Assembly: GCF_006475605.1 (NCBI RefSeq)
Contig: NZ_ML636837.1
Location: 141,468 to 205,467, forward strand
DNA from: Asticcacaulis tiandongensis
GTDB lineage: Bacteria; Pseudomonadota; Alphaproteobacteria; Caulobacterales; Caulobacteraceae
Reading direction: 5' to 3'
Length of the DNA stretch: 64,000 nucleotides
Below the pieces are notes generated by a model that searched no databases, was not told the origin of the DNA, and worked only from the letters and a program-made list of their open reading frames with translations. The position numbers were made by a program, and so were the translations under genes. Positions 1-64,000 of this stretch are shown here, piece by piece. Position 1 is the first letter of the stretch. The number at the start of each line of letters is the position of its first letter.

Positions 1-600
1 GTTACATTCAGCGTATAGGTACGAAGCGTCGTGCCGTCTTCGGCGGTTACCACCACAGGGATGGCATTGAGGCCAACGTTAAGCGGGATGGCTGCCGAGG
101 TCTGACCGGAGGCCACCGTCGTGCCATTGACCGTCAGGGTAGCGTTGGCATCTGCTGCCGCTGGCGTCAGGGTCAGGCTGGTGACGGTATTGGCCACCGT
201 GGCGCTGTAGCTGGTCGTGCCGGACGCAAAGGCCGGTGACAGTGTGCCCTCACTGAGCGTCAGACCTGACAGGCTGGCGTCAGTCGAAAGCGCTTCACGC
301 GTTACATTCAGCGTATAGGTACGAAGCGTCGTGCCGTCTTCGGCGGTTACCACCACAGGGATGGCATTGAGGCCAACGTTAAGCGGGATGGCTGCCGAGG
401 TCTGACCGGAGGCCACCGTCGTGCCATTAACCGTCAGGGTAGCGTTGGCATCTGCTGCCGCTGGCGTCAGGGTCAGGCTGATGACGGTATTGGCCACCGT
501 GGTGCTGTAGCTGGTCGTGCCGGACGCAAAGGCTGGTGACAGTGTGCCCTCACTGAGCGTCAGACCCGACAGACTGGCGTCGGTAGAGGCCGCAGGAACC
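1..600. repeat. Two tandem 300-bp repeats inside the surface protein gene
   Basis: Bases 1-300 and 301-600 align without gaps and differ at only a few positions (for example near 429, 481, 503 and 534). Each copy encodes one cadherin-like beta-sandwich unit of 100 residues. The 600-bp end differs more, where the preceding domain begins. The array may continue beyond the left edge of the window. Confidence 0.9.
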
Positions 601-3600
601 ACAGTCAGGCTATAGGCCACATCACCCGTCGCCAGATTCGCATCTGAAGCCGTAATCGTGAAGTTGAAAGTGCCCGAAGCCGTGGGGGTGCCGCTGATGA
701 TGCCACTTGTCGTGTTCAACGATAGGCCAGTCGGTAAGGCACCGCTTTTAATGACATAACCATAGGGTGCCGTACCGGCAGAAGCCGTCAGGGTGACACT
801 ATATACCGTTCCTGCAACCGCTTCGGGCAGGTTACCCGCTGCGGGAGTCACCGTCAGGGTCGGGGCCGTCACCGTGATCCACACCGGCGGGCTCGAACTG
901 AATACCAGACCGCCCTTTGAGGCAGAGAAGAACAGGCGATCCTGACCGGAGAAGCCGGGATTAGGGGTATAGAGAATAGTCGCCCCGGACACGGTGGCCG
1001 TGCCGTTTTGCGGCGCCACATAGATGCTGAAGCTGTCAGGCGTCTCACCCAGTGTATCGGGTACAATGACATTGTCGACGCTGTTGGCGGCGACGGTTGC
1101 AAAGCTTTCCTGAGCCTGATTGCTCTGGGTATAGGTAAAGCCACCGCTCAGGGTAAAGCTGTCGACCGGTGTAGTCACCACAACATCAGCCGTACCCACC
1201 GTACCCGAAGGCACCACAACGGTAATCTGGTTGTCGCTGTCGACATTATAGCTGAGGGCCGCCTTGCCACCAATGGTAACCGATGTGGCTCCGGTAAGAT
1301 GGCTGCCGCTGATAACCGTCGTCGAACCGCCCAGGTTGCCGCCCGTGCTGGGCATCAGACCGGAGATCTGCGGTGCCGCAAGGCCCACCGTGATATCCTG
1401 CTGAACCTGCGTAGCCGCTGCATATGTGCCGTCACCGGCCTGATTGGCGTTCAGGGTACAGGTACCTGCGCCATTAAACGTCACTGTGCCGCCGGTAAGC
1501 GAACAGATCGCCACCGAACCGGCATCCACCGTAATCACAGGCGTCAGGCCAGAGGTTGCCGAAGCCGAAACCGCATAGGTGTCACCGACAACTGCACCCA
1601 CAGGCGCTGTCGAAATGAAGAGCAGGGACTGGGGTAACTTATTAACCGTCAGCGCCGCGCCTGTAGAGGTCGCGTTCGGAGCCGCCTCACCCGTAACAAC
1701 GACACGATAGACATAGCCGTTCATATCGGCTGTGGCACCGGTGATTGTCAGCGCTTCCGTTGTTGTGCCGCTATAGACACTGTCATCGCCGATATTGCTG
1801 TAGCCCGCGCCCTTATTCACCTGCCACTGATAGCCCATGGCGTTACTGACACTCACTGAAAAGCTCGTATTGGCTCCCACTGCAATTGTTGAATCTACCG
1901 GCTGGCTCGTAATCGAAGGCGGTGAATTAACCGTCAGAACTACGCCGGTAGAGGTCGCCGCCGGTAGTGCCGCACCCAGAACCACGACACGATACATATA
2001 GCCATTCATACCCCCCGTAGCGCCGGTGATGCTCAGGGTCGATGTCGTCGCACCGCTATAGACACTGTCATCGCCGATATTGGTGTAGCCTGCGCCCATA
2101 TTCACCTGCCACTGATAGTCTGTGGCATTCGTGGCGGTCACCGAGAAGCTTGTATTGTCACCTGCACCAATCGTCGAGGCCGAAGGCTGGCTCGTAATCG
2201 AAGGCGGTGAATTAACCGTCAGCGGCGCGCCCGTAGAGATCGCCGCCGGTGCTGCCGCACCCGTAACCACGACACGATAAACGTAGCCATTCAAACCGGC
2301 TGTGGCACCGGTGATCGTCAGGGTCGCCGTGCCTGCGCCGCTATAGACGCCACCATTGATAACATTGGTATAGCCTGCACCCTGATCCACCTGCCACTGA
2401 TAATCTGTGGCATTCGTGGCGGTCACCGTGAAGCTTGTATTGTCACCTGCACCAATCGTCGAAGCCGATGGCTGAGACGTGATTGATGGCGGGCTGTTCA
2501 CCGTTAGCACCGCACCATTCGACGTCGCGGCAGGAGACGCAAGTCCAGTGGCTATTCCGCGGTAGGTGAAACCGTTCATATCCGCAGTAGCACCCGTAAT
2601 TGTCAGAACCGCTGTCGTAGCCCCCAAATAGACGCCACCGTCGCTGATATCGATAAAGCCGCTGCCGTCATTGACCTGCCACTGATAACTCGTGGCGTTA
2701 GACGCGGCAACGTGAAAGAGCGCGATGTCCCCGACACCAATCGTCGAGTCCGACGGCTGACCGGTAATCGATGGCGGACCCCGCACCGTCAGCGACGCAC
2801 TATTGGATGTCGCGTTAGGTGAGGCGTTCCCCGACACCACAGCACGATAGCTGTAACCATTCATACCCGCCGTAGCGCCCGTGATCGTCAGGGTCGCTGT
2901 CGTCGCCCCCGAATAGACGCCGCCGTTGTTGATGTTGGTAAAGCCTGCGCCTTGATCCACCTGCCACTGATAGGCCGTGGCATTGCTGGCTGACACGCTG
3001 AAAGTCGTATTGGCACCGGCACCAATCGTCGACGCCGATGGCTGAGACGTGATTGATGGCGGGCTGTTCACCGTCAGCGACGCACTACTGGACGTTGCGG
3101 CAGGAGACGTAACCCCCGTGGCCACAACACGATAGGTATAGCCACTCATACCCGCCGTCGCGCCCGTGATCGTCAGGGTAGACGTGGTTACCCCCGAATA
3201 AACGCCGCCATTGGCGATGTTGGTAAAGCCCGAACCGCTGTTGACCTGCCACTGGTAGCCCGTCGCATCGCTGGCCGTGACGCTGAAGGTCGTATTGCCA
3301 CCGGCGGCAATGGTCGAGGCGGAAGGCTGTGACGTGATCGCTGGGGCGGGAGGCGTAGCAGATGGCAGGCTCGTGAAGCCAAAGACAATAGTTCCAAGCT
3401 TTGCATCACCATCTTGAGTAGGGACATTGATGGTAATTTTTTTGCCGGATGCGCTGGCCGAATATGCGGCTGTATTTGAGGCGCTGCCTCCCTGTAGGGT
3501 TATGGATGTAATTTGTGTCAGAGTCCCACCCGAAAACTCAATGTCGAATGAAGCAACACCCCAATTTGCATCGTAAAGAGGAATTATAATAGTTATGGTG

Positions 3601-3881
3601 TTGTTAGAAGGGTTTATATCGAGCAGGAGCGTTCCATTATTGCCCAGATCAAATTCTGTTCCGGCGCCTACGTTGACGTTCCCTAACGCTTCAGAGCCAC
3701 CCACCGTTATCCTTGCCTGAGTGCCATTGACGTCCGCATGTGCAACAGAAATGGGAAACAGGGCCAAAATGGTGGCAACACATGCCAGCCATCCCCGCCG
3801 CGACACCTTTTGCCACCCGTCCAACACTAATTGAATAAGAACGGAAAATACGGCGGTAACGAAAGAGATCGCAGACATCAT
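1..3881 (-). CDS. Large secreted Ig-like/cadherin-like repeat protein (3' end outside window)
   Basis: The reading frame stays open on the minus strand from an ATG-ATG pair at 3881/3878 to the window edge, about 1290 codons with no stop. The N-terminus is cytoplasmic-looking, then has a hydrophobic stretch ([18 protein letters not shown]) typical of a signal peptide. A non-repetitive beta-rich domain of about 150 residues follows. Then come six Ig-like repeats of about 95 residues (each starting near ITSQPSAST and holding a YQWQV motif), a segment resembling an IPT/TIG fold ([22 protein letters not shown]), a putative Ig segment ([19 protein letters not shown]), and two 100-residue cadherin-like beta-sandwich repeats. 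This architecture is typical of secreted or surface adhesion proteins. The C-terminal anchor is not visible, so the export route is unknown. A weak AGGT precedes the start. Function beyond a surface or adhesion role cannot be claimed. Confidence 0.85.
1640..3349. repeat. Six tandem Ig-like coding repeats of about 285 bp
   Basis: Units begin near 3340, 3057, 2772, 2487, 2202 and 1917 (minus strand). Each encodes about 95 residues with the pattern ITSQPS-ST-IGAG-NT-FSV followed by YQWQV and a Tyr-rich strand. The copies have diverged at the DNA level much more than the 300-bp repeats at the window edge, so they are the older array. Confidence 0.85.
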
Positions 3882-4349
<468 letters not shown>

Positions 4350-4657
4350 TGAAGGTTGTGCCGATTATCACCGCATGAAAGCTGGCGATATCGGGCGTGC
4401 GTGATCCTAGAGGTCGCTCTCCTACTCACCTGAAAAAAATTTCGCAAGTGATTTTAATGATTTTGCGCATTTAATTATTGAAAATTTACATCGCAGAAGC
4501 GAACTGATAGAGGTATCGCTGTTCAGGACAAGCCACACTCATTTAAGCGTGTCTTTCAGGTGTCAGTCACCCCTAAACACGACACAAAAACTATGTTTTT
4601 AGCCAAATGCTGTGTTTAAGCGCTAGGCAAAGCGTACTCATAAAGTTATCAATTACC

Positions 4658-4694
4658 GCCGTTAAATACGGCATTCAGTCATTTTTTTGACTGA
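4658..4694 (+). promoter_or_regulatory. Twin hairpins in the leader of the OmpA-like gene
   Basis: Two adjacent inverted repeats lie 31-67 bases before the start codon. GCCGT/ACGGC (4658-4662 with 4668-4672) is followed by TCAGTCA/TGACTGA (4675-4681 with 4688-4694) with a loop of six T. The ribosome binding site AGAGAGG follows at about 4709. Hairpins in the 5' leader stabilise E. coli ompA mRNA; a similar role here is inference. The 375 bp between tRNA-Ser and this gene hold no other gene. Confidence 0.5.
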
Positions 4695-4724
4695 TCGTTC
4701 GAAGGCCAAGAGAGGGCATATATT

Positions 4725-5918
4725 ATGAAACTCAATTTGCTGGCGGGCGCTGCTCTCGCTGCAATGGTGTCAGCGACAGGCGTCGCTCACGCCCAAACCG
4801 AAGGTTGGTACGGCGCTGTCGACCTCGGCTACAACTGGAAGTCTGAGTGGAAAGCTAAGTCCGCTAACAACTATATTGATGGCGCGCCGTTTGCTTACGA
4901 CGTTTCCACCGATGATGACTGGGCTGGTTTTGCCCGTCTGGGTTACCGTTACAGCCCTAACTGGCGCGTAGAATTCGAAGGCGGTTACCGCCCTGGCGAT
5001 GTTAACGCGGCTTACGGCTTCCAACGCGACCACGGTCCTAGCAACCCAACTATCGCTCGTCCTGCTGACACAGCCCTGCTGAATGCAAACGGCACTTTTG
5101 ATCAGACGACCTTTATGGTCAACATGATCTATGATTTCGTTCCGGAATCTTCCTTCCACCCATTCGTTGGTCTCGGTGTCGGTCTGAACCGCGTGAAGGC
5201 TGACTTCACCGGCCAGTATTCGCCGGGCGACGGCGGCCGTAGCGTGACAATTGAAGGCGAAGACACTGTTGCTGCCTATCAGGCTCTGGCTGGTTTTGCC
5301 TGGGCTCTGTCTGACCGTCTGAACCTTGACTTCACCTATCGTTACCTGACGACAGAGAAGGTTTCGTTCGGTGCAACTGGCGATTATGTCCACGGTGGCG
5401 GCACCTATGCTCCGGGTGACTTCTCGGGTAAGTTCAACAACCAGACGGCAACGGTTGGTCTGCGTTGGGCGTTCGGTTCGCCGACACCTCCTCCCCCACC
5501 GCCTCCTCCTCCCCCACCACCACCGCCTCCTCCCCCACCGCCTCCTCCGCCGCCTCCGCCGCCACCTCCACCGGTTGCGTACGAAGCGCGTGAATTCACG
5601 GTGTACTTCGAATTTGATCAGTCGACCCTGACTGCCGACGCTCAGGCGATCGTCCAACAGGCCGCTGATTATTCGAAGGCTGGTAACGCAACCCGCGTTG
5701 TGGTTGTCGGTCACGCTGATACCTCCGGTTCGGCTGCCTACAACATCCGCCTGTCTGAACGTCGCGCCAAGACTGTGGCTGACGCTCTGGCCGGTCTCGG
5801 TGTTGCCGGTTCGATCCTCGCGGTTGACTGGAAGGGTGAATCGGCTCCTGCGGTTGCCACCGGCGACGGCGTGAAAGAGCCTCTGAACCGTCGTTCGACC
5901 ATCGACATCGCGTTCTAA
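4725..5918 (+). CDS. OmpA-like outer-membrane protein with polyproline linker
   Basis: This 397-residue protein starts with a clear signal peptide (cleavage after VAHA). An N-terminal beta-barrel of the OmpA/OprF-like type follows (aromatic-rich strands such as GWYGAVDLGYNW and VGLRWAFG). A run of 29 prolines at about residues 255-283 joins it to a C-terminal OmpA/MotB peptidoglycan-binding domain (VYFEFDQSTLTADA, then GHADTSG and SERRAKTVADAL). The family anchors the outer membrane to peptidoglycan. The proline run is far longer than the usual hinge and uses all four Pro codons. The start is supported by AGAGAGG about 10 bases upstream. A strong terminator follows, so it is a single-gene transcript. 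Confidence 0.93.
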   Translation: MKLNLLAGAALAAMVSATGVAHAQTEGWYGAVDLGYNWKSEWKAKSANNYIDGAPFAYDVSTDDDWAGFARLGYRYSPNWRVEFEGGYRPGDVNAAYGFQRDHGPSNPTIARPADTALLNANGTFDQTTFMVNMIYDFVPESSFHPFVGLGVGLNRVKADFTGQYSPGDGGRSVTIEGEDTVAAYQALAGFAWALSDRLNLDFTYRYLTTEKVSFGATGDYVHGGGTYAPGDFSGKFNNQTATVGLRWAFGSPTPPPPPPPPPPPPPPPPPPPPPPPPPPPPPVAYEAREFTVYFEFDQSTLTADAQAIVQQAADYSKAGNATRVVVVGHADTSGSAAYNIRLSERRAKTVADALAGLGVAGSILAVDWKGESAPAVATGDGVKEPLNRRSTIDIAF

Positions 5919-5962
5919 TCCTTAGGGATTGATGCAAAGTCGATTTCGATCGCACTAAAAAA

Positions 5963-5998
5963 GAACCCGGCCTGTAATCATACAGGTCGGGTTTTTTT
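5963..5998 (+). terminator. Rho-independent terminator of the OmpA-like gene
   Basis: The stem AACCCGGCCTGTA pairs with TACAGGTCGGGTT around a 4-base loop. It is followed by a run of T, 45 bases after the stop codon. Confidence 0.9.
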
Positions 5999-6020
5999 AT
6001 GCCGTAAATCCAGCCACAAC

Positions 6021-6058
6021 AAAAAGCCCGCCCTTCCGGGTAACGGAAGAAGCGGGCG
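6021..6058 (-). terminator. Terminator of the 43-aa small gene
   Basis: Read on the minus strand, GCCCGCTTCTTCCG pairs imperfectly with CCGGAAGGGCGGGC around TTAC and is followed by TTTTT. It lies about 20 bases after the stop of the small ORF at 6080-6211. Confidence 0.8.
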
Positions 6059-6079
6059 CAATACAGCCAAAAGCTGTGA

Positions 6080-6211
6080 TTACTTTTTCCCTAAAGGCTT
6101 ATAATCTTGAGGTCGGCTTACCGCCCGTCGCTCAGGCTTAGGACTGAGCAGCGCCCCGCCAAACAAGGCAAAAGACGTCATGGCATGCTGCTTCTTTTCG
6201 TGATCATTCAT
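6080..6211 (-). CDS. Small conserved-looking protein of unknown function, 43 aa
   Basis: A 43-residue ORF (starts MNDHEKKQHAMTSFALF, ends QDYKPLGKK) has its own ribosome binding site (GAAAGGAG, 6 bases before ATG) and its own intrinsic terminator. This is good evidence that it is a real transcription unit despite its size. It has a charged N-terminus, a short hydrophobic patch (SFALFGGALL) too short for a confident membrane helix, and a basic proline-containing tail. I do not recognise a family. The upstream intergenic region (6212-6505) is shared with the divergent retropepsin gene. Confidence 0.65.
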   Translation of the reverse strand: MNDHEKKQHAMTSFALFGGALLSPKPERRAVSRPQDYKPLGKK

Positions 6212-6403
6212 GAGGGGCTCCTTTCAACCTGTCGGTACGTACAAAGGTTAACGCGTTCGGAAATATTCCAGTGAAAACCATCCTGACACAGGCAGTTCAT
6301 CTGACAATAATTATTCTGTATCCGGAATATAAAATGCAATAAATTCCGAAAAACAAATTGATCTATATGGTATTTTTTACAATCCTATTTCCATAACAGA
6401 CAG

Positions 6404-6420
6404 ACGAAAATCATTTTCGT
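6404..6420. promoter_or_regulatory. Perfect 17-bp palindrome upstream of the retropepsin gene
   Basis: ACGAAAATCATTTTCGT is a perfect inverted repeat with a central C, 85 bases before the start at 6506. It sits in the shared AT-rich region between the 43-aa gene and the protease gene. It could be an operator; the regulator is unknown. Its core resembles AT-rich Fur-type sites only loosely. Confidence 0.4.
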
Positions 6421-6505
6421 TATGATTCACGATAAAACAACCATCCTGAACTAGACTGTCCTTATCGGCCTGAAGAGCCGTCTAAAAACAGAATGTGAGT
6501 GATGG

Positions 6506-7048
6506 ATGTCTAAGTCTGCCGTAGTTATGGCCTCGGCCATAGTGTGCGCCGTGCTGTCTGGTCTGGCGGTCGCACAGCTTGAGCGCATCGTTACTGCGCC
6601 TTCAGCCCCCGCTGTCAGCTATGCGCAGACGCACCCTGTATCCGGCAGCATCGCCGTGAATAGCGAAGCTGCGGTCATTGGCGGCATTACCGCTATCCCC
6701 AAGGCCACTGACGGCCATTTCTGGGCCGAGGCCCGCGTCAACCAAACCGTTGTGCGCTTTCTGGTGGATACCGGCGCGTCGGTCGTCGCCCTGACGCCTG
6801 AGGATGCCCGACGCCTCGGGGTGGACCCCAGCCGCCTGACCTATGACCGTGACGTTACCACAGCCATGGGCAAGACCAAGGCCGCGCATGTCATGATCGA
6901 TTCCATGGGGATCGGCCAGAGCCGAATGCAGAATGTTGAGGCGTTGGTCATACGCGATGGTCTGTCGACATCGCTTCTGGGCATGAGCTACCTCGGCCGC
7001 CTGCGCCGCTTTGAAGCGACGCCTTCAAGCCTGATCCTGCATCCTTAG
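6506..7048 (+). CDS. Retropepsin-like aspartic protease, membrane anchored
   Basis: The 180-residue protein has an N-terminal hydrophobic segment (about residues 5-24), which should act as a signal anchor to the periplasm. A single aspartic-protease domain of the bacterial clan AA type (TIGR02281-like) follows. The active-site motif is FLVDTGAS (Asp88), followed by ALTPEDARRLG and the typical C-terminal LLGMSYLGRLRRFE. Such proteases work as homodimers, each giving one Asp. No substrate is known for this group. The gene ends convergent with, and overlaps by 4 bp, the minus-strand gene at 7045. Confidence 0.85.
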   Translation: MSKSAVVMASAIVCAVLSGLAVAQLERIVTAPSAPAVSYAQTHPVSGSIAVNSEAAVIGGITAIPKATDGHFWAEARVNQTVVRFLVDTGASVVALTPEDARRLGVDPSRLTYDRDVTTAMGKTKAAHVMIDSMGIGQSRMQNVEALVIRDGLSTSLLGMSYLGRLRRFEATPSSLILHP

Positions 7049-7536
7049 TGCACCCTGCGCAAGGTTTCGGCAGACGGCTCCGGTCTGGAGACAACCGGCA
7101 GACAGAGATCGCGCAACCTGTAGCCTCGCGCCTCAAGTAGCTGCGCCATGACCAGCACCGCCAGATAAAGCGCTTCAGGCGGCTCCTTGCCCATGATCCA
7201 GCGGGCATGGGCCAAAAAACGGTCTTCATTCCCCTTTTGAGCTGCCGCGAAAAGAGCCAGCAGAGCGATCTCGTCTCGGGTCGTCTCTATATGCCCCGGT
7301 CGCCCAAGACGCAATTTCCGGAGACCTTTTGCCAACAGACTAACGATACTGTGAAACGCGAGAATGCCCTCGCTTTCCTGCCCTCCGAAAGCATGTGAAA
7401 ATTCGCGATGCAGGGTACGGCACTGCACCGAACAGGCCACGGAGGTTCTGACGGCCCATATCAGGAAATGTTCCGCATAGGATAGGGTACGAATATCGCG
7501 ATTTTCTCCGTTATCCGTCTTGATATCCGCCTGCAT
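7045..7536 (-). CDS. Hypothetical helical protein, 163 aa
   Basis: The start at 7536 (MQADIKTDNGENRD) is preferred over the upstream ATG because a purine-rich GGTAAGGGG precedes it. The upstream extension would also run through the putative operator. The protein is predicted largely helical, with Cys-containing HFLIWAVRTSVACSVQC near the N-terminus and ALYLAVLVMAQLLEARGY near the C-terminus. I do not recognise the family. It is divergent from a 53-aa gene, and the 95-bp gap holds a Fur-like box, so iron-responsive control of both is a reasonable inference. Its stop overlaps the end of the retropepsin gene by 4 bp. Confidence 0.7.
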   Translation of the reverse strand: MQADIKTDNGENRDIRTLSYAEHFLIWAVRTSVACSVQCRTLHREFSHAFGGQESEGILAFHSIVSLLAKGLRKLRLGRPGHIETTRDEIALLALFAAAQKGNEDRFLAHARWIMGKEPPEALYLAVLVMAQLLEARGYRLRDLCLPVVSRPEPSAETLRRVH

Positions 7537-7560
7537 GATATGCCCCTTACCGATATTATA

Positions 7561-7579
7561 ATTGCAATTCATTCGCAAT
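7561..7579. promoter_or_regulatory. Fur-like 9-1-9 operator between divergent small genes
   Basis: ATTGCAATTCATTCGCAAT has perfect outer arms ATTGC/GCAAT. Its right half read in reverse is ATTGCGAAT, close to Fur boxes of the ATTGCGAAT-type in proteobacteria; the left half matches that at 7 of 9 positions. It lies between the starts of the genes at 7536 (minus) and 7632 (plus). Binding by Fur is inference from the motif. Confidence 0.5.
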
Positions 7580-7631
7580 ATCATCATAATGCAGGTGGGG
7601 CAATGGGTATATGCCGTCACAGGAGGTGCAG

Positions 7632-7793
7632 ATGTCTGAGATGTCGCCCAGTCGGTTCAGTCAATATGAACTGACGCTGGAAGAAATGCTGGCCGATCCT
7701 ATTGTGCGCCTGCTGATGCAACGTGACGGCGTAAATGACGAAGACATTAAAGCCCTGATGGCCCATCAGGTGGCCACTTTACAGCGCCCCTAA
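7632..7793 (+). CDS. Small hypothetical protein, 53 aa
   Basis: The start at 7632 is chosen because a near-perfect Shine-Dalgarno AGGAGG lies 5 bases upstream. The longer frame starting at 7611 has no such signal. The acidic helical sequence contains YELTLEEMLADPIVRLLMQRDGV and ends DEDIKALMAHQVATLQRP. I have the impression that short proteins of this style recur in alphaproteobacteria, but I cannot name a function. It probably shares an operator with the divergent gene at 7045-7536, and a terminator follows at 7831. Confidence 0.7.
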   Translation: MSEMSPSRFSQYELTLEEMLADPIVRLLMQRDGVNDEDIKALMAHQVATLQRP

Positions 7794-7830
7794 GCGCAGC
7801 CCCCCTCCGTCATACTCAACCGCAACTGCA

Positions 7831-7862
7831 AAAACACGAACGACGTTTCTTCGCGTTTTTTT
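7831..7862 (+). terminator. Probable terminator after the 53-aa gene
   Basis: AAAACACGAA pairs with TTCGCGTTTT (one mismatch) around a short loop and runs into TTTTTTT. It lies about 37 bases after the stop at 7793. Confidence 0.6.
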
Positions 7863-7900
7863 ATGCGTCCTGTAGTAGGCTTGTCTTGAAACTGTAAACG

Positions 7901-7917
7901 GTAACTATTATAGTTAC
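7901..7917. promoter_or_regulatory. Perfect palindromic operator candidate upstream of yceI
   Basis: GTAACTATTATAGTTAC is an 8-1-8 perfect palindrome ending 37 bases before the YceI start codon. Its size and symmetry fit a homodimeric winged-helix repressor. The class of regulator (for example HxlR or MarR type) cannot be fixed from the site, and no such regulator gene is in this window. Confidence 0.5.
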
Positions 7918-7954
7918 GAATGTATCCTCGTTTTTTCATTTAAGGATTTTTCTC

Positions 7955-8542
7955 ATGCGTTACGGTCTCCTGAAATCTGCGGCCCTTGGCCTGACCCTTC
8001 TTGCCGGTTCTCTGGCCCCTACGGCCTTTGCTGCACCCGTTACCTATAATCTCGACGACACGCATACTGAGGTGGTGTTCAGCTGGAGCCATTTCGGTTT
8101 TTCCAACCCGACCGCAAAGTTCCAGAGCGCCAGTGGTACGCTTGTGCTTGATCAGGACAACCCTGCCGCCAGCGCCGTCGAAGTGACATTCGACATCAAC
8201 AGCATCAATTCCGGCGTGCCCGCATTCAACGATCACCTGAAATCCGCTGACTTCTTTGATGCCGCACAGTTCCCGACCGCTACCTTTAAGAGCACAAAAG
8301 TTGACGTGACCGGTGCCGACACCGCCAAGGTGACCGGCGACCTGACCATCAAAGGCGTCACCAAGCCCATCGTTCTGGATGTGAAGCTCAACAAGATCGG
8401 TGAGAATTTCAAAGGCCAGACCGTCGCCGGCTTCAGCGCCAAGGGTGAGCTGAAGCGTTCGGACTTCAATGCCGGTGCCTATGCGCCTGGCGTCAGCGAC
8501 GAAATCAAGCTTAAGATTACTGTCGAAGCGATCAAGCAATAG
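7955..8542 (+). CDS. YceI family periplasmic lipid-binding protein
   Basis: The 195-residue protein has a signal peptide (cleaved after AFA) and a YceI-like domain that starts TYNLDDTHTEVVFSWSHFGFS. Family hallmarks are LTIKGVTKPIVLDVKL and SAKGELKRSDFNAG. The fold is a lipocalin-like barrel that binds polyisoprenoids such as isoprenoid quinones. AAGGA lies about 9 bases before ATG. A perfect palindrome lies just upstream. The next gene, a ring-opening dioxygenase-like enzyme, starts 23 bases downstream, so the two are probably co-transcribed. Together they hint at a response to aromatic or quinone compounds (inference). Confidence 0.92.
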   Translation: MRYGLLKSAALGLTLLAGSLAPTAFAAPVTYNLDDTHTEVVFSWSHFGFSNPTAKFQSASGTLVLDQDNPAASAVEVTFDINSINSGVPAFNDHLKSADFFDAAQFPTATFKSTKVDVTGADTAKVTGDLTIKGVTKPIVLDVKLNKIGENFKGQTVAGFSAKGELKRSDFNAGAYAPGVSDEIKLKITVEAIKQ

Positions 8543-8565
8543 GCCTAAAGGACGCGGAGCCTGAC

Positions 8566-9405
8566 ATGACTGACATTACTCAGGATAAGGCTTCGCGGCT
8601 GCCTACGCTTTTTATTCCACACGGCGGCGGGCCCTGCTTCTTCATGGAGTGGAACCCGCCGCATATGTGGGATCAGATGGGCGATTATCTTCGGGGCATA
8701 GCCGCGCAGATTAAACAAAAACCCAAGGCTATAATTGTCGTCTCCGCCCATTGGGAAGAAGATCAGTTCACCGTACAGGCAACCCCTGCGCCCGATCTTT
8801 ATTTCGACTATTACGGTTTTCCCGACCACACCTACCAGCTGAGCTATCCGTCGAAAGGCGCGCCTGAACTGGCGGCACGCGTCACTGAACTCGCGTCACA
8901 GGCGGGTATTGTCGTTAATACTGACACGACACGCGGCTATGACCACGGTGTGTTTATCCCCTTGCTGCTCATCTACCCCGACGCCGATATTCCGGTCATT
9001 CAGCTGTCCCTCAAAAAGGGATATGACCCTGAGGCCCACAGTGATCTCGGCAAGGCACTGGCCCCGCTACGCGATGAGGGTGTGCTTATCATAGCCTCAG
9101 GCATGAGCTTCCACGATGTCGGCGCACTGATGCGGGCCAGACTGGGGCCTGATCCAGTCAATGCCTCACATCATTTCGATAACTGGCTGAATGAAGCGGT
9201 TACCGGCCAAACCGGCGAGGCGCGCAATGAGGCCCTGACGCAGTGGGCCAGCGCACCCGGTGCCCGTGTCGCCCACCCGCGTGAAGACCACCTTCTGCCG
9301 CTCATGGTCGCCGCAGGGGCCGCCGGTGAGGATGCCGGAGAGCGAACCTACAGCGAAACCCTGCAACCGGTAAATACGGCCCTCAGCGGCTTTCAGTTCG
9401 GCTAG
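8566..9405 (+). CDS. DODA-type extradiol ring-cleavage dioxygenase family protein
   Basis: The 279-residue protein belongs to the class III (LigB-like) extradiol dioxygenase family of the 4,5-DOPA dioxygenase/YgiD type. The family signatures are FIPHGGGP (His19), VVSAHWEE (His62), GYDHGVFIPL (His127) and, near the C-terminus, HPREDHLLPLMVAAGA. The histidines are the expected metal ligands. The physiological substrate of most bacterial members is unknown. It lies 23 bases after yceI on the same strand and is followed by a palindromic repeat. Confidence 0.88.
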   Translation: MTDITQDKASRLPTLFIPHGGGPCFFMEWNPPHMWDQMGDYLRGIAAQIKQKPKAIIVVSAHWEEDQFTVQATPAPDLYFDYYGFPDHTYQLSYPSKGAPELAARVTELASQAGIVVNTDTTRGYDHGVFIPLLLIYPDADIPVIQLSLKKGYDPEAHSDLGKALAPLRDEGVLIIASGMSFHDVGALMRARLGPDPVNASHHFDNWLNEAVTGQTGEARNEALTQWASAPGARVAHPREDHLLPLMVAAGAAGEDAGERTYSETLQPVNTALSGFQFG

Positions 9406-9414
9406 AGCGTTTTC

Positions 9415-9438
9415 CCATCAAGTGAAATCACTTGATGG
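9415..9438. repeat. Intergenic inverted repeat of a dispersed type
   Basis: CCATCAAGTGA pairs with TCACTTGATGG around two A, directly after the dioxygenase gene, within a sequence starting AGAGCGTTTT. Short elements of this layout recur between genes in Caulobacterales genomes; that is from memory. No second copy was found in this window. It could also act as a 3' hairpin. Confidence 0.5.
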
Positions 9439-9575
9439 ATAAGAAAGAGCGACCACTAAAAAACCAGAGCAAATTAACGATCCAATATGATCGAAATTTG
9501 CTTTGGGACGGCACAGCTTGCAAACCATGCGGGAAAGGCCATACTCGAAACCATTATTTCGAGGACAGCTGACCT

Positions 9576-10265
9576 ATGTATGAACTGCACATAGCCAATA
9601 TGAACTATTCCTCCTGGTCGCTCAGGCCGTGGGTTTTGCTGCGTGAACTGGACATCCCCTTCATTGAGCACCAGCACTATTTCCGTCCGGCCAATGACCT
9701 GAGTGATCCGTTTAACCGCTTCTCGCCTTCTGGCCTCGTGCCTGCCCTGACCGATAATGGCGTAACCGTCTGGGATTCGCTGGCCATTGCCGAATATGTG
9801 TATGAAACCCACCCTGCCGTCTGGCCTGAGGATAAGGGCGCACGGGCCTTTGCCCGTTCCGTCGCGGCCGAAATGCATTCGGGCTTTACCGCCCTGCGCA
9901 GCCAGTGTGGCATGAATTGCGGCCTGCGTATCCGTCTGCACAGGATGACACCGGAACTGACCAAAGACCTGAAGCGTCTTGATGCCTTATGGCAGGAAGG
10001 GCTTGAACGCTTCGGCGGGCCATTCCTCACCGGTGATCGCTTTACCGCCGTTGATGCCTTCTTCTGTCCGGTGGCCTTCCGTGTTCAGACCTATGACCTG
10101 CCGCTGAGTGAGGCCTCAAAAGCCTATGTGCAGCACCTGCTTGAGCTTAAATCCATGCAGATATGGTATGCCTGCGCCCTGCGCGAAGAGGCGCGTGACC
10201 TGCCCCATGAAGAAGACGCCAGAGCCTCAGGCACCCTGCTGGCCGATCACCGTATCCATAGATAG
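9576..10265 (+). CDS. Glutathione S-transferase family protein
   Basis: The 229-residue protein has an N-terminal thioredoxin-like domain with MNYSSWSLRPWVLLRELDIPF, where the SSWS serines lie at the expected glutathione-activating position. A VPALTDNGVTVWDSLAIAEYV segment contains the cis-Pro and the Asp-Ser pair that binds the gamma-glutamyl group. A helical C-terminal domain has FLTGDRFTAVDAFFCPVAFR. GSTs conjugate glutathione to electrophiles or act as isomerases; the subclass and substrate are not evident. Neighbouring genes suggest stress or detoxification. Confidence 0.9.
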   Translation: MYELHIANMNYSSWSLRPWVLLRELDIPFIEHQHYFRPANDLSDPFNRFSPSGLVPALTDNGVTVWDSLAIAEYVYETHPAVWPEDKGARAFARSVAAEMHSGFTALRSQCGMNCGLRIRLHRMTPELTKDLKRLDALWQEGLERFGGPFLTGDRFTAVDAFFCPVAFRVQTYDLPLSEASKAYVQHLLELKSMQIWYACALREEARDLPHEEDARASGTLLADHRIHR

Positions 10266-10371
10266 TATCGGCTCATTAAATAAATTGTCTTTCATTATCC
10301 CTGTGCCTATCATGGGCCAACAGACAGGCCGCAATCAGAAACGGCCAAAACACAGGGATAGGGAATATCGG

Positions 10372-12381
10372 ATGAAAGCGGCTCACCTTCTGGCGCCACT
10401 GCTAATGGGCATTTGCGCCTTTTCGGTTAAGGCTGAGATCATTCAGACGGCCTCGCCTGATGGGCGGAACGTCATTGGCTTCACGCACAGTGCAGACAGC
10501 AACGGCATAAGCGTCAGCCGCAACGGTAAGACCGTTTTTACCCCCTCGCCCTTCGGCCTGATGATCAGCACCGACGTGCCCTTTGGCCCGAAAATCGGCC
10601 CGGAAGGCCACAAAGTCACGCAGGTAACAACGACCGAGGGGGTTGACGCCTTTCAACTGCCGGTCGGCAAGACCACATCGGTTAGGGCACCCTATCGCGA
10701 AACCGTCATTACCCTGCAAAAAGATGACGCGCTGATCCCGACCTTACAACTTGTTCTGAGAGCCTATGATGACGGCGTCGCCTTGCGCTATGTCATCCCG
10801 TCGAACAGCGGCCCCAAAGACCTGAAGCTACAGAAAGAACTGACCAGCTTTCGCTTTGCCGCTGATTTCGACTGCTGGGGCCTCAATCAGGGCCGCTTTG
10901 AGAACAGCTTCGAAGGCGAACATGACCCGTTCAAGGCCAGCGACCTCAGGGCCTTCCACCTCTATCAATCGCCTGTGGTGTGTAAAACCGGCGAAGGCGA
11001 CACCACCTTTGCACTGGCCGAATCCAATGTCCGAAACTATCCCGGTGCCTACTATGCCGGACGTGAAGACGGCGGTCTGGGGCTCGAGGTCATACTGACC
11101 CCGCGCAAGGATAATTCGACAGGTGCGCGGTTTAACACCATTACCGCCAAAATTGACGCCTCACAGGGCTTTGCAACCCCCTGGCGCGTGGTGATGATTG
11201 GTGACAGCGCAGGTAAGCTGATTGAAAATAACCTGATCACCGCACTGGCCGAACCTCAGGCCTTTCAGGACACCTCATGGATCAAACCGGGCCTTGTGGC
11301 GTGGGACTGGTGGAACGGCTCACAGGTCGATATCCCCAATCCGGGCATGAATACCGATACCTATAAGGCCTTTGCCGATTTCGCAGCGGATATGGGCCTT
11401 GACTATATCATGCTCGATGAAGGCTGGTCGATTGGCTCAACCGTCGAAGCCAACACAAAGGCCGATATCACCAAACCCAAGCCCGAAGTCGATCTGACCG
11501 AGATCATCCGTTATGCCGCCGATAAGGGTGTCAGGGTCTGGGTCTGGGTGCAGTGGGAACAACTGAACAATCAGATGGATGAGGCCCTTGCCGCTTACGA
11601 AAAATGGGGCATTGCCGGCATCAAGGTCGACTTCATGAACCGCAACGATCAGGATATGGTCGATTATTACCACCGCCTGTTATCCACGGCGGCAAAGCAC
11701 AGGATCATGGTCAATCTGCATGGTGCCTATCCGCCGAACGGCCTTTTGCGCACCTATCCGAACTATGTGACACAGGAAGGTGTTCTGGGGGCGGAAAACA
11801 ACAAATGGAGCAACCGCATAACGGCGCAGCATAATGTGCGGCTGGCCTTCACACGCGGGCTTCTCGGGCCAAGTGATTATACCCCGGGTGGCTTCCGGCA
11901 CGCCACGCCCGAAGATTTTCCGCAAAAAATGCAGTTTTTCAACCCCTATGTCATGACCACCCGCGGCCACGCTCTGGCGCTCTATGTCATCTACGACAGC
12001 CCGTTACAGATGGTATCCGACAGCCCGCCAACCTACAAAAAGGCTGACGGCACATGGGAAGACGGGGTCGATTTTCTTCAGGCCGTTCCCGCAACATGGG
12101 ATGAAACCCGTTTCATTTCCGGCGATATTGATGACTATGTGACCATTGCCCGCCGCAAAGGCGACACATGGTATGTCGGGGCAATCACCAACGACAAGGG
12201 CCGTAATATCACCCTGCCGCTCTCGTTCCTGAAAGGCAAACATGCAGCAAAGGTCTGGGCCGACGGGGATACAATTTCCACCCTCAAAACATCAGAACGC
12301 AAGGTCAACAGCAGCGACCGTATTTCCCTGACCCTCGCCCCGAATGGCGGCGGAGTCATTGTCCTCAAGCCCGCGCCCTAG
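10372..12381 (+). CDS. GH97 family glycoside hydrolase (alpha-glucosidase/alpha-galactosidase type)
   Basis: The start at 10372 is chosen because it gives a signal peptide (MKAAHLLAPLLMGICAFSVKA) and follows AGGGA; the frame itself opens earlier. The 669-residue protein has the GH97 order: N-terminal beta-sandwich, (beta/alpha)8 barrel with WDWWNGSQVDIPNPGMNTDTY, LDYIMLDEGWS, GIKVDFMNRNDQ and HGAYPPNGLLRTYPNY, and a C-terminal beta domain. Asp420 in KVDFM and Glu469 in TQEGVLG are candidate catalytic residues. An Asp nucleophile would fit the retaining (alpha-galactosidase) branch rather than the inverting SusB branch, but I cannot decide this by eye. It is a periplasmic enzyme for alpha-linked sugars. 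Confidence 0.9.
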   Translation: MKAAHLLAPLLMGICAFSVKAEIIQTASPDGRNVIGFTHSADSNGISVSRNGKTVFTPSPFGLMISTDVPFGPKIGPEGHKVTQVTTTEGVDAFQLPVGKTTSVRAPYRETVITLQKDDALIPTLQLVLRAYDDGVALRYVIPSNSGPKDLKLQKELTSFRFAADFDCWGLNQGRFENSFEGEHDPFKASDLRAFHLYQSPVVCKTGEGDTTFALAESNVRNYPGAYYAGREDGGLGLEVILTPRKDNSTGARFNTITAKIDASQGFATPWRVVMIGDSAGKLIENNLITALAEPQAFQDTSWIKPGLVAWDWWNGSQVDIPNPGMNTDTYKAFADFAADMGLDYIMLDEGWSIGSTVEANTKADITKPKPEVDLTEIIRYAADKGVRVWVWVQWEQLNNQMDEALAAYEKWGIAGIKVDFMNRNDQDMVDYYHRLLSTAAKHRIMVNLHGAYPPNGLLRTYPNYVTQEGVLGAENNKWSNRITAQHNVRLAFTRGLLGPSDYTPGGFRHATPEDFPQKMQFFNPYVMTTRGHALALYVIYDSPLQMVSDSPPTYKKADGTWEDGVDFLQAVPATWDETRFISGDIDDYVTIARRKGDTWYVGAITNDKGRNITLPLSFLKGKHAAKVWADGDTISTLKTSERKVNSSDRISLTLAPNGGGVIVLKPAP

Positions 12382-12389
12382 AATAATTT

Positions 12390-12415
12390 AAGCCCTCCCC
12401 AGACAGGGAGGGCTT
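12390..12415. terminator. Hairpin between convergent GH97 and cheR genes
   Basis: AAGCCCTCCC pairs with GGGAGGGCTT between two convergent genes. No long T-run follows on either strand, so it may be a weak bidirectional terminator or an mRNA-end stabiliser. Confidence 0.5.
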
Positions 12416-12437
12416 AATGATTAGTCTGTCAGATGGC

Positions 12438-13292
12438 TCAGGCCGCTCCGGCACGTAATCGCGGCATGGCCGACGTACTTGCGGCCGGATTCTTGATATA
12501 TAGCCCGCGCGTTCCCGGCATCGGTTTGAAGGCATCGGTAATCCCAAGCACGGTTTCCGCCGCCCCGAGGAACAGGAAACCATCGTCAGGCAAAAGCGTG
12601 CTGATCTGCTCCAGCACACGGCGCTTGGTTTCGATATCGAAATAGATCAGCACGTTACGGCAATAGACCACGTCCTGACGGCCCACCAGTCGCAGATCCT
12701 CAAGCAGATTCAGTTTCTTGAAACGAACCGCCTGACGGATCTTGGACGACAAGCGCCACATATCGTCAACCTTTTCAAAGTGCTTGACCATCATCTGAAT
12801 GGGCAGACCCCGCTGGACTTCAAACTGCGTATAAAGGCCGGCCTGCGCCTTTTCGAGGCAGCGCTCAGAAATATCGGTAGCCAGTATATCCAGCTTGATG
12901 CGCGGATATTGCGGGCGCAGTTCCTCCATCATCATGGCCAGCGAATAAGGCTCCTGTCCGGTTGAACAGGCCGCACACCAGATTTTCAGATCCCCGCTCA
13001 GACGCGCCTTGGCCAGCGCGGGCAGGACATCGGACTTGAACTGATCAAACGGTGTCTTGTCCCGAAAGAAGAAGGTTTCGTTCGTCGTCATGGCATCGGT
13101 GACGGCATAGATCAGCTTTTCGTCACGGCGCGTGCGCAGGCTGGTCAGCAGGGCGGCGACATTGCTGAAACCTTCCTTGCGGGCCACAGGCGACAGACGG
13201 CTTTCGATCAGATAGGTCTTTTCAGTCCCCAGTATCAGCCCAGAACGCTGCTTAAGAAGGGCGGCCAGATGTTCGATATCTTCGGTTGTCAT
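12438..13292 (-). CDS. cheR: Chemotaxis protein methyltransferase CheR
   Basis: The 284-residue protein has the CheR helical N-domain and a SAM-dependent methyltransferase domain. Recognisable segments are TTNETFFFRD, WCAACSTGQEPYSLAM (SAM-binding loop), LDILATDIS and CRNVLIYFD. It methylates glutamates of chemoreceptors. Its start overlaps the stop of cheB by 4 bases (ATGA), so it is translationally coupled and the last gene of the operon. No C-terminal receptor-docking tail is evident. Confidence 0.95.
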   Translation of the reverse strand: MTTEDIEHLAALLKQRSGLILGTEKTYLIESRLSPVARKEGFSNVAALLTSLRTRRDEKLIYAVTDAMTTNETFFFRDKTPFDQFKSDVLPALAKARLSGDLKIWCAACSTGQEPYSLAMMMEELRPQYPRIKLDILATDISERCLEKAQAGLYTQFEVQRGLPIQMMVKHFEKVDDMWRLSSKIRQAVRFKKLNLLEDLRLVGRQDVVYCRNVLIYFDIETKRRVLEQISTLLPDDGFLFLGAAETVLGITDAFKPMPGTRGLYIKNPAASTSAMPRLRAGAA

Positions 13293-14467
13293 TGGACTTT
13301 TTCCCCTCTGGCGAAGGCCTTGCAGGCCGCAGACAAGCCTGCCACCGGTTTAATTAATTCAGCCAATCCGGCTTCGGCAACAGCACCGGGCATGCCCCAG
13401 ACCACTGAGGTGGCTTCGTCCTGCGCCATTATGGTGGCACCGGCGTCTGAAAGCACCTTAGCCCCGTCACGGCCATCATGGCCCATGCCGGTCAGTACCA
13501 CAGCAATCAGGTTCTTGCCGTAGACATCAACCGCCGAGGTAAACAGCGGATCGACCGCCGGTCGACACCAGTTAATCTGCGGCCCCTGATCGAGCTTAAT
13601 GACCGGTGCCACGGATGACCCTTTGAGGCGCATATGGAAATCACCCGGCGCAATATAGACGTGACGCGGTTGCACCGTCATCCCGTCGGTCGCCTCAAGC
13701 ACCTTAAGGTCAAGCGCCTTATCGAGATGCTCGGCCAGAATGGTCGTAAAGGCAGCCGGCATGTGCTGAACGATGAATATAGGCAGGCGCCAGTCCGGCC
13801 CCAGCCCCATCAGGAAACTGCGCAAGGCAGGCGGGCCACCGGTCGACGCGCCGATCACCAGCGCCTCCACACGACGCGGGCCGACATGGCGTATGCGCGG
13901 GGCCAGGACAACCGGCTTCGGGGTCACAGGCGGTGCCACTGCCACTGGCGCATGAGGTGTCGGTGCTCTCAGGCTTGTCGGCGTAGTTGGCGAAGATTGT
14001 GCCTGAGACTGCGGTGGAATGGGCCACAGGCGCGTGCGCCCGCATAAGGCCCTGATCTTGGTCAGAAGTTCGACACGGAACCCTTCGGCCCCGCCGATGC
14101 GCGTAGACTCCGGCTTCGGAATATAATCCGCCGCCCCCAGCTCCAGCGCTCTTAAGGTTACCGTTGCCCCGCGCGTCGACAGCGTAGACGCCATCAGCAC
14201 CTTAAGCCCCGGCTTGGCAGCGATCAGTTTCGGCAGGGCCTCAAGCCCGCCCATGTTCGGCATTTCGATATCAAGAATCAGCACATCCGGCTGAAGCTCG
14301 CGCACCTTTTCGATGCCCTTGGCCCCGTCGGTCGCGGAACCGGCCAGCACCATATCGTCTTCGTGCTCGACCCAGCGCGTAACCAGACCGCGCACGACAG
14401 CGGAATCATCGACGATCATGACCCGCAAGGGTCGCAGGGAGGCCGCCGTATGTGGGTTCAGGCTCAT
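13289..14467 (-). CDS. cheB: Protein-glutamate methylesterase/deamidase CheB
   Basis: This 392-residue response regulator has an N-terminal receiver (VDDSAVVRG, phospho-acceptor Asp66 in LILDIEMP). A long Pro/Ala/Thr-rich linker (about residues 140-200) leads to the methylesterase domain. That domain carries the catalytic elements GASTGGPP (Ser), VQHMPAAFT (His) and TGMGHDGRDG (Asp). It removes methyl groups from chemoreceptors in response to CheA. It lies 1 base after cheY and overlaps cheR by 4 bases. Confidence 0.95.
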   Translation of the reverse strand: MSLNPHTAASLRPLRVMIVDDSAVVRGLVTRWVEHEDDMVLAGSATDGAKGIEKVRELQPDVLILDIEMPNMGGLEALPKLIAAKPGLKVLMASTLSTRGATVTLRALELGAADYIPKPESTRIGGAEGFRVELLTKIRALCGRTRLWPIPPQSQAQSSPTTPTSLRAPTPHAPVAVAPPVTPKPVVLAPRIRHVGPRRVEALVIGASTGGPPALRSFLMGLGPDWRLPIFIVQHMPAAFTTILAEHLDKALDLKVLEATDGMTVQPRHVYIAPGDFHMRLKGSSVAPVIKLDQGPQINWCRPAVDPLFTSAVDVYGKNLIAVVLTGMGHDGRDGAKVLSDAGATIMAQDEATSVVWGMPGAVAEAGLAELIKPVAGLSAACKAFARGEKVQ

Positions 14468-14468
14468 T

Positions 14469-14834
14469 TTAAATCAGGCCAACTTCCGAAAACTTAGCCT
14501 CAAGGATGTCGCCATCAAACGGCTTCATGATGTATTCTGACGCGCCTTCGGTCAGGGCCTCGGTGATATGCGACATATCATTCTCGGTCGTGCAAAACAC
14601 CACAACCGGCTCGGTACCGCCCTCTTCCTTGCGCAACTGGCGCAGGAAAGTAATGCCGTCCATGACCGGCATGTTCCAGTCAAGCAGTATGGCCGTAGGC
14701 ATGGTCGCCTTACAGGCATTCAGGGCCTCAAGGCCGTCTGCGGCCTCGGAAACCTCAAACTGCAGATTTTCCAGAATACGGCGGGCGACCTTACGGATCA
14801 CGCGACTGTCGTCAACAACCAGACAGGTTTTCAT
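14469..14834 (-). CDS. cheY: CheY-type single-domain response regulator
   Basis: The 121-residue receiver has the acidic pair at VVDDS (Asp8/Asp9), phospho-acceptor Asp52 (LLDWNMPVMDG), a Thr switch residue in FCTTEND and the conserved Lys104 in YIMKPF. It has no output domain. It lies between cheW and cheB in the operon. The FCTTEND stretch and Trp after the Asp fit CheY proteins of the Caulobacter type. Whether it acts on the flagellar motor or on another target cannot be read from the sequence. Confidence 0.93.
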   Translation of the reverse strand: MKTCLVVDDSRVIRKVARRILENLQFEVSEAADGLEALNACKATMPTAILLDWNMPVMDGITFLRQLRKEEGGTEPVVVFCTTENDMSHITEALTEGASEYIMKPFDGDILEAKFSEVGLI

Positions 14835-14855
14835 ATAGCTTTCCCCTGAACCTGC

Positions 14856-15299
14856 TTACGCGGCCTTAAGATGTGCCGCATCCAGCAAGGTGTGCGGGTC
14901 CAATACTATCAGCAGTTCCTTTTCCAATTGATAAACGCCGACAATAATATCGGCCCAGCGCGGCGGCAGATTGCCCGGCGGCGCATGGAAACGTTCATCA
15001 TCAAGTTTAAGGACTTCATCCACCGAATCGATGATCAGACCGTAGGAGTCACCCTGCACCTCAAGACCGATCGCCAGAGGTTCCGGCGCATCCGCCTCAC
15101 GCGGCGGCAAGGCCAGACGCTGACGGGCGCAAACCGCCGTCACGATCCGTCCGCGCAGGTTCAGCACACCGGCAATTTCCGGACGTGACAACGGCACAGG
15201 CGTCAAACCGCGCGGGTGAAAGACATCATGAACGCGTGCGGCGTCCACACCAAATAACTGACCGCCGACGCGAAGCGTGACATAATCGCGGATGCTCAT
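14856..15299 (-). CDS. cheW: Chemotaxis coupling protein CheW
   Basis: The 147-residue protein is a single CheW domain (YVTLRVGGQLFGVDAARVHDVF, then GVLNLRGRIVTAVCARQRL and GLIIDSVDEVLKLDDE). CheW links receptors to CheA. It starts 12 bases after cheA stops and precedes cheY by 21 bases, so it belongs to the same transcript. Confidence 0.94.
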   Translation of the reverse strand: MSIRDYVTLRVGGQLFGVDAARVHDVFHPRGLTPVPLSRPEIAGVLNLRGRIVTAVCARQRLALPPREADAPEPLAIGLEVQGDSYGLIIDSVDEVLKLDDERFHAPPGNLPPRWADIIVGVYQLEKELLIVLDPHTLLDAAHLKAA

Positions 15300-15311
15300 T
15301 CCTATATCCCT

Positions 15312-17681
15312 TTAAGCCGCTACGGTTTGCAAATCAGAGGCGTGATCGCGCCGGTGATGTTCGGCCAGACCCCGCAACTGGTAATGCTCGACATCGAGAA
15401 TTTCACAGGCCCTTCCGGCGACCACCGCCGTCCCGCGCACCCCGTGATGATCCGCCGACAACTCGATATTCAGGTAATCCTCGACGACATCGACGATTTC
15501 ATCAACCGCCAGCCCCATGGCATAACCTTCGCCGGTGAAAACCAGCAGCGGCTGAATGTCGTTCTCCTTGAGGCCATTGCCATCGACGACATTGACGATC
15601 GGCATCAGGCGTCCGCGATATTGCAGGGCAGCCCGACCATCCATGCGTTCGATCTTGTCGCTCTCTATGTGCTCAAGACGTGTGATATGCTCAAGCTCGA
15701 CCGCCTTGGGCGCACCGCCACCGGCACGGAACAGGAGCATGGCCACCTTCTGACCCATAGCTTCACTATGGGCATCTTCAACCGCCTCCGATGTCTTGTC
15801 ATCCATGATATTGCCCGCATGTTCGGACAGGGCGTTGGGATCAAGGATCAGCACCACAGAGCCGTCACCCAGAATGGTTGCCCCTGAGAAGGATTGCACA
15901 TCGCGCAGAATACCGGCCAGCGGCTTGACGACGATTTCTTCCGTATCGAGAACATCATTGACCACAAGGCCGTAACGGCGCTCACCGACCTGTATCACCA
16001 TGACAAAAGCGGTTTCGTCCTGATCATATTCCCCGAGTTTCAACGTCGGCGACAGTTGCACCAGCGGCAGCAGCTTGTCCCTGAGGCGCAAGACCAGTGA
16101 CTGTTCGATACGCTCGATCTTATGCTCCGCATTGGCGCCGGTACGCACCAGCTCCATCACCGAGGTCTGCGGCACCGCGAATTTCTGACCACCGGCCCCG
16201 ACAATAAGGGCCGACACAATCGCCAGGGTCAACGGTATCTTGATGGTAAAGGTCGTGCCCTGACCCGTGACCGAGTTCAGGTCGATCTGGCCACCGATCT
16301 GCTCGATATTGGTGCGCACAACGTCCATGCCGACACCGCGACCGGACAGGTTGGTCACCGCCGACGCCGTAGAGAAGCCCGGCGCGAAGATATAGCGGTG
16401 TATCTGCTGGTCGGACATATTCTCGACTTCGTTGCGAGACGCCAGACCCTTTTCAATGACCTTTTCACGGATGCGCGTCGTATTCAGGCCGCGCCCGTTA
16501 TCGGAAATACGAATGACGATATAGCCGCCTTCGTGGAACGCCGCCAGCTTGACCGTACCATTAGCAGGCTTACCAAGCTTGATACGCTCTTCGGTCGATT
16601 CCAGACCGTGGTCCGCCGAGTTACGCACCATATGGGTCAGGGGATCACGAATAAGCTCAAGTACCTGACGATCAAGTTCGGTGCCTTCACCGTCCATGAC
16701 CAGATCGATCTTCTTACCCAGTTCATGGCTCAGGTCACGCACCAGACGCGGCAACTTCTTCCACGCTGCGCCAATCGGCTGCATGCGGGTCTTCATCACG
16801 CTGTCCTGTAGCTCACCCGTCAGGGTCGACAGGCGCTGCAAGGGGGTGGCAAATGCCGAATCTTCGCGAGTACGCGATATCTGCAACAGCTGGTTACGCG
16901 TCAGAACCATCTCTGACACCAGCGTCATCAGCCCCTCAAGCACATCCACCGAAACCCGGATCGACTGGGTGGTGGTAATCCCGCCCCCTTCTTCACCGCC
17001 GCCCGCCAGATTGGACAGAGCCGCCAGAGAGGTATTCAGTTCATTGTTCGCCGCCGGAGATGGCGCTGCGGGCACGACCGGTTCGGCCACAGCGGCAACC
17101 GCTTCTTCAACGACCGGCTCATTCATCCAGTCGGGGGCTTCCGCCGCCATAAAGGCCGCCTCAAGCTCCTCCAGCGATACCTCACCGGGGCGCAGGGTGC
17201 GTTCAAGTTCCGGTTTAACCTCAGGAATAACCACGTCTTCGGCATCTGCCGCAATCGGACGATCCGGCACGGTCACCGCCTTGACGGCATCAATAGCCAC
17301 TTCACGGCCGTCGGCCATGGCCTCAAGCTGTTCGATCAGGTCTTCATCCGAGCCATCCGGCTCAAGACCGGTGCTTTCGAGACCGGCAAGAATAACCTTG
17401 ATGCGGTCAATCGAGTGCAGAACCAGCGTCACCGCCGTCGGCGTGACCTCAAGCTTGCCATCGCGGAAACGCCCCAGCAGGGTTTCACCGGCATGGGCGA
17501 CGGCCTCAAGGCGTCCCAGACCCAGAAAGCCGCAGGTGCCTTTGATTGTATGCACAAGGCGGAAAATATTATCCAAGGTCTTGCGTTCATTCGGATTGGC
17601 TTCAAAACGCACCAGCTCCGAATCAACCACCTCAAGGCTTTCAGCGGTTTCGGTTAGAAACTCGGCAATAAGATCGTCCAC
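15312..17681 (-). CDS. cheA: Chemotaxis histidine kinase CheA with two C-terminal CheW-like domains
   Basis: A GTG start at 17681 is chosen (VDDLIAEFLTETAESL), preceded by GGGGTG. The upstream ATG in the same frame would add an atypical leader. The 789-residue order is: Hpt domain with phospho-His44 (RLVHTIKGTCG), an acidic/Pro-rich linker, dimerisation helices, HATPase (NGRGLNTTRI and LSGRGVGMDVV), then a CheW-like domain, and a second CheW-like region after about residue 640 (GYAMGLAVDEIVDVVEDYL). The duplicate regulatory domain is unusual compared with E. coli CheA. It lies between chpT and cheW. Confidence 0.93.
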   Translation of the reverse strand: MDDLIAEFLTETAESLEVVDSELVRFEANPNERKTLDNIFRLVHTIKGTCGFLGLGRLEAVAHAGETLLGRFRDGKLEVTPTAVTLVLHSIDRIKVILAGLESTGLEPDGSDEDLIEQLEAMADGREVAIDAVKAVTVPDRPIAADAEDVVIPEVKPELERTLRPGEVSLEELEAAFMAAEAPDWMNEPVVEEAVAAVAEPVVPAAPSPAANNELNTSLAALSNLAGGGEEGGGITTTQSIRVSVDVLEGLMTLVSEMVLTRNQLLQISRTREDSAFATPLQRLSTLTGELQDSVMKTRMQPIGAAWKKLPRLVRDLSHELGKKIDLVMDGEGTELDRQVLELIRDPLTHMVRNSADHGLESTEERIKLGKPANGTVKLAAFHEGGYIVIRISDNGRGLNTTRIREKVIEKGLASRNEVENMSDQQIHRYIFAPGFSTASAVTNLSGRGVGMDVVRTNIEQIGGQIDLNSVTGQGTTFTIKIPLTLAIVSALIVGAGGQKFAVPQTSVMELVRTGANAEHKIERIEQSLVLRLRDKLLPLVQLSPTLKLGEYDQDETAFVMVIQVGERRYGLVVNDVLDTEEIVVKPLAGILRDVQSFSGATILGDGSVVLILDPNALSEHAGNIMDDKTSEAVEDAHSEAMGQKVAMLLFRAGGGAPKAVELEHITRLEHIESDKIERMDGRAALQYRGRLMPIVNVVDGNGLKENDIQPLLVFTGEGYAMGLAVDEIVDVVEDYLNIELSADHHGVRGTAVVAGRACEILDVEHYQLRGLAEHHRRDHASDLQTVAA

Positions 17682-17806
17682 TTGACACCCCGTCTTCAAA
17701 CGATGGCACAGCGCAACAGGCGCAATCATACCATCTTTAACGGGTCACTATCGCGAGGTTTGGTTAAGGGATAGTTGCCAGAACCGCCATTATCCCTTTG
17801 TCTGAC

Positions 17807-18538
17807 CTAATCTGGCAATTTTATTTTTATCGTCAGTTGATCCGTATCAACCGCGACCGTCAGCTTGCCACCGGCTTCCTTGACGACACTATAGAGCCAG
17901 AAGGGCTGAATCCACTGTCCGTTAAGCCCGTCACTTAAGGGTTTACCGAACAGGCCTTCGACGGCTTCGGGCTTAAGGCGTGCGCGTTTACCACTTGAGA
18001 CAGACGTCAAAACCAGAACGCCCTCTTCCCGCTCAAGACGGATGTGCGCCACACCACCGGTCGGCAAGGCATTACCGGCTATATAGCCAAGATTGACCAG
18101 CGCCCGTGCCGCCGGCTTTTCAAAGACGACCTCATTATCAATATCGAACTGCAATTCGGCGCGCATGGTCGCAAACATATCCGAAAGGATCTTGTTCAGT
18201 TCCCGGCCGCTGAAGGCTTCTGCCGAGGTGGCGGCCCCGAAGGCCACACGGGCAAACTGCACCAGCGCGACCATCTTGGTGGCACTGGCCTGAATAAGAT
18301 TGACGGCGTCATCACGCATATCCTGCGCCGAAGGATCGGCCAGAAGATCAAGGCCAGAGACAATCGCACCGGTCGGGCTGATAAAATCATGACACAGCTT
18401 GGCCACCAGTTGCGTCGCCAGATCGTGCGGATTAGGCAGGCCAGCCGTTTCGGACGCAGCCTCAGATACAGCCCCGGATACAGCCTCAGAAGCGTCTGTG
18501 GTAACCGGCTTATCGTCCGTAATTATATCGGTTGTCAT
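17807..18538 (-). CDS. chpT: ChpT-like histidine phosphotransferase
   Basis: The 243-residue protein closely fits ChpT, the alphaproteobacterial phosphotransferase that passes phosphate from CckA to CtrA and CpdR. The phospho-His is His50 in KLCHDFISPTGAIVSGLDLL, followed by QDMRDDAVNLIQASATKM and FARVAFGA. The degenerate HATPase-like C-domain (LPTGGVAHIRLE, then ARLKPEAVEGL) lacks an ATP-binding glycine pattern, as in ChpT. An Ala/Glu/Ser-rich N-terminal tail of about 38 residues precedes the domain. It lies 125 bases upstream of cheA on the same strand, so a shared transcript is possible. Confidence 0.85.
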   Translation of the reverse strand: MTTDIITDDKPVTTDASEAVSGAVSEAASETAGLPNPHDLATQLVAKLCHDFISPTGAIVSGLDLLADPSAQDMRDDAVNLIQASATKMVALVQFARVAFGAATSAEAFSGRELNKILSDMFATMRAELQFDIDNEVVFEKPAARALVNLGYIAGNALPTGGVAHIRLEREEGVLVLTSVSSGKRARLKPEAVEGLFGKPLSDGLNGQWIQPFWLYSVVKEAGGKLTVAVDTDQLTIKIKLPD

Positions 18539-18752
18539 GCATCAGATCCTGAGAATGTAACAGAACAGGTGAAGGATTAGCTTTTCTGCACCCTTATGTG
18601 AGGTGATTTGCCTTATCAGAAAACCTCCAAGACGGTATAGTCGGCAATAATTCGCACAGGCGGCGCAAATCCTACCCGTTGACTCGTGTTTTGTGACGGG
18701 ATTAACTGACTGCCTGCGGCATTTTATTTTTTTCGCTCCAAAGGTTTTTCAA

Positions 18753-19739
18753 ATGGCTGATCCGCTTTCCTCCGCTTCCGTCGCCCGCTTCGCCCGCAAA
18801 GGCCGTGGCAAGGTTTATGACTCCCTGCTCGACACGATTGGCGACACCCCGCTGGTGCGCCTGCCGCGCCTGTCAGAAGCCTATGGTGCCAAGGCTGACG
18901 TGCTGGCGAAGCTTGAATTCTTCAATCCGCTGGCCTCGGTCAAGGATCGCATCGGCGTCGGCCTGATCGAATCGCTCGAAGCCTCCGGCGACCTTAAGCC
19001 CGGCGGCGTGATCATTGAGCCAACCTCAGGCAATACTGGTATTGCACTGGCCTTTGTCGGAGCCTCCAAAGGCTATGAGGTCATTCTGGTCATGCCGGAA
19101 TCCATGTCTCTGGAGCGCCGCAAGATGTTGCTTCTGCTTGGAGCGCGCCTTGAACTGACGCCTGCGGAAAAAGGTATGCGCGGGGCGATCAACCGTGCGC
19201 TGGAACTGCGTGACTCAATCCCCGGATCGGTCATCCCCCAGCAGTTTGAAAACAGCGCCAATGTCGCCATTCACCGCATCACCACTGCCGAAGAAATCTG
19301 GAACGACACCAATGGCGCGGTTGACGTGCTGATTTCCGGTGTCGGCACCGGCGGCTCGATCACCGGCGTCGGTCAGGTGCTGAAAGAGCGCAAGCCCTCC
19401 GTTGAGATCGTCGCCGTAGAACCCGAAGCCTCACCCATCCTGTCCGGCGGCGAACCCGGCCCGCACAAGATTCAGGGTATCGGTGCCGGATTTGTACCGG
19501 GCATTTTGGATCGCGGCGTGATTGATAAGGTCGAACTGGTTTCCAACGACGACGCCTTTGCCACCGCCCGCAAGTCGGCGCAACTCGAAGGCCTGCCCGT
19601 GGGTATTTCCTCCGGAGCCGCCCTTGAGGCCGCCTTCCGTCTGGCGGCGCGGGATGAATATGCCGGTAAAACCATTGTCGCCATTATCCCGAGCTTCGCG
19701 GAACGCTATCTGTCGACCGCCCTGTTCGATGGCCTCTAA
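18753..19739 (+). CDS. cysK: Cysteine synthase (O-acetylserine sulfhydrylase)
   Basis: The start at 18753 ([10 protein letters not shown]) gives 328 residues, close to the family length; the frame opens 60 bases earlier without a clear ribosome site. Fold-type II PLP enzyme: Lys64 in [11 protein letters not shown] is the PLP-binding lysine, PTSGNTG binds the substrate carboxylate, and [10 protein letters not shown] binds the PLP phosphate. SSGAALEA is the C-terminal serine motif. It makes cysteine from O-acetylserine and sulfide in the cytoplasm. A strong terminator follows. Confidence 0.95.
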
Positions 19740-19758
19740 GGGCCTCGGGCATTAAAAC

Positions 19759-19794
19759 AAAAAGGACGCAAGCCTCAGGCTCTGCGTCCTTTTT
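19759..19794 (+). terminator. Terminator of cysK, also usable by the LacI gene
   Basis: AAAAAGGACGCA pairs with TGCGTCCTTTTT around 12 bases. The A-run and T-run on both sides make it a bidirectional terminator between convergent cysK and the regulator at 19806. Confidence 0.9.
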
Positions 19795-19805
19795 GTGTCT
19801 CAACC

Positions 19806-20825
19806 CTATACCTTGGCTGGTCCGCTGGAATCGCGCACAATAAGCTCATGCGGCGTCATGAAAACCGAGGTATTGCCACTGCTGCGTGTCTGTCCTTCCC
19901 ACCCGTCGATGATCTGCACAACCCGCCGCGCCATTTCGAGATAGGGCTGGCGTATGGTCGTAAGCGCAGGCCAGACCGCCGAGGCAATCGGCGCATCATC
20001 AAAGCCCACGACCGACAGGTCACCGGGGATACTCAGGCCGCGCTTATGGGCCACCATGGCCACCGCCGCCGCGGTTTCGTCATTGGCGGCAAAGATGGCG
20101 GTCGGCGCGTCAGGCAGGGACAGAAGTATCTCTGCGGCCTCAATACCCTTTTTGAACATGAAGTCACCGCTGGCAAAAAGTTCAGGCCCCGGCCTTGGCA
20201 GGCCTGCGGCGTCATAGGCCTCAATAACCCCTGAGCGCCGGAGAATCGAGGCCGAGTGATCGGCATGGCCGGTAATGTGGCCAATGCGCTTATGGCCCAG
20301 TGAAAACAGATGTTCGACAATCTGACGCGACGCCGCCCGATCATCCATAACTACGGCAGGAAAATGGGTGTCATAGACCGAAGGCGCGATCAGAACGGCC
20401 CGCGCACCTTTTGTGCGCAAATAGTCCTTAAGCGGTGCAAAATCACAAAGCGTCGGCAGCAGCACCAGATCACGCACACGGCCCTCGGTCAGGAACCGGT
20501 CAACCCGCGCCTGCCAGTCCGGCATGACCCCTTCAAACAGCTCAACCGTCATGTGCTTTCCGGCCTCCATACAGGCGGTCAGAAGCGCCTGATGGAAACG
20601 GCTCTGATAACCCGAGGCCGGGTCTTCAAGCAAAAGCCCCAATGATGATCCGCCCCCCAGCCGCAACTGACGCGCCATGGAGTTGGGGCTGTACTCAAGT
20701 GACTTCATCGCCTCAAGCACCGCTTCGCGTGTCTTCGTCTTCACACGATCCGGTTCGTTCAGCACCCGTGAAACCGTCTTTGCCGACACCCCTGCCAGAC
20801 GGGACACATCATATATAGTCGTCAT
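19806..20825 (-). CDS. LacI family transcriptional regulator
   Basis: The 339-residue protein has an N-terminal LacI HTH (TTIYDVSRLAGVSAKTVSRVLNEP) with the hinge region SMARQLRLGG, then a periplasmic-binding-protein-like sensor domain. The sensor has VVMDDRAASRQIVEHLFSLGHKRIGHI and AIFAANDETAAAVAMVAHKRG. It is divergent from the TonB receptor and halogenase genes, so it probably controls them in response to a sugar-like ligand. A near-palindromic operator candidate lies 128 bases upstream. Confidence 0.93.
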   Translation of the reverse strand: MTTIYDVSRLAGVSAKTVSRVLNEPDRVKTKTREAVLEAMKSLEYSPNSMARQLRLGGGSSLGLLLEDPASGYQSRFHQALLTACMEAGKHMTVELFEGVMPDWQARVDRFLTEGRVRDLVLLPTLCDFAPLKDYLRTKGARAVLIAPSVYDTHFPAVVMDDRAASRQIVEHLFSLGHKRIGHITGHADHSASILRRSGVIEAYDAAGLPRPGPELFASGDFMFKKGIEAAEILLSLPDAPTAIFAANDETAAAVAMVAHKRGLSIPGDLSVVGFDDAPIASAVWPALTTIRQPYLEMARRVVQIIDGWEGQTRSSGNTSVFMTPHELIVRDSSGPAKV

Positions 20826-21260
20826 GTCAAAGTGCCAATTCCACCCAAGGTTAATACCGGCGTCACCGCGCCTGTGCGCCCCGCCTTAACAGAAGCGTCA
20901 TGATGCAACAAGGCCACAGTCTGTTCGTGATGTCTACGTGTTTCATGGTCAAAAATGACATCGATGACATTTTATATTGACACAATCAGGACATTTTGTC
21001 ACACCAGAGGCACTTCATTGCGAAAAAACACCTATGGGAGGGATGTAAGACCGCATCAGACGGTCAGCAAAGCAGGTGCATTGTATGACAATATCATCAA
21101 GCAACGCCTGTCTCTCGCGAAAATGTCCGCCGAAAGATCAAAAGACATAACGGGGCCAAAACAAGACAATTGGCAGGACAAAAAAGGGTTCGAAATACAG
21201 GGTCGAAACCGCGTGTAGTGTGAAAAAGTACAACACAACAACATCCAGGGATGAAGCATA
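20826..21260. promoter_or_regulatory. Divergent control region between lacI-type gene and TonB receptor
   Basis: About 435 bp have no convincing gene. At 20953-20972 there is a 20-bp element made of AAATGACATC and GATGACATTT around a central CG step, with one mismatch per half-site. This is the size and symmetry of a LacI-family operator. TTGACA at 20977 could be part of a promoter, but no matching -10 was found. Confidence 0.5.
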
Positions 21261-24200
21261 ATGAAATACACCACCCCACACCACAGTCGCGCCGGGCGTG
21301 CGCGCAAATGGGCTTTGGCGCTTGGCGCCGGTGCCTCGGTGATGGCATTGTCCACAGCCACCTTTGCTCAGGAGGCCGCCACCGCAGACGAGGACATCAC
21401 GACCGTCGTCATTACCGGCGTGCGGGCCTCACAACTTAAGTCGGTCGGTATCAAACGCCGCGAAGTGGCCATCGTCGACGCCATCTCTTCCGAAGACATT
21501 GGCAAGCTGCCGGACACCACCATTACCGACTCACTGCAACGCGTTCCCGGCGTACAGATTCGCCGCGACGCCGGTGAAGGTTCGACCGTTGATCTGCGCG
21601 GCCTGTCTCAGGTCATTACCCTGATGAACGGCGAACAATACTTAAGCGCCGGAAACCTCGGTTCGGCCCAGCCCAATCTGCTGGATGTGCCGTCACAGCT
21701 GATGAACTCGGTTGTGGTCTATAAGTCCACCGATCCGACCAATGTTCTGTCGGGCATTTCCGGCACGATCGATCTGCAAACCCGCCGTCCGTTCCAGTTC
21801 CGTGAAGGCCTGACACTCGCCGGTGCCATCGAAGGCCAGCGCGGCAGCCACACCAAGTCCGACGACCACCTGATCAACGGTCTGGTAAGCTGGCGTAACG
21901 ATAAGGCAGGCATACTTTTGTCCGCCGCGACATCGGATGTGACCCTCGGCAACAACTATTCCGGCGTCAGTCAGGCTCTGTTTGGCAACAATGACTGGGG
22001 CGGGTCCGCTCCCAATAACTTCCTGTCGCCGCATGGCTATGACAGCTTCCACCGTGAAAACCAGCGCAAGCGTACTGGCTTCAATGCCTCGTTCGAAGGC
22101 AAGATTGGCGACAGCTATACCCTTATTGTCGAAGGCTTCTATGCCAAGCTTGAGGACTATAACCGCGCCGTGGGCCTGAATATTTCCAACCGCTGGGATG
22201 GGGCCGTATTCGGCACCTGGACACAGCCAACGGATTTCTCGGATACGGGTGTAACCGGTGGCAATGGCCGCCCGTGGGTCAGTGTTGATGAATATGACAT
22301 CAACGCCCACTGGATCAACTCGTTTACGGTCAACCGCACCAACACCTCAGAATCCCACAACTACAACCTTGAACTCAAATACGATAACGGCGGCAAGTTC
22401 ACCTATGAATTGCGCGCCATTTCGGCTGAGGCCAACCGCCTGAGCATGAACGGTCAGGTTCAGGGCGATCTGTCTAACTGGGGTTATGCCCCCGGCCGCT
22501 TCACCCTGTTCCGTCAGGCCGCAGACCGCACCCGCGGCACCTTCTATTCCAAGGAAATCTGCGATACCTTTGACGCCTCCCGCCGTTCCAACAGCATCAC
22601 AGGCGCACAAGGTGGCTGTTACCTCAATCCGAACCCCGAAGGCTACGGCGAAAACCCGCAGCTGCATTATGACATCTCAGGCAAACATCCGGCATGGTCA
22701 GGCTTTGACACGCCCATCACCGGCGGTCTCGGCGCAGGCAAGACCTTAACGGACTATATGGCCAATCTGGGGTCATATGCGGTGGGTGCCTTCTCATCGG
22801 AAAATAACAACGAAGCCGATTCCCGTCTGAAAGTTCTGCGTTTCGACGGTCACTACGAATATGACGACCGCCTGTTCGGCCTGTTCAATAAAACCCACTT
22901 CGGCCTGCGCCATTCCGAACGTGACACCTCAATCACCCAGTTCCACCTGTTCTCGGACTTCTATGCCGGTAAGCCTGACCAGAACGGCGTCGTTCAATCC
23001 GCAGGCTGTGCCGCACAGTGGAAAGCCATTGACGTGGTAATGGATAACCCCCGCTGCGCGCGCGGCGAAATGGTGCCCCATGCTCTGGCAGGACAGCTTG
23101 ATCCCGACGGCGATCCGTATCCGGCCACGATCTTCCAGCCCTATACGGTCAACCGCCCGACGCGACTGGATGAATATAACAACCCGATCTTTGTCACCGA
23201 TCTGGGGGGTATTACCTCCGGTCTGCCGGGTTTCTGGGCCGCTGATCCGCGTGATTTTGATGATGCGGTCGGCTTCATGCAGAATGTTTTCGGTGGCGCT
23301 AACCGCGTCATCATTCCGGGCCAGTCCTATGACGTCAGCCTGGAAGAAAGCAACGCCTATGTTGCCGGTGATTTCGAAGTCGGCAAGCTTAAGGGTAATG
23401 CCGGTCTGCGTTACATCAAGACCAAGATCAATGTCCGTCAGAACGTCACCGACCCGACCCAGTATCCCTATGGTGATACCAACGAGGATATCGGCGACGT
23501 CTTTGATACCAACAGCTATTCGGACATCCTGCCGTCTCTGAACCTTGTCTATGACTATTCGGAAAAGCTGCGCTTCCGCTTTGCAGCCGCCAAGACCATG
23601 CAGCCGCTTGATCTCGGCAGCTATGGCGGCGGTCTGTCGATCACCACCTCGGATGACCAAACCCTCGGCATCCGCATTGCGACCGGTGCCTCTCAGGGCG
23701 GCAACCCGCAACTGGCCCCCTGGCGCGCCAAGAACTTCGATCTGTCGGCTGAATACTATCTCGGTCGCGCCTCTCTGGTTAACGTGGCCGTCTTCTATAT
23801 CGATATTGCCAGCTTCGTAACCGGCGGTCAGACCACCGGCGAGTTCCCGGATCAGGACGGCGTCATTCGTCGCACCGTACCGGTTAACCTTCCGGTGCAG
23901 GGTGACGGCGGTAAGGTTCAGGGTATCGAGTTGTCAGGCAAGTTCTCGTTTGACGACTTTATCGATACACCGATCCTGCGTAACTTCGGTGTCGATACCA
24001 ACTACACCTTCTCACCGTCCAAGGAACTGCGCCGCAGCATGGATGGCGACCGTCTGCCGTTCATGAACAACTCCAAACACCAGTATAATCTGGTCGGCTG
24101 GTACCAGGACGACAAGCTTCAGGTGCGCGTTGCCTATAACTACCGCTCCGCACGTTATATGGCCCTGAATACGCTCGGCGGCGACAACCTGCCAACCTAT

Positions 24201-24395
24201 CAGGACAAGTCAGCCTATGTGGACGTCAACGCCACCTATGAACTGACCCCTCAGGTCGCCCTCTATGTCAACGGTTCCAACATAACCGGTGAGATCGAGG
24301 ACTATTACTATCAGTTCGCAGACGGCAAGACGCAATTTGCCTTCCAGAACGAGTATGAGCCGCGTGTCACCTTCGGCCTGCGCGCCAAGTGGTAA
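21261..24395 (+). CDS. TonB-dependent receptor (Xanthomonas/Caulobacter type)
   Basis: The 1044-residue outer-membrane transporter has a signal peptide (to TATFAQ) and a TonB-box-like TTVVITGVRASQ. The plug domain has LQRVPGVQIRRDAGEGSTVDLRGL and DVPSQLMNSVVVYKSTDP, and a 22-strand barrel ends with RVTFGLRAKW, the usual terminal aromatic. It fits the TIGR01782 group, which takes up carbohydrates or other large substrates. SD AGGGA lies 9 bases before ATG. The neighbours, a LacI regulator and two halogenase-like genes, form a recurring Caulobacterales/Xanthomonadales locus type. The substrate is unknown. Confidence 0.95.
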   Translation: MKYTTPHHSRAGRARKWALALGAGASVMALSTATFAQEAATADEDITTVVITGVRASQLKSVGIKRREVAIVDAISSEDIGKLPDTTITDSLQRVPGVQIRRDAGEGSTVDLRGLSQVITLMNGEQYLSAGNLGSAQPNLLDVPSQLMNSVVVYKSTDPTNVLSGISGTIDLQTRRPFQFREGLTLAGAIEGQRGSHTKSDDHLINGLVSWRNDKAGILLSAATSDVTLGNNYSGVSQALFGNNDWGGSAPNNFLSPHGYDSFHRENQRKRTGFNASFEGKIGDSYTLIVEGFYAKLEDYNRAVGLNISNRWDGAVFGTWTQPTDFSDTGVTGGNGRPWVSVDEYDINAHWINSFTVNRTNTSESHNYNLELKYDNGGKFTYELRAISAEANRLSMNGQVQGDLSNWGYAPGRFTLFRQAADRTRGTFYSKEICDTFDASRRSNSITGAQGGCYLNPNPEGYGENPQLHYDISGKHPAWSGFDTPITGGLGAGKTLTDYMANLGSYAVGAFSSENNNEADSRLKVLRFDGHYEYDDRLFGLFNKTHFGLRHSERDTSITQFHLFSDFYAGKPDQNGVVQSAGCAAQWKAIDVVMDNPRCARGEMVPHALAGQLDPDGDPYPATIFQPYTVNRPTRLDEYNNPIFVTDLGGITSGLPGFWAADPRDFDDAVGFMQNVFGGANRVIIPGQSYDVSLEESNAYVAGDFEVGKLKGNAGLRYIKTKINVRQNVTDPTQYPYGDTNEDIGDVFDTNSYSDILPSLNLVYDYSEKLRFRFAAAKTMQPLDLGSYGGGLSITTSDDQTLGIRIATGASQGGNPQLAPWRAKNFDLSAEYYLGRASLVNVAVFYIDIASFVTGGQTTGEFPDQDGVIRRTVPVNLPVQGDGGKVQGIELSGKFSFDDFIDTPILRNFGVDTNYTFSPSKELRRSMDGDRLPFMNNSKHQYNLVGWYQDDKLQVRVAYNYRSARYMALNTLGGDNLPTYQDKSAYVDVNATYELTPQVALYVNGSNITGEIEDYYYQFADGKTQFAFQNEYEPRVTFGLRAKW

Positions 24396-24488
24396 CAGTG
24401 GCGTAAACAGAATTCGGGCGCGCGCCTCTACCTGCGCGCGTCCGAATGATTAACGGTCTTACGATCGTTAATGTTTTCTTCCTGACTT

Positions 24489-24534
24489 GGCGGCAAGGCG
24501 AATGAGCTCCCTCTTTCACCTTTGCCGCCTTTTT
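24489..24534 (+). terminator. Terminator-like hairpin between receptor and first halogenase
   Basis: GGCGGCAAGG and CCTTTGCCGCC form a long-loop stem followed by five T. It could reduce, rather than block, transcription into the halogenase genes, giving less mRNA for the enzymes than for the receptor. Confidence 0.55.
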
Positions 24535-24597
24535 CATTTGTTGGGCACGCGTTTTCAGCGCATTCTGACCAAAAACGACAGCACAGGGACGATGATC

Positions 24598-26124
24598 ATG
24601 GCCGCGGCCCCCTTAAGCTCGGTAACTATTGTCGGTGGCGGCACCGCCGGATGGATGACGGCGGCGGCGCTGGCCAACCATTTCAAAGACAAGGTAAAAA
24701 TTCGCGTCATTGCCTCCTCGCAGATTGCCACGGTGGGCGTTGGCGAAGCGACCATCCCGACCATTCGCAGCTTCTACCAGTCTCTGGGATTATCAGACGC
24801 CGACATCATCAGCGCCACGGGCGGCACAGTGAAGATGGCACTGGCCTTTCGCGACTGGCGCGGGGCCGACAGCGTTTTCTATCATGGCTTCGGCGGTTAT
24901 GGCGAAGACTTCGGAGACGTCTCATTTTTGAATGTCTTCAATCGCCTGCGCCTTGAAGGCGACGAACTTGACCTTGACGACTACTGCCTCAGCACCTCCC
25001 TGGCCAAAGCGGGGAAATTCGCCATGACCGGCGGCAATGCGCCCTTTTACGGGGCCCATTTCGACTTTGCCCTGCACATAGATGCCGGACGCTACGCCGC
25101 CTTTCTGAAAACCTATGCCGAGGCGCGCGGTGTGACCTATACCGACGCCAAAATCACTCAGGTCAATCTTGACCCCGACAGCGGCCACATAAAAACGCTT
25201 GATCTCGATAATGGCACTGAGGCCGGTGGCAATCTGTTTATCGATTGCTCAGGCTTTCAGGGCCTCCTGATCCATAAGGCGCTGGGGGTCGGTTTCGAAG
25301 ACTATGGCCAGTGGCTGTTCTGCGACCGTGCCTTTGCCGTTCAGGCCGAATCCCACACGCCCCCGCCGCCAACCATCGATGTCTATGCACATGATGCCGG
25401 TTGGCAATGGACAATCCCCCTGCAACAGAGAAACGGCACCGGCTTTGTCTATGCCAGCGATCACATGCGCGATGACGAAGCCTATGATGCCTTCCTGAAA
25501 CGCATCCCCGGCAAGTTGCTACTTGAACCGCACCAGCTGAAATTCCGCCCCGGCCATCGTCATAAAGCATGGGAGAAAAACTGCGTCGCCATTGGTCTTT
25601 CTGGCGGTTTTATCGAACCCTTGGAATCGACGTCTATCGCCCTGATCCAGACCGGCATCGAAAAGCTGAAACAACTGTTTCCGGCGTCTGATTTCCATCC
25701 GGCCCTGCAACGCGAATATAACGACATCTTTGCCGCCGAATATGAGCGCGTGCGCGATTTCGTCCTGTTCCACTATTGCGCCGCCACCCGCGAAGACACC
25801 TCATTCTGGAAGGCGGTAAAGGCCGTCACCCTGCCCGACAGCCTGACGCGCAAACTGACGCTGTATAAGGAACGCGGCCATTTTGTCCGTTACCGCTGGG
25901 AAATGTTCCACCCGCAAAGCTGGCTGGCCATCTATAACGGCTACCGCATCTATCCTGATCAGGTTGATCCGGCAGCTCAGGCCATCCCGCTGAATAAAGC
26001 GCGACAAAGACTGAAACAGATGAAAGACCTGATTGCGCAATCGGTCGCCAGAGCCGCCTCTCATCAGGACTTTATTGATTACTGTAACCGTACCACACAG
26101 GGGAAAATCCATGTCAGAGCCTAA
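24598..26124 (+). CDS. Flavin-dependent tryptophan-halogenase-like protein, first copy
   Basis: The start at 24598 has AGGGA at good spacing; the ATG at 24592 is too close to it. The 508-residue protein has the FAD-binding GGGTAGW near the N-terminus and VGVGEATIPT. The Lys of GGTVKMALAF corresponds to the halogenase catalytic lysine. GWQWTIPL is the WxWxIP motif that keeps monooxygenase activity low, and FIEPLESTS follows. It should need a separate flavin reductase, which is not nearby. The substrate is unknown; such genes often sit beside TonB receptors. Its end overlaps the next gene by 14 bases. Confidence 0.9.
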   Translation: MAAAPLSSVTIVGGGTAGWMTAAALANHFKDKVKIRVIASSQIATVGVGEATIPTIRSFYQSLGLSDADIISATGGTVKMALAFRDWRGADSVFYHGFGGYGEDFGDVSFLNVFNRLRLEGDELDLDDYCLSTSLAKAGKFAMTGGNAPFYGAHFDFALHIDAGRYAAFLKTYAEARGVTYTDAKITQVNLDPDSGHIKTLDLDNGTEAGGNLFIDCSGFQGLLIHKALGVGFEDYGQWLFCDRAFAVQAESHTPPPPTIDVYAHDAGWQWTIPLQQRNGTGFVYASDHMRDDEAYDAFLKRIPGKLLLEPHQLKFRPGHRHKAWEKNCVAIGLSGGFIEPLESTSIALIQTGIEKLKQLFPASDFHPALQREYNDIFAAEYERVRDFVLFHYCAATREDTSFWKAVKAVTLPDSLTRKLTLYKERGHFVRYRWEMFHPQSWLAIYNGYRIYPDQVDPAAQAIPLNKARQRLKQMKDLIAQSVARAASHQDFIDYCNRTTQGKIHVRA

Positions 26125-27646
26125 GAAAATCGTCATCGTCGGCGGAGGTTCTGCCGGATGGATATGCGCCGCGATTCTCTCTCACTTTCTGCCGCGCGGA
26201 CGCCCCACCATCGAGCTGATTGAATCGGAAAAAATCGGCATTATCGGTGTCGGCGAATCGACCGTACCGCCCATTCTCGAAATGCTGCGCCGCCTTGAGA
26301 TTGACGAGGCCGAATTCATCGCCGCCACTCAAGGGGCCTTCAAACTCGGCATCCGTTTCGACGACTGGCGCGTCAAGGGCGAAACCTATTACCACCCCTT
26401 TGGTCACACCGGCGGCATCATTGCGGGCAACGAATTTTATCAGTGCTGGCTCAGGGCCAAACACGAAGGCCACCCCTCTGACCTTCAGGACTTCGCCCCC
26501 GCCACTGCCATGGCGAAAAAGGGCAAGTTCATGCTGCCGTTCAAGGCCCGCAATACCCCCATCGGTTCGGCCGCCACGGCCCTGCACATTGATGCCTATC
26601 TGGCCGCAAAATATTTACGCACCTATTCTGAGAACAAAGGCGTTACCCGCCATGAAGGCATGATCGAACAGGTGCATCAGAACCCCGAAAACGGCTACAT
26701 CACCGGCCTGACCCTTGATGACGGACGTCGCATTGACGGCGACCTGTTTATTGACTGCTCAGGCTTCCGCTCCCTGCTGACCGCTCAGACCCTTAAGGTC
26801 GATTTCATCGACTGGTCTGATCAGCTTCTGTGCGACCGCGCCGTCACCACCCAGACCACCAATATTCGCGATCCGCACCCCTATACCTATGCGGGCGCAC
26901 AGGATGCCGGCTGGCGCTGGTGCATCCCCCTTCAGCATCGCTCAGGCAACGGCTATGTCTTCTCCAGCAGCCATATTTCCGACCAGCAGGCGCTTGATAC
27001 CCTGCTGTCACAGGTCGAGGGCGAACAAACCACCGACCCGTGGTTTGTGCCGGTCAGAACCGGCATGCGCCGCGAACTGTGGCACAAGAATGTGGTCGCC
27101 GTCGGTCTGGCGGGCGGCTTTATCGAGCCACTGGAATCGACCGCCCTGCATCTGATTTACCGGTCTATGGAATTTTTCCTGCGCTTTTATCCAAAGGACG
27201 GCATGGACCCGGCCCTGCAACGCGAATTCAATCAGCGCATGGAAGCCGACTATACCGAGATCAAGGATTTCGTTGTCCTGCACTATTGCACCACCGAGCG
27301 CGAAGATACGCCCTTCTGGCGTGATGTCCGTGCCGCCAAAATCCCTGACAGCCTCAAGGAAAAGCTTGAGCTATACCGCGTCAATGGGGCCCTGCGCGAA
27401 GGCGTTGAAGACCTGTTCCGCGCCCCCAGCTGGCAGGCGGTGATGGACGGCATGCGCATCCGCCCGCGCAACCACAGTCCGCTGGTGGATCGCATCCCGA
27501 AAGATGAATTATGGGCGACACTGGATGCCACCCTGCCGCAGTTAAATGCTTTTGTGGACACCCTGCCCTCACATGGGGACTTCCTACGCACCCATTGCGC
27601 CGCGCCTCTGCCACCGGAACGGCCAAAGCGGGCTGTGCCCGCCTGA
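26111..27646 (+). CDS. Flavin-dependent tryptophan-halogenase-like protein, second copy
   Basis: The start at 26111 follows AGGGG and lies inside the end of the first halogenase gene, so the two are translationally coupled. The 511-residue protein repeats the same family motifs: GGGSAGW, IGVGESTVPP, Lys in GAFKLGIRFDDW, GWRWCIPL (WxWxIP) and FIEPLESTA. It is clearly diverged from the first copy, so this is not a recent duplication. The pair may act on two positions of one substrate or form a complex (inference). Confidence 0.9.
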   Translation: MSEPKKIVIVGGGSAGWICAAILSHFLPRGRPTIELIESEKIGIIGVGESTVPPILEMLRRLEIDEAEFIAATQGAFKLGIRFDDWRVKGETYYHPFGHTGGIIAGNEFYQCWLRAKHEGHPSDLQDFAPATAMAKKGKFMLPFKARNTPIGSAATALHIDAYLAAKYLRTYSENKGVTRHEGMIEQVHQNPENGYITGLTLDDGRRIDGDLFIDCSGFRSLLTAQTLKVDFIDWSDQLLCDRAVTTQTTNIRDPHPYTYAGAQDAGWRWCIPLQHRSGNGYVFSSSHISDQQALDTLLSQVEGEQTTDPWFVPVRTGMRRELWHKNVVAVGLAGGFIEPLESTALHLIYRSMEFFLRFYPKDGMDPALQREFNQRMEADYTEIKDFVVLHYCTTEREDTPFWRDVRAAKIPDSLKEKLELYRVNGALREGVEDLFRAPSWQAVMDGMRIRPRNHSPLVDRIPKDELWATLDATLPQLNAFVDTLPSHGDFLRTHCAAPLPPERPKRAVPA

Positions 27647-27692
27647 GGCCCTGAACCTTGATGTGCGGGCGACCTTGCTTTAGTAAACCCGC

Positions 27693-29291
27693 ATGAACAA
27701 GACAGCGAAATGGCGCAGACGCCTGAGGCCCGAAGCCGTGAAACGGCGGACAGGGGCATGGCTTACCGCTCTGATCCGCAGACCCTCAGAACTCTGCACC
27801 CCCTATGAACGGGCGATGATTGAACATCAGGTGCACGAAGACGCCAAGCTGAGCGGCTTCTATTATCTGATGCTCATAAGCGCCTGCGGCATTGCCACCA
27901 TCGGGCTGATGCAGTCCTCGGTCGCCGTGCTGATCGGGGCCATGCTGATTTCCCCGCTTATGGCACCGATCATGGCCATGGGCATGGCGCTGGCGCGTCT
28001 GGAATTTCGCGCCTTTCGTGACGCCAGTATTACCCTCACGGTGGGCACTATCGTGTCGATTCTGGCAGGTATCATCATCGTTTCGATCTCTCCGCTTAAG
28101 GAAGTCACCCCGGAAATTCTCGCCCGCACCCGTCCGACCCTGCTTGATCTGGGTGTGGCGGCGCTATCGGGCGTAGTCGGTGCCTATGTCACCATATCGC
28201 GTAAGGGCGGCGTCATTGCCGGTGTCGCCATTGCCACGGCCCTTTTGCCACCGCTGAATGTGGTGGGCTTTGGCCTTGCCACCGGCTCACTCAATATGGC
28301 GGGCGGCGCGTTTTTACTGTTCCTCACCAACGTGGTCGCTATTCTGGGCGCCGTATTTGCCATGTCACGGCGCTATGGTTTTGTGCCGCAGCAAATGCCC
28401 GAGACCCGTTGGGAATCCGCCGCCGTTCTTGCGGCCTTGGCCCTTATCTGCACGCCTCTGGCCCTGTCGCTTAAGGACATAGTTGCCGAAGCCCGCATGA
28501 CCAATCAGGTGCGTGCCGATCTGGACACGGCTTTCCGCGCACAGGCGTCGCGCATCTCAGACCTGAGGGTCAATGTCCGCGGCTCTGAGGTACAGGGCGT
28601 CAACGCCATTGTTATTACGCAGGACTATGTGCCGGGCGTTGAAGCGGCCTTGCGTCAGAAATACAAGGATGCGCGTGAAATCAATGTCGAGCAGGTACTG
28701 GCCGCCAAGGACACCAGCCTCCTGACCGGGCCACGTAACACAGGCACAACCGCGCCTACCAATGATGCCTTCCTCAGCCAGATCATTTCACGCGTCGCCA
28801 GCATCGAAAACACCAGCCGTCAGGGCAAGCGTCTCGACGTGCAGGTGCGAATGAAAAACGGGGGCAATCTCACCGACTATTATAATCTTGAACGCGCCAT
28901 GCAGCGCCTGATGCCCGACGACGAGATCAGGCTTATACCGCCGGTACTCTCGGTTGAGCCACTGCGTTTCAAACCTGACACGTCCGCCTTAAGCGATACA
29001 AGCACGGTTGAGCAGGCTTTGTGGGCGGCCAATCGCTGGAACGCCGCGCGCATTCAGGTGGTTATCCCTGTACCTGCGGGACGGACGGGTCTGGCGCAAC
29101 AAAGGCTTGAGGCCGTCACCTCTGCCTTTGAGGCCGCTAACCGTGAAGGCGACCCCGAAGTCACAGTCAGCATCGCCAATATCCATCGCGCCCAGACGAA
29201 TCGCACTCAGACAAATCGCAACGACACTATTGCGCAGATTGATCCGCCCGCCGATATATTCATTTTACCGCCGACCTCGGCGCAACCCTGA
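27693..29291 (+). CDS. DUF389 family membrane protein
   Basis: The 532-residue protein has a short basic N-terminus and six to seven hydrophobic segments (about residues 50-230) with the DUF389 signature VLIGAMLISPLMAPIMAMGMAL and VAIATALLPPLNVVGFGL. A soluble periplasmic-looking C-terminal half of about 270 residues follows. The biochemical role of DUF389 is not established. It starts 46 bases after the second halogenase, so it may be read through from that operon, but no functional link is known. Confidence 0.88.
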   Translation: MNKTAKWRRRLRPEAVKRRTGAWLTALIRRPSELCTPYERAMIEHQVHEDAKLSGFYYLMLISACGIATIGLMQSSVAVLIGAMLISPLMAPIMAMGMALARLEFRAFRDASITLTVGTIVSILAGIIIVSISPLKEVTPEILARTRPTLLDLGVAALSGVVGAYVTISRKGGVIAGVAIATALLPPLNVVGFGLATGSLNMAGGAFLLFLTNVVAILGAVFAMSRRYGFVPQQMPETRWESAAVLAALALICTPLALSLKDIVAEARMTNQVRADLDTAFRAQASRISDLRVNVRGSEVQGVNAIVITQDYVPGVEAALRQKYKDAREINVEQVLAAKDTSLLTGPRNTGTTAPTNDAFLSQIISRVASIENTSRQGKRLDVQVRMKNGGNLTDYYNLERAMQRLMPDDEIRLIPPVLSVEPLRFKPDTSALSDTSTVEQALWAANRWNAARIQVVIPVPAGRTGLAQQRLEAVTSAFEAANREGDPEVTVSIANIHRAQTNRTQTNRNDTIAQIDPPADIFILPPTSAQP

Positions 29292-29309
29292 ACCTGACCG
29301 GAGCTACCT

Positions 29310-29855
29310 ATGACCGCTGACCTCAACACCATCCCCTTAAAGCGTATTGACGGCAGCGATGCTCGTCTGGCCGATTATGACGGCAAGGTGCGTCTGGTGG
29401 TCAATGTCGCCTCCAAATGCGGCCTGACACCGCAATATGAAGGCCTTGAGGCCCTCTATCGCGCCAAAAAGGACGAAGGTCTGGAAATCCTCGGTTTTCC
29501 GGCCAACAACTTCAAGGAACAGGAACCTGGCTCTGAGGCCGATATCCAGAATTTCTGCTCGACCACCTATGATGTGACCTTTCCCCTGTTCGCCAAGATC
29601 AGCGTTGCCGGTGACGACAAGCACCCCCTGTACCAGAACCTCACCGCCGCCCAGCCCGAAACGCTCGGCGACGAAAAGATGCGCGAAAAGCTCAACAATT
29701 ACGGTATCCCGACCAACCCCAAGGGCGAAGTCCTGTGGAACTTTGAAAAGTTCCTTATTGCCCGTGACGGCACAGTGGCCGGTCGTTTCTCACCGGACAT
29801 CGATGCTGCCGATCCCCGCCTGACGGACGCTATCGAAGCCGAACTCAAGAAGTAG
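29310..29855 (+). CDS. Glutathione peroxidase-like thiol peroxidase
   Basis: The 181-residue GPx-fold protein has a cysteine, not selenocysteine, at the peroxidatic site (Cys37 in NVASKCGLTPQYEGLE). The QEPGS loop with the tetrad Gln and the LWNFEKFLI segment supplying Trp and Asn are present. The usual FPCNQF appears as FPANNF, so the cysteine of that loop is missing. It reduces hydroperoxides, probably with thioredoxin as donor. It lies 18 bases after the DUF389 gene and is followed by a REP-like element. Confidence 0.93.
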   Translation: MTADLNTIPLKRIDGSDARLADYDGKVRLVVNVASKCGLTPQYEGLEALYRAKKDEGLEILGFPANNFKEQEPGSEADIQNFCSTTYDVTFPLFAKISVAGDDKHPLYQNLTAAQPETLGDEKMREKLNNYGIPTNPKGEVLWNFEKFLIARDGTVAGRFSPDIDAADPRLTDAIEAELKK

Positions 29856-29861
29856 GTTTAC

Positions 29862-30035
29862 CCCTTCATACCTCCCCGAAGCGGGGGGACCTCTCTCCTC
29901 CCTATGCGAAAGCATGGGGAGGTGGATTTTTAGCGGCAGCTAAAAAGACGGAGGGGTATCTTGCTTAAGAAACCCTCCCGTCACTTTGCTAACGCAAAGC
30001 GCCACCCTCCCGCAAAGCAGGAGGGAGACGTAAGC
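29862..30035. repeat. Composite REP-like palindromic intergenic element (copy 1)
   Basis: The element is a chain of GC-rich palindromes. ACCTCCCC/GGGGGGACC, CCTCCCTATGC with GCATGGGGAGG, TTTTTAGC with GCTAAAAA, GGAGGGGTATCTT with AAGAAACCCTCC, and ACCCTCCC with GGAGGG lie between convergent genes. Related sequences occur at 38101-38172, 41534-42835 (interrupted) and 61826-61880. The last part may serve as 3' ends for both neighbouring genes. Confidence 0.75.
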
Positions 30036-30043
30036 AAGACGCC

Positions 30044-33043
30044 CTACTCCACAGGCCCGAGTATATCGGCTTCCATAATACTGAGAATATAGCCGGTTTT
30101 GACCTTCTCAGCCCCCGTAGACGCCCCCTGACGATCAGTCGTCACCTCAACAATATTGCCAAAGCCATCGCGGTCTTCGGTCGGCCCCGTCAGTTCGATA
30201 CGGATCTTGCCCACGCTTTGAGCAGGCACATCAAAATCGACATAGCCGAGTGATTTCGGCGCTTCGCCTTCAAAGACGGTTTTGCCATCAAAGCTGATGC
30301 GTATCGGATAGCCCCGCACCCGCCAGCCGGTCAGACGCAGCGACAACTTTGACACCAATTGCGGTGACCCGAGATCATATTCGATCCACGCCCCCTCAGC
30401 CGTACCATCGCTGTTCCACATCGAGCGCTCATCATCATCGCGGCTCAGAGCAGCGTCCTGCTGATTGGAACCGGTTGTGATCTTCGCCACCGTCACCCCC
30501 CGCAAACTATCCGTATAGGATGGCGTCAACGGCGTTGGACCGCGCGACAGATTAACCGGCTGATAGTCTGAAGCGAACACATTCGATAAACCATCCCTGA
30601 CCGCCACAGCCTTTGTGCGCGTCGTAATCGTCGCGGGCTTAAGCCCTTCGGCACTGGCAATCAGCTTCACCTGACCGGCCTTATCGGTCGAACGGATCAG
30701 CACACGGTTGATACCGCGTTCGACCGGCAATACCTCAGACAGGACATAGTTTTCCGACAGCTTCTTATCCGCCGCCGTTTCGTCCTGCGCGATACCGCCC
30801 TTCCAGACCGCCGCCCCTTCAAGCGCGAAATTGACCGCATTAAAGGCTGTCGGCACGCGCTGACCGTCCTTATCGACCACTTCGACATCGACCAGCATCA
30901 GGTCAATACCATCGGCCACAAAGCCACGCGGCCCGTTGATAGGCGTCAGTTTGATGGCCACCGGCGCACCAGCCGTTTTGCGCACATCCTCAGAGATACG
31001 CCCATCGGCATAATGGGTCACGGCCCTAAGCTCACCGGCGGCAAAGGCCACATTCTTAAAGGTGAACAGGAAGCCTTCGGAGCGTTCGCCAAAACCCAGC
31101 GACTGGCCATTGCGGAACAGTTCAACCCGCTCGCCATTGGCGGCGACAAAGATATCCTTCACTGTGCCTTCGGGATAGTTCCAGTGCCCGATGATATGTG
31201 TGTGATGGCCTTCGGAATCGACCCAGCCATCCCACATGACCTTATGCACCCACAGACTGTCCTTGGGCAGACGCACGGCATCCACTTCCCCCGAACGGCG
31301 GTAATTGTTGTCACCCCGGAAGTGCGAGTTGGAATCAGTGAAGCCGATATTGACACCGCCCGCACTGACCCGATCACCGGTGCCGGGCCGATACTGATAG
31401 AAATCCCACCAGCGCTTGACGTTTTCAACGGCAATGGTTTCGACATTGCGGTTATAGGCCGGACGATCCTTATGGAAGGGCGGGGTGAAATCATCCTGAT
31501 AGGCACGCGCCGCCTCATCCCGCGAATATTCCATGGCCCACAAAGGCTTATGCTTACTCTTGTTGATGTACAGCATCTCACCGCCATATTCGGCGATGTC
31601 AGAGTCAAGCATCTCACGTGAGCCAATGGCGCGACCGCCATGCGGATCATACTGGTCACGCACCGCCTTATGCAGGGCCATGTGCGCTTCGTCTATGCCC
31701 TTGTTACCCGCCTCATAGAACAGAATGGACGGATTGTTGCGGTTATAGATGATGGCGTCACGCATGACCTCAACACGGTGTTCGCGGCGGCGATCCTTGG
31801 GGTCACCTTCGGAATCACCAGCGGGCATAGCCTGAATAAGCCCCAGCCGGTCAGAGGATTCGACATCCATCTTGGACGGCGTAACATGCATCCAGCGTAC
31901 CAGATTACCATTGCCCTCAAGCATCAGATTATTGCCAAAATCGCTGACCCAGGGCGGCACAGATATGCCGACACCCGGCCATTCATTGGTTGTGCGCTGG
32001 GCATAACCCTTCATGACCAGAACCCGGTCATTCAGTTTGACCATGCCATTGCTGAAATCCGTTGAACGGAAACCGGTGCGGGTATCGATGGCATCAATCA
32101 CCTTGCCCTTTTCGCTTAAGGTCGTGGTCACCGTATAGAGATAGCCATAACCCCAGCTCCAGAACTCAAGGTTCCCGACCCGCTGTGCTGCCTTAAGGGT
32201 CGCGGTTTCACCGGCCTTAAGGGTCGCCGTGTCGCCATTGAAACGCGCGACAACCTTGCCCTTGAGGTCGCGGATCACCACTCCATAGGTCAGCCTGCGA
32301 TCGGCACCGGTCGTATTGGTGATTTCAGATTCCGCATGGATCGTCGCGGCCTTACCGGCAATGTCATAGTCGCTGCCATAGATATAAGCCCCCGTCGTCC
32401 CGAGCGACGAATAGATCGGCAGGGTCTGATAGACACCGCCGGTCAGGTGCAGGCTGACCGATTTGTTGATGCCGCCATAGTTGGCGTAGAAATTCTTGTC
32501 GCTCCACTGATAGCGGCTATTGGTCGCCCGTTCGCGGTAATTCCAGTCACTATCCACGCGCACCGCGATGATATTTTCGCCAGCCTTAAGCGCCGAAGTA
32601 ATATCAAAGCCAAAGGCCATGACGCCGTTTTCGCTTAAACCAACCTTTGTGCCATTGACCCAGACATCCGCCGCATGGCGCACCCCTTCAAACTCGATAA
32701 ACACCCGCTCAGGTTTTGCCCCCGCAGGCAGCCTGAAGCGCTTGCGATACCAGGTGATGCCGGTCGAAAGCTGGTGAATATCCCTGGCGAAGGCCTCATG
32801 TTCATTAAAAGCATGCGGCAGGGTCACCTTCTGCCAGCTGCGGTCATCAAAGGCGATCTCTGCCGGTGCAAAGGAGTCCGCCGCTTCACCGGTCTGCGTC
32901 AGCCAGCCCTGATCAAAGCTGAAACTCTGGCGCGGTGAGCTTTCGTGCGTTGACGCGCGGTGCGCCTCAGCCGTCAGGGGCGGCATGGCCATGACGGCGA
33001 CTATGGCCGCCAATCCGGCGCTTTTGAAATTATGAGAGGCCAC
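30044..33043 (-). CDS. GH2 family glycoside hydrolase (beta-galactosidase type) with C-terminal discoidin-like domain
   Basis: A GTG start at 33043 is chosen because AAAAAGGAA precedes it and it gives a signal peptide (SAGLAAIVAVMAMPPLTAEAHA); an ATG 51 bases upstream lacks both. The 999-residue order is: GH2 sugar-binding jelly roll (SFDQGWLT, ITWYRKRFRLP), Ig-like domain, TIM barrel, a DUF4982-like Ig domain, and an F5/8-type C-like domain (about 850-999, EYDLGSPQLVSKLSLRLTG). Glu in LWAMEYSR (about 502) fits the nucleophile. At about 440 the usual GNE acid/base site reads YEAGNKG. It is a periplasmic beta-glycosidase; substrate unknown. Confidence 0.9.
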   Translation of the reverse strand: MASHNFKSAGLAAIVAVMAMPPLTAEAHRASTHESSPRQSFSFDQGWLTQTGEAADSFAPAEIAFDDRSWQKVTLPHAFNEHEAFARDIHQLSTGITWYRKRFRLPAGAKPERVFIEFEGVRHAADVWVNGTKVGLSENGVMAFGFDITSALKAGENIIAVRVDSDWNYRERATNSRYQWSDKNFYANYGGINKSVSLHLTGGVYQTLPIYSSLGTTGAYIYGSDYDIAGKAATIHAESEITNTTGADRRLTYGVVIRDLKGKVVARFNGDTATLKAGETATLKAAQRVGNLEFWSWGYGYLYTVTTTLSEKGKVIDAIDTRTGFRSTDFSNGMVKLNDRVLVMKGYAQRTTNEWPGVGISVPPWVSDFGNNLMLEGNGNLVRWMHVTPSKMDVESSDRLGLIQAMPAGDSEGDPKDRRREHRVEVMRDAIIYNRNNPSILFYEAGNKGIDEAHMALHKAVRDQYDPHGGRAIGSREMLDSDIAEYGGEMLYINKSKHKPLWAMEYSRDEAARAYQDDFTPPFHKDRPAYNRNVETIAVENVKRWWDFYQYRPGTGDRVSAGGVNIGFTDSNSHFRGDNNYRRSGEVDAVRLPKDSLWVHKVMWDGWVDSEGHHTHIIGHWNYPEGTVKDIFVAANGERVELFRNGQSLGFGERSEGFLFTFKNVAFAAGELRAVTHYADGRISEDVRKTAGAPVAIKLTPINGPRGFVADGIDLMLVDVEVVDKDGQRVPTAFNAVNFALEGAAVWKGGIAQDETAADKKLSENYVLSEVLPVERGINRVLIRSTDKAGQVKLIASAEGLKPATITTRTKAVAVRDGLSNVFASDYQPVNLSRGPTPLTPSYTDSLRGVTVAKITTGSNQQDAALSRDDDERSMWNSDGTAEGAWIEYDLGSPQLVSKLSLRLTGWRVRGYPIRISFDGKTVFEGEAPKSLGYVDFDVPAQSVGKIRIELTGPTEDRDGFGNIVEVTTDRQGASTGAEKVKTGYILSIMEADILGPVE

Positions 33044-33101
33044 AGATACGTTCCTTTTTCCTATTATTCTTATTATTGGCGGCGGCGCAGACACCCCGAC
33101 A

Positions 33102-33131
33102 GAGTTATCAGATTAATTAGTCTGATAACTC
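33102..33131. promoter_or_regulatory. 11-bp perfect inverted repeat upstream of the GH2 gene
   Basis: GAGTTATCAGA (33102-33112) and TCTGATAACTC (33121-33131) flank an 8-base AT-rich centre. It lies 59 bases before the GH2 start on the minus strand and about 130 before the DUF2975 gene. An operator for the GH2 promoter is likely; it is not followed by a T-run, so it is not a terminator. Confidence 0.55.
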
Positions 33132-33194
33132 CTCAAACGCAACCCGTGACATTTTCCGTTGCGAAAAGATGGCACGAGCGCTCAACGGACAGGC

Positions 33195-33223
33195 TTGACT
33201 TTATGTTTTATTTAAATTTATAT
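33195..33223 (+). promoter_or_regulatory. Sigma-70-type promoter of the DUF2975/XRE pair
   Basis: TTGACT (33195-33200), a 17-bp spacer and TTATAT (33218-33223) lie about 39 bases before the start codon at 33262. The spacer and downstream region are strongly AT-rich compared with neighbouring DNA. Confidence 0.6.
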
Positions 33224-33261
33224 ACATTTTAGGCAAATAAATTAAACCACGAGATTGAGCC

Positions 33262-33744
33262 ATGACTCAAAAAATCCTGTCCTTGCGTCTTATTGGCGGG
33301 GCCACGCGATTAACCGCAGGCATCCTGATCCTCGCCTATGTCGCGCAACTGAGTGTTGCGTTGATGCAGCTTCCTTATGAAACAGATCGCTTGTGGCATA
33401 ATGCCAGCCTGATCTCGGCCCATGTCGTAACCGTCCTGCCCGCCGGTTTTTATCTTATGGCGCTGGTGTCGGCAGGTGAGATTTTTACGCGCATGGAAAA
33501 GTACGGTGCCTTCACCGCCAGCATTGTCAAAGGTCTTACCGGCATAGGCGAAAACCTGATGTGGGGGGCTGTAACCGCCGTTGTCCTTGCACCGACACTG
33601 GTGCCGGTACTCGAAGGGCGCTTTCGTGGCATCCGTTGGGACATTCAGATCGAAAGCGTAACCATCGGCCTGATCGGCCTTTTGCTCTGGCTGATCACCC
33701 GTCAAGGCCAAAGCCTTAAAACCGAAGTGGATGGTTTCGTCTGA
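33262..33744 (+). CDS. DUF2975 family membrane protein
   Basis: The 160-residue protein has four predicted membrane segments (about residues 13-35, 50-72, 95-115 and 128-150). It contains the DUF2975-like stretch GEIFTRMEKYGAFTASIVKGL between segments 2 and 3. Proteins of this family are usually encoded next to a small XRE/YozG-type regulator, as here: the stop TGA shares its last base with the next ATG. The function is not established. Confidence 0.82.
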   Translation: MTQKILSLRLIGGATRLTAGILILAYVAQLSVALMQLPYETDRLWHNASLISAHVVTVLPAGFYLMALVSAGEIFTRMEKYGAFTASIVKGLTGIGENLMWGAVTAVVLAPTLVPVLEGRFRGIRWDIQIESVTIGLIGLLLWLITRQGQSLKTEVDGFV

Positions 33745-33977
33745 TGCCGATTAATGTAACGCTTGATATCGCACTGGCCAAACGCAAGGTCAGGGCTAAG
33801 GATCTGGCGGCGCAGGTGGGTATTTCCGAAACTCAGATGTCCCTTTTGCGTACCGGTAAGGTTAAGGGCTTGCGCTTTGACACCCTGTCAAAAATCTGCC
33901 TGATTCTTGATTGTCAACCCGTTGATATTATTGAATATCTGCCCGACCCCGCCGACCTTACGTGCGATGAGACATAA
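33744..33977 (+). CDS. Small XRE/YozG-type HTH regulator
   Basis: The 77-residue protein is almost entirely a Cro/C1-type helix-turn-helix: LAKRKVRAKDLAAQVGISETQMSLLRTGKVKGLRFDTLSKIC, then LDCQPVDIIEYLPD. Its start overlaps the stop of the membrane-protein gene by one base (TGATG), so translation is coupled. The pair resembles membrane-protein/YozG modules found in many bacteria, which probably autoregulate. Confidence 0.88.
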   Translation: MPINVTLDIALAKRKVRAKDLAAQVGISETQMSLLRTGKVKGLRFDTLSKICLILDCQPVDIIEYLPDPADLTCDET

Positions 33978-34032
33978 AATTCATATCTGCGCCCTTGACT
34001 CGTACCGGCATCAAACCTACCTCTGACACGCC

Positions 34033-34059
34033 TTAGCACTCACCTTGCGTGAGTGCTAA
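34033..34059 (+). promoter_or_regulatory. CIRCE element of the groESL operon
   Basis: A perfect TTAGCACTC, 9-base spacer and GAGTGCTAA lie 31 bases before groES. CIRCE is the operator of the heat-shock repressor HrcA, which itself needs GroEL for activity, so this site implies feedback control of the chaperonin. Confidence 0.97.
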
Positions 34060-34090
34060 CACCCATTCACAAGCAATCGGAGATACCATA

Positions 34091-34381
34091 ATGAGCTTTC
34101 GTCCATTGGGCGACCGCGTTCTGGTCAAAAGAGTAGAAGAAGAAGCCAAGACCAAGGGCGGGATTATCATCCCCGACACCGCCAAGGAAAAGCCACAGGA
34201 AGGCGAAGTGATCGCTGTTGGCCCCGGCAACCGTAACGACAAGGGCGAGCAAGTCGCTCTCGACGTCAAGGCTGGCGACCGCATCCTGTTCGGCAAGTGG
34301 GGCGGCACCGAAGTCAAGCTGGACGGCGAAGACCTGCTGATCCTCAAAGAATCCGACATTCTCGGTGTGGTTACGCGCTAA
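34091..34381 (+). CDS. groES: Co-chaperonin GroES
   Basis: The start at 34091 gives the normal 96 residues beginning [18 protein letters not shown]; the frame is open further upstream but would read through CIRCE. The mobile loop ([17 protein letters not shown]) and the end [14 protein letters not shown] are typical. GroES caps the GroEL ring during folding. A CIRCE site lies upstream and groEL follows after 56 bases. Confidence 0.97.
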
Positions 34382-34413
34382 GCCTTAGCCGCGTTCACCC
34401 CCTATCCAATTAA

Positions 34414-36090
<1,677 letters not shown>

Positions 36091-36100
36091 GTTTCACCTC

Positions 36101-36129
36101 AAAGTCCTTCGCTACGCTCAGTGTACTTT
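36101..36129. repeat. 29-bp dispersed repeat, copy 1 (after groEL)
   Basis: The sequence starts AAAGTCCTTCGCT and ends CTCAGTGTACTTT. The same 29-bp sequence occurs in inverted orientation at 50351-50379, differing only at the three central bases (ACG versus TTG). Its AAAGT/ACTTT ends pair, so it can form a hairpin. Confidence 0.7.
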
Positions 36130-36200
36130 TTCGGTGTGGTCGTTTCGAGAGCTTTCTCTCGGGGCGGCCCTTCGCGAAAGCTCACATCTTATCTAAGGAA

Positions 36201-36230
36201 AGAGCGGGTCGCATGGCCCGCTCTTTTTTT
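36201..36230 (+). terminator. Terminator of groESL
   Basis: AGAGCGGG pairs with CCCGCTCT around an 8-base loop and is followed by seven T. Confidence 0.9.
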
Positions 36231-36305
36231 GTGCGGATTATCCGATTGATTTTGCAACCGGATCGCATAAGCTGCCCCCGTTAATTTCATACCACGGGGC
36301 ACGCC

Positions 36306-36701
36306 ATGACATTTGTTGAAGCGATTAAAAGCGCGTTTAATAATTACGTAAACTTCAAGGGCCGCGCGACCCGCTCGGAATATTGGTGGTTTATGCTGTT
36401 CCAGATTCTGGTTCTGGCCATTCCCTACCTCCTCCTGATCGGCGAAGCCTCACGCGGGCAAGCGGGTATTGGTACAGCGCTTTACTGGTTGATTGCCTTG
36501 GGCCTGTTTCTTCCTGGCCTTGGTCTAAGCTTCCGTCGCCTGCACGACACAAACCGCAGCGCCTGGTGGCTTCTGATTGGGCTTATCCCGCTTATCGGCG
36601 GCATCCTTCTGCTCGTATGGACGATCCTCAAAGGCACCGATGGCCCCAACAAATACGGCGAAGACAAGCTGAGACCCGATGTGGTCTCGACCTTCGAATA
36701 G
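36306..36701 (+). CDS. DUF805 family membrane protein
   Basis: The 131-residue protein starts with the DUF805 signature (FNNYVNFKGRATRSEYWWFMLFQIL) and has about four membrane segments. It includes LGLSFRRLHDTNRSAWWLLIGLIPLIG and ends with the usual GTDGPNKYGED tail. The function of DUF805 is unknown. It stands alone, with terminators on both sides. Confidence 0.93.
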   Translation: MTFVEAIKSAFNNYVNFKGRATRSEYWWFMLFQILVLAIPYLLLIGEASRGQAGIGTALYWLIALGLFLPGLGLSFRRLHDTNRSAWWLLIGLIPLIGGILLLVWTILKGTDGPNKYGEDKLRPDVVSTFE

Positions 36702-36704
36702 GTA

Positions 36705-36739
36705 AAAAGGGCGGTTCCGGTGAGGAGCCGCCCTTTTTC
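36705..36739. terminator. Bidirectional terminator between DUF805 and the O-antigen-ligase-like gene
   Basis: AAAAAGGGCGG pairs with CCGCCCTTTTT around a 13-base loop. The right-hand T-run serves the plus strand and the left-hand A-run serves the convergent minus-strand gene, whose stop overlaps its right edge. Confidence 0.88.
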
Positions 36740-38024
36740 ATTTCTGTCCCTGCCCGTCATCCTGTAGCTGATTGGCCGTAAGTCGCGTCATCACACAGAC
36801 AAACAACACCCACACCAGATTATTCTGCGACAGGATAAAGCTTTCCGACAGGATCAGAAAGCTGAACAAACACAGGATTAGCACTGAAAAATAGCCGTCC
36901 TTCACCCGCTCAAAGCGGAACAGGGCGCAGAAAAACGTCACCACCAGACACAGGCCAAACAACAGCACCCCGACCCAGCCCAGTTGCACCAAAAGATCAA
37001 GCCAGCCATTGTGCGCCGACGGCACCTTCCATCCGGTTTCCTCCCGCACCACCGCCGCAGGGATAGAGTCTGGCGTCCAGAACGCCTTATAGCCATAGCC
37101 TAGCCACGGGGCCTGATCCGACAACCGCAACAACGAATCCCAGATATCCGTCCGCCCTGTCAGCGTCGGGTCTTTCCCCAGCGCCTTGAGGACAACTTCC
37201 GGCATCAGAAAAAATACCGTCCCACCAATCAGGGACAGGGTCGTCGCCCCCCAGACGAACAGGATACTCAACACGCCCCCCCGCCTGAGCGCCATTAGAA
37301 CCGGCAAGGCCGCCAGACTAAGCATACAGGCCAGCAGCGACGTCTTTGATCTCGACATCACCACCATAAAAAAGATCAGTACCGCCACGCCAATCCAGAA
37401 CTTTCGCCGTTCCGGCACCATCAGGGCGCTGGCATTGGCGGCGATGAACCCCAGCGTCATCATGGCCGCCATCTGGTTTTTCTCCTGCCACAGACCGCGC
37501 CAGGCACCGGCATTGATATCGTCATGCACGCCCATTTTCGGATAACCGATACTCACCAGAAGACTTAGGGCCGCCAGAACCGCAAAGGTCAGGGCGACAA
37601 TCTGCGTCAGGTCACGCCCCTTATAGCGCGTCCCCAGATACAGCCCGAACAGGGTGGTAAAGGCCAGCGCCAGAGAACGGCGACTGGTGACATCGGGCGC
37701 GATCGACCAGAACAGCGACGCATAGCACAACCCGATCAGTATGCCGCTGATGAACACCGCCGGTAAGGCCCGCATGAACATCGGCAATCGCAACAGCAAA
37801 AGCAAAAGCGTCAGCCCGTAAACCGGCAACCACAAAAGCCTCAGCCAGGCCGATTCCTCACTGCCCGCACTATCCGGCGCAAACAGCGGTGCCCACAGGG
37901 CATTGGTAAACATGAAGATACAAAAGCCGGTCAGCAGGGTTTCGGCTGTAAATATCCACAAACTCAGCCCGCTGCGTTCCGGAGCCGGAGCCTGTGGGAC
38001 AGGGTCATCAAGATAGGTGGGCAT
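36738..38024 (-). CDS. O-antigen ligase/polymerase-like membrane protein
   Basis: The 428-residue polytopic inner-membrane protein has about ten to twelve hydrophobic segments. The large periplasmic loop near residues 280-350 (GRTDIWDSLLRLSDQAPWLGYGYKAFW, VPSAHNGWLDLLVQLGWVG) is typical of the Wzy/WaaL O-antigen ligase superfamily; the His in the SAHNGWLD segment is the conserved loop histidine. It could polymerise or ligate surface polysaccharide. No other glycan-synthesis gene is adjacent, so the substrate cannot be named. Confidence 0.85.
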   Translation of the reverse strand: MPTYLDDPVPQAPAPERSGLSLWIFTAETLLTGFCIFMFTNALWAPLFAPDSAGSEESAWLRLLWLPVYGLTLLLLLLRLPMFMRALPAVFISGILIGLCYASLFWSIAPDVTSRRSLALAFTTLFGLYLGTRYKGRDLTQIVALTFAVLAALSLLVSIGYPKMGVHDDINAGAWRGLWQEKNQMAAMMTLGFIAANASALMVPERRKFWIGVAVLIFFMVVMSRSKTSLLACMLSLAALPVLMALRRGGVLSILFVWGATTLSLIGGTVFFLMPEVVLKALGKDPTLTGRTDIWDSLLRLSDQAPWLGYGYKAFWTPDSIPAAVVREETGWKVPSAHNGWLDLLVQLGWVGVLLFGLCLVVTFFCALFRFERVKDGYFSVLILCLFSFLILSESFILSQNNLVWVLFVCVMTRLTANQLQDDGQGQK

Positions 38025-38100
38025 ACCGGCTTGGGGAATCCATACTTCAGTTCAGAACGTCCCTTATACAGACGAATCCTCAAAAGGACTTTAAGGATTT

Positions 38101-38172
38101 TTCCTCCCTATACGTCAGCATGGGGAGGTGAATCGGCGCGGCAGCGACGAGACGGAGGGGTATCTATGCTTA
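38101..38172. repeat. REP-like element, copy 2
   Basis: CCTCCCTATACG...CAGCATGGGGAGGTG followed by GACGGAGGGGTATCT matches the middle of the element at 29862-30035; the shared GACGGAGGGGTATCT is exact. It lies between flgH and the upstream end of the O-antigen-ligase-like gene. Confidence 0.75.
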
Positions 38173-38197
38173 AAGCGCCCCCGCGCGCAAGCAGGCG

Positions 38198-38932
38198 CTA
38201 GAACGGGCTGAATTTCTCCATAAGCGACTGCGTAACCGGTGCCGCCTGCATGCGCGTGACATCCCCGCGCCCGCCATAGGATATACGGGCCTCGGCCATT
38301 TGCGTATGGCGCACCGTATTGGCCGAAGAAATGTCCTCAGGCCGTACAATACCCGATACCGTCAGTTCACGCACCTCGCGGTTAGTGCGCACCTCCTGCG
38401 ACCCCTGCACCACCAGATTCCCATTCGGCAGCACGCCGGTTACCACAGCAGCAATGGTCAGGTTGATTTTTTCAGCACGGTTCACACTGCCCGAACCGGA
38501 AAAGCTGGTCGAACCATTGGCCGACAGGGCATTTTGCGGATTGAATTCACCCGGCAAAATTTTCCCAAGGCTCGACTCAAGCCCGAAAACATTGCCGACA
38601 CCGGCACTATATTCGTTGTCACGCGCCCGTGCCGTGGTGTTCGAGGTCTGGGCACGGTCATCGATATTGATCTGCACCGTTAGGATATCGCCAATGCGAC
38701 GCGCCCGCTGGTCATTGAAAAAGGCCCGCGCCCCCGTCCGCCACAAAGTATTGGCAGATGCCGGTGAGGCATGGTTTTGCGCCACCATGACCGGTTGCGT
38801 TTGCGGCACCAGTGCGGCTGGATATCCCATACCGGTTAGCTGCGGGCCATGCACGGCCTCCCCGACCGAGGCACAGGCCCCGAGAGAGACAAAACCCGCC
38901 AGAACACAGACAGCGACAAAAGACTTACGCAT
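38198..38932 (-). CDS. flgH: Flagellar L-ring protein FlgH
   Basis: The start at 38932 (MRKSFVAVCVLAG) gives a lipoprotein signal peptide with lipobox SLGAC (Cys20); the longer frame runs into flgA. The 244-residue protein has the FlgH core: LWRTGARAFFNDQRARRIGDILTVQI, then NPQNALSANGSTSFSGSGSVNRAEK and NGNLVVQGSQEVRTNREVR. FlgH forms the outer-membrane L-ring of the flagellar basal body. It overlaps nothing, starts 22 bases after flgA stops, and is the last gene of the flgFGAH operon. Confidence 0.96.
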   Translation of the reverse strand: MRKSFVAVCVLAGFVSLGACASVGEAVHGPQLTGMGYPAALVPQTQPVMVAQNHASPASANTLWRTGARAFFNDQRARRIGDILTVQINIDDRAQTSNTTARARDNEYSAGVGNVFGLESSLGKILPGEFNPQNALSANGSTSFSGSGSVNRAEKINLTIAAVVTGVLPNGNLVVQGSQEVRTNREVRELTVSGIVRPEDISSANTVRHTQMAEARISYGGRGDVTRMQAAPVTQSLMEKFSPF

Positions 38933-38954
38933 GACATTCACCTTATCTGGCACC

Positions 38955-39767
38955 TTATCTGGCGGAATAGAGAGATTGATTACGCAACTGTGTGGCCGTC
39001 TGGCCAATCACTGCCGTGCCGGGGCCGGTTACCACGACCTCGACCATTTTCTTTGACTGGGGGTTCTGCACCATCAGCACATCACCGACCGCCGCATCCT
39101 TTTGCGCCACGCCGCTCATGCTGAGGTTCAAGGCCCCCGCCGTCCAGGTCACGCGCACCTGCTCTGAACGTCTTATGACCACAGGGTTTGACAGATCCGA
39201 ACCACGCACCACCGCCCCTTCGCGGATCGGATAGCGCACGCTCTTGCCGATGACATCCGCGGCCTCAAGACCGGCACCGGTGGCCATATGGCTCTGCACC
39301 GGCTGATAGGAAACATCCGAAGGCCCGACAATCTCATTGGCCCCCATCGAGCGGCTGAAGACCAGCATCTCACGGGTGCGGCCTGCTTGTGTTGTGGGGG
39401 CCTGTGTTGTGGGGGCCTGTGTTGTGGGGGCCTGTGTGGTGCGAGTTGTCCCCGAAGATCCATCCGATCCGGCACTGACCACAATGCGGCGAAGGCCTTG
39501 CGGATTATCCCAGTAGGCACCGGCCTGACGGGCCATGGCCTGAACGCGACCAGCATCGAGCACAGCCGTTGGCCCGACGCGACTGCCGAGCACGACATGG
39601 GCCGCGTTTCCGGCATTGTCGAACACATCGCCAATCGTGATGCGCCCGTCGGCATCGGTGACGGACGGTTTCAGCACCAGCACGCTTTGCGCGGAAACAG
39701 GGTGCGCCAGACCTAACATGCCCGCAACGGCACCGGTCAGCATCAGCATATAGACGGATCTGTGCAT
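38955..39767 (-). CDS. flgA: Flagellar P-ring assembly chaperone FlgA
   Basis: The 270-residue protein has a signal peptide (to VSAQ), an N-terminal domain, and the SAF-type C-terminal domain with NEIVGPSDVSYQPVQ, VIGKSVRYPIREGAVVRGSDL and GDVLMVQNPQSKKMVEVVVTG. FlgA is the periplasmic chaperone for P-ring formation. A Thr/Gln/Ala/Pro linker contains three identical TTQAP units encoded by exact 15-bp repeats (39391-39435), which could vary in number. It is located between flgG and flgH. Confidence 0.93.
   Translation of the reverse strand: MHRSVYMLMLTGAVAGMLGLAHPVSAQSVLVLKPSVTDADGRITIGDVFDNAGNAAHVVLGSRVGPTAVLDAGRVQAMARQAGAYWDNPQGLRRIVVSAGSDGSSGTTRTTQAPTTQAPTTQAPTTQAGRTREMLVFSRSMGANEIVGPSDVSYQPVQSHMATGAGLEAADVIGKSVRYPIREGAVVRGSDLSNPVVIRRSEQVRVTWTAGALNLSMSGVAQKDAAVGDVLMVQNPQSKKMVEVVVTGPGTAVIGQTATQLRNQSLYSAR
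39391..39435. repeat. Three exact 15-bp tandem repeats in flgA
   Basis: GTTGTGGGGGCCTGT occurs three times without change, encoding TTQAP units in a flexible linker. A change in copy number would keep the frame. Confidence 0.95.
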
Positions 39768-39781
39768 GGGCTATCCTTCCG

Positions 39782-40570
39782 TTATGACCTGAGCTGTGAA
39801 GCAACCGACAGCATTTCATCGGCCGTGGTGATGACCTTGGAGTTCATCTCATAGGCCCGCTGCGCCACGATAAGCGCGGTGATTTCTGACACCGCATCAA
39901 CGTTCGAGGCTTCGACATAATGCTGCATCAGCGTGCCGTAACCGATCTCACCGGGGGTCGCGATATTGGCAGGGCCCGAAGCGCCCGACTCAAGGAACAG
40001 GTTGTCACCGATCGCCTCAAGACCGGCCTCATTATAGAAGGTGGCAATCTCAAGCTGACCCACGACCACCGGCGTCGTCACCCCGTCCTGAATGACCTGC
40101 ACCTGACCGGATTTCGAGATCGACACATCGGTTGTGTCCTGAGGGATGGTGATATTGGGCTGCACCAGATAGCCATCCTTGGTCACCAGCTGGCCCTGAT
40201 CATTGACCGCGAAGTTACCGGCACGGGTATAGGCGGTTTCCCCTGACGGCAGAAGGATCTGGAAATAACCCTTACCATCAATGGCAATATCGTAGGTGTT
40301 CTCGGTACGCGTCGGTGAGCCTTGCGTCATGATGCGATAGACACTGCCCGTCTTCACACCGGCACCGACCTGAATACCCGTAGGCACAACGGTACCGGTT
40401 TCCGAAGACTGCGCCCCCATGCGTTCAACGTTCTGGTACAGCAGGTCCTGAAATTCAGCCCGCTGACGCTTGAAGCCGACCGTGTTCATGTTGGCGATGT
40501 TGTTCGAGATGACCTCGACATTCATCTGCTGGGCGGACATACCGGTCGTAGCGGTTCTCAAGGCGCGCAT
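39782..40570 (-). CDS. flgG: Flagellar distal rod protein FlgG
   Basis: The 262-residue rod protein has the N-terminal ALRTATTGMSAQQMNVEVISNNIANMNTVGFKR and the C-terminal YVEASNVDAVSEITALIVAQRAYEMNSKVITTADEML that pair as a coiled coil in rod and hook proteins. The length is standard (E. coli FlgG has 260). It starts 27 bases downstream of flgF and is read from the same sigma-54 promoter. Confidence 0.97.
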   Translation of the reverse strand: MRALRTATTGMSAQQMNVEVISNNIANMNTVGFKRQRAEFQDLLYQNVERMGAQSSETGTVVPTGIQVGAGVKTGSVYRIMTQGSPTRTENTYDIAIDGKGYFQILLPSGETAYTRAGNFAVNDQGQLVTKDGYLVQPNITIPQDTTDVSISKSGQVQVIQDGVTTPVVVGQLEIATFYNEAGLEAIGDNLFLESGASGPANIATPGEIGYGTLMQHYVEASNVDAVSEITALIVAQRAYEMNSKVITTADEMLSVASQLRS

Positions 40571-40597
40571 AGTCTGTCTCCTACCTCACTCTTAGCG

Positions 40598-41350
40598 TCA
40601 GGCCGAACGGCCAAGCCGCTCAACGGCGGTGCGGTTTAATTCCTGATTTTGTTCGATGATCTTGGATACCGAGGCATAGGCCCGGTTGATTTCCACCAGC
40701 TTGGTTATCTCGGCAATCGCATTGACGTTCGACGCCTCAAGCAAACCCTGACGCACACGCGCATCGGTCGCCGGCACCGGCGGCACATTGGTCGTCGCGG
40801 CAAACAGATTGTCGCCGCGTTTTTCGAGATCGGCCAGATTGCCAAAACGCACAACACCGATCTTGCCGACCCGCACAGCCCCGTCTTCGGCACGCTGGCT
40901 GACAATACCGTCCGGTGAAATGGTTGGCTCGCCATATTGCGGATTAAGACGGATTTCACCGCCGCCATCGCCCTGCACCACAAGGCCGTTCTGCGTCGTC
41001 AGAACGCCTTCGTTATTGACCGTAAAGGCCCCGTCACGGGTATAAAGATTACCGTTCGCGCCATTGACGACAAAGAAAGCGCCTTCGCCATCAATCGCCA
41101 GATCGTAAGGATTGCCGGTCTGAAGAAAGGTGCCTTGCGAAAAGTCACGGCCAATGCCCTTATCGAAGGCAAAATGGGCGGCAGTCTTGATCGGGTCATT
41201 AAAGGTCGGGCGGCCACGCTCAGGACTGACCAGAAGCTGCTCGAACTTATAGCCCGTAGTGTTCATATTGGCGATGTTATTAGCCGTCACATCCAGTTCA
41301 CGGCGCAACACCAGCTGACGCGACAGGGCAACATAGGTCGTATTATCCAT
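40598..41350 (-). CDS. flgF: Flagellar proximal rod protein FlgF
   Basis: The start at 41350 (MDNTTYVALSRQLVLRR) follows AAGGA and is preferred to the upstream in-frame ATG. The 250-residue protein has the rod-family N-terminus (LDVTANNIANMNTTGYK) and C-terminus (LLEASNVNAIAEITKLVEINRAYASVSKIIEQNQEL). It is the first gene of the flgFGAH operon, headed by a sigma-54 promoter. Confidence 0.95.
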   Translation of the reverse strand: MDNTTYVALSRQLVLRRELDVTANNIANMNTTGYKFEQLLVSPERGRPTFNDPIKTAAHFAFDKGIGRDFSQGTFLQTGNPYDLAIDGEGAFFVVNGANGNLYTRDGAFTVNNEGVLTTQNGLVVQGDGGGEIRLNPQYGEPTISPDGIVSQRAEDGAVRVGKIGVVRFGNLADLEKRGDNLFAATTNVPPVPATDARVRQGLLEASNVNAIAEITKLVEINRAYASVSKIIEQNQELNRTAVERLGRSA

Positions 41351-41417
41351 CCGGCGCGTCCTTTCCTTTGCCTGAGCCACCCTTAAAAGTGGCGTTAACC
41401 ATAATGATTAGGGTTAA

Positions 41418-41432
41418 GCAAAAGCCGTGCCA
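41418..41432 (-). promoter_or_regulatory. Sigma-54 promoter of the flgFGAH operon
   Basis: On the minus strand TGGCAC, five bases, TTGC gives the exact -24/-12 spacing of RpoN promoters. The start codon of flgF lies 68 bases downstream of the TTGC. Caulobacter uses sigma-54 with the activator FlbD for this stage of flagellar assembly, which fits; an enhancer site was not identified with confidence. Confidence 0.85.
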
Positions 41433-41486
41433 GTTGTAAGTAAGTAATTACTTATTTGTTATTGTTGTATATTTTTTTTCAGCCCA

Positions 41487-41525
41487 TAAAAAGACCCGGC
41501 AGGAATGGGTAAATCCTGCCGGGTC
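41487..41525 (-). terminator. Terminator separated from its gene by the IS110 element
   Basis: GACCCGGCAGGA pairs perfectly with TCCTGCCGGGTC around nine bases, followed by TTTTT when read on the minus strand. It lies upstream of flgF and downstream of the minus-strand sialate O-acetylesterase gene, with the IS110 element and the REP-like element between. The CCCGGCAGG arms also recall enhancer-like ftr sites of Caulobacter flagellar promoters, but the T-run favours a terminator. Confidence 0.75.
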
Positions 41526-41533
41526 GATGCTAT

Positions 41534-41557
41534 CATACCTCCCTGCCTTTGGCGGGG
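41534..41557. repeat. Left part of an interrupted REP-like element (copy 3)
   Basis: CATACCTCCCTGCC...GGCGGGG corresponds to the first palindrome of the element at 29862. It stops at the IS110 element. The element resumes at 42702 with GGGGGACC, as expected if the IS landed in the G-rich arm. Confidence 0.6.
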
Positions 41558-41571
41558 AGCAACCATGTGGA

Positions 41572-42519
41572 TTAGGCGTATTTGATCCAGGGTGTTTTTC
41601 GTTTGAGCACGATGTTGGCGGCTTCGATAAGCTTTCGCATGATAGCGACGATGACGACTTTTTTGGGCTTGCCGCCGTCGAGCAAGCGTTGCGCGAAGGC
41701 TTTGAAGCCTGAGTTCATGCGTTTGGCAGAGAGGGCAGCAAGATAAACGAAGGTTCTGGGCCTTGAGCGCCCGCCGGTGATGAAGCGCTTGCCGTGAAAC
41801 TGGCCGGAATCACGGTCGAATGGCGCAACCCCAAGCAGGGCCGCGGGCTTTCCAGGTGCCATGCGGCCCAGTTCCGGCATGCGGATAACCAGGCTCATGG
41901 CCGTGATATCGCCCACACCGGGCAGGCTTTTCAGGAGTTGAAACCGCGCCTTGAGGTCAGGATGTGCGCGGATCGCTTCGAGGATCAGCTGACGAAGCCG
42001 GACTTTCTGAGCCTCCAGATAGAGAATGCGCTCGCTGTCCATGGCCTTTATGACCTCAAGCCGATGGTGCTCACACAGGGTTCTGACCTGCGCCAGAAGC
42101 TGGCTGGTTTGCTCGTAGGCCGTCATAAGTTCCGCCAGATCAACCAGATACGGGTCAAACCGGGCGACAACGCCTTCATAAGCAGCCGTCGCTTTGGCGA
42201 TAAGATGCGCATCGGCCTTGTCCGACTTCAGGCGGATACGGCGATAACGCGCGAACGCCCTGACCTCCAGCGGCTGAAGCACGATGGCTTCGAAGCCGGA
42301 CGCTTCCAGCGCTTCGCGTACATCGCGCTCGTACTGGCCCGAAGCCTCCATCCCGACCCGATGGACGCCCTGATCGCGCAGCCAGACGACCATCTGCGCC
42401 AGACCTTCCGGCGTATGGTGGAACCGCTGATGATGGCTAGCTTCGCACACATCAACATCCAACCATAACTTGCCGATATCGACACCGGCCACGCCTGTGA
42501 TAGACTGTACCTGTTCCAT
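41572..42519 (-). CDS. IS110-family transposase (DEDD recombinase)
   Basis: The start at 42519 (MEQVQSITGVAGVDIGK) is chosen over a longer frame that would translate the structured upstream region. The 315-residue protein has the RuvC-like DEDD site (Asp14 in VDIGK, Glu58 in GMEASGQ, Asp100 and Asp103 in KSDKADAH). The Tnp20 domain has LPGVGDITA, LLGVAPFDRDSGQFHGKRFITGGRS (Ser238 as likely nucleophile) and a basic C-terminus. It is intact in length and active-site residues, so the element may be active. Confidence 0.95.
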   Translation of the reverse strand: MEQVQSITGVAGVDIGKLWLDVDVCEASHHQRFHHTPEGLAQMVVWLRDQGVHRVGMEASGQYERDVREALEASGFEAIVLQPLEVRAFARYRRIRLKSDKADAHLIAKATAAYEGVVARFDPYLVDLAELMTAYEQTSQLLAQVRTLCEHHRLEVIKAMDSERILYLEAQKVRLRQLILEAIRAHPDLKARFQLLKSLPGVGDITAMSLVIRMPELGRMAPGKPAALLGVAPFDRDSGQFHGKRFITGGRSRPRTFVYLAALSAKRMNSGFKAFAQRLLDGGKPKKVVIVAIMRKLIEAANIVLKRKTPWIKYA

Positions 42520-42701
42520 GATCTCAACCTTGTGTCTTCGGGCCTTAACGCCCATGCAACCATCCGAGGCAGGAACCCAATGGTGGTCAAGCTCCCCGAC
42601 AGCCCTCAAAGGCTAAGGGGGTAACGACCCTTCCAATGGACGGGATCAGCGATGGTCAGATCTCTGATCCCAACCCATCTTCTCACATATTCTACAAACA
42701 A
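42520..42701 (-). ncRNA. Putative bridge RNA region of the IS110 element
   Basis: IS110 elements encode a guide (bridge/seek) RNA in the non-coding end. Here the 182 bp upstream of the transposase gene holds an 8-bp stem GGGATCAG/CTGATCCC (42642-42649 with 42664-42671), followed on the minus strand by GC-rich internal stems. An 8-base stretch CGGGGAGC matches the other IS junction (41553-41560) in the opposite orientation, as a guide loop might. The RNA itself is inferred, not shown. Confidence 0.55.
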
Positions 42702-42835
42702 GGGGGACCGCTTTGCGCAAGCAAAGGGGTGGTGGGGTATCTTTTACAGTCAGAAAGCAAGAAACCCCATCCGTCAGCGAAACAAACGTTTCGCCGCCAC
42801 CTTCCCCATCATGAGATGGGGAAGTATGCTCCAAC
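42702..42835. repeat. Right part of interrupted REP-like element (copy 3)
   Basis: GGGGGACCGC, then GGGGTGGTGGGGTATCTT, AAGAAACCCCATCCGTCAGCG and CACCTTCCCCATCATGAGATGG follow the order of palindromes in copy 1 (29862-30035). It ends at the stop of the sialate O-acetylesterase gene. Confidence 0.6.
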
Positions 42836-44782
42836 CTACGGCCTAATCGCTTCCTCAAACGGGCCAACCGGAAGCGCACTGTCATACAGCGTACAGGTCG
42901 GGCTATCGGCCCAGCAATAGCGCACATATTTCGCCGTCCCGACCGCCGGCCCGGTCAGGCGCACCTGATCCCCCGCAAGGGTGGCTGGCGCATACTGACA
43001 GGTTGAGCGATCCTCTTCACACAGCTCAAAACTGATCGGGAAGGCGGTGCTGTAGGACACCAGCGTCCCGTCAATCTGACCGAAGCGGATCACCACCGTC
43101 CCTGCAGTGCGCGTCACCGATACCGGCACCGGCCCTGAACGGGTATGGCTGGCCTTATAGATCAGCGACTGCGCCGCCCGCGACAAACGCTTGCCAACGG
43201 TCGTTTTATCCAGCGGGTGAATATCATTCGGATCACCAATATCCAGTGTCACCGCCAAAGCCGCATTACCATCCTTAGTGACCGCCTGACGCTGAGCTTC
43301 ACGGATATGCGCCCACCAGGAATCGACCGGTTTGACGGGGCGCGGCCCGAAATCAGCCAACTGCACCACAAGGAACGGCAGGTCATCGCCGAACTGACCG
43401 CGCCAGTCCTTAAACAGTGCCGTCAGCAAGGCCTCATAGGTGAAGGGTTCACCGGCATTGGACTCGCCCTGATACCACAGCGCGCCTTTAAGGCCATAAG
43501 CCCCGATCGGCGCAATCATGCCGTTATACAGGGTCGTCTGTCCGCTGATATTGCCCCAGGGCGCGCTTGGCGGGTTACGCTGATCGTGCGGCACGCTATG
43601 GTAATGCCAGCCGTCATCGAGCGCCACCGAACTGCCGTCAGCAAAAGTGATATGACGCGGCGTCTCCGAGAACAGACCGCCATAGCTCCACAGATCAAGC
43701 ACGTTGATAGTGATGACATTATCACCGGCCTTAAGTGTGCCTGCCGGTATCTTATAGACACGCGGCGTAGACGGCCCTGCGGTGTAGCCAACACCTACAC
43801 CATTGACCCAGGTCTGGTCGATATCATCAATCGGCCCAAGGGTGAGGGTGGCATCGCCCTGCGCCTGAGCGGCCGATAGTTTCACGCTTTTGGCGTACCA
43901 CAGCGGCCCATTATAGGTTTTCAGTTCATCTATCCCCCAGTTTTCAAAATACTGGGTCACATCCGGCACTTTTGGCCATTTATTGACATCTTTGGGTAAG
44001 GCACCCCACGGCGCACCCTCGCCGCCGCTCGCGGCCCACCAACGAGCGAAGTCATTGCCGAATTGACCATAGGCCGCGGCTTCGTCCTCACCATAAAGCT
44101 TAAGCAAATCAAGCGATTCCTCATGCCCTGGCACGGCGCGCAAACCCTGCTCACTGATCCACGGACGAATATTTGACCCGCCCCATGAGGCATTAATCAG
44201 GCCAATCGGCACCTTCGTCGTCGTTTGCAGGTCACGGGCAAAAGTATAACATACCGCCGACCAGTGCGGCACAGTCTCCGGTGCCGCTTTCTGCCAGTGT
44301 ACCGGTGTATTGAACTGCACAAGCGGCTTAAGGCTGTCATGCTTTTCCACATTCAGATATCGGATCGTCTCATTGGTAGACTCCGACGCCAGACTGTCAG
44401 CCCCATAGGACCGGCTAACCGGCCATTCCATGTTCGACTGACCGGAACACAGAAAAACATCGCCAACCAGCACATCATTGACGACCTGAGTGGCACCGGC
44501 TGAGGTCTGCACCTCAAGCCGGAATGGCCCACCGGCAGACCTTGCAGGCAGGTTCGTTTGCCAACGCCCGTCAGTTCCCGCAATGGCATTTGTTATCGTA
44601 CCATCAAGCGACAGCGTAACCGTTTCGCCTGCACCGGCCTGCCCCCATAGCGTTACAGGTTTATCCCGTTGCAAAACGGCATGATCCTGAAACATGTCCG
44701 CCAAAAGGGGTTTAGTATCGGCCATTCCCCACGTGGGTAACAATAGCCCCGCCAGTGCCGCACCATAAATAAGCGCCCGCAT
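42836..44782 (-). CDS. Sialate O-acetylesterase family SGNH hydrolase
   Basis: The start at 44782 follows GGGAG and gives a signal peptide (MRALIYGAALAGLLLPTWGMA); the frame opens earlier without a ribosome site. The 648-residue protein has the block I motif FLCSGQSNMEW (Ser116), ASWGGSNIRPW, WYQGESNAG and the Asp/His block DIGDPNDIHP. A beta-sandwich insertion lies near residues 300-420 and an Ig-like C-terminus with GPAVGTAKYVRYCWAD ends it. Such enzymes remove O-acetyl groups from sugars in the periplasm. It is not next to other sugar genes. Confidence 0.92.
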   Translation of the reverse strand: MRALIYGAALAGLLLPTWGMADTKPLLADMFQDHAVLQRDKPVTLWGQAGAGETVTLSLDGTITNAIAGTDGRWQTNLPARSAGGPFRLEVQTSAGATQVVNDVLVGDVFLCSGQSNMEWPVSRSYGADSLASESTNETIRYLNVEKHDSLKPLVQFNTPVHWQKAAPETVPHWSAVCYTFARDLQTTTKVPIGLINASWGGSNIRPWISEQGLRAVPGHEESLDLLKLYGEDEAAAYGQFGNDFARWWAASGGEGAPWGALPKDVNKWPKVPDVTQYFENWGIDELKTYNGPLWYAKSVKLSAAQAQGDATLTLGPIDDIDQTWVNGVGVGYTAGPSTPRVYKIPAGTLKAGDNVITINVLDLWSYGGLFSETPRHITFADGSSVALDDGWHYHSVPHDQRNPPSAPWGNISGQTTLYNGMIAPIGAYGLKGALWYQGESNAGEPFTYEALLTALFKDWRGQFGDDLPFLVVQLADFGPRPVKPVDSWWAHIREAQRQAVTKDGNAALAVTLDIGDPNDIHPLDKTTVGKRLSRAAQSLIYKASHTRSGPVPVSVTRTAGTVVIRFGQIDGTLVSYSTAFPISFELCEEDRSTCQYAPATLAGDQVRLTGPAVGTAKYVRYCWADSPTCTLYDSALPVGPFEEAIRP

Positions 44783-45010
44783 CCGTCTTCTCCCGATATC
44801 GTTGTTTTGCCTTAACTTAACGCGCCAACCGCCTGACAGCAACGGAGAAAAATACAGTTTTTTTAATGTCTTATAATTTAAATATTTGAAATACAAATAC
44901 CGGACGCAACGGGGCAAACCTGCATTACGGCGAATTAATTGGATTTTTCGACCACAACAGGCGAAGCTGAAATCCACTGAGGAAACCATAAGAAAAATGT
45001 CTCTGTAATC

Positions 45011-46141
45011 ATGTCTCTGGCCCTTTCGACTCTATTGTATGAATGGCGGCGCTATATGGCGGCGGTCATTGCGCTGGCTGTGGCGGGTCTGCTGGTTCTG
45101 GCACTGGTCGGTATGTTCATGGGTATCGGTAAGTCCTTTACCGCGACCATCGACCGCTCGCCTGCCGACCTGATGGTGCTGCCGCCCGATTCCGACGGTT
45201 TCGGTTCGACCCAGCCGCGTCGCAACATCCCGACCCTGTTTCAGCATCCCGAAGTCGTAGAGGTCATGCCCTATACCCTAAGCTGGGCATTCTGGCAGAA
45301 TTTCCCGACCCCTGAGCAACCCATGCGCCGCGAAGGTGTGCAGGTTATTGTTGTTGACCCTATGGAAGGGGCCGTGACCCTGCCTAACGATTTTCCTGAA
45401 CATATTATTGTAGCCCTTCAGGAACCCTATTCGGTCATCCTAGATGCGACTTCGCTGAACAAGCTTGGGGTTAAGGTCGGCGACAAGGCCAATCTGAATG
45501 GCCGCACGGTTAATGTGCGCGGCACGGTCGATAATTACCCGAGCCTGTTCCAGTCGATGATCTTCACCTCGCGCCAGACGGCCAAACTTCTGGGCATCTA
45601 TAGCGAAGGCCCGCGCGTCGGTTCGTTGCTGGTTAAGCTGCGGGATCCGGCCCGCGCCGCCACCGTCGCCGAAGAACTCAATGCTATAGGTAAAGGACAA
45701 TACAAGGCCTGGACACGCGATCAGCTGTCGCAGCAAAATCAGGCCGAGATGTTTAAAAACAGCTTCATCTCGATCATGCTGGGCTTCATGCTGCTGGTTG
45801 GTGTCTTTATCGGCGTGGTCATCACCTGGCAAACCCTTCAAGGGGCCATTCTTGCCAACATCAAAGAGTTCGCCTCGCTTCGGGCTTTGGGTGTGTCGAT
45901 GGGCAGTTTGAGGCTGATCATCATGGAACTAAGCTTCTGGGTTGGAGTTGCCGGTCTGGGACTGACCGCGGTTCTGGTGATCGGTGTCACCGCTCTGGCC
46001 AGACTGTTTAACCTCAGCATGTACTATCCTATGTGGGCCATCATCACGATCGCAATTATGCTTCTGGTGATCTCCGTCGTGTCGGGCCTTCTGTCGCTCG
46101 GCGTCCTCAAGAAAAGCCAGCCAGCGGATTTGTTACGATGA
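45011..46141 (+). CDS. ABC exporter permease (MacB/FtsX/DevC type)
   Basis: The 376-residue protein has one N-terminal membrane segment, a large periplasmic domain (about residues 40-250) and three C-terminal segments with the FtsX-like ASLRALGVSMGSLRLIIMELSFWVG. This is the four-helix topology of type VII ABC exporters. It overlaps the ATPase gene by 4 bases (ATGA). With the ATPase and the lipoprotein adaptor it forms a DevCA-B/MacAB-like tripartite export system; the substrate is unknown. Confidence 0.9.
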   Translation: MSLALSTLLYEWRRYMAAVIALAVAGLLVLALVGMFMGIGKSFTATIDRSPADLMVLPPDSDGFGSTQPRRNIPTLFQHPEVVEVMPYTLSWAFWQNFPTPEQPMRREGVQVIVVDPMEGAVTLPNDFPEHIIVALQEPYSVILDATSLNKLGVKVGDKANLNGRTVNVRGTVDNYPSLFQSMIFTSRQTAKLLGIYSEGPRVGSLLVKLRDPARAATVAEELNAIGKGQYKAWTRDQLSQQNQAEMFKNSFISIMLGFMLLVGVFIGVVITWQTLQGAILANIKEFASLRALGVSMGSLRLIIMELSFWVGVAGLGLTAVLVIGVTALARLFNLSMYYPMWAIITIAIMLLVISVVSGLLSLGVLKKSQPADLLR

Positions 46142-46839
46142 CTCAAGAACTGGCCATTGACGCCAAGGGCATCACCAAGAGTTACAAGATCGGCAAGACC
46201 CGTCAGGATGTCTTAAAAGACGTGGATTTCAACGCCTATCATGGTCAGGTAACCATGGTCATGGGGCCTTCGGGATCGGGCAAATCTACCCTGGTGGCCA
46301 CTCTTTCCGGCCTCCTGAAGCCTGACGCTGGCGAAGTTATCGCGCTGGGTGAAAATCTCTGGACTAAGAAAAAAGCCAGGATCGACCGTTTCCGTCTCGA
46401 TCACTGCGGTTTCATCTTTCAGGGCTTCAACCTGTTTCCCGCGCTTAATGCAACTCAGCAGGTCGAGCAAGTACTGAAATATTGCCGCGTGCCTAAATCC
46501 GAGGCCCGTAAACGCGCGAAAGCCGCCCTCACCGAGGTGGGCCTAGAAAAGCGCCTCAATCAGATGCCTTCTGCCCTTTCGGGCGGCGAAAAACAACGCG
46601 TGGCGATTGCCCGCGCCCTGTCGAAAAATCCGCAGCTTCTGTTTGCGGATGAGCCGACCTCGGCGCTCGATTCCGTGTCCGGTCAGGTGGTTATCAAGCT
46701 CCTGCATCGCGCCGCGCATGAGCATGGTGCCGCGGTTATCTGCGTAACCCACGACCCGCGCCTCGAAGCCTATGCCGACCGCATTATCCATATGGAAGAC
46801 GGTAAGATCCTCAGCGATCATTTCGTCAACAAGCCTTAA
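46138..46839 (+). CDS. ABC exporter ATP-binding protein
   Basis: The start at 46138 overlaps the permease stop. The 233-residue ATPase has Walker A GPSGSGKST (43-51), Q-loop FIFQGFNLFPAL, signature LSGGEKQRVAIARAL, Walker B LLFADEPTSALD and H-loop CVTHDPR. It belongs to the MacB/LolD/DevA subgroup that energises substrate extrusion across the envelope. The adaptor gene starts 13 bases downstream. Confidence 0.95.
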   Translation: MTQELAIDAKGITKSYKIGKTRQDVLKDVDFNAYHGQVTMVMGPSGSGKSTLVATLSGLLKPDAGEVIALGENLWTKKKARIDRFRLDHCGFIFQGFNLFPALNATQQVEQVLKYCRVPKSEARKRAKAALTEVGLEKRLNQMPSALSGGEKQRVAIARALSKNPQLLFADEPTSALDSVSGQVVIKLLHRAAHEHGAAVICVTHDPRLEAYADRIIHMEDGKILSDHFVNKP

Positions 46840-46851
46840 AGAAGCCCTCTC

Positions 46852-47838
46852 ATGTCCGCTATGAAATCAACCCCTCGCCCCTTTAATCGTCTCTGGCTTC
46901 CGGTTGCCGCCGTGCTGGCCCTGTCTGCCTGTGGCGCGCAACCGCCGGGCGGTGCCAAGCCCGGCACCGAGGTTAAGGCGCCTGAATCCCCCTTTGCGGC
47001 CATTGCCAATGGTAAGGTCGATGTCGAAGGCGGCGTCATTGAGGTCGCGGCCCGCCGTGCCGGTGTCGTCGAGGAAGTGCTGGTTCAGGAAGGCGATGAG
47101 GTCGTAAAGGGACAAATCCTTGCCCGTCAGGAAGCTGACCAGCCGCGTCTGGCGGTGAGCCGCGCCCGTGCCGCCGTCAACGAAGCCGTCACCGCCAAAG
47201 GGCTGACTCAGGTGCGCCTCGACAGTGCGCGGCGCGAATACAGACGCTATGAGGAACTGGCGAAATCGAACTTTGTCGCCGCCCAAAAACTTGATGCCCA
47301 ACGCGACGCCATTCGCGAAGCCGAAGCCACGCTGGCCTCACAGGACGCGGCCATTGCCTCGGCCCGTGCCGGTCTGGCGCAGTCGGAATATGATCTCGAA
47401 CTGACGCTGGTACGCGCACCAGTCGACGGGCGCATTGTCCGCCGCTACGCCAACCCCGGTGCCGGTGCCTCAACGCTGAACGTTTCGACCATGTTCGATC
47501 TTGAGCCGAAAACCGAGCGCATCATCCGTTCGGAAATCGTCGAAAGCTCGATCCCTGATGTCTCCATTGGTCAGGAAGCCGAAATCATCCCCGAAACCGA
47601 TCAGTCAAAGGTCTATGTCGGCACGGTCAAGCGGGTCGCCGCTACCTTTGGTGCCCGCCGCCTGAAATCCGATGGTGGCAACGAAGCCTCCGATGAGCGC
47701 GTCGTCGAAGTCGTCGTATCTGCTGATGGCGTACCGTTCCTGATCGGTCAGCGCGTTCTGGTGAAATTCATGAAGCCCGGCGAAAAGGCTGGCGTTAAAC
47801 GCGAAGCGCCACAGCCCGCAACACCGGCCAAAAAGTAA
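46852..47838 (+). CDS. HlyD-type periplasmic adaptor lipoprotein of the ABC exporter
   Basis: The 328-residue membrane-fusion protein has a lipoprotein-like signal (VLALSACG). A lipoyl/barrel-sandwich half (VVEEVLVQEGDEVVKGQILARQEADQP) is followed by an alpha-helical hairpin (about 100-190) and the second half-lipoyl region LVRAPVDGRIVRRYANPGAG. A beta-barrel follows. It would link the permease to an outer-membrane channel; no TolC-like gene is seen nearby. A GC-rich hairpin follows the gene. Confidence 0.9.
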   Translation: MSAMKSTPRPFNRLWLPVAAVLALSACGAQPPGGAKPGTEVKAPESPFAAIANGKVDVEGGVIEVAARRAGVVEEVLVQEGDEVVKGQILARQEADQPRLAVSRARAAVNEAVTAKGLTQVRLDSARREYRRYEELAKSNFVAAQKLDAQRDAIREAEATLASQDAAIASARAGLAQSEYDLELTLVRAPVDGRIVRRYANPGAGASTLNVSTMFDLEPKTERIIRSEIVESSIPDVSIGQEAEIIPETDQSKVYVGTVKRVAATFGARRLKSDGGNEASDERVVEVVVSADGVPFLIGQRVLVKFMKPGEKAGVKREAPQPATPAKK

Positions 47839-47847
47839 GAAACGGTG

Positions 47848-47884
47848 CCCCCTGTCAGCCTTAGTAAATCAGGTTGACAGGGCG
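47848..47884 (+). terminator. Hairpin after the ABC exporter operon
   Basis: CCCTGTCAGCC pairs with GGTTGACAGGG around about 11 bases. No T-run follows, so termination is uncertain; it could be an mRNA-end stabiliser. Confidence 0.35.
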
Positions 47885-47926
47885 CCTCAGAGGGTGGTCA
47901 TTTCCAGAACCTTTTGAGATGCACGC

Positions 47927-49237
47927 ATGCGCACCCTTTATCACCTTCTGGGCAACAATCTGGTTGCCAATATCACCAATTTCACGGTCTGGTTCGCCCT
48001 GACCTTCTGGACTTTTATCGAGACCCGGTCGGTCTTTGCGACCGGCATGATTGCGGGCGTCTATCTGGTATTCACCGCCGGATTTGGCATCTGGCTCGGC
48101 AGTCTGGTGGATCACCATTCAAAAAAGCTGACCATGCTGGCCTCAAGCCTTGTGTCGGCTATCTTTTACAGCCTGTCTCTGGCCCTGTTGATGGCTTTCC
48201 CTCAGGTGGCCTTCACCAACCCCTATGGCTATCCCCTCTGGGTACTGGTGCTTCTGATTATGCTGGGCGTCATCGCGGGCAATATCCGCTCTATTGCCCT
48301 GCCCACGCTCGTCACCATTCTTGTGCCCGAAGACCGCAGAGACAAGGCCAATGGTCTGGTCGGCATGGTCACCGGCATAGGCTTTCTCACCACCTCGGTT
48401 ATCAGCGGCTTTCTGGTGGCGTGGGGCGGCATGTTCGCCACGCTGATACTGGCGATTGCCTTCAGCCTGCTGTCGTTCGCCCACCTCGTCTTTGTGCCTG
48501 TCAATGAACCCAGACCCGATCCGACGCCTGAAGAACCCTCAGCGCCCCGCCAGATTGACCTTAAGGGCACCATTAAGGTCATTGCCGCCGTACCGGGGCT
48601 GTTTGCGCTTATCTTCTTTGCCACCTTCAACAATTTCCTCGGCGGAGTCTTTATGGCCCTGCTCGACGCCTATGGCCTGTCGCTTGTCTCCGTCCAGACC
48701 TGGGGCCTGCTGTTCGGTGCGCTATCCAGCGCCTTCATCCTCAGTGGTATCATCATTTCCCGCACCGGACTGGGGCAAAATCCGGTGCGCACGCTTTTGC
48801 TGGTCAATCTGATTGTCTGGGGCGTGTGCTGCGTCTTTACGCTGCAATCCTCCATCTGGTTGCTGGCCGGAGGCTGCTTCATCTGGATGCTTCTTGGCCC
48901 TTATGCCGAGGCAGCGGAAAACACCACCCTGCAAAAGGTTGTACCGCTTGAACGTCAGGGACGGGTCTTTGGATTCGCCCAGTCGGTCGAACAGGCGGCC
49001 TCACCCCTGACCGCCTTCCTGATTGGCCCCCTGACGCAATTTGTCGTCATTCCGTTTATGACGGACGGCACCGGCGCAGCGACAATTGGCAGCTGGTTCG
49101 GCACAGGTCCGGCACGCGGCATCGCACTTGTCTTTACCCTGTCCGGCATTATTGGTGTCGTGGTGACGATCTGGGCGTTCCGGTCAAAATATTACCGCCA
49201 GATATCCGCCGCCTATGCGCAACCGTCACCTGATTAA
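47927..49237 (+). CDS. Major facilitator superfamily transporter
   Basis: The 436-residue protein has about twelve hydrophobic segments in two halves. The MFS A-like loop (WLGSLVDHHSKKLTML) lies between segments 2 and 3, with a charged central loop near residues 185-210 (NEPRPDPTPEEPSAPRQ). The second half contains EAAENTTLQKVVPLERQGRVFGFAQSVEQA, which is like drug or macrolide efflux MFS proteins. The substrate is not predictable. Confidence 0.9.
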   Translation: MRTLYHLLGNNLVANITNFTVWFALTFWTFIETRSVFATGMIAGVYLVFTAGFGIWLGSLVDHHSKKLTMLASSLVSAIFYSLSLALLMAFPQVAFTNPYGYPLWVLVLLIMLGVIAGNIRSIALPTLVTILVPEDRRDKANGLVGMVTGIGFLTTSVISGFLVAWGGMFATLILAIAFSLLSFAHLVFVPVNEPRPDPTPEEPSAPRQIDLKGTIKVIAAVPGLFALIFFATFNNFLGGVFMALLDAYGLSLVSVQTWGLLFGALSSAFILSGIIISRTGLGQNPVRTLLLVNLIVWGVCCVFTLQSSIWLLAGGCFIWMLLGPYAEAAENTTLQKVVPLERQGRVFGFAQSVEQAASPLTAFLIGPLTQFVVIPFMTDGTGAATIGSWFGTGPARGIALVFTLSGIIGVVVTIWAFRSKYYRQISAAYAQPSPD

Positions 49238-49263
49238 TATAGGTGTACGCAACTTCTTCAGCC

Positions 49264-50163
49264 TCAGCCTGCAAGCATAGATTCCAGTTTATCACGCAGT
49301 TGCAGCGCATTAACGATGGCATGGCCGCCAAAATCATTGTTGAAATAGGCCCAGACTCTTTTCGCGCCACTGTCCCTGATCTTATGCGCCCAGACGTCGA
49401 TCTCGCCTTCGCTATACAGGTGGCGATACCACTTTTCCGTACCGTGAAACCGGACATAGACGTCATCCGCCGTGCGGATCATGTCATCGGGCAGGCCCGG
49501 CCCGGAACAGGTACAAAAAATCGTGCCCCGCGCCCGAAAAACGTCGAACACCTCATCGTTCCACCAACTCGGATGCCGGAATTCGACGACATTACGCCGC
49601 CTGTGATCCAGCTGATTGATTATGCCCTGCAAAAGCTCGGGACTGTAATGCACGCTCGGCGGCAACTGAAAAAGAAAGCATCCCATTCGCCGGCCAAGCA
49701 GATCAGCAACATAGCCAAAATCTTCGATCAGTGCCTTAACGTCCTCAAACCGGCGAATATGGGTGATCAGTTCATTCGCTTTTACGGTATAAACAAAGTC
49801 GTGACCTTGCGCGTTACTAAGCCATGTTTTTACGGCATTAACCGTAGGCCATGAATAGAAAGGCGCATTGAGTTCGACCGTATCAAATTGCGCCTGATAG
49901 AAGGCAAACCATTCCTTTGTCGGCATCTGGCTAGGATAAAAAGGCCCACGCCAATGCCAGTAAAACCAGCCGGAACATCCGATATTCAAAGCGGGCGGCG
50001 ATGCCAAATCAGCCTGTGGCCGCTCGCCGTTTTCCATACGCGCCCTGTGCATTTTTTCCGCCCGTCCGGCATTGGCCACGCGCTGTTTGGCGCGGCGCTC
50101 GGCCTTTCTCGCCCGCCGTTCTTCGGGCGTAGGCTTGGGCTTTATGGCATCCGATCCATTCAT
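49264..50163 (-). CDS. DUF72 family protein (YecE-like)
   Basis: The 299-residue protein has a charged Arg/Lys/Ala-rich N-terminus (about 40 residues) and a DUF72 TIM-barrel domain with IGCSGWFYWHWRGPFYP, FDTVELNAPFY, FRHPSWW and DVYVRFHG plus WAYFNNDFGGHAIVNA. The DUF72 function is not established. It stands alone, convergent with the MFS gene, and its upstream region carries the tRNA-Met terminator and a 29-bp repeat. Confidence 0.93.
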   Translation of the reverse strand: MNGSDAIKPKPTPEERRARKAERRAKQRVANAGRAEKMHRARMENGERPQADLASPPALNIGCSGWFYWHWRGPFYPSQMPTKEWFAFYQAQFDTVELNAPFYSWPTVNAVKTWLSNAQGHDFVYTVKANELITHIRRFEDVKALIEDFGYVADLLGRRMGCFLFQLPPSVHYSPELLQGIINQLDHRRRNVVEFRHPSWWNDEVFDVFRARGTIFCTCSGPGLPDDMIRTADDVYVRFHGTEKWYRHLYSEGEIDVWAHKIRDSGAKRVWAYFNNDFGGHAIVNALQLRDKLESMLAG

Positions 50164-50297
50164 CGGCCCAGAATGATCTTGCCACAGTTAAATTTCGATC
50201 AGAAGGTGAGATGCAGTGAAGTCAAATTCAGCGCCCGACCGGGCGCCGGCGAGCATTCACGCCCTCGCGGAGCGCTGTGATATGAATTGAAAAAAGC

Positions 50298-50333
50298 AAA
50301 AATCAGCGAAGAACCGCTTCGAGCTGATTTTTT
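50298..50333 (-). terminator. Terminator of the tRNA-Met gene
   Basis: AAAAATCAGC pairs with GCTGATTTTT and an inner GAAG/CTTC pair extends the stem. On the minus strand it ends in a T-run, downstream of the tRNA at 50395-50471. Confidence 0.75.
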
Positions 50334-50350
50334 CAGGATGGCCTCACATT

Positions 50351-50379
50351 AAAGTACACTGAGCAAAGCGAAGGACTTT
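50351..50379. repeat. 29-bp dispersed repeat, copy 2 (beside tRNA-Met)
   Basis: This is the inverted copy of the 29-bp sequence found after groEL (36101-36129). Here the flanks extend the palindrome to TCACATTAAAGT with ACTTTAATGTGA, giving a 12-bp stem. Confidence 0.7.
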
Positions 50380-50394
50380 AATGTGAAGATAAAA

Positions 50395-50471
50395 TGGTGG
50401 TTGGAGGCGGGATCGAACCGCCGACCTGTGGGTTATGAATCCACCGCTCTAACCATCTGAGCTACCCAACC
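50395..50471 (-). tRNA. tRNA-Met (anticodon CAT, elongator type)
   Basis: The 77-nt reverse complement folds into a cloverleaf: acceptor GGTTGGG with TCCAACC, D-arm TAGCTCAGATGGTTAGAGC, anticodon loop with CAT, T-loop GGTTCGATCC and an encoded CCA. A GC-paired first base pair argues against an initiator tRNA, and the body differs from the usual alphaproteobacterial tRNA-Ile2 (CAT) pattern, so elongator Met is the best call. Confidence 0.88.
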
Positions 50472-50565
50472 ACATACACAACCCGACGGCACAATAGGCA
50501 TACCGGAACCTGTGAAGCGCCGCCTATATCTAATCTGCGCCTAAGGTTCAAGCGTCGATTTCAGC

Positions 50566-51594
50566 TTATGCCCCGATTTCCTGCCCCACGTCGCGCAGAA
50601 CAGCCGTCAACCGCGCCTGTCCGGCCTTCTGATCATAGGTCTCAAGGGCATGAGCCTGTGCCTTGCGGGCGCGCTCAAGCGCCGCAGACCAGTCAGCAAA
50701 TACCGCCTTAAGTCCCATCGCCAGAGCCAGCGGATCTTCGGGCGGTACCATAAGCCCTAGTTCTCCGGCTTTAAGTATAGTCTTTGGCCCGTCGATATCG
50801 CTTGCGATCACCGGCACACCAGCGGCCATGGCTTCAGCGACCACCAGCCCGAACGGCTCAACCCTTGACGGCAGCACAAACACATCAGCCTGCGCCAAAA
50901 AATCCTCCACCGGACTGACCCAGCCCGCAAATTCAACCTGTTCGGGCCCCAGCCCCAGACGCGCCGCCTGAGCCGTAAGGGCGTCCTTTTCCGGCCCGTC
51001 ACCGGCTATACGCAGCTTCACCCGCACACCTTCGTCACGCAGACGCGCCACCGCCTCAAGCAGAACATCAAAGCCCTTATTGACATGTAACCGCCCCAGA
51101 ACGCCAATCCGCGGTACGCCCTGAGGGGCCGCCTTAACCGGTCGGCTGACCAAAGGTACAAAATCTTCGACCACCCGCGCCGTAAGCGCCGGATGGGCCT
51201 GCTGCACGGCCCCAAGCACGGCATCTGATACACATAACGCTTCGCGCACCTTGCCCAGATCGCACTTGAAGCGAAAATTATGCACCACCGCCAGCGTCCG
51301 GTGGGCATAGCCAGACCACCCGTGCGCGGCCAGCGCAATGGCGCGATTGCCATGCGCCAACACACAGTCAGCCTGATGCCCGTGCGCTATCGACCTGAAC
51401 CTCAAAGCCGCCAGAGGATCATAGCTAAAGCCGGTTTTCAGAGGCTGAAACGCCTTAAGGCCCGCCAGCACACCCTCAGGGTGCCCAACACTTAAGACGT
51501 CGAACCCTGCGGCCTCAAGGGCTTCGTGGTAACGCAGGGCCATGATCTCAAGGCCGCCACGCCCCTTGGCGGTCATAAGATTGATAATAGGCAT
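50566..51594 (-). CDS. Glycosyltransferase family 4 (GT-B) protein
   Basis: The 342-residue protein starts PIINLMTAKGRGGLEIMALRY, the glycine loop of the GT-B N-domain. The GT4 C-domain has GVLGRLHVNKGFDVLLEAVARL, VKLRIAGDGPEKDAL, FAGWVSPVEDFLAQADVFVLPSRVEPFGLVVAEAMAAGVPVIASD. It transfers a sugar from a nucleotide donor, probably to a lipid or glycan acceptor of the envelope. It is transcribed with, or just after, the DUF2336 gene (24 bases apart). Confidence 0.93.
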   Translation of the reverse strand: MPIINLMTAKGRGGLEIMALRYHEALEAAGFDVLSVGHPEGVLAGLKAFQPLKTGFSYDPLAALRFRSIAHGHQADCVLAHGNRAIALAAHGWSGYAHRTLAVVHNFRFKCDLGKVREALCVSDAVLGAVQQAHPALTARVVEDFVPLVSRPVKAAPQGVPRIGVLGRLHVNKGFDVLLEAVARLRDEGVRVKLRIAGDGPEKDALTAQAARLGLGPEQVEFAGWVSPVEDFLAQADVFVLPSRVEPFGLVVAEAMAAGVPVIASDIDGPKTILKAGELGLMVPPEDPLALAMGLKAVFADWSAALERARKAQAHALETYDQKAGQARLTAVLRDVGQEIGA

Positions 51595-51618
51595 AGACCG
51601 CTTCCGGTAAAACTAAAT

Positions 51619-52779
51619 CTACGCAGCCTGTGCCGGTGAAACCGTGGCCGTCGCCCCCCAATACCTGCCTTGGGCGTCACGATCCAGTCTTTCATACAGA
51701 TGCACCAGATCATCGCGTGAGGCATAGGGCACCTGCGTCAGAAAGCGCTCGATCAGGCGCTCCTGAAACTGCAAAGGCTCAAGATAGCCCTGCTCGGCCT
51801 TTAACACTCTATAGGTTTCAAGCGCCGTACGGAAGGTCTGGAACAGGCGGGCGGGCAAACCGGCCCGATCATAAATCGCCCGGAACCCCAGCGGCCCCGC
51901 ATCATGCACCATCAGGGCGGCACGCCCATGCGGCACGCCCGACATGACCGCCAGCGCATGTTCAAAGAAGGTCATCTGTCCGCGCGCCAGCGCCCGCAGC
52001 ATCAGCGAAGGCGTAAGTCGCTCCACACGCGCCAGATGCTGCGCCAGTTCTGCCGGATCGCGACGGGTGACGACCGGATCGTGCATCTCCAGCGTTGCCC
52101 GTTCCCGAGTCGCTTCCGCCAGTTTTATGGCCACCTCAGGCGCCACCGCATGACGGCTGATAAGCTGCTGCCTGAGCGCCTCACCGACCACCTGCAGCAA
52201 CGGCTCGGTTACCGAAGCGGGTAAGGCCTTGCGATGCACCAGTGCACTTTGCACGATCTCAGATGTGCCGAACCGGTCAAAGACGCAGACAAGGCTGCCG
52301 TCATTAAAACAGGCATTGTCGTTGGCACAGGCGATGACCACGGCCTCTTCAACGCCATAGCTGGCCAGAGCCGATGTCACCGGCTCAGACAGAACATCAC
52401 GCTTGGCCACCGCGATCTGCCGCACCGGCCCGCCGGTTCTGACAATTTCCGCCAGTTCGTCATCGCTGAAAACCGGCGAATGGGTCAGGAGCGGCACCGC
52501 AACCGCAGGCACATCCAGCGCCAGTTTGTGGGCGACATCGACGGGTACCAGACCCGAAGTGCGCAAGGTCACCACCAGGGCGCGGCGCACCAGTTCGGCG
52601 GCATCTTCGGCGACAATACGGATAATATCCTGTGCCGCTGCCCGTTCCTCTGCCGTTAGGGCCGTACCCTCAATGACGCGACACATCTTATGTGCCGCCA
52701 CTGCCCGATCATCGGCATTTTCGCTTTTGACCAACCGTTGAATATCCTGATCGGACAAGATGAGACGCGATACAGACAT
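51619..52779 (-). CDS. DUF2336 family protein
   Basis: The start at 52779 (MSVSRLILSDQDIQRLV) has AAAGGA upstream; the longer frame runs through 15-bp direct repeats and is unlikely. The 386-residue helical protein has the DUF2336 pattern (DRAVAAHKMCRVIEG, LTHSPVFSDDELAEIVRTG, AVAKRDVLSEPVTSALA). Its HEAT-like helical repeats suggest a protein-protein scaffold. Its role is unknown. It is divergent from a membrane histidine kinase and close to a GT4 gene. Confidence 0.85.
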   Translation of the reverse strand: MSVSRLILSDQDIQRLVKSENADDRAVAAHKMCRVIEGTALTAEERAAAQDIIRIVAEDAAELVRRALVVTLRTSGLVPVDVAHKLALDVPAVAVPLLTHSPVFSDDELAEIVRTGGPVRQIAVAKRDVLSEPVTSALASYGVEEAVVIACANDNACFNDGSLVCVFDRFGTSEIVQSALVHRKALPASVTEPLLQVVGEALRQQLISRHAVAPEVAIKLAEATRERATLEMHDPVVTRRDPAELAQHLARVERLTPSLMLRALARGQMTFFEHALAVMSGVPHGRAALMVHDAGPLGFRAIYDRAGLPARLFQTFRTALETYRVLKAEQGYLEPLQFQERLIERFLTQVPYASRDDLVHLYERLDRDAQGRYWGATATVSPAQAA

Positions 52780-52800
52780 GGGTAAATCCTTTCGGCTCAT

Positions 52801-52830
52801 GGAAGAAGACACGGGGGAAGAAGACACGGG
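52801..52830. repeat. Two exact 15-bp tandem repeats in the DUF2336 leader
   Basis: GGAAGAAGACACGGG occurs twice in a row, followed by a degraded third unit (about 52831-52851). It lies 22-51 bases upstream of the chosen start codon, in the 5' leader. Confidence 0.9.
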
Positions 52831-53003
52831 GAAGGTACAGGAAGATACGGGAATAAAGTACCGCCGGATTCTCACGCGGAGCGGTTAATGAAGCGTTTAC
52901 TTCTGATACGCATTCACGGGACTGTGTCTAAAGCTGTTAACAAACACATCGTTCCTTTATTTCTACTAACGGCTTGGCAAGGTCTTGGGCGTAAAAACGA
53001 GCC

Positions 53004-54806
53004 ATGACCGACACGCGTAGCCCCCTGAGTTCCGACCGTATTGCCCTTGATTACGGCTTAAGGGCACAGGTACGGCTGTTGCCCTATGCACTGGCCTTTT
53101 TCGGCATAGGATTACCTATCTATATCTGGTCAGCCCTGTCGTTCCTCTCACCGGTGATGCTTGGTCTTAATCTCTGCCTCTTTGCCGTTTTATGGCTGGC
53201 CTTCTTTCTGATGAAACCGGCCCTGAAGGTAGAGGGCGCAACGGAAACGCTTGAGCCGGAACAAATAGACACACGCCTGCGCCAGCAATGGCTGTGCGGC
53301 GGCCTGTGGGCACTGGGGGTGATGGTGATCTCGCTCAACGTCGCCGACAGCGGCCCGGATGCCATTATCTTCCTGACGGTCTGCGCTGGTGCTGCCGCAG
53401 GCATCATCTTCTTCAGCTCACCGATTCTGATTTTTCTGCTGACGCTTGGCCCGATGGCCATGGCGGGCCCGATCATTGCCCTTCATACCCTGCCAGCGGA
53501 TGGGGGCGCGGGCTCACTGGCGCATCTGGTGACCGCAGGCCTCAGTCTGGCGCTCGCCTTCGGGCTGGTGCTCAACCGGCATTTACGGGAACATTACCTG
53601 CTCGAATATCGCCAGCTGAAGCTATCGCTTGACCGCGAACAGATGCTGAAGACCCGTGACGAACTAAGCCATGCCCAGATGGCCCTGATGCAAACCCTGT
53701 CGCACGAAGTGGCCTCGGCCATGCGCGGACTGGAACTGACCCTGTCCCAGAGCCTCAGCCTTCTGGCCCGCGCACCGGCCCCGAAGAAGCAGGTCGAACA
53801 GGCCCTGACGACTGTCAATCAGGTGCTAGATATGGTGACCAATACGGTCGATGACGGCACGGCCCGTTCAGGGCGTCTGAGTGTCGCGCCTGAACCACTG
53901 AATCTGGTAGCATTAACCGAGGAACTCAGTGCCAGCTTTGCCCAGATGGCACGCGCCAAAGGCCTTGAGTTTCAGTTACATCTCCCCACACCCTTGTCTG
54001 ATGGGGGGCCCGACAAGGGGGCGGTCATTGCCGACCCTCAGCGCGTCCGGCAGATACTGACCCACCTTCTGACCAATGCCGTTACCTATACGGTCTCGGG
54101 ACGCGTCAGCCTGAGATACCACAGCGCGGCCGATGGCTATGTCCGGCTCGAAGTCACCGATACCGGCCCCGGTCTGGACGCCGCCGAACTTGAACAGGCC
54201 TTTGTCCCCTTTGCGCGTATTATGCGCACCTCTTCGGGCCATGCGGGCACCGGTCTGGGCCTAAGCTTGTCACGTACACTGGCCGAACTGATGGGCGGAC
54301 GGCTTGAGGCGCAATCCACCCCTGGTCTCGGATCACGGTTTACACTGGACCTCCCATTTGACGCTCAGGCCGAGGCACCGTTACCCGATTCGACTGAGCC
54401 TGAGGCAGACACTGAAACCCCAGCCAATCAAACCATCCTGCTATTGGCTGATGACCCGCTTGAGGGCGCCCAGCTGCGCAATCTTCTGGAGGAGATGGGG
54501 CATAGGTGCCTCAGCGCCAAAAGTCGCACGCGTGCCCTGTCTCTGGCCCAGCAGGGGCGGCTGCACGCCTGCCTGATCGCTACGAATAGTTTTGAAGACC
54601 TGTCCCTCCCCCAGAACCGCGACAAGCTTGAGGCCTATTTTACCCGTCTGCGGGATACACAAAGCGAAACCCGCCTCAGGATACTGGCTCTCCTGCCGGA
54701 CGGCGAACAGGCCGAGGCGCTCAGCCACATGGGCGTCCTGCCGCTGCTCGGCCCTGTGTCATCCGCCGAACTGACCCGTGCCCTGATACAAAGCGACGCG
54801 GAGTAA
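53004..54806 (+). CDS. Membrane histidine kinase with degenerate C-terminal receiver
   Basis: The 600-residue protein has about six membrane segments (residues 25-200), a helical phospho-acceptor region with His234 in QTLSHEVASAMRGLE, and an HATPase domain (DPQRVRQILTHLLTNAVTY, DTGPGLD, GTGLGLSLSRTLAELMGG). A C-terminal receiver-like domain begins near 475 (ILLLADDPLEGAQLRNLLEE). That domain lacks the phospho-acceptor Asp, reading CLIATNSFEDL where an Asp is expected near 525. So it is probably a pseudo-receiver. The input and target are unknown. Confidence 0.88.
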   Translation: MTDTRSPLSSDRIALDYGLRAQVRLLPYALAFFGIGLPIYIWSALSFLSPVMLGLNLCLFAVLWLAFFLMKPALKVEGATETLEPEQIDTRLRQQWLCGGLWALGVMVISLNVADSGPDAIIFLTVCAGAAAGIIFFSSPILIFLLTLGPMAMAGPIIALHTLPADGGAGSLAHLVTAGLSLALAFGLVLNRHLREHYLLEYRQLKLSLDREQMLKTRDELSHAQMALMQTLSHEVASAMRGLELTLSQSLSLLARAPAPKKQVEQALTTVNQVLDMVTNTVDDGTARSGRLSVAPEPLNLVALTEELSASFAQMARAKGLEFQLHLPTPLSDGGPDKGAVIADPQRVRQILTHLLTNAVTYTVSGRVSLRYHSAADGYVRLEVTDTGPGLDAAELEQAFVPFARIMRTSSGHAGTGLGLSLSRTLAELMGGRLEAQSTPGLGSRFTLDLPFDAQAEAPLPDSTEPEADTETPANQTILLLADDPLEGAQLRNLLEEMGHRCLSAKSRTRALSLAQQGRLHACLIATNSFEDLSLPQNRDKLEAYFTRLRDTQSETRLRILALLPDGEQAEALSHMGVLPLLGPVSSAELTRALIQSDAE

Positions 54807-55128
54807 AAAAATCTGTCGCCTCACGACAGGCCTACAACGGTAAATAGGAGCCCTTTTGCGCCTGTGACTCAGCTTTTTTCTAAAGGTTTTTCAGACAAAA
54901 ACTTACCCACACTCAGGTTAATGTCATTGCACACGAAACCATTTTAGTTTCATATGAAACTTAAAAATCTCTTGTGTCAGAAAAATTAACGCAATAAGTC
55001 TGCAGTCGCAAAAAAGTGCGCTCACGCTTCAAAGCGATAGCGCAAGGGAAAATTGCACCCAAAAACACAATAATGCGCCACCGCCCTAAAGCGTCTGAGA
55101 GCTGGGGCCAGACTTATTTGGAGACCAC
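54807..55128. promoter_or_regulatory. Intergenic region with palindromic operator candidate upstream of glutamate dehydrogenase
   Basis: The region has no gene. At 54946-54961 AGTTTCATATGAAACT is a perfect 16-bp palindrome, and another GAAAC half-site (54934) lies nearby. It lies about 167 bases before the dehydrogenase start, far enough upstream for an activator or repressor site of a long-leader transcript. Confidence 0.45.
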
Positions 55129-56394
55129 ATGACGGATAATCTTTTTGATCGCGCCCTTGAGCGTCTGGATGAAGCTGCCCGCTTTCTTAATGTCGATGCG
55201 GACGTGATCGAAAAGCTTAAATATCCGCAGGAGACAACCAAGGCCCGTCTGGTAGTGCGTATGGATGACGGTTCGCGTCGCTCCTTCCTGGCCTGGCGCT
55301 GCCGCTATGACGACACCCGCGGCCCGACCAAGGGCGGCATCCGCTACCATCCCGACGCCTCCGCTGAAGAAGCCGAGACCCTCGCCTTCTGGATGACCTT
55401 CAAATGCGCCGTCATGAACCTGCCCTACGGCGGCGGTAAGGGCGCCGTTAAGGTTGACCCACGCAAGCTGTCGAAGGCAGAACTTGAGCGCCTGTCACGT
55501 AGCTATATGCAGGCTTTTGCCCGCGTTATCGGCCCTGAGCGCGACATCCCTGCGCCCGACGTCTACACCAATGCCATGATCATGGGCTGGATGGCCGACG
55601 AGTATAACAAAATCGTTGACCGTAACGAACCCGGCGTGATCACCGGTAAACCTATTGCGCTCGGCGGTTCGCTCGGCCGTAACGACGCTACGGCTCGTGG
55701 CGGCTTCTATCTGGTGCGCCATCTGGCCAAGGATCTGAACCTCGATGGCCCGGCCCGCGTCGTCATTCAGGGCTTCGGCAATGCCGGACAGTACATGGCC
55801 GAACTCATGGCTGGTGACGGCCACAAGATCATCGCCGTGTCCGACTCCGAAGGCGCTGTTTATGACGAAAACGGTCTGGACGTCACCGCCCTTATCAAAG
55901 CCAAGAACGCCGGTCAGCGCGTCAGCGCCTTTGCCGCTGAAAACGGCCTGAAGGCTATTTCCGGCGACGAACTGCTTGAGATCGAATCCGACGTGCTGGT
56001 ACCGGCGGCCCTTGAGGACATGATCCACCGCCACAACGCTGACAAGATCAAGACCCGCGTCATCGTTGAACTGGCCAATGGCCCGATCACCCCTGAAGCC
56101 GACGAAATCCTCAACAAGAAGGGTATTGTGGTCCTGCCGGATATCCTCGCCAATGCGGGTGGCGTGACCGTTTCCTATTTTGAATGGGTACAGAACCGTC
56201 AGGGCTACGCCTGGGATCTCGAAGAAATCCATGCTCGCCTGCTGAAGATCGTTGAGCGTGAAGGCCGCGCCATCTGGAACATTGCCCAGAAGAACAAGAC
56301 CAGCGTCCGTACCGCTGCCTATGTTCACGCGCTTGCCCGTCTGGCCGAAGCCATTGAGGCTCACGGCACGCAGGACTTCTTTGCTGACTACTAA
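55129..56394 (+). CDS. Glutamate dehydrogenase (Glu/Leu/Phe/Val family)
   Basis: The 421-residue protein has the family N-domain with GPTKGGIRYHP and the catalytic Lys in MTFKCAVMNLPYGGGKGAVKVDP. The NAD(P)-binding domain has RVVIQGFGNAGQYMAELMAGDGHKIIAVSDS, followed by ALEDMIHRHNADKIKTRVIVELANGP. It interconverts glutamate and 2-oxoglutarate with ammonia. The size fits hexameric GDH of the small type. It is monocistronic with its own terminator. Confidence 0.94.
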   Translation: MTDNLFDRALERLDEAARFLNVDADVIEKLKYPQETTKARLVVRMDDGSRRSFLAWRCRYDDTRGPTKGGIRYHPDASAEEAETLAFWMTFKCAVMNLPYGGGKGAVKVDPRKLSKAELERLSRSYMQAFARVIGPERDIPAPDVYTNAMIMGWMADEYNKIVDRNEPGVITGKPIALGGSLGRNDATARGGFYLVRHLAKDLNLDGPARVVIQGFGNAGQYMAELMAGDGHKIIAVSDSEGAVYDENGLDVTALIKAKNAGQRVSAFAAENGLKAISGDELLEIESDVLVPAALEDMIHRHNADKIKTRVIVELANGPITPEADEILNKKGIVVLPDILANAGGVTVSYFEWVQNRQGYAWDLEEIHARLLKIVEREGRAIWNIAQKNKTSVRTAAYVHALARLAEAIEAHGTQDFFADY

Positions 56395-56413
56395 ACCCGG
56401 CAATAACCACACT

Positions 56414-56447
56414 AAAAAGCCCCTCTGTTTCCAGTGGGGCTTTTTTT
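56414..56447 (+). terminator. Terminator of glutamate dehydrogenase gene
   Basis: AAAAAGCCCC pairs with GGGGCTTTTT around about 13 bases and ends in a T-run. The A-run on the left also allows use by the convergent gene at 56502. Confidence 0.88.
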
Positions 56448-56501
56448 ACGGCTGTTCAAAAAGGGCTCTAAGCTGAAAAGGCCAGAAAACCCTTTGTAAT
56501 A

Positions 56502-57839
56502 TCAGGACTTGATAACCATACAATCCAGACGCTTGGCTTTGATTTCCTTACAGGCGTTCTGGGCTTCGGCCTGAGTGAGGCCGGTAAAGCGTGAACGATA
56601 CCAGCCCGCTTCTGTCTTCGTGACTTCGCGGTTAGCCGTCTTGAGGTCAAAACGCTTTTGCAGATTGGCCAGCCAGTTATCTGCCAGAGACTTCTGCTTG
56701 AAGGCCCCGACCTGGACGCCCCAGACCGCATTCGGATTTTTCTTTTTGGCCACAGCCTTAGCCGCGGCCTGTTTAGCCTCAGGTTTCGGGCGCGTTAGTG
56801 TATCGACAACTGCGGGCGCATTGGCCGTGTTGCTGCTCAGACGCTGCACGGTCGTGCTATTGTCTTCATTTGCCCCTAAGGCCGCATAAAGCACCTGATT
56901 GGAACCGATGATGTTATAACGCGGCGAACGGAACTCAGCCTGCGCAATGGTGATCGCCTCACCCTTGTCACGGCGGTCGATGACGTCAAAACCCGTCTTC
57001 ATCAGCTGGGTGACATGTTCCCGACGCTGCGCCTTGTCCGATCCGCCCAGCATAACCGAAATCAGGCGACGGTCGCCCTTGCGCTGCGAGGCCACCAGAT
57101 TATAGCCCGCCGCGCGGATAAAGCCCGTCTTCATACCATCTACACCCGGCATGGCCAGAAGCGGATTGTGGTTATTAAAGGTGCGTCCGCGATATTCGAT
57201 GCTGCGCACGTGGAAATATTCATAATATTGCGGATAGTCGCGCATCACCGCCCGCGCCAGAATGGCGATATCACGCGCACTTGAGACCTGACGATCGTCC
57301 GGCAAGCCCGAGGCGTTGACGAAATTGGTGCGCGTCATGCCAAGCTCATGCGCCTTAACGGTCATCAGGGCGGCAAAGCGGCTTTCGCTTCCGGCAATAT
57401 GCTCACCTAACGCCGCCGCCAGATCATTGGCCGAATAGGCCGCAACAAGGCGCATGGCCATATCAACCGTAATGGTTTCGCCGGCCCGAAGCCCTGCCTT
57501 GGTTGGCGGCATCGAAGCCGCATGCGGCGATACCGTGATCAGATCATCAGGCTTCACCTCGCCACGCGCCATGGCCTCAAAGACCATATATAGCGTCATA
57601 ACCTTGGTGATCGAGGCCGGATAGCGCGGGCTGTCGGCGCGCATGGAATAGAAGACCTCACCGGACTGGGCGTCCACAACGATTGCGGCGTAACGTGGAT
57701 TATCCGCCGGATCATTCGCCAGAGCCGGTGTCGCCACCAAAGCTGAGGCCACCATCAGTGACGCCACAGGTTTAAGCGCCCGCACCATAAAAGAGGGTTG
57801 TCTTATTCCGCCCCAAAGGTCTGACCAATTACGCATCAT
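56502..57839 (-). CDS. D-alanyl-D-alanine carboxypeptidase (PBP5/6 type) with SPOR domain
   Basis: The 445-residue protein has AGGA six bases before its start and a signal peptide (ALVATPALA). The penicillin-binding motifs are Ser76-x-x-Lys79 in PASITKVM, SAND (Ser136, Asn138) and KTG (Lys237-Gly239). A C-terminal SPOR domain (about 365-445, WGVQVGAFKQKSLADNWLANLQKRF, ending CMVIKS) replaces the usual PBP5 membrane amphipathic helix, so the enzyme is probably targeted to septal denuded peptidoglycan. An Ala/Lys-rich linker precedes SPOR. It trims pentapeptide stems in the periplasm. Confidence 0.94.
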   Translation of the reverse strand: MMRNWSDLWGGIRQPSFMVRALKPVASLMVASALVATPALANDPADNPRYAAIVVDAQSGEVFYSMRADSPRYPASITKVMTLYMVFEAMARGEVKPDDLITVSPHAASMPPTKAGLRAGETITVDMAMRLVAAYSANDLAAALGEHIAGSESRFAALMTVKAHELGMTRTNFVNASGLPDDRQVSSARDIAILARAVMRDYPQYYEYFHVRSIEYRGRTFNNHNPLLAMPGVDGMKTGFIRAAGYNLVASQRKGDRRLISVMLGGSDKAQRREHVTQLMKTGFDVIDRRDKGEAITIAQAEFRSPRYNIIGSNQVLYAALGANEDNSTTVQRLSSNTANAPAVVDTLTRPKPEAKQAAAKAVAKKKNPNAVWGVQVGAFKQKSLADNWLANLQKRFDLKTANREVTKTEAGWYRSRFTGLTQAEAQNACKEIKAKRLDCMVIKS

Positions 57840-58247
57840 ACTTTGTCCTGCCTAAACTAAACGCCACGAGTCATTGTCTGCCCGGCTACGCTACCGATTT
57901 ACAAAGCTCTGGAATCTGTCCGTCCGTCACTAACCATAAGTCTGAAAACGGAATTTGTCAGATTTTTTTACTCTGATAACAGAACACGCCCAAAACCTTA
58001 CCAAGTCCTTATTCAATGAAGGCCTTTTCAGGCTAAAATGCGTCCGAATTCGCCTGAAAAGGGCAAAACCGTCATCACAATTGCGTCACCATTGTGCAGT
58101 GCACAAATTTTGTTGACTTCATGCTGCGCGTGCGTTATACACAGGTCAAATTTGGCAGACGCGTTGCATATGGATTGTCGGCCAAACGGGTTAAAGCCCC
58201 TTATCTGAGATCTGCGTTCCCCCCTAACGTTTTACGGAGATACCTCC
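57840..58247. promoter_or_regulatory. Intergenic region upstream of phasin with PhaR-like palindrome and promoter
   Basis: There is no gene here. At 58092-58106 TTGTGCAGTGCACAA is a perfect 15-bp palindrome with a TGCA/TGCA core, and at 58113-58141 a promoter-like TTGACT, 17 bp, TATACA. The palindrome ends seven bases before the -35 box. TGC-rich sites in front of phasin genes are known targets of the PHA regulator PhaR, so repression by PhaR is a fair inference. Confidence 0.6.
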
Positions 58248-58679
58248 ATGTCTGCAGAAGAATTCAAAGCCACCACTGATCGCGTTGCTGCCGCTGGCAA
58301 TCAGGCTTTCAAAGACGGTGTTGAAAAGAGCATCGGCGCGCTGAACGAACTCAACAGCCTGTCCAAGAGCAATATCGAAGCTCTGGTCGAAAGCTTCACC
58401 GCCGCCACCAAAGGTGCCGAAGCGGTTGGCGCACAAACCGCTGCCTTCACCAAGAAGAACTGGGAAGAAGGCGTTGCCGCTGCCAAGAGCCTGTCTTCGG
58501 CCAAGAGCGTACAGGAAGTCGTTGAACTTCAGTCCGCTTACGCCAAGAAGTCGCTTGAATCCTACGTGGCCGAACTGAACAGCCTGACCGAAACCCTGTC
58601 GGCTTCGTTCAAGGACAGCTTCAAGCCAATCAACACGCGCCTTACGGCCTCGGTCGAAAAGTTTCAGTCTTTCCGTTAA
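58248..58679 (+). CDS. Phasin family protein
   Basis: The 143-residue helical protein starts MSAEEFKATTDRVAAAGNQAFKDG and has the phasin pattern (NIEALVESFTAATKGAEAVGAQTAAFTKKNWEEGVAAAKSL). Phasins coat polyhydroxybutyrate granules. ACGGAG precedes the start. A strong terminator follows, so it is a single-gene unit, and its upstream operator fits PHA control. Confidence 0.93.
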   Translation: MSAEEFKATTDRVAAAGNQAFKDGVEKSIGALNELNSLSKSNIEALVESFTAATKGAEAVGAQTAAFTKKNWEEGVAAAKSLSSAKSVQEVVELQSAYAKKSLESYVAELNSLTETLSASFKDSFKPINTRLTASVEKFQSFR

Positions 58680-58705
58680 TCGGACAATCTGAGACCTCAG
58701 AGATA

Positions 58706-58740
58706 AAATCCCCGTCGCAGATTTGCGACGGGGATTTTTT
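58706..58740 (+). terminator. Terminator of the phasin gene
   Basis: AATCCCCGTCGCA pairs with TGCGACGGGGATT around a 4-base loop and is followed by a T-run. Confidence 0.93.
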
Positions 58741-58887
58741 ATTTTCTGCTCACGCGAAATTCATGTCGCTTTGTAACGAGTCTCATTAAACTGTGATTGA
58801 ATAATACCGCCTTTGGCCCGACACCCCCTTAACAGCGACAAAGTTTGCACTATCTTGAATACTGAGACGAAGACAAAAACAGAGGTA

Positions 58888-59253
58888 ATGGTGACGACAC
58901 CTAAGGCGCACACAATGGCTTCACGCCCTCCGAAGGTAACGGATGGCGACAAGCCTGCCCATGCGCCCTTCGCCATTATCGATGCCAAGCCCAAGCCTCA
59001 GAAACCCTCTCTTTATAGGGTTTTAATACTCAACGACGATTATACGCCTATGGAGTTCGTGGTGTACGTCCTTGAGCGGTTTTTCAATAAATCGCGCGAG
59101 GAAGCCACAGTGATCATGCTCCATGTCCATCAAACGGGCGTGGGCGTATGCGGCGTTTATACCTATGAGGTGGCGGAAACCAAGGTCGCGCAGGTCGTGG
59201 ACATGGCCCGTCGTCATCAGCACCCGCTTCAATGTACTATGGAAAAGGACTGA
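58888..59253 (+). CDS. clpS: ClpS, adaptor of the ClpAP protease
   Basis: The start is placed at 58888, giving 121 residues, close to the family length; GTG at 58891 has better spacing from AGAGG, and the frame is open further upstream. The conserved core [31 protein letters not shown] contains the N-degron pocket residues (NDDYT), followed by [25 protein letters not shown]. ClpS delivers proteins with destabilising N-terminal residues to ClpA. The last 13 codons ([13 protein letters not shown]) are repeated twice more downstream in the same frame, each after a stop codon. Confidence 0.92.
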
Positions 59254-59259
59254 TTTCTG

Positions 59260-59328
59260 ATGACGACGAATCCTAAGCTTTCATGGCGTCATCAGCACCC
59301 GCTTCAATGTACTATGGAAAAGGACTGA
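59260..59328 (+). CDS. Possible 22-aa mini-ORF in the clpS repeat, first
   Basis: ATG six bases after the clpS stop starts a 22-residue ORF (MTTNPKLSW plus the ClpS C-terminal residues). AAGGA lies about ten bases upstream, so reinitiation is possible. It may equally be a by-product of the duplication. Confidence 0.3.
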   Translation: MTTNPKLSWRHQHPLQCTMEKD

Positions 59329-59334
59329 TTTCCG

Positions 59335-59403
59335 ATGACGACGAATCCTAAGCTTTCATGGCGTCATCAGCATCCCCTCCAGTGTACGATGGAGAAGGAT
59401 TAA
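59335..59403 (+). CDS. Possible 22-aa mini-ORF in the clpS repeat, second
   Basis: This encodes the same 22 residues as the first mini-ORF, with different synonymous codons in its last part, and ends with TAA. It starts six bases after the second TGA. It is followed by clpA after 47 bases. Expression is unproven. Confidence 0.3.
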   Translation: MTTNPKLSWRHQHPLQCTMEKD

Positions 59404-59450
59404 TACCCGTAGCGTACCCTTAGTAACCTCAGCTCCAAGGAGAGGCCGTC

Positions 59451-61754
59451 ATGCCATCGTTTTCCAGCGCCCTCGAAGAAACCCTTCACCGCGCCGTCGG
59501 TCATGCCAATGCGCATCACCACGAATATGCGACCCTGGAGCACCTGTTGCTGGCCCTTGTGGACGACACTGACGCTGCGGGCGTCATGACCGCCTGCAAT
59601 GTCGATCTGGTGAAACTCCGCACAGCTCTGGCAACCTATATCGAGACCGACCTGAAGTCTCTGATCGTTCCGCAATCCGAAGAAGCCAAACCCACCGCCG
59701 GTTTCCAGCGCGTCATTCAGCGCGCAGTGATTCACGTCCAAAGCTCCGGCCGTGACGAGGTCTCCGGTGCCAATGTGTTGGTGGCCATCTTCTCGGAGCG
59801 CGAATCCCATGCCGCCTTCTTCCTGCAGGAGCAGGAAATGACGCGCTATGACGCGGTCAACTATATTGCCCACGGCATTGCCAAAAAGCCCGGCGCATCC
59901 GAACCCCGTGCCGTGCGCGGCGCGACCGAAGATACGCCGCCCGAGGACAAGAACGGCAAGGCCGCCTCTAATGATGCCCTGTCGGCCTATTGTGTTGACC
60001 TCAATGAGAAGTCACGTCACGGCAAGGTCGATCCGCTGATCGGACGTTCGGCCGAAGTTGAACGCTGCATTCAGATCCTGTGCCGCCGCACCAAGAACAA
60101 CCCGCTGCTGGTGGGCGATCCAGGCGTCGGTAAGACCGCCATCGCCGAAGGTCTGGCCAAGAAAATCGTCGATGGCGAAGTCCCCGAAGTTCTGTCGGGT
60201 GCCACCATCTACAGCCTCGATATGGGCACGCTTCTGGCGGGCACCCGCTATCGCGGCGACTTTGAAGAACGCGTCAAGCAGGTTGTCAAGGAACTTGAGG
60301 CCCACCCGAATGCCGTGCTGTTCATCGACGAAATCCACACCGTCATCGGTGCCGGTGCGACATCTGGCGGGGCTATGGATGCCTCTAACCTGCTGAAACC
60401 GGCTCTGGCGTCGGGTGCCCTGCGCTGCATGGGTTCCACGACCTATAAGGAGTACCGTCAGCACTTCGAGAAGGATCGCGCCCTCGTGCGTCGTTTCCAG
60501 AAGATCGATGTCAATGAGCCAACGCTGGATGACACCATCAAGATTCTGAAGGGCCTCAAGCCTTACTATGAGACCTTCCATAATCTGAAATACACCGATC
60601 CGGCCATCAAGACGGCGGTTGAACTGTCGGCGCGTTACATCACCGATCGTAAGCTGCCCGATAAGGCCATTGATGTCATCGACGAAGCCGGTGCCCTGCA
60701 AATGGTGCTGCCGGAATCAAAGCGCAAAAAGGTCATTGGCCCGAAAGAAATCGAGTCGGTCATTGCCAAGATCGCCCGCATCCCTTCGAAGTCGATCTCC
60801 AAATCAGACACCGAGGCCCTGCGTGATCTGGAACTTGACCTGCAACGGGTGGTCTTTGGCCAGAACGAAGCTATCGCCCAGCTGTCATCGGCCATGAAAC
60901 TGGCCCGTGCCGGTCTGCGTGATCCGCAAAAGCCTATCGGTTGCTACCTCTTCTCCGGCCCGACCGGCGTGGGTAAGACCGAAGTGGCCAAGCAACTGGC
61001 GTCAACGCTCGGTATCGAACTGCTGCGCTTTGACATGTCCGAATATATGGAGCGCCATACGGTGTCGCGCCTGATCGGTGCGCCTCCGGGCTATGTCGGC
61101 CACGATCAGGGCGGGTTGCTCACTGATGCCGTCGATCAGCAACCGCACGCGGTTGTCCTGCTCGATGAAATCGAAAAGGCCCACTCGGATATCTACAACA
61201 TCCTGCTTCAGGTCATGGATCATGGCCAGCTGACAGATGCCGTAGGCAAAAAGGTCGATTTCCGCAATGTGATCCTGATCATGACCACAAACGCGGGCGC
61301 TTCGGACAACCAGAAGAACTCGATCGGCTTTGGTCGCGGACGGGTCGAAGGTGAGGATGACGCCGCTATCAAGCGTCTGTTCACACCGGAGTTCCGTAAC
61401 CGTCTCGATGCCATCGTGCCCTTCAGCCAGCTCAAACCCGAAGTCATTTCGCAGGTTGTCCAGAAGTTCATCCTGCAACTGGAAATGCAACTGGCTGACC
61501 GCAATATCTCGATCGAACTGGCCGAGGATGCAGCGAACTGGCTGGCCGAAAACGGCTATGACGAACTCTATGGTGCACGGCCTCTGGCTCGCGTCATTCA
61601 GGAAAACATCAAGAAGCCTCTGGCCGATGAAATCCTGTTCGGCAAGCTGGTACGCGGCGGACATATCCTTGTCAAACTGGCCGATGGCAAGATCGCCTTC
61701 GACATCACGCCCGCCAGGGACAAGAACAGCTCCAAAGCCGAAACGGTCGACTAG
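59451..61754 (+). CDS. clpA: ClpA, ATPase subunit of ClpAP protease
   Basis: The 767-residue AAA+ unfoldase has a double Clp-N domain (about 1-145), AAA-1 with [28 protein letters not shown], and AAA-2 with [15 protein letters not shown] and [18 protein letters not shown]. It also has an IGFGR loop ([12 protein letters not shown]) near residue 625, which fits the ClpP-docking loop. AAGGAGAGG precedes the ATG. It unfolds substrates delivered by ClpS for ClpP. It is located just after the clpS repeat. Confidence 0.97.
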
Positions 61755-61825
61755 CAGGGCCTTAGGCCCTGCACCCTTATGCCCCGAGGCAGATAACACT
61801 TTCCGTTTTCTGGTTTCTCAAATCC

Positions 61826-61880
61826 TCCCCTGCGAAGCGGGGGAGGTGCCGAGCGAAGTCGAGGTGGAGGAGGCAACGGC
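61826..61880. repeat. REP-like element, copy 4
   Basis: ATCCTCCCCTGCG and GCGGGGGAGGTGCCGAGCGAAG, then GTCGAGGTGGAGGAGG, lie after clpA. It is the simplest relative of the elements at 29862, 38101 and 42702. No T-run follows, so termination of clpA here is uncertain. Confidence 0.6.
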
Positions 61881-61902
61881 ACTCGCCACTTGTCACAACG
61901 AC

Positions 61903-62397
61903 TTACTTCGGCACCGGCGGCATTGTCACCTCAGGCCGCTTATTGGGATCGGGCCAGTTTATCGGCGGTGTCACCCGCGTGAACCCCTCCACCGCACGCG
62001 TCTCGATGTGCTTAAGAAAATACATGTCCATATAGATCATGGTCTTTTCCGGTTGCGACCCCGAACAGGTCACTTCATATCCGTCAATAATGTTTTCATA
62101 TGGCCCCAGACCGAAACTGCCCACACGGTGGAATGCCGGTGGTTGCCCGTTCTCACACCTCAGTCGCGACAGATACTCGCGCTGTCCCGCAGGACTGTTA
62201 ACACGCACCGGATTTTTCGCGTCCCCCAAGGGATAGGCATCTGCCTTGCGAATACGCGTGTCAAAATCCGTCACTGGCTCAATGCCCAGTGCTGTTTTGA
62301 ATGACTGATCGACTTCGTCGTTCGCAGGGGGCGCACTGGCACATGCGCTTAAGCCTACAAGGCCGACACCCAGTATAATTCCACGCAATAGATGCAT
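61903..62397 (-). CDS. Hypothetical lipoprotein, 164 aa
   Basis: The 164-residue protein begins with a lipobox signal (GLVGLSACAS, Cys19). It has a soluble domain with RLRCENGQPPAFHRVGSFGLGPYENIIDGYEVTC, containing two cysteines that could form a disulfide, and a proline-rich tail. I do not recognise a family. It is just after the recR stop on the same strand, 18 bases apart, so it is probably the last gene of that operon. Confidence 0.75.
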   Translation of the reverse strand: MHLLRGIILGVGLVGLSACASAPPANDEVDQSFKTALGIEPVTDFDTRIRKADAYPLGDAKNPVRVNSPAGQREYLSRLRCENGQPPAFHRVGSFGLGPYENIIDGYEVTCSGSQPEKTMIYMDMYFLKHIETRAVEGFTRVTPPINWPDPNKRPEVTMPPVPK

Positions 62398-62415
62398 ATC
62401 TACCCCCTTATTCGT

Positions 62416-63018
62416 TCACCGCCGTGATTTGAACGCGTGGGCAATCGTCCCGTCATCAAGCCAGTCAAGCTCGCCACCGACCGGCACCCCGCGCGCCAGA
62501 TGGGTAATACGCACATCCGGCACCATTTTCGTCAAGTGATCAGCAATATAATGCGCCGTCGTCTGGCCTTCGACGGTTGCGGGTAAGGCCATTACCACCT
62601 CCTGCACCTGACGCCCCTCGACGCGCCGGAACAGACCTGACAAACGCAAATCTTCGGGCCGCACCCCATCAAGCGCCGACAACAGCCCCCCCAGTACATG
62701 ATACTGACCGCCAAAGGCCCCCACGCGCTCCATAGCCCACAAGGCGGAATCTTCTTCGACCACACAGATCATCGTCCGGTCACGTGACGGATTGGCACAG
62801 ACCGGACAAGGGTCCTGCGTCGCCAGCGACCCGCAGTTGGAACAGGTTGTCACCCGTTCCGCCGCATCCTGCATCGCGGCGGTCAATGGCAACAAAAGCT
62901 GTTCCCGCCGCTTCAAAAGCGCCAGCGCCGCCCGCCGCGCCGAACGCGGCCCAAGCCCTGGCAACTTCGACAAAAGCGCCATCAGACGTTCAATTTCAGG
63001 GCCTGCGCCGGACGCCAT
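62416..63018 (-). CDS. recR: Recombination mediator RecR
   Basis: The 200-residue protein has the helix-hairpin-helix KLPGLGPRSARRAALALL and the C4 zinc site TCSNCGSLATQDPCPVC. The Toprim domain has ICVVEEDSALWAMERVGAFGGQYHVLGGLLSALDGVRPEDL. RecR works with RecF/RecO to load RecA at gaps. The gene order dnaX, ybaB, recR is widely conserved; here ybaB ends 6 bases before recR starts. Confidence 0.97.
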   Translation of the reverse strand: MASGAGPEIERLMALLSKLPGLGPRSARRAALALLKRREQLLLPLTAAMQDAAERVTTCSNCGSLATQDPCPVCANPSRDRTMICVVEEDSALWAMERVGAFGGQYHVLGGLLSALDGVRPEDLRLSGLFRRVEGRQVQEVVMALPATVEGQTTAHYIADHLTKMVPDVRITHLARGVPVGGELDWLDDGTIAHAFKSRR

Positions 63019-63024
63019 AAACGG

Positions 63025-63342
63025 TTAAAACAATTTCGGCAGAGGCATATTGCCGAACGGGCCCGCCGCTTCCTTCATCAGGCGCGACGATTCCTCATCC
63101 AGCTTTTTACGCGCATCGGCATGGGCGGCGATGATCAGGTCAGACAGAACCTCACCCTCATCGGCATTCAGAAGGCTCGGGTCAATCGTCAGGGACACCA
63201 GCACACCAGCGCCTTTAAGCTCAGCCTTTACAAGGCCCGCACCGGCTTCACCGGTAACAACGACCTCGTTCATCTTATTTTGCGCTTCGGCGAACTTTTC
63301 CTGCACGGCCTGAGCCTGCTTCATCAAAGCATTCAAATCCAT
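63025..63342 (-). CDS. YbaB/EbfC nucleoid-associated protein
   Basis: The 105-residue protein matches the YbaB/EbfC pattern: MDLNALMKQAQAVQEKFAEAQNKM, VTGEAGAGLVKAELKGAGVLVSLTID, DLIIAAHADARKKLDEES. It binds DNA as a dimer. Its start overlaps the dnaX stop (ATGA). Confidence 0.95.
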   Translation of the reverse strand: MDLNALMKQAQAVQEKFAEAQNKMNEVVVTGEAGAGLVKAELKGAGVLVSLTIDPSLLNADEGEVLSDLIIAAHADARKKLDEESSRLMKEAAGPFGNMPLPKLF

Positions 63343-64000
63343 CAGTCATTATCCTTTTCGTCAGTATCTTCAGGGGGTGCGGCATCGGCTGCCAGCACCG
63401 GTGCGGGCTTATTATTCACCCTCAGTTCCGTCTTGGGAAAGGCCGCCAGAAACGCCGATACAAACGGGTCTTTTCTGGCCGCCTCAAGAATTTCCGCCCG
63501 TTCGCGTTCATCGCGTTCGCGCACCGTCTCAGCCCCGCCGCCGCCTTCTGTGGCGATCAGCCAGCGTTCGCCCGTCCACTCCTTAAGCCGTGCCGACAGC
63601 TTGCGCGCCAGATCAATCGGCGCATGGGGGGCTGGCTCATAGGTGATGGCCCCGCGCTGAAACGACACCAGACGCACATAGCGTTCTACATCGACGCGCA
63701 AACCAATGTCGCGCTTCTCGCCGATCAGGGCCAGCACATCCTCAAAGCTGTTGAGCTGAATCTGCGGCAGAACCGCCGCATGGGTACGCAAGGCTGCGCG
63801 CGGGCCAGAACCGCCACCGCCGCCACCGCCAGACGAACCCCCGCCACCGCCCAGCAGGTTTTCACCGGCCTCCAAACGCTTCAGAAGCGTCTCAGGCCCC
63901 GGCAGATCCGCCGCATAACAGATACGCACCAGCGCCATTTCGGTTGCGGCTGCCGGATCAGGCGCGCGCCGCACCTCCTCAAATGCCTTAAGCAGCAATG
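63342..64000 (-). CDS. dnaX: DNA polymerase III gamma/tau subunit, C-terminal part (start outside window)
   Basis: The visible 219 codons run to the right edge. They hold the domain III region (LVRICYAADLPGPETLLKRLEAGENLL), a Gly/Ser-rich linker, and the tau C-terminal domain (SFEDVLALIGEKRDIGLRVDVERYVRLV, then WTGERWLIATEGGGG and FLAAFPKTELRV), which contacts the polymerase alpha subunit. Identity is supported by the family C-terminal pattern and by the ybaB-recR neighbours. The ATPase domain is outside the window. Confidence 0.88.
   Translation of the reverse strand, partial: LLLKAFEEVRRAPDPAAATEMALVRICYAADLPGPETLLKRLEAGENLLGGGGGSSGGGGGGGSGPRAALRTHAAVLPQIQLNSFEDVLALIGEKRDIGLRVDVERYVRLVSFQRGAITYEPAPHAPIDLARKLSARLKEWTGERWLIATEGGGGAETVRERDERERAEILEAARKDPFVSAFLAAFPKTELRVNNKPAPVLAADAAPPEDTDEKDND

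What the first reader, a model, noticed from the sequence alone, without database searches (positions are those of the whole stretch)
42520..42701. Likely bridge RNA of the IS110 element
The long non-coding end lies upstream of the transposase gene, as in IS110 elements that make a bridge RNA. It has a clear 8-bp stem and GC-rich internal stems, one of which carries CGGGGAGC, identical (reverse orientation) to the junction at the other IS end. ACCCCC in the next segment could pair with the G-rich REP target. This gives a concrete, testable RNA-guided targeting of a REP family.
Basis: partly seen in the sequence, partly recalled or inferred. Interest (0 to 1): 0.62.

Follow-up and report, generated by a model that had tools for sequence, protein, structure and literature searches.

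The report
Bridge RNA of REP-targeting IS110 element
The non-coding end of this jumping gene encodes a guide RNA whose two loops match the repeat the element jumped into and the element's own ends, so it is a new and well-supported but ordinary member of the known IS110 "bridge RNA" family.

Summary
The finding is right. 42520-42701 is the left non-coding end of a complete 1,143-bp IS110-type element (transposase 42519-41572, minus strand). A second identical copy lies in the same genome; both sit in a palindromic REP-like repeat, with a CT core. A covariance model built from 12 relatives, without this element, hits the 64-kb window once, at 42520-42641 (-), 101.5 bits, E=5e-20. Guide parts and spacings follow IS621. 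The right target guide CGGGGAG pairs 7/7 with the repeat, the left target guide 6/9, the left donor guide 8/8, and the split right donor guide 6/6 (one G-U). Across 14 elements the guides follow each element's own target (0 of 100,000 permutations as good). In 41 further, mostly distant elements the right guide does the same, stopping sharply after 7 nt. Stems show compensatory changes. A decayed relative in the same genome carries different guides that fit its different target. RNA expression and activity were not tested. REP targeting by IS110 elements with bridge RNAs is published (IS621), so this is a new member of a known kind. The clade's pairing footprint (about 8-nt left guide, 7-nt right guide, against 9 and 4 in IS621) is a modest variation.

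The parts
41558..42700 (-). Complete IS110-type element, 1143 bp (one CT core counted, at 41559-41558)
   Evidence: Two copies in the genome identical over 42717-41538 while outer flanks differ; junctions cut the repeat ..GGTCCCC|CT|CCCCGCC.., found uninterrupted 46 times in the genome
41572..42519 (-). IS110 DEDD transposase/recombinase, 315 aa
   Evidence: Pfam PF01548 and PF02371, NCBIfam NF033542 above cut-off; related to solved IS621 and ISCro4 recombinases, E about 5e-29; D14, E58, D100, D103, S238 invariant among relatives and aligned to the IS621 DEDD+S residues
42520..42700 (-). Left non-coding end (LE) holding the bridge RNA
   Evidence: element edge and start codon
42520..42641 (-). 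Bridge RNA core: target-binding loop + donor-binding loop
   Evidence: Only hit in the window of covariance model R1 built without this element, 101.5 bits, E=5e-20; 3 hits in the whole genome = two copies plus decayed relative
42642..42671 (-). 5' stem-loop of the bridge RNA (8-bp stem GGGATCAG/CTGATCCC)
   Evidence: sequence; fold; position as the IS621 5' stem-loop
42616..42624 (-). Left target guide TTACCCCCT (pairs 6 of 9 with GGTCCCCCT; last two = core CT)
42592..42598 (-). Right target guide CGGGGAG (7 of 7 with CTCCCCG)
42601..42614 (-). TBL stem-loop AGCC..GGCT between the two target guides
   Evidence: helix 3
42577..42639 (-). Target-binding loop with outer stem 42633-42639/42577-42583 and inner stem 42626-42629/42585-42588
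   Evidence: helices 1 and 2, compensatory changes
42556..42563 (-). Left donor guide ATGGTTGC (8 of 8 with the element's right end ATGGTTGC|T)
42540..42553 (-). DBL stem-loop GGGC..GCCC
   Evidence: helix 5, A-U to G-C compensatory change
42529..42537 (-). Split right donor guide AG-ACA-CAAG (CAAG with CTTG; AG with donor TT, one G-U), same spacing as IS621 A157-U158/C162-G165
   Evidence: with the IS621 numbering of PMC11208158
42701..42702 (-). Core dinucleotide CT at the left junction
42703..42744 (-). 5' half of the interrupted REP-like repeat (GATACCCCACCACCCC-hairpin-CGGTCCCC)
41530..41557 (-). 3' half of the interrupted repeat (CCCCGCCAAAGGCAGGGAGGTATGA..)

Best explanation
The segment encodes the bridge RNA of an IS110-group element. 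In the excised circle the joined ends bring together a promoter that spans the CT core (TTGCTT-17-GAAGAT with an upstream TG) and transcribe the left end. The RNA binds the DEDD recombinase. Its donor loop pairs with the element's own joined ends (ATGGTTG-CT-TGTTT). Its target loop pairs with one REP-like repeat family (CCCC-CT-CCCCG), so the element inserts between two hairpins of that repeat, scarlessly, at CT. Shown here: element ends, target repeat, guide matches, guide/target covariation over relatives, stem covariation, catalytic residues. Inferred from IS621: transcription, RNP formation, recombination chemistry.
For: Relative-trained RNA model hits only this place, E=5e-20. 24-pair two-loop structure: 96.1% of cells paired, 9 pairs with two-sided changes, 0/500 shuffles as high, slid structures much worse. 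Guides fit own target better than other elements' targets: 13.40 vs 10.85 of 16, 0/100,000 permutations, 14 elements. Right guide in 41 further, mostly more distant elements: 4.39 vs 2.31 of 5 non-core pairs, 0/100,000, edge at position 7. Two identical copies in the same repeat family; 46 intact copies of the site GGTCCCCCTCCCC, 0 for the reversed control. Decayed relative in the same genome with different guides and a matching different target. Transposase.
Against: No RNA data. The left target guide of this copy has 3 mismatches at its far end (TTA vs GGT), more than the 0-2 usual in IS621-type elements, and by itself does not discriminate from other elements' guides (6.0 vs 5.87). The -10 hexamer of the junction promoter is poor (GAAGAT). 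The DBL base stem has one C-A mismatch. Isolated folding is not better than shuffles.
Confidence: 0.95

Rival explanations
1. The left end is only a structured 5' leader or antisense/small regulatory RNA region that controls transposase expression, as described for ISPpu9 (sRNAs Asr9 and Ssr9), and the matches to the target are incidental.
For: The RNA abuts the start codon (42519), and an IS110-family element in P. putida has regulatory sRNAs at its ends (PMC8450116, abstract).
Against: Regulation does not predict guides that follow the insertion site from element to element with sharp 7-8 nt edges, nor the IS621-identical spacing of four guides.
Confidence: 0.03
2. Target choice is made by the protein, which recognises the REP hairpins; similarity between RNA and target comes from REP-derived DNA captured in the left end.
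For: Several relatives insert in related repeats, and G-rich stretches are easy to match.
Against: Guides also follow targets that are not this REP family (for example TGTCCT, CTGCCCT, CTCAGTC, CTAAC), and matches are confined to two short strands in fixed structural positions rather than a longer copied stretch.
Confidence: 0.02
3. The element is of the IS1111 type, with the guide RNA in the right end.
For: Same DEDD transposase superfamily.
Against: The right non-coding end is only 14 nt, the left 181 nt; the RNA model places the RNA upstream of the gene.
Confidence: 0

Closest known systems
IS621 of Escherichia coli (IS110 group) and its bridge RNA (PMC11208160, PMC11208158)
   Same: DEDD+Ser recombinase, long LE with bridge RNA, short RE, CT core, REP target, junction promoter across the core, GG linker + 8-nt left donor guide + AU linker, split right donor guide ending CAAG, RNA order 5' stem-loop/TBL/DBL.
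   Different: About 29% protein similarity level only; other guides; target is a Caulobacteraceae REP-like repeat; natural right target guide pairs over 7 nt (IS621: 4, extendable to 7); left target guide pairs over about 8 nt in the clade and 6 in this copy (IS621: 9).
ISCro4 (PDB 9t56)
   Same: Same recombinase family, best PDB sequence match, E=4.5e-29.
   Different: Distant; its RNA was not compared here.
ISPpu9 / ISPpu10 of Pseudomonas putida
   Same: IS110-family elements; ISPpu9 sits in REP sequences (PMC8450116); ISPpu10 bridge RNA predicted in PMC11208160.
   Different: Different host and repeat; not compared in sequence here.
IS1111-group elements with seekRNA (PMC11187229)
   Same: Related DEDD transposase and guide RNA principle.
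   Different: IS1111 elements carry a long right end and subterminal inverted repeats; here the long end is the left one.

Membership tests
IS110 group element | Transposase with DEDD RuvC-like N domain (PF01548) and C domain with conserved Ser (PF02371) | tested here: met
IS110 group element | Long left end upstream of the gene, short right end | tested here: met
   181 nt versus 14 nt
IS110 group element | Scarless insertion at a short core in a specific target | tested here: met
   CT core; repeat split cleanly in both copies; 46 intact sites
IS110 bridge RNA | 5' stem-loop followed by target-binding and donor-binding internal loops | tested here: met
   covariance model hit, pair counts
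IS110 bridge RNA | Target loop guides complementary to both strands of the target including the core | tested here: met
   RTG 7/7; LTG 6/9 with 3 distal mismatches; covariation in the clade
IS110 bridge RNA | Donor loop guides complementary to the joined element ends, right donor guide discontiguous | tested here: met
   LDG 8/8, RDG 6/6 with one G-U (rule)
IS110 bridge RNA | Promoter reconstituted at the RE-LE junction | tested here: inconclusive
   TTGCTT-17-TAGxxT-like in most relatives; window copy has weak GAAGAT with TG
IS110 bridge RNA | RNA is transcribed and binds the recombinase; recombination is programmable | not testable with these tools
   needs RNA-seq and assays
REP (repetitive extragenic palindrome) | Repeated, palindromic, outside genes | tested here: inconclusive
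   46 exact core sites with hairpins; 8 of 12 sites checked lie outside any ORF of 150 aa or more, 4 overlap mechanical ORFs; no RAYT-type Y1 transposase in the genome

The most novel reading that the evidence does not exclude
In this alphaproteobacterial branch of IS110 the target pairing is re-partitioned: right guide 7 nt as the rule, left guide about 7-8 nt, so the right guide carries much of the specificity and elements such as this one tolerate mismatches at the far end of the left guide.
Probability: 0.55. Interest if true: 0.4.

Novelty: new member of a known kind. Interest (0 to 1): 0.3.

Why it matters
It gives a concrete bridge RNA with predicted target and donor guides in an Asticcacaulis-type (Caulobacteraceae) genome, and a family of relatives whose guides and targets co-vary, useful for choosing new programmable recombinases. 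The sharp 7-nt right-guide footprint in 41 divergent elements sharpens a point that the IS621 work left as an extension seen in some orthologues. It also shows again that IS110 elements use abundant palindromic repeats as safe landing sites.

Tried and rejected
Rfam 15 at gathering thresholds found only two tRNAs in the window, no bridge RNA family. Single-sequence folding gave no significance, so structure was judged by covariation. The search for related loci with the single protein found nothing; an alignment query found 80 loci. The exact full guide footprint ACCCCCTCCCCG does not occur anywhere in the genome, so the guides do not match any REP perfectly; CCCCCTCCCCG occurs 21 times, 17 of them in GGTCCCCCTCCCC sites. 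RAYT transposase for mobilising the REPs: none found. Virus collections: only two distant IS110 hits. Left ends of the 41 extra elements were not located, because the only signal (CTTG) is too short to place them without using the guide itself.

Full report
What is there. The window holds a complete IS110-type insertion sequence on the minus strand: transposase 42519-41572 (315 aa), element 42700-41558 (1,143 bp). A second copy lies about 119 kb away in the same genome; the two are identical over 1,180 bp (42717-41538), including flanking repeat sequence, and then diverge.

Target. Both copies split the same repeat..GATACCCCACCACCCC-hairpin-CGGTCCCC|CT|CCCCGCCAAAGGCAGGGAGGTATGA... Uninterrupted copies are common: GGTCCCCCTCCCC occurs 46 times exactly in the 3.2-Mb genome and its reversed control never. 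The core is CT. 'REP-like' is used because the extragenic position was checked for only 12 sites, 8 of them clear of any ORF of 150 aa or more, and no REP-associated Y1 transposase was found.

Transposase. Pfam DEDD_Tnp_IS110 and Transposase_20, NCBIfam 'IS110 family RNA-guided transposase' above cut-off. The best solved structures are ISCro4 and IS621 (E about 5e-29). D14, E58, D100, D103 and S238 are invariant in relatives and align with the IS621 catalytic residues named in PMC11208158.

RNA anatomy. Read in transposase sense: 5' stem-loop GGGATCAG..CTGATCCC; target-binding loop with stem CCATTGG/CCATTGG (one U-U), inner stem GGTC/GACC, left target guide TTACCCCCT, stem-loop AGCC..GGCT, GU linker, right target guide CGGGGAG; donor-binding loop with GG linker, left donor guide ATGGTTGC, AU linker, stem-loop GGGC..GCCC, and split right donor guide AG-ACA-CAAG. 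The linkers and spacings are those described for IS621 in PMC11208158. Pairing in this copy: RTG 7/7, LTG 6/9, LDG 8/8, RDG 6/6 including one G-U.

Structural test. On 13 aligned left ends, the two-loop structure (24 pairs) is formed in 96.1% of cells, 9 pairs show changes on both sides (25 cells), and none of 500 shuffles reached these values; structures slid by 1-3 columns pair in 24-59% of cells. The structure was drawn by me from these sequences, so the percentage paired is partly circular; the two-sided changes are the stronger evidence. A covariance model built from 12 relatives without the window element hits the window once, at 42520-42641 (-), 101.5 bits, E=5e-20. In the whole genome it hits three places: the two copies and a decayed relative. 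It also hits 63 of the places just upstream of the transposase in 67 further records, which include L089 and four close relatives; the rest are divergent alphaproteobacterial relatives.

Guide/target test. For 14 elements with definable ends, the target guides fit the element's own target (mean 13.40 of 16) better than the targets of others (10.85); none of 100,000 permutations did as well; left and right guides are each significant alone. By position, the left guide follows the target at -4 to -8 and stops at -9; the right guide at +3 to +6 and stops at +7 (where two left guides were shifted one nt by hand; excluding them and duplicates gives the same edges). As further data, 41 elements, most of them more distant, whose right ends were located from the left donor guide only show right guides matching 4.39 of 5 non-core positions versus 2.31 when permuted, 0 of 100,000, again with an edge at +7. 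Permutations ignore relatedness of the elements.

For the window element alone. The right guide discriminates (7.0 versus 5.29 for other guides), the left does not (6.0 versus 5.87); its three distal positions mismatch the repeat. The perfect footprint ACCCCCTCCCCG is absent from the genome. So the left guide may have been acquired against a slightly different repeat, or the distal left positions are not read. In other elements inserted in GGTCCCCCT repeats (G003, G191, G272, G143) the two outermost left-guide positions also do not match GG.

Decayed relative. In the same genome (C16:162946-164718, L089) an IS110 relative with a stop in its frame has left guide TTGCCACCT and right guide GGGGGAG next to target ..TGCCATCT|CCCCCG..: different guides, different target, matching.

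Expression. The joined ends give TTGCTT, 17 nt, then TAGAGT-like hexamers in most relatives, spanning the core; in the window copy the second hexamer is GAAGAT with a TG before it. This fits the junction promoter reported for IS110 circles (PMC11208160) but is weak and untested.

Known or new. IS110 elements, bridge RNAs, CT core and REP targeting are all published (PMC11208160, PMC11208158). This element is a new member. The longer right guide was reported for some orthologues; here it appears to be the rule in a branch. The nearest relatives are in Asticcacaulis solisilvae, Caulobacter and Phenylobacterium, so the window is from an Asticcacaulis-type genome (same genus group as the A. solisilvae genome).

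Noticed in passing
L089 (G000:C16:162946-164718): Decayed IS110 relative in the same genome with its own bridge RNA (78.1 bits), different guides and a different matching target.
   Followed up: partly
genome-wide, e.g. L006-L025: Family of palindromic repeats GATACCCCACCACCCC-hairpin-CGGTCCCCCTCCCC-hairpin, 46 exact core copies, and a second form ending GCCACCCTCCCCGCC; no RAYT-type Y1 transposase found that could spread them.
   Followed up: partly
G242 and G292 elements (L077-L079, L045): Left target guide appears shifted by one nucleotide, using the usual spacer base before the TBL stem-loop.
   Followed up: no
G017 C15/C18, G098 C1/C4/C11 contig ends (L029, L030, L035-L037, L039): Relatives of this IS lie exactly at contig ends, so draft assemblies break on it and copy numbers are underestimated.
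   Followed up: no
L181, L169, L170, L176, L186 (Rhodobacteraceae): A sub-branch with left donor guide ACGGATAC where the right guide fits the target less well (3.5-6.5 of 7); perhaps looser targeting.
   Followed up: no
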